Shown here: positions 1-5,811 of the stretch, piece after piece
Numbering within the stretch: the first letter of the stretch is position 1
Layout: every line of letters starts with the position of its first letter
DNA from: Cytophagales bacterium
GTDB taxonomy: Bacteria > Bacteroidota > Bacteroidia > Cytophagales > Cyclobacteriaceae
Assembly (NCBI GenBank): GCA_003500135.1
Contig: DNTA01000194.1
Location: 1-5,811 of the forward strand
Length of the DNA stretch: 5,811 nt
Direction: 5' to 3'
Translations under genes and position numbers: made by a program
The notes under the pieces: model-generated
What the model was told of the DNA's origin: nothing
What the model saw: only the letters and a program-made list of their open reading frames with translations
Databases searched by the model: none

Positions 1-7
1 TTTTAAT

Positions 8-73
8 TACCGCCAACGGTCTGGCTATGCGCAGTGTCCCGAAGGGCATTGCGTATAGGTATTGTTGCCACAC
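8..73 (-). repeat. attC-like hairpin site J0, closing cassette A
   Basis: On the given strand AAC (15-17) and GTT (64-66) enclose a hairpin. The stem 25-36 (CTATGCGCAGTG) pairs with 47-58 (CATTGCGTATAG), with G.T wobbles at 29/54 and 34/49. It is topped by CCC-GAA-GGG at 38-46. Between AAC and the stem the left side has 7 unpaired bases and the right side 5. The arm 8-17 begins the next unit, outside the window (GTTGGCGGTA in gene orientation). The arm 64-73 is the end of cassette A. The form AACA...CGTT in gene orientation matches attC architecture, but the boxes deviate from RYYYAAC/GTTRRRY. At about 52 bp between the core triplets it is the shortest of the four sites. Confidence 0.6.
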
Positions 74-80
74 GTATTTT

Positions 81-428
81 TTATTTTTTCCATTTGCTCA
101 CGTCAGCTGAATAGTAATTTCCAAATTGTTGTAAGCTGTCCTTTGGTAAATCGTAGTTCACCAAACTAGGGTCATCTGAAGTAATCACAATTTCAAAACG
201 TTCATTTTCGAATTGACCGATTGCGCCAATTCCCCTTTGCGAAGCGTTTCTTACAGTTGTTCCCTTTGGGATTACAAATAGAGTCGAGTCTGACGTAAAT
301 ATTCCAATTTCAACTTCTTTTTCAAGTCGTCCAAGTTCATGAGAAGGACTGTTTATCCAATTCAGACCATACCCAACAATGAAGAGGACGTTTAAAAGAA
401 TCGATATTCTAAAAATCCATTTTTTCAT
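81..428 (-). CDS. Hypothetical small membrane-anchored protein (115 aa), cassette A second gene
   Basis: I do not recognise this protein. Residues 5-22 form one hydrophobic segment after a basic start (MKKWIFR). There is no cysteine for a lipobox, so an uncleaved N-terminal anchor with the rest outside the cytoplasmic membrane is likely. Residues 40-90 are rich in short beta-type stretches (IGIFTSDSTLFVIPKGTTV, RFEIVITSDDPSLVNY). The tail is polar. The ATG starts one base after the TGA of the upstream YiiX-like gene, so the two are surely co-transcribed and probably translationally coupled. The TAA lies only about 14 nt before the end arm of the cassette. Coupling suggests a partner or immunity-like role for the hydrolase, but this is inference and nothing in the residues shows a catalytic function. 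Confidence 0.75.
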   Translation of the reverse strand: MKKWIFRISILLNVLFIVGYGLNWINSPSHELGRLEKEVEIGIFTSDSTLFVIPKGTTVRNASQRGIGAIGQFENERFEIVITSDDPSLVNYDLPKDSLQQFGNYYSADVSKWKK

Positions 429-429
429 A

Positions 430-1107
430 TCAGTTAGATTTCACCGTTATGAGTTTGTCTGAGTTGAACATTGCTGCAGGAGAAATTACTTTCTCGTCCA
501 TTGGAATGTTCTCTCCATATCGTTCCTGCATTTTCGCTTTCACAATTTCATTTGTCAAGTCAAAATCTGAAAGTTGTTCAAGCTGTCCAATTTCAATATC
601 AACCGCTTGTTTGTAGATTTTCCATACGAGTTCAGAGCAGTAAATTTTATCGTCCGACCATTCAAAGTATATGTCGTATGATTTTCCATTGAATTGCTCT
701 CCAATCTGTTTCATAATGGTTAAGGTCGATTTTGTCAACACTTCGTCAGCGTTTTCAAGTCGTTTAATTACATAATGTCCGTTCTCTCCGCGATTTATCC
801 AATCTTTTAGTGGAGTTAGTTTTACGGGTTGAACAGCTTCGTAAACGAGGAATTGTCCGTCATTTTCGTAAATAATTCCCATGTGACTATACTTGGAGTC
901 AGTCGCCAATTGAATCGCTTTACTTTGACTTGATTGTGAAGTTTGGAAAATAATATCTCCGTTTTGGATAGACTGTCCGAGTTTAAAATTCTCAAGTCGA
1001 ACAGCGTCCTTTTTTACTCCGTCAGCAAATTGATACATTTCAGTTCCCCAATAGACGAGGAAAGCTAAAATTCCAATTGTCAAAATTGTCAGGAGTATTT
1101 TCTTCAT
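430..1107 (-). CDS. YiiX-like permuted NlpC/P60 (papain-fold) hydrolase, membrane-anchored
   Basis: This 225-aa protein carries the signature of the YiiX/YebB-type permuted NlpC/P60 group, whose members act as cysteine peptidases, amidases or lipid-directed acyl hydrolases. Residues 4-20 form a hydrophobic anchor or signal segment. The fold begins at NGDIIF (49-54), followed by SHMGII with candidate catalytic His75, VYEA with Glu90, and the downstream nucleophile motif IYCSELVWKIY with Cys157. His before Cys is the circularly permuted order typical of this group, so the enzyme looks intact. Its place is probably the periplasm or outer face of the inner membrane. It is the first gene of cassette A. 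The ATG follows the cassette boundary by 22 nt with only an A-rich tract between, so there is no room for its own promoter. The substrate cannot be read from sequence. Confidence 0.85.
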   Translation of the reverse strand: MKKILLTILTIGILAFLVYWGTEMYQFADGVKKDAVRLENFKLGQSIQNGDIIFQTSQSSQSKAIQLATDSKYSHMGIIYENDGQFLVYEAVQPVKLTPLKDWINRGENGHYVIKRLENADEVLTKSTLTIMKQIGEQFNGKSYDIYFEWSDDKIYCSELVWKIYKQAVDIEIGQLEQLSDFDLTNEIVKAKMQERYGENIPMDEKVISPAAMFNSDKLITVKSN

Positions 1108-1120
1108 TCGTTTTTTTTAT

Positions 1121-1261
1121 GTGTGGCAACGTTCTACGCATAAAAAGCGTGACAGATTCGTCAGAATGACGGGTCTGTCCGCAGTGCGTACTGTGAATAT
1201 ATTGATAAATATTGAAATATGTGAAGTTACTGGCATGCTTGTTTATGTGATGTTATAGGTA
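1121..1261 (-). repeat. attC-like hairpin site J1, between cassettes B and A
   Basis: AAC (1128-1130) and GTT (1252-1254) enclose a long imperfect hairpin on the given strand. CATAAAAAGCGTG (1139-1151) pairs with 1234-1247, with one bulged base (1241) and a G.T wobble at 1149/1236. Inside sits a second, very regular hairpin: ACAGA (1152-1156) with TCTGT (1174-1178), and CGTCA (1159-1163) with TGACG (1167-1171) around a GAA loop. TACGCA (1135-1140) could pair with TGCGTA (1185-1190) as an alternative fold. The loop carries CTGTCCGC (1175-1182), also found in J3 and nearly in J2. In gene orientation the left arm ends cassette B and the right arm starts cassette A. No gene lies in 1108-1267. Confidence 0.6.
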
Positions 1262-1638
1262 GGCGCGCTAACCGAGCGCAAGTCTAAGAGCGTCAAGTTT
1301 TAGGATTAATATGTCAAGGTCTGCAAGGTATTTTCCACGAGCTGACCAGCCGTCAAAATAGTCCGATCTAAATTTAGCATTGACAAGTCTAGTCAAGAAA
1401 CGCCTCCAAGAAGTCGATTCATCATACGTGACAAATCCTGCAAGTGAGTCGAGTCGCAATGTTATGTCTTCAGGGCGATCTTGAGAATTGGCATCGGCAA
1501 TCACTTGTCTAAGGTTGTCCAGGAAAATCGGGAATTTTATTTTGATGTCCGAGTGTGCCTTAAGTTTTTCGGCTTCGGTAAGTTTCTTATCAATAAGCTG
1601 TCGTAATTCTGCGTTGTCCATGAAGCGCTTACCTATAA
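1130..1638 (-). mobile_element. Integron-like gene cassette B (single hypothetical gene)
   Basis: A compact unit of about 0.5 kb holding one gene. It opens in gene orientation with GTTATAGGTAAGCGC (1639 down to 1625) and closes with the inverted copy, which reads GTTATAGGTAGGCGC at 1252-1266. That is 14 of 15 matches, the one difference being at base 11. The coding start is 18 nt from the opening GTT, and the stop overlaps the base of the closing arm. One gene, no promoter and self-complementary ends are the properties of an integron cassette. Mobility is inferred. Confidence 0.55.
1268..1621 (-). CDS. Hypothetical helical soluble protein (117 aa), cassette B
   Basis: I do not recognise this protein. 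I chose the ATG at 1621 (MDNAELRQ...). The longer reading from 1648 begins with a TTG codon, and its nine extra residues are encoded by the cassette-end repeat itself. The protein has no signal peptide or membrane segment. It looks mostly alpha-helical and charged: an N-terminal amphipathic helix (AELRQLIDKKLTEAEKLKA), a middle part with FVTYDESTSWRRFLTRLVNAKF, and a leucine-rich C-terminal helix (ADLDILILKLDALRLAL). No metal-binding or catalytic motif is visible. The stop codon at 1268-1270 lies just inside the closing arm. The gene fills its unit, as cassette genes do. A small cytoplasmic protein with a protein-protein or regulatory role is possible, but this is a guess. Confidence 0.7.
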   Translation of the reverse strand: MDNAELRQLIDKKLTEAEKLKAHSDIKIKFPIFLDNLRQVIADANSQDRPEDITLRLDSLAGFVTYDESTSWRRFLTRLVNAKFRSDYFDGWSARGKYLADLDILILKLDALRLALG

Positions 1639-1770
1639 CGTTCCGCAAACAAACTGTCGTAGTGGCTTGTCAGCCTACTATCTTGTCCGCAGTAGTTAAA
1701 GTTAGTTGAAATTGATAAAATGTCAATATACAGATTTGCCACTATGCAGTTTTGTTTGTTGTTAGCAAAC
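1630..1770 (-). repeat. attC-like hairpin site J2, between cassettes C and B
   Basis: AAC (1637-1639) and GTT (1761-1763) enclose a hairpin on the given strand. The arm 1646-1666 (begins CAAACAAACTG, ends GTAGTGGC) pairs with 1738-1758 (begins GCCACTATGCAG), with single-base bulges and a G.T wobble at 1659/1745. A small inner hairpin joins CTACT (1675-1679) to AGTAG (1691-1695), and TTGTCCGC (1683-1690) matches the loop octamer of J1 and J3 but for its first base. The unpaired stretch next to AAC has 6 bases on the left and 2 on the right, the same asymmetry as at the other sites. The stretch 1622-1771 holds no gene. Confidence 0.6.
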
Positions 1771-2416
1771 GTTACTTCTTCTCAGATAGATAGATTTTCG
1801 CAATATTAAGCTCACCATTTTCAACGTTGAAAAAGTAATCAATACGTGCATTCTTATACTCAAATGGTGGATTAAGTTCTAATCTATATGAATACAGCAC
1901 TTGAATTGTATCGTTATTGATTGATAAAATCTTCGATTTGCCAAGTGCACGAGGTATTTCTCGGTTTACTTCATACCATTCTTTTATATTACGGAGTTCC
2001 ATCGGATCAAAATCATACATGAAAGACTCTTTCGTCATTTCTTGTACAAGCTGAATTCTTGAGATGTCCCAAAACTTGCCATGAGCTACATACCAGTTTT
2101 CGATTTTGTCTAACTCGAGGCTATCTTGCCAATTTTCATATAAAAACGAGAATGGCCCAAATGAGATTGTGTCGGCAGACAAAGACATTAAGTCAAATGA
2201 CACGTCATAAATTACAGCGGCCATGTCTGCGTTATAGGTTTCTTCACAATTTAGTTTTCCATATTGCGAGTCTATTTCAACATTCCTAGAAATTGGGCCA
2301 AAGGCATCCCGAAAAAAGACTGGAATGTAGATAATAAAAGCAATCAATAGACCGAGAAATACAATTGTACTTATAATACATCCTTTTTTCACGTCCTCAG
2401 AAGTAATGTTTGCTAA
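1639..2416 (-). mobile_element. Integron-like gene cassette C (single membrane-anchored protein)
   Basis: One gene in a unit of about 0.8 kb. In gene orientation it opens with GTTAGCAAACATTACTTCT (2417 down to 2399). Its closing arm reads GTTAGCAAACGTTACTTCT on the given strand at 1761-1779. This is the longest end match of the window, 18 of 19, again differing only at base 11. The closing arm overlaps the stop codon and the last codons of the gene. The leader before the GTG start is 25 nt. Mobility is inferred from this architecture. Confidence 0.55.
1772..2392 (-). CDS. Hypothetical membrane-anchored protein (206 aa), cassette C
   Basis: I do not recognise this protein. It starts at a GTG preceded by CTGAGGAC, which contains an AGGA that may serve as a ribosome binding site. 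The basic start (MKKG) and a hydrophobic run at about residues 5-27 indicate one N-terminal membrane anchor. The remaining part of about 180 residues would face the periplasm. It has acidic, aromatic-rich segments (LENWQDSLELDKIENWYVAHGKFWDI is one such region) and ends with a probable beta-hairpin region (IDYFFNVENGELNIAKIYLS). No catalytic motif is seen. The stop codon sits inside the closing arm of the cassette, so the gene and the recombination-like site overlap by a few codons. The neighbouring cassettes are unrelated, so context does not reveal its function. Confidence 0.75.
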   Translation of the reverse strand: MKKGCIISTIVFLGLLIAFIIYIPVFFRDAFGPISRNVEIDSQYGKLNCEETYNADMAAVIYDVSFDLMSLSADTISFGPFSFLYENWQDSLELDKIENWYVAHGKFWDISRIQLVQEMTKESFMYDFDPMELRNIKEWYEVNREIPRALGKSKILSINNDTIQVLYSYRLELNPPFEYKNARIDYFFNVENGELNIAKIYLSEKK

Positions 2417-2543
2417 CGGCTCGGCTATGCGTAGTGCGGGATTTCAAAGCACTTCACTGTCCGCCTACCGTAAAGTTTATTTAATGTAATTACTTTCATA
2501 TCGGCACTTTCCCCCGCATTACGTATAGCCATTGTTGTGCTTT
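2408..2543 (-). repeat. attC-like hairpin site J3, between the R-M operon and cassette C
   Basis: AAC (2415-2417) and GTT (2534-2536) enclose the cleanest stem of the set. 2423-2440 (GGCTATGCGTAGTGCGGG) pairs along its full 18 bp with 2513-2530, the only irregularities being G.T wobbles at 2429/2524 and 2434/2519. The stem is close in sequence to that of J0, with wobbles at the same two places. The loop of about 70 bases carries CTGTCCGC (2457-2464) and an AT-rich tract. Read in gene orientation the site begins GCACAACAATGGC and ends GAGCCGTTAGCA, which resembles known attC ends (…AACAA / GCGTTAG…). It is the 3' site of the R-M unit and abuts the start of cassette C. Confidence 0.65.
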
Positions 2544-2636
2544 CGTGCTTTATTTTTTCTTCGTCCGTGCGTTGGCGTGAAAGCTCTTTGCAACCGCAGG
2601 AACGAGGATTGCAATGTGCTTGAATTGAGCACTGGA

Positions 2637-3737
2637 TTACATCGCAGAAATTATATTGTTCCACTCCTTTTTATGTTCAAATTTCAGAGCTGTATCATTT
2701 TCGATAAGGTTGACATATTTCTCAATGAACTCTGATGTATCGGTAAGCAGACGCAAATAATACTTCAATGAACTTGATAGTCCATTAACTATGACATGAC
2801 AGCCATGAATGTTTTTAATTCTTTCTATTTCAGCATCAATATTACCCTGTTCACTTTCCAAAACGTTTGCAGTTGACAGTAGATAATATCTATTTACCTG
2901 AGTAGTTTTAAATTTTTCAAATGCATCCTTTACTAATTGAGCTGTTATTGGTATTCCATGTTTTACTTCAACTGCTTCAAAAGCTCTATTCTTTTCGTCA
3001 ACAATGTCAATATCTCCGATTCTACCACTGCGAGAGTCAGCAGAAGTATGGCTTTCAATTTCAAGTAATGTTTTGTTCTCGAATCGTTTTGCTTCATGAA
3101 TTAAACATTGATATGCTGCGTAAAGAGCAAGTACAGGTAATCTAGAAGCCCCTTCGGCAGAATACTTGGTCTCGAAATGTTTATTGAGTAGAAAAACAAT
3201 TGTGGAAATTGGAAGATTTAACGGTTTCGCTAAATCAATTTCTTGACTATTTCTCTTGATTATGAGGCCTTGAAATAGAAAGCTGAGTATTTTTTCTAGA
3301 TCTTTTCCTGCTTGGATTTTATCAATTGTGAAAAGAAAGGCAGATTTCAAAGAGTCAGGACGAATAGCCCCTGAATATTTAGAATCATATGGTACTTTTT
3401 GTTCAAGCGAACGAGTCAGCCACCCACTTTCAGCCATTGACGGGAATTTGACCTCCTTTAAAAATGGCGTTACATATTTGGTGTCAAAAGTTCTCCCTGA
3501 ATAGCCACCATCAATACTCGTTTGGTGCTTGCGAATATCTTGTGAAGGGTACAGAGTCTTGTACACTATACTTGTTAATACGACAGTAAGAACTGCCTTG
3601 GAAGACTCTGAGCGGCTTAATATTTCAGATAAATTGTCTTGAACTTTTTGATCTAAATCCGACTTAATTTTGTCATCCGAACCAACGATAGCCATTGATT
3701 CGCTATATACTTTCTTTAAAAATTTTTCTGGTTCCAT
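2637..3737 (-). CDS. Type II restriction endonuclease, PD-(D/E)XK, possibly SacI-like
   Basis: A 366-aa protein directly after the methyltransferase. Its ATG shares the A of the TAA stop (TAATG), so translation is probably coupled. Residues 239-261 hold a PD-(D/E)XK nuclease core: RIGDIDIVDE (candidate metal ligand Asp242 or Asp244), then EAVEVKHG with Glu257 and Lys259. An upstream helix with HEAKRFE (214-220) may add an acidic ligand. The segment GGYSGRTFDTKYVTPFLKE (77-95) followed by MAESGWLTRSLEQ (101-113) resembles, from memory, the SacI family of restriction enzymes. I could not run a search, so the family is moderate confidence and the target site is unknown. It would cut DNA not modified by the neighbouring enzyme. 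No frameshift is seen. The gene ends about 100 nt before site J3. Confidence 0.75.
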   Translation of the reverse strand: MEPEKFLKKVYSESMAIVGSDDKIKSDLDQKVQDNLSEILSRSESSKAVLTVVLTSIVYKTLYPSQDIRKHQTSIDGGYSGRTFDTKYVTPFLKEVKFPSMAESGWLTRSLEQKVPYDSKYSGAIRPDSLKSAFLFTIDKIQAGKDLEKILSFLFQGLIIKRNSQEIDLAKPLNLPISTIVFLLNKHFETKYSAEGASRLPVLALYAAYQCLIHEAKRFENKTLLEIESHTSADSRSGRIGDIDIVDEKNRAFEAVEVKHGIPITAQLVKDAFEKFKTTQVNRYYLLSTANVLESEQGNIDAEIERIKNIHGCHVIVNGLSSSLKYYLRLLTDTSEFIEKYVNLIENDTALKFEHKKEWNNIISAM

Positions 3738-4960
3738 TACTTTTTTCGTGCTTTTAAAAGCTGTTCTTTTATCTGTTTACCTACAGCCTTAATCATTGGT
3801 ATAGCCACGGAATTCCCAATTTGTTTATAAAGCTCACCTCTGTTGTTGATTAAGCGGAATTTATCTGGAAAGCCCATAATTCTATAGCACTCCTGTATTG
3901 TTAGTTTTCTTACCTCACCATCATGGAGTATCCAAAATCGTCCTGATGATTCTTGTGAGGGTAGTGCTGGGTGAACTCCTTCTGTGGAATAAATTCGATT
4001 GGGCTGCTTATGAACACGGGAGAGGTGTTCTGTACCTGGACGAACTCCTGCTTTTCTGATTGCTTTATTTCTATAACCTGCGAATATTAGACCTGAGTCC
4101 TGTCTCTTTTGGTCTTCGAGGATTGTATATGGTTCATTCAGAAATTCAAATTCATTTTCGTCATCAAGAAATTCTTTTAAAATTGGCTTAGGTTGTTTTT
4201 CAAGCTTGGAAAAGTCAAATTTGCTTGATTTGTGACCTATTATTATTATTCTCTCTCTGTTTTGCGGAACTCCAAAATCGGAAGCATTTAGTACTTGTTT
4301 TGAGACAATGTAACCAAGCTCTTCAAGATGTTGAATGATTGTAGTTAGTGTTCTTTTCTTATCATGATAAACCAAGTGTTTCACATTTTCTAGAAAAACA
4401 ACTTCGGGTTTTCGCTTTTCAATTATTTCGAAGACATGGTATATAAGGGTCCCACGAGTGTCTTCAAATCCCTTCATTTTTCCTGAAATACTAAAAGGCT
4501 GACAAGGAAATCCTGCACATAGAATGTCGTGCTTTGGAACGATGTTGATATCCATTTTAGTAATATCACCAAATGGAACTTCTCCAAAATTCAGTTCATA
4601 TGCCCTTTGGGCATGATAATTAAACTCTGAAGTAAAAACGCATTTTCCTCCTAGTTCCTGTAACGGAATTCTAAACCCCCCGATTCCTGCAAACAAATCT
4701 ATGAAAGTGAATTCAGGATTTTCAGGGCTTGGAAATGGAACATCCCATTTTATCGGGAGAAGAGCTTGTAGTTCAGGCTCAGCTGCAATACTTAAATCTT
4801 CATTTATTTGATTGTAGTATGAAACAGCTTTTGCTTTATAGGACTTTGATACTCCATTTGTGTGGTTTTGCAAAAAATGTGTGAGAAAGGCCAATCCTTC
4901 GGCATTTCCGTTTAACGTATCGACTTCAAGCTTTTGTCTCAATTTTGAATATTCTACCAT
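3737..4960 (-). CDS. DNA (cytosine-5) methyltransferase of a type II R-M system
   Basis: A 407-aa enzyme that transfers a methyl group from S-adenosylmethionine to C5 of cytosine in the target site, protecting host DNA from the partner nuclease. The conserved motifs come in canonical order: motif I FIDLFAGIGGFR (86-97) for cofactor binding, motif IV GFPCQPFS with catalytic Cys153, motif VI ENVK (191-194), motif VIII QNRERIIIIG (233-242), motif IX RKLTIQECYRIMGFP (351-365), and motif X IGNSVAIP (381-388). The target recognition region lies between about 245 and 345. It ends with an ESSGRFWI segment, and its specificity cannot be read by eye. An N-terminal extension of some 80 residues precedes motif I. 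All catalytic residues are present. The gene starts two bases after the controller stop and overlaps the nuclease start by one base. Confidence 0.95.
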   Translation of the reverse strand: MVEYSKLRQKLEVDTLNGNAEGLAFLTHFLQNHTNGVSKSYKAKAVSYYNQINEDLSIAAEPELQALLPIKWDVPFPSPENPEFTFIDLFAGIGGFRIPLQELGGKCVFTSEFNYHAQRAYELNFGEVPFGDITKMDINIVPKHDILCAGFPCQPFSISGKMKGFEDTRGTLIYHVFEIIEKRKPEVVFLENVKHLVYHDKKRTLTTIIQHLEELGYIVSKQVLNASDFGVPQNRERIIIIGHKSSKFDFSKLEKQPKPILKEFLDDENEFEFLNEPYTILEDQKRQDSGLIFAGYRNKAIRKAGVRPGTEHLSRVHKQPNRIYSTEGVHPALPSQESSGRFWILHDGEVRKLTIQECYRIMGFPDKFRLINNRGELYKQIGNSVAIPMIKAVGKQIKEQLLKARKK

Positions 4961-4962
4961 AA

Positions 4963-5289
4963 CTAAAAGTCTATTTTACCTTGTTCGTGCTTTTTAAGTC
5001 TTAAGTATTTAGCTTTTTCTTCTGCTAATTTTAAGACCTCTCTGGGTTCTTCATATGAATAAATAAGTTCAGCAACAAGTTCACTACAAAATTCACATTC
5101 AAGCTCTCTAAGATTTAGATCAAAAGCATCGGCAAGCTTTGGGAGTATATCCTTAGGAATACTTCTTTTACCGTTTTCAATTTTAGAAAGAGTAGATTGG
5201 TCAATATCTAACGCTGCGGCTAATTTTGTTAGCGTCATTCCTGAACTGGTTCTCAATGAATGTATATACTCGCCTATAGTTTCTTTCAT
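4963..5289 (-). CDS. XRE-family HTH controller of the R-M operon (C-protein-like)
   Basis: A 108-aa DNA-binding protein. Residues 6-62 form an XRE/Cro-C1 helix-turn-helix domain: GEYIHSLRTSSGMTLTKLA leads into the scaffold helix, and DQSTLSKIENGKR (30-42) is the recognition helix. Residues 63-108 (ECEFCSELVAEL...) form a short helical tail that could support dimerisation. R-M controllers of this size and type delay nuclease expression until the methyltransferase has acted. Here the gene is first in the operon, two bases before the methyltransferase, so it could tune the whole set including itself. A perfect 16-bp palindrome 18 bases upstream of the ATG is a good candidate for its operator. 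It is somewhat longer than many C proteins, so a plain autorepressor is an alternative. Confidence 0.88.
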   Translation of the reverse strand: MKETIGEYIHSLRTSSGMTLTKLAAALDIDQSTLSKIENGKRSIPKDILPKLADAFDLNLRELECEFCSELVAELIYSYEEPREVLKLAEEKAKYLRLKKHEQGKIDF

Positions 5290-5307
5290 TGTCTTGAAAA
5301 ATTCATC

Positions 5308-5323
5308 TTGACAAATTTGTCAA
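5308..5323. promoter_or_regulatory. Perfect 16-bp palindrome, candidate operator for the XRE controller
   Basis: TTGACAAATTTGTCAA reads identically on both strands and lies 18 bases before the ATG of the controller gene. XRE-type controllers usually bind such dyads near their own promoter. A related, imperfect element lies further upstream at 5359-5372 (TTGACAGTTGATAA on the minus strand). Binding is inferred. Confidence 0.55.
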
Positions 5324-5343
5324 ATTCCAAGGAGTTTTCAAAG

Positions 5344-5372
5344 TACTAAGTCAAATAGTTATCAACTGTCAA
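5344..5372 (-). promoter_or_regulatory. Possible promoter of the R-M operon
   Basis: On the minus strand a perfect TTGACA (5372-5367) is followed after 17 bases by TTAGTA (5349-5344), a weak -10-like hexamer. Transcription would start ahead of the palindrome at 5308-5323, so a bound controller could block it. If the host is Bacteroidota its main sigma factor prefers other boxes (TTTG and TAnnTTTG), and I find no clean match to those here. The call is therefore weak. Confidence 0.3.
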
Positions 5373-5386
5373 AAGTGGGTGGAATA

Positions 5387-5450
5387 AAACAGGCTCTTTT
5401 GCTTGCGAAGCGTAAGCCTTTTGCGATGGGGCAAGCAAATGTGCCTGTTT
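5387..5450. repeat. Large imperfect hairpin upstream of the R-M operon
   Basis: AAACAGGC (5387-5394) and TTGCTTGC (5399-5406) pair with GCAAGCAA (5431-5438) and GCCTGTTT (5443-5450). They are separated by a symmetric 4-base internal loop and capped by a 24-base loop. It lies between the R-M promoter and the insertion sequence end. It lacks the AAC...GTT layout and the arms of the four cassette sites, so I treat it as a different repeat, although GCGTTGG follows it at 5453-5459. Its role is unknown. It could also act as a terminator or a relic of a cassette boundary. Confidence 0.5.
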
Positions 5451-5470
5451 GAGCGTTGGCCTTTTTCGCA

Positions 5471-5811
5471 TGTCACGTCCTAAAATACGGCTACATGTTA
5501 TTTACTGAATTATGCCACATTTTTGTGGATTAAGTTTGGTGTTTTATAGTCTAAAGATAGGTGCAATCTTTTAGAGTTGTATAGGTTGATTGCGTTTTTA
5601 GTTGCCTTCTTAGCTTGAGCGATCGAGTAGAAGGTTTGATCGAGATAAAACTCGTCTTTTAAGATACCGTTTACTCGTTCAGCAATAGCATTTTCGTAGC
5701 AGTGATTTTCTTGGGTCATACTGATATCGATTTTCTTTTTTTTCAGTTCATTGGTATAGACGTTTGAGCAGTACTGGATACCTCTGTCAGAATGATGAAT
5801 AAGTCCATTGA
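5471..5811 (-). mobile_element. IS3-family insertion sequence, 3' part (runs off the window)
   Basis: The orfB-type transposase fragment identifies the family. Downstream of its stop the likely element end is at 5471, where the given strand reads TGTCACGTCCTAAAATACGG. IS3-family elements end in TG...CA, and the terminal repeat usually lies a few tens of bases beyond orfB. The other end is outside the window, so neither the inverted-repeat match nor a target duplication can be checked. Confidence 0.65.
5510..5811 (-). CDS. IS3-family transposase orfB, C-terminal fragment
   Basis: The reading frame stays open from the right edge of the window to TAA at 5510-5512. The gene is therefore cut by the window and does not start at the internal ATG at 5719. 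The visible 99 or so residues are the end of an rve-type DDE integrase domain. NGLIHHSDRGIQYCS contains the second catalytic Asp, and ENAIAERVNGILKDEF contains the catalytic Glu, separated by exactly 35 residues as is typical for IS3 enzymes. The tail YNSKRLHLSLDYKTP is the usual conserved C-terminus. It catalyses cut-out and insertion of the element together with a frameshift-linked orfA that must lie further right. No defect is seen in the part available. Confidence 0.92.
   Translation of the reverse strand, partial: NGLIHHSDRGIQYCSNVYTNELKKKKIDISMTQENHCYENAIAERVNGILKDEFYLDQTFYSIAQAKKATKNAINLYNSKRLHLSLDYKTPNLIHKNVA

What the first reader, a model, noticed from the sequence alone, without database searches (positions are those of the whole stretch)
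8..2543. Integron-like cassette array: unrelated genes separated by four attC-like hairpins
Seen: four hairpin sites (J0 to J3), each with AAC at the left and GTT at the right on the given strand, alternate with one- or two-gene units, all in the same orientation. In gene orientation the sites read AACA...CGTT. Each of the three complete units begins and ends with its own inverted arm. Known: integron cassettes carry attC hairpins, have ends complementary to each other, are promoterless and mostly encode unknown proteins. Inferred: this is a cassette array, either a divergent chromosomal integron or a related undescribed system. The end boxes share only GTT plus a purine with the standard GTTRRRY.
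Basis: partly seen in the sequence, partly recalled or inferred. Interest (0 to 1): 0.85.

Follow-up and report, generated by a model that had tools for sequence, protein, structure and literature searches.

The report
Hidden integron system of Bacteroidota
This stretch of bacterial DNA carries small genes packed as separate units between hairpin sites, laid out as in integrons (the gene-collecting platforms known for spreading antibiotic resistance), and in related bacteria such rows of units sit behind a different recombinase that likely inserts, removes and reshuffles them.

Summary
Four hairpin sites (15-66, 1128-1254, 1637-1763, 2415-2536) divide three co-oriented units. Each unit begins and ends with its own complementary arm: 7 of 7 bases next to GTT/AAC, then an A.C mismatch. 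Related genomes hold long co-oriented arrays of such sites. They follow a tyrosine recombinase gene in 29 of 33 loci with at least 1 kb behind it (27 of 31 without two loci picked for having sites). An attI-like point lies behind that gene in 42 of 50 loci that had a site (1.03 expected). Identical cassettes recur with other neighbours, identity ending at GTT. The recombinase is not IntI: it scores below the IntI cut-off and lacks the IntI-specific insertion. So this works like an integron but fails one defining test. rAID arrays of gut Bacteroidales look like a short-site branch. Ten paper searches listed none that I recognised as describing it as an integron system. Recombination is inferred, not shown. 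In the window's own draft genome I found arrays but no intact recombinase of this family.

The parts
15..66 (-). J0, short attC-like site (AACA...CGTT, 52 nt)
   Evidence: (33.4 bits)
1128..1254 (-). J1, attC-like site (127 nt), stem partly degenerate (by eye)
   Evidence: not found by model R1 at E<=5
1637..1763 (-). J2, attC-like site (127 nt)
   Evidence: (21.3 bits, E 0.029)
2415..2536 (-). J3, attC-like site (122 nt), best-conserved copy of the window
   Evidence: (119.1 bits; one of the seven sites the model was built from)
17..1129 (-). Cassette A (two genes), from TT of J1 to G of J0; the exact G|TT cut point is by analogy with integrons
   Evidence: arms 7/7 plus A.C plus 2 pairs
1130..1638 (-). 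Cassette B (one gene); cut points as above
   Evidence: arms 7/7 plus A.C plus 4 pairs
1639..2416 (-). Cassette C (one gene); cut points as above
   Evidence: arms 7/7 plus A.C plus 8 pairs
81..428 (-). 115-aa protein, no Pfam family (cassette A)
430..1107 (-). 225-aa YaeF/YiiX-type permuted papain-like amidase, C92 (cassette A)
   Evidence: PF05708 E 1.8e-32
1268..1648 (-). 126-aa frame as listed from TTG; the ATG at about 1622 lies inside cassette B and is the likelier start; no Pfam family over its cut-off
1772..2392 (-). 206-aa protein, no Pfam family (cassette C)

Best explanation
The window is a fragment of an integron-like cassette array in which each unit carries its own hairpin site and its own complementary end arms, and whose units are likely moved by a XerA/IntI-like tyrosine recombinase that would act on folded single-stranded sites. 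Shown: unit ends complementary within a unit, not within a site; co-oriented arrays behind a recombinase gene in relatives; an insertion point behind that gene; identical cassettes with different neighbours and identity ending at GTT. Inferred: an excised circular cassette would rejoin its two arms around the hairpin, giving one long stem (7 bp next to GTT, a conserved A.C mismatch, the inner stem); the recombinase would exchange a strand at G|TT of this folded site with the attI-like GTT behind its own gene, so new cassettes enter at the head of the array and can be lost or copied elsewhere. Because gene, attI and array point the same way, transcription from the recombinase side could run into the first cassettes. 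In the window's own draft genome no intact recombinase of this family was found, so this array may be a stranded cluster or one served from elsewhere.
Against: No recombination was observed. The window's genome yielded no relative of the array recombinase at E<=1e-40; what I looked at there were fragments, and one further frame (contig C126) was not examined. 4 of 33 loci with at least 1 kb behind the recombinase had no site, and 12 of 33 such Bacteroidota loci. Shared cassettes between different genomes end cleanly at both sides in only 1 of 22 alignments (5 at the start, 11 at the end); within one genome 41 of 100 (72, 59), each pair counted in both directions. Model R1 was built from seven sites of the window's genome, and its alignment is fitted to the structure; two of the five covariation measures were reached by shuffles (19 and 283 of 500). 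A group of relatives outside Bacteroidota has no such sites and nests inside the tree group.
Confidence: 0.86

Rival explanations
1. It is an ordinary IntI integron, or a CALIN of one, with unusual attC sites.
For: Same layout; attC-like ends AAC/GTT; true IntI genes are common in other classes of the phylum (85 of 296 genomes over the cut-off); Foldseek's best solved match is IntI4.
Against: No IntI over the cut-off in the window's genome. Of the 86 genomes with a match at E<=1e-60, none is of its family or order and one is of its class. Three array recombinases score 189-195 bits against the cut-off of 265, in two stretches; for one of them the alignment to IntI4 shows the insertion missing. 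GTTRRRY is not followed.
Confidence: 0.06
2. The hairpins are spread as small non-autonomous transposon-like repeats and the genes between them are incidental.
For: The site family is repeated and many copies are scattered or alone on their contig.
Against: Arms belong to the unit, not to the site; sites run on one strand (128 to 7); identity between many copies covers gene plus site and ends at GTT; an insertion point lies behind the recombinase.
Confidence: 0.04
3. The hairpins act as RNA (terminators or processing sites between genes), not as recombination sites.
For: They lie between co-directional genes and fold.
Against: One-sided (mostly G.U-type) changes are rare, 13 cells against 230 two-sided; unit-specific arms serve no RNA purpose that I can see; Rfam gives no match over a gathering score.
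Confidence: 0.04

Closest known systems
Integrons (IntI, attI, attC), including sedentary chromosomal integrons and CALINs
   Same: Tandem co-oriented cassettes, mostly one gene each; site with AAC and GTT ends; cassette ends complementary within the cassette; insertion point next to the recombinase gene; long arrays of mostly unknown genes.
   Different: Recombinase lacks the IntI-specific insertion and forms another group; gene co-oriented with the array; end box GTT-R-N6-A with an A.C mismatch instead of GTTRRRY; long, strongly covarying stem.
rAID systems (recombinase-associated acquired interbacterial defence) of gut Bacteroidales
   Same: Predicted tyrosine recombinase, co-oriented short genes, conserved intergenic motifs (as described in PMC12247911, passages read); on a Parabacteroides plasmid with T6SS-immunity-type cargo the motifs show unit-specific arms by eye, e.g. 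a unit starting CATTATCAACC and ending GGTTGATAAC; its recombinase falls in the same tree group. That this plasmid locus is a rAID is my inference.
   Different: Sites of about 45 nt ending in ATTA rather than GTT; cargo of orphan T6SS immunity genes; order Bacteroidales. The site finder finds none of them.
XerA / XerC / XerD recombinases and NCBIfam NF040815 'site-specific tyrosine recombinase/integron integrase'
   Same: Best family match, 210-221 bits around its cut-off of 220 for three array recombinases.
   Different: XerC/D act on dif-type sites for chromosome upkeep (recalled); these head cassette arrays and many have an extra N-terminal domain.

Membership tests
Integron (IntI type) | Integrase with the IntI-specific additional domain | tested here: not met
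   TIGR02249 below cut-off in two stretches for three array recombinases; for one, 61 residues of IntI4 (182-242) face 18 of the query (312-329). Shown on proteins of related arrays; the window's genome has no intact one that I found.
Integron (IntI type) | attI insertion point next to the integrase gene | tested here: met
   42 of 50 loci that had a site, 1.03 expected; in relatives, not in the window
Integron (IntI type) | Tandem co-oriented cassettes each ending in a foldable recombination site | tested here: met
   (of 175 units, 7 have their longest frame on the other strand and 9 have none of 60 aa)
Integron (IntI type) | Ends of one cassette complementary to each other | tested here: met
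   3 of 3 window units; 146 units, 77 of 121 distinct ones with 5 or more pairs in a row
Integron (IntI type) | R' box GTTRRRY | tested here: not met
   GTTR in 180 of 183; the next three positions fit R, R, Y in 95, 98 and 74
Integron (IntI type) | Exchange on the folded single strand of attC | not testable with these tools
   needs an assay
rAID system | Tyrosine recombinase upstream of two or more co-directional short genes | tested here: inconclusive
   met in relatives; the window holds no recombinase and is the whole contig
rAID system | Orphan T6SS immunity cargo | tested here: inconclusive
   cassette genes of the window: one C92 amidase and three without a Pfam family over its cut-off; no immunity family seen, but three are unknown
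CALIN (cassettes without integrase) | Array with no integrase in the genome | tested here: inconclusive
   none of this family found intact in a draft of 332 contigs, 94% complete

The most novel reading that the evidence does not exclude
A second, widespread integron system exists in Bacteroidota, parallel to IntI integrons: a XerA-like recombinase without the IntI-specific domain captures cassettes at an attI behind its own gene by recognising folded DNA hairpins marked by A.C mismatches. It unites chromosomal arrays, plasmid super-arrays, the gut rAID loci and the recombinase beside tet(X3), and shows that the domain held to be essential for integron recombination is not needed.
Probability: 0.6. 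Interest if true: 0.93.

Novelty: new variant of a known kind. Interest (0 to 1): 0.85.

Why it matters
IntegronFinder 2.0 names one complete integron in Bacteroidetes proper, in Salinibacter ruber (PMC9024848, passages read), and finds IntI by a profile of the IntI-specific domain (PMC9668308, passages read), so a system without that domain would be overlooked. Model R1 alone finds sites in 51 of 94 sampled genera of the window's order, the window's own included. If it works, it gives Bacteroidota their own gene-capture platform, would explain how rAID arrays change cargo, makes the long-noted 'xerD' beside tet(X) genes interpretable (PMC7473080 asks whether XerD mobilises tet(X); there the xerD points the other way; passages read), and gives a natural comparison for how a Xer recombinase came to use folded DNA.

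Tried and rejected
Rfam scan of the window: nothing near a gathering score. Single-strand folding energies: weak, not decisive. IntI family in the window's genome: matches, none over the cut-off. Own-genome tyrosine recombinases: six places; two I took for XerC and XerD (by length and tree place), three are fragments, the one on contig C126 was not examined; so I looked in relatives. Phage records: 17 with distant recombinases. A start arm for the unit upstream of J3: none among 40 GTTs in the window. A dominant cargo type: none, 62 Pfam families among 96 of 114 distinct cassette proteins, none in more than 3; PADLOC hits scattered. Paper searches: 8, 25, 28, 40, 47, 64, 76, 80, 96, 97 (listings; passages of seven papers read); the 2019 rAID paper is not held.

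Selection to tell: of the 40 loci (39 genomes), 38 were taken down the ranking, leaving out the query itself, G080 and G240 (partial), G110:C33 and G223 (stops), G113:C219 (second copy) and, without a stated reason, G136, G167 and G064; G249 and G228 were added because one search showed sites there. Without those two: 121 sites, 27 of 31 loci. The shuffle is one draw, within 60-base blocks. In one search, 38 of the 80 loci were used, two of these dropped for stops; seven of twelve IntI loci fell out because my script did not read their frame, so five IntI rows stand. The 146 units include repeated cassettes and misplaced site ends; thins them. A first pair count (64 rows) held weak matches and four sites read twice on opposite strands; replace it. 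The Oceanirhabdus record (L212) was counted as Bacteroidota on my own guess; one record titled only 'bacterium' (L200) was counted with the 36 others. One search found a recombinase at the 5' end of three of seven arrays; the other four meet a contig end there.
Full report
Observation. The window is one whole contig of a 4.3 Mb draft genome. On its minus strand four sites read AACA...CGTT: J0 15-66, J1 1128-1254, J2 1637-1763, J3 2415-2536. Between them lie a two-gene unit and two one-gene units, all on the minus strand. The striking point is where the complementarity lies: the bases after GTT of one site pair with the bases before AAC of the next site, so each unit carries matching ends. All three units show seven of seven pairs, then A opposite C, then 8, 4 and 2 more pairs. 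The host is most likely a member of Bacteroidota (inferred: such sites in named records are nearly all from that phylum).

Relatives of the sites. A model of seven sites of the same genome finds sites in 36 of 59 related genomes at E<=0.01 and in 80 of 243 genomes, 51 of 94 genera, of the order at E<=1e-6 (the window's genome is counted in both). In several genomes they form long one-strand arrays. The stem covaries: on 53 sites 95.6% of cells are paired against 58.7% in shuffles, covariation 0.825 against 0.177, and 14 of 14 pairs have two-sided changes (12.3 in shuffles, reached by 19 of 500); the count of further pair types does not exceed shuffles. The alignment was fitted to the structure. 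One-sided changes are few (13 cells against 230), which suits a hairpin of DNA better than of RNA (inference).

Recombinase. Of seven arrays read by script, three have a tyrosine recombinase at their 5' end, pointing the same way; the other four meet a contig end there. Searching the order with one of them gives relatives at E<=1e-40 in 120 of 243 genomes. Behind 40 of these genes lie 128 sites on the gene strand, 7 on the other, 1 after a block shuffle; 29 of 33 loci with at least 1 kb behind the gene have a site (two loci were picked for having sites, 27 of 31 without them). In an independent scan of database genomes, 44 Bacteroidota loci have 62 sites behind the gene, 1 on the other strand and 3 upstream; 21 of 33 with at least 1 kb behind the gene have a site. 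36 loci of other or unnamed phyla have 2 sites. Named hosts with clear arrays include Flavobacterium enshiense DK69, Algibacter onchidii, Rufibacter sp. SYSU D00344 and Seonamhaeicola aphaedonensis.

Cassette ends and attI. Over 146 units, a run of five or more complementary bases joins start and end of the same unit in 63.7%, against 4.9% for the two sides of one site and 2.0% for random pairs; thinned to distinct arms, 77 of 121 against 5 of 171. The arm is GTT, a purine (180 of 183), six free bases, then A (179 of 183) opposite C (139 of 183). Using the arm of the first site as a probe, the start of the first cassette is found within 1.5 kb behind the recombinase gene in 42 of 50 loci that had a site, 1.03 expected with shuffled arms; by eye it often follows a motif like GCGTATATAnACAA|GTT within a short inverted repeat.

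Units move as units. In genome G144 one 565-577 bp cassette stands at five or more places, two copies 100% identical with identity ending within four bases of GTT on both sides, and one copy stands directly behind the attI-like point. Genomes G082 and G069 share a first cassette, 97.6% over 1,059 nt, starting at GTT behind different leaders. Within one genome 72 of 100 alignments start and 59 end at the unit border, 41 both; between genomes 5, 11 and 1 of 22, which is weaker.

What the recombinase is. For three array proteins the best curated family is NF040815, XerA-like, at 210-221 bits (cut-off 220); the integron integrase family TIGR02249 gives 189-195 bits (cut-off 265) in two stretches. 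Against IntI4 (2a3v) the gap is plain for one of them: 61 residues of IntI4 (182-242) face 18 residues. In a tree of 88 rows, array recombinases share a group (support 93/95, with some relatives from other phyla inside), apart from IntI (100/100) and the two Xer rows (only five IntI rows). A predicted model (pLDDT 84.8, pTM 0.60) matches IntI4 and Xer proteins best. Many members carry an extra N-terminal domain.

Known ground. True IntI genes are common in other classes of the phylum: 85 of 296 genomes over the cut-off; of the 86 with a match none is of the window's family or order and one is of its class. IntegronFinder 2.0 names one complete integron in Bacteroidetes proper (passages). The rAID systems of gut Bacteroidales are described as a tyrosine recombinase with co-oriented immunity genes and conserved intergenic motifs; the word integron does not occur in that preprint's main text (passages). 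On a Parabacteroides plasmid with such cargo I see short sites with unit-specific arms and a recombinase in the same tree group, so rAID looks like a branch of this system; this rests on one locus read by eye. The original rAID paper was not available.

Verdict. It works like an integron by each structural feature tested except the IntI-specific domain and the GTTRRRY box. I file it as a new variant, not as a member of IntI integrons. Strand exchange, the folded substrate and cassette expression remain untested.

Noticed in passing
window 2637-5289 (-): A C5-cytosine methyltransferase, a 366-aa protein without Pfam family and an XRE-type protein, in the order of a type II restriction-modification unit, upstream of J3. 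No start arm matching J3's left arm was found in the window.
   Followed up: partly
window 5510-5809 (-): End of an rve-type transposase gene (IS3-like, inferred) at the contig end, a likely reason for the assembly break.
   Followed up: no
window 5387-5450: A 20-nt inverted repeat with 24 nt between the arms, not clearly of the same site family.
   Followed up: partly
L278 (pHH1107) 4025-6130: The recombinase annotated TnpF, shorter than its relatives, falls inside the array group and is followed by tet(X3), which lies behind a GTT-R-N6-A motif and is followed by DNA resembling the left part of an array site (by eye; the site finder reports no site there). The xerD-tet(X) neighbourhood is known but unexplained.
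   Followed up: partly
L277, L291 (Persicobacter psychrovividus pPP2): A plasmid super-array: 41 sites on one strand in 57 kb, mostly hypothetical proteins.
   Followed up: partly
L276 (Flagellimonas plasmid) 6896-7729 (-): Two sites bracket a dihydrofolate-reductase-family gene, next to a Tn3 transposase and erm(F).
   Followed up: no
L026 (contig C64) 6410-12062: Further sites of another stem type, and pieces of tyrosine recombinases on both sides of one site.
   Followed up: partly
L195 10010-10200 and other array recombinases: A small N-terminal domain with a conserved W...W motif; no Pfam match was listed for the N-terminal part of the two long array recombinases scanned; its role is unknown.
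   Followed up: partly
L238, L242, L250, L255 and plasmids of Rhizobium/Sinorhizobium: Relatives of the recombinase outside Bacteroidota; no such sites behind the four loci scanned; the plasmid ones were only listed. Probably another mobile element.
   Followed up: no
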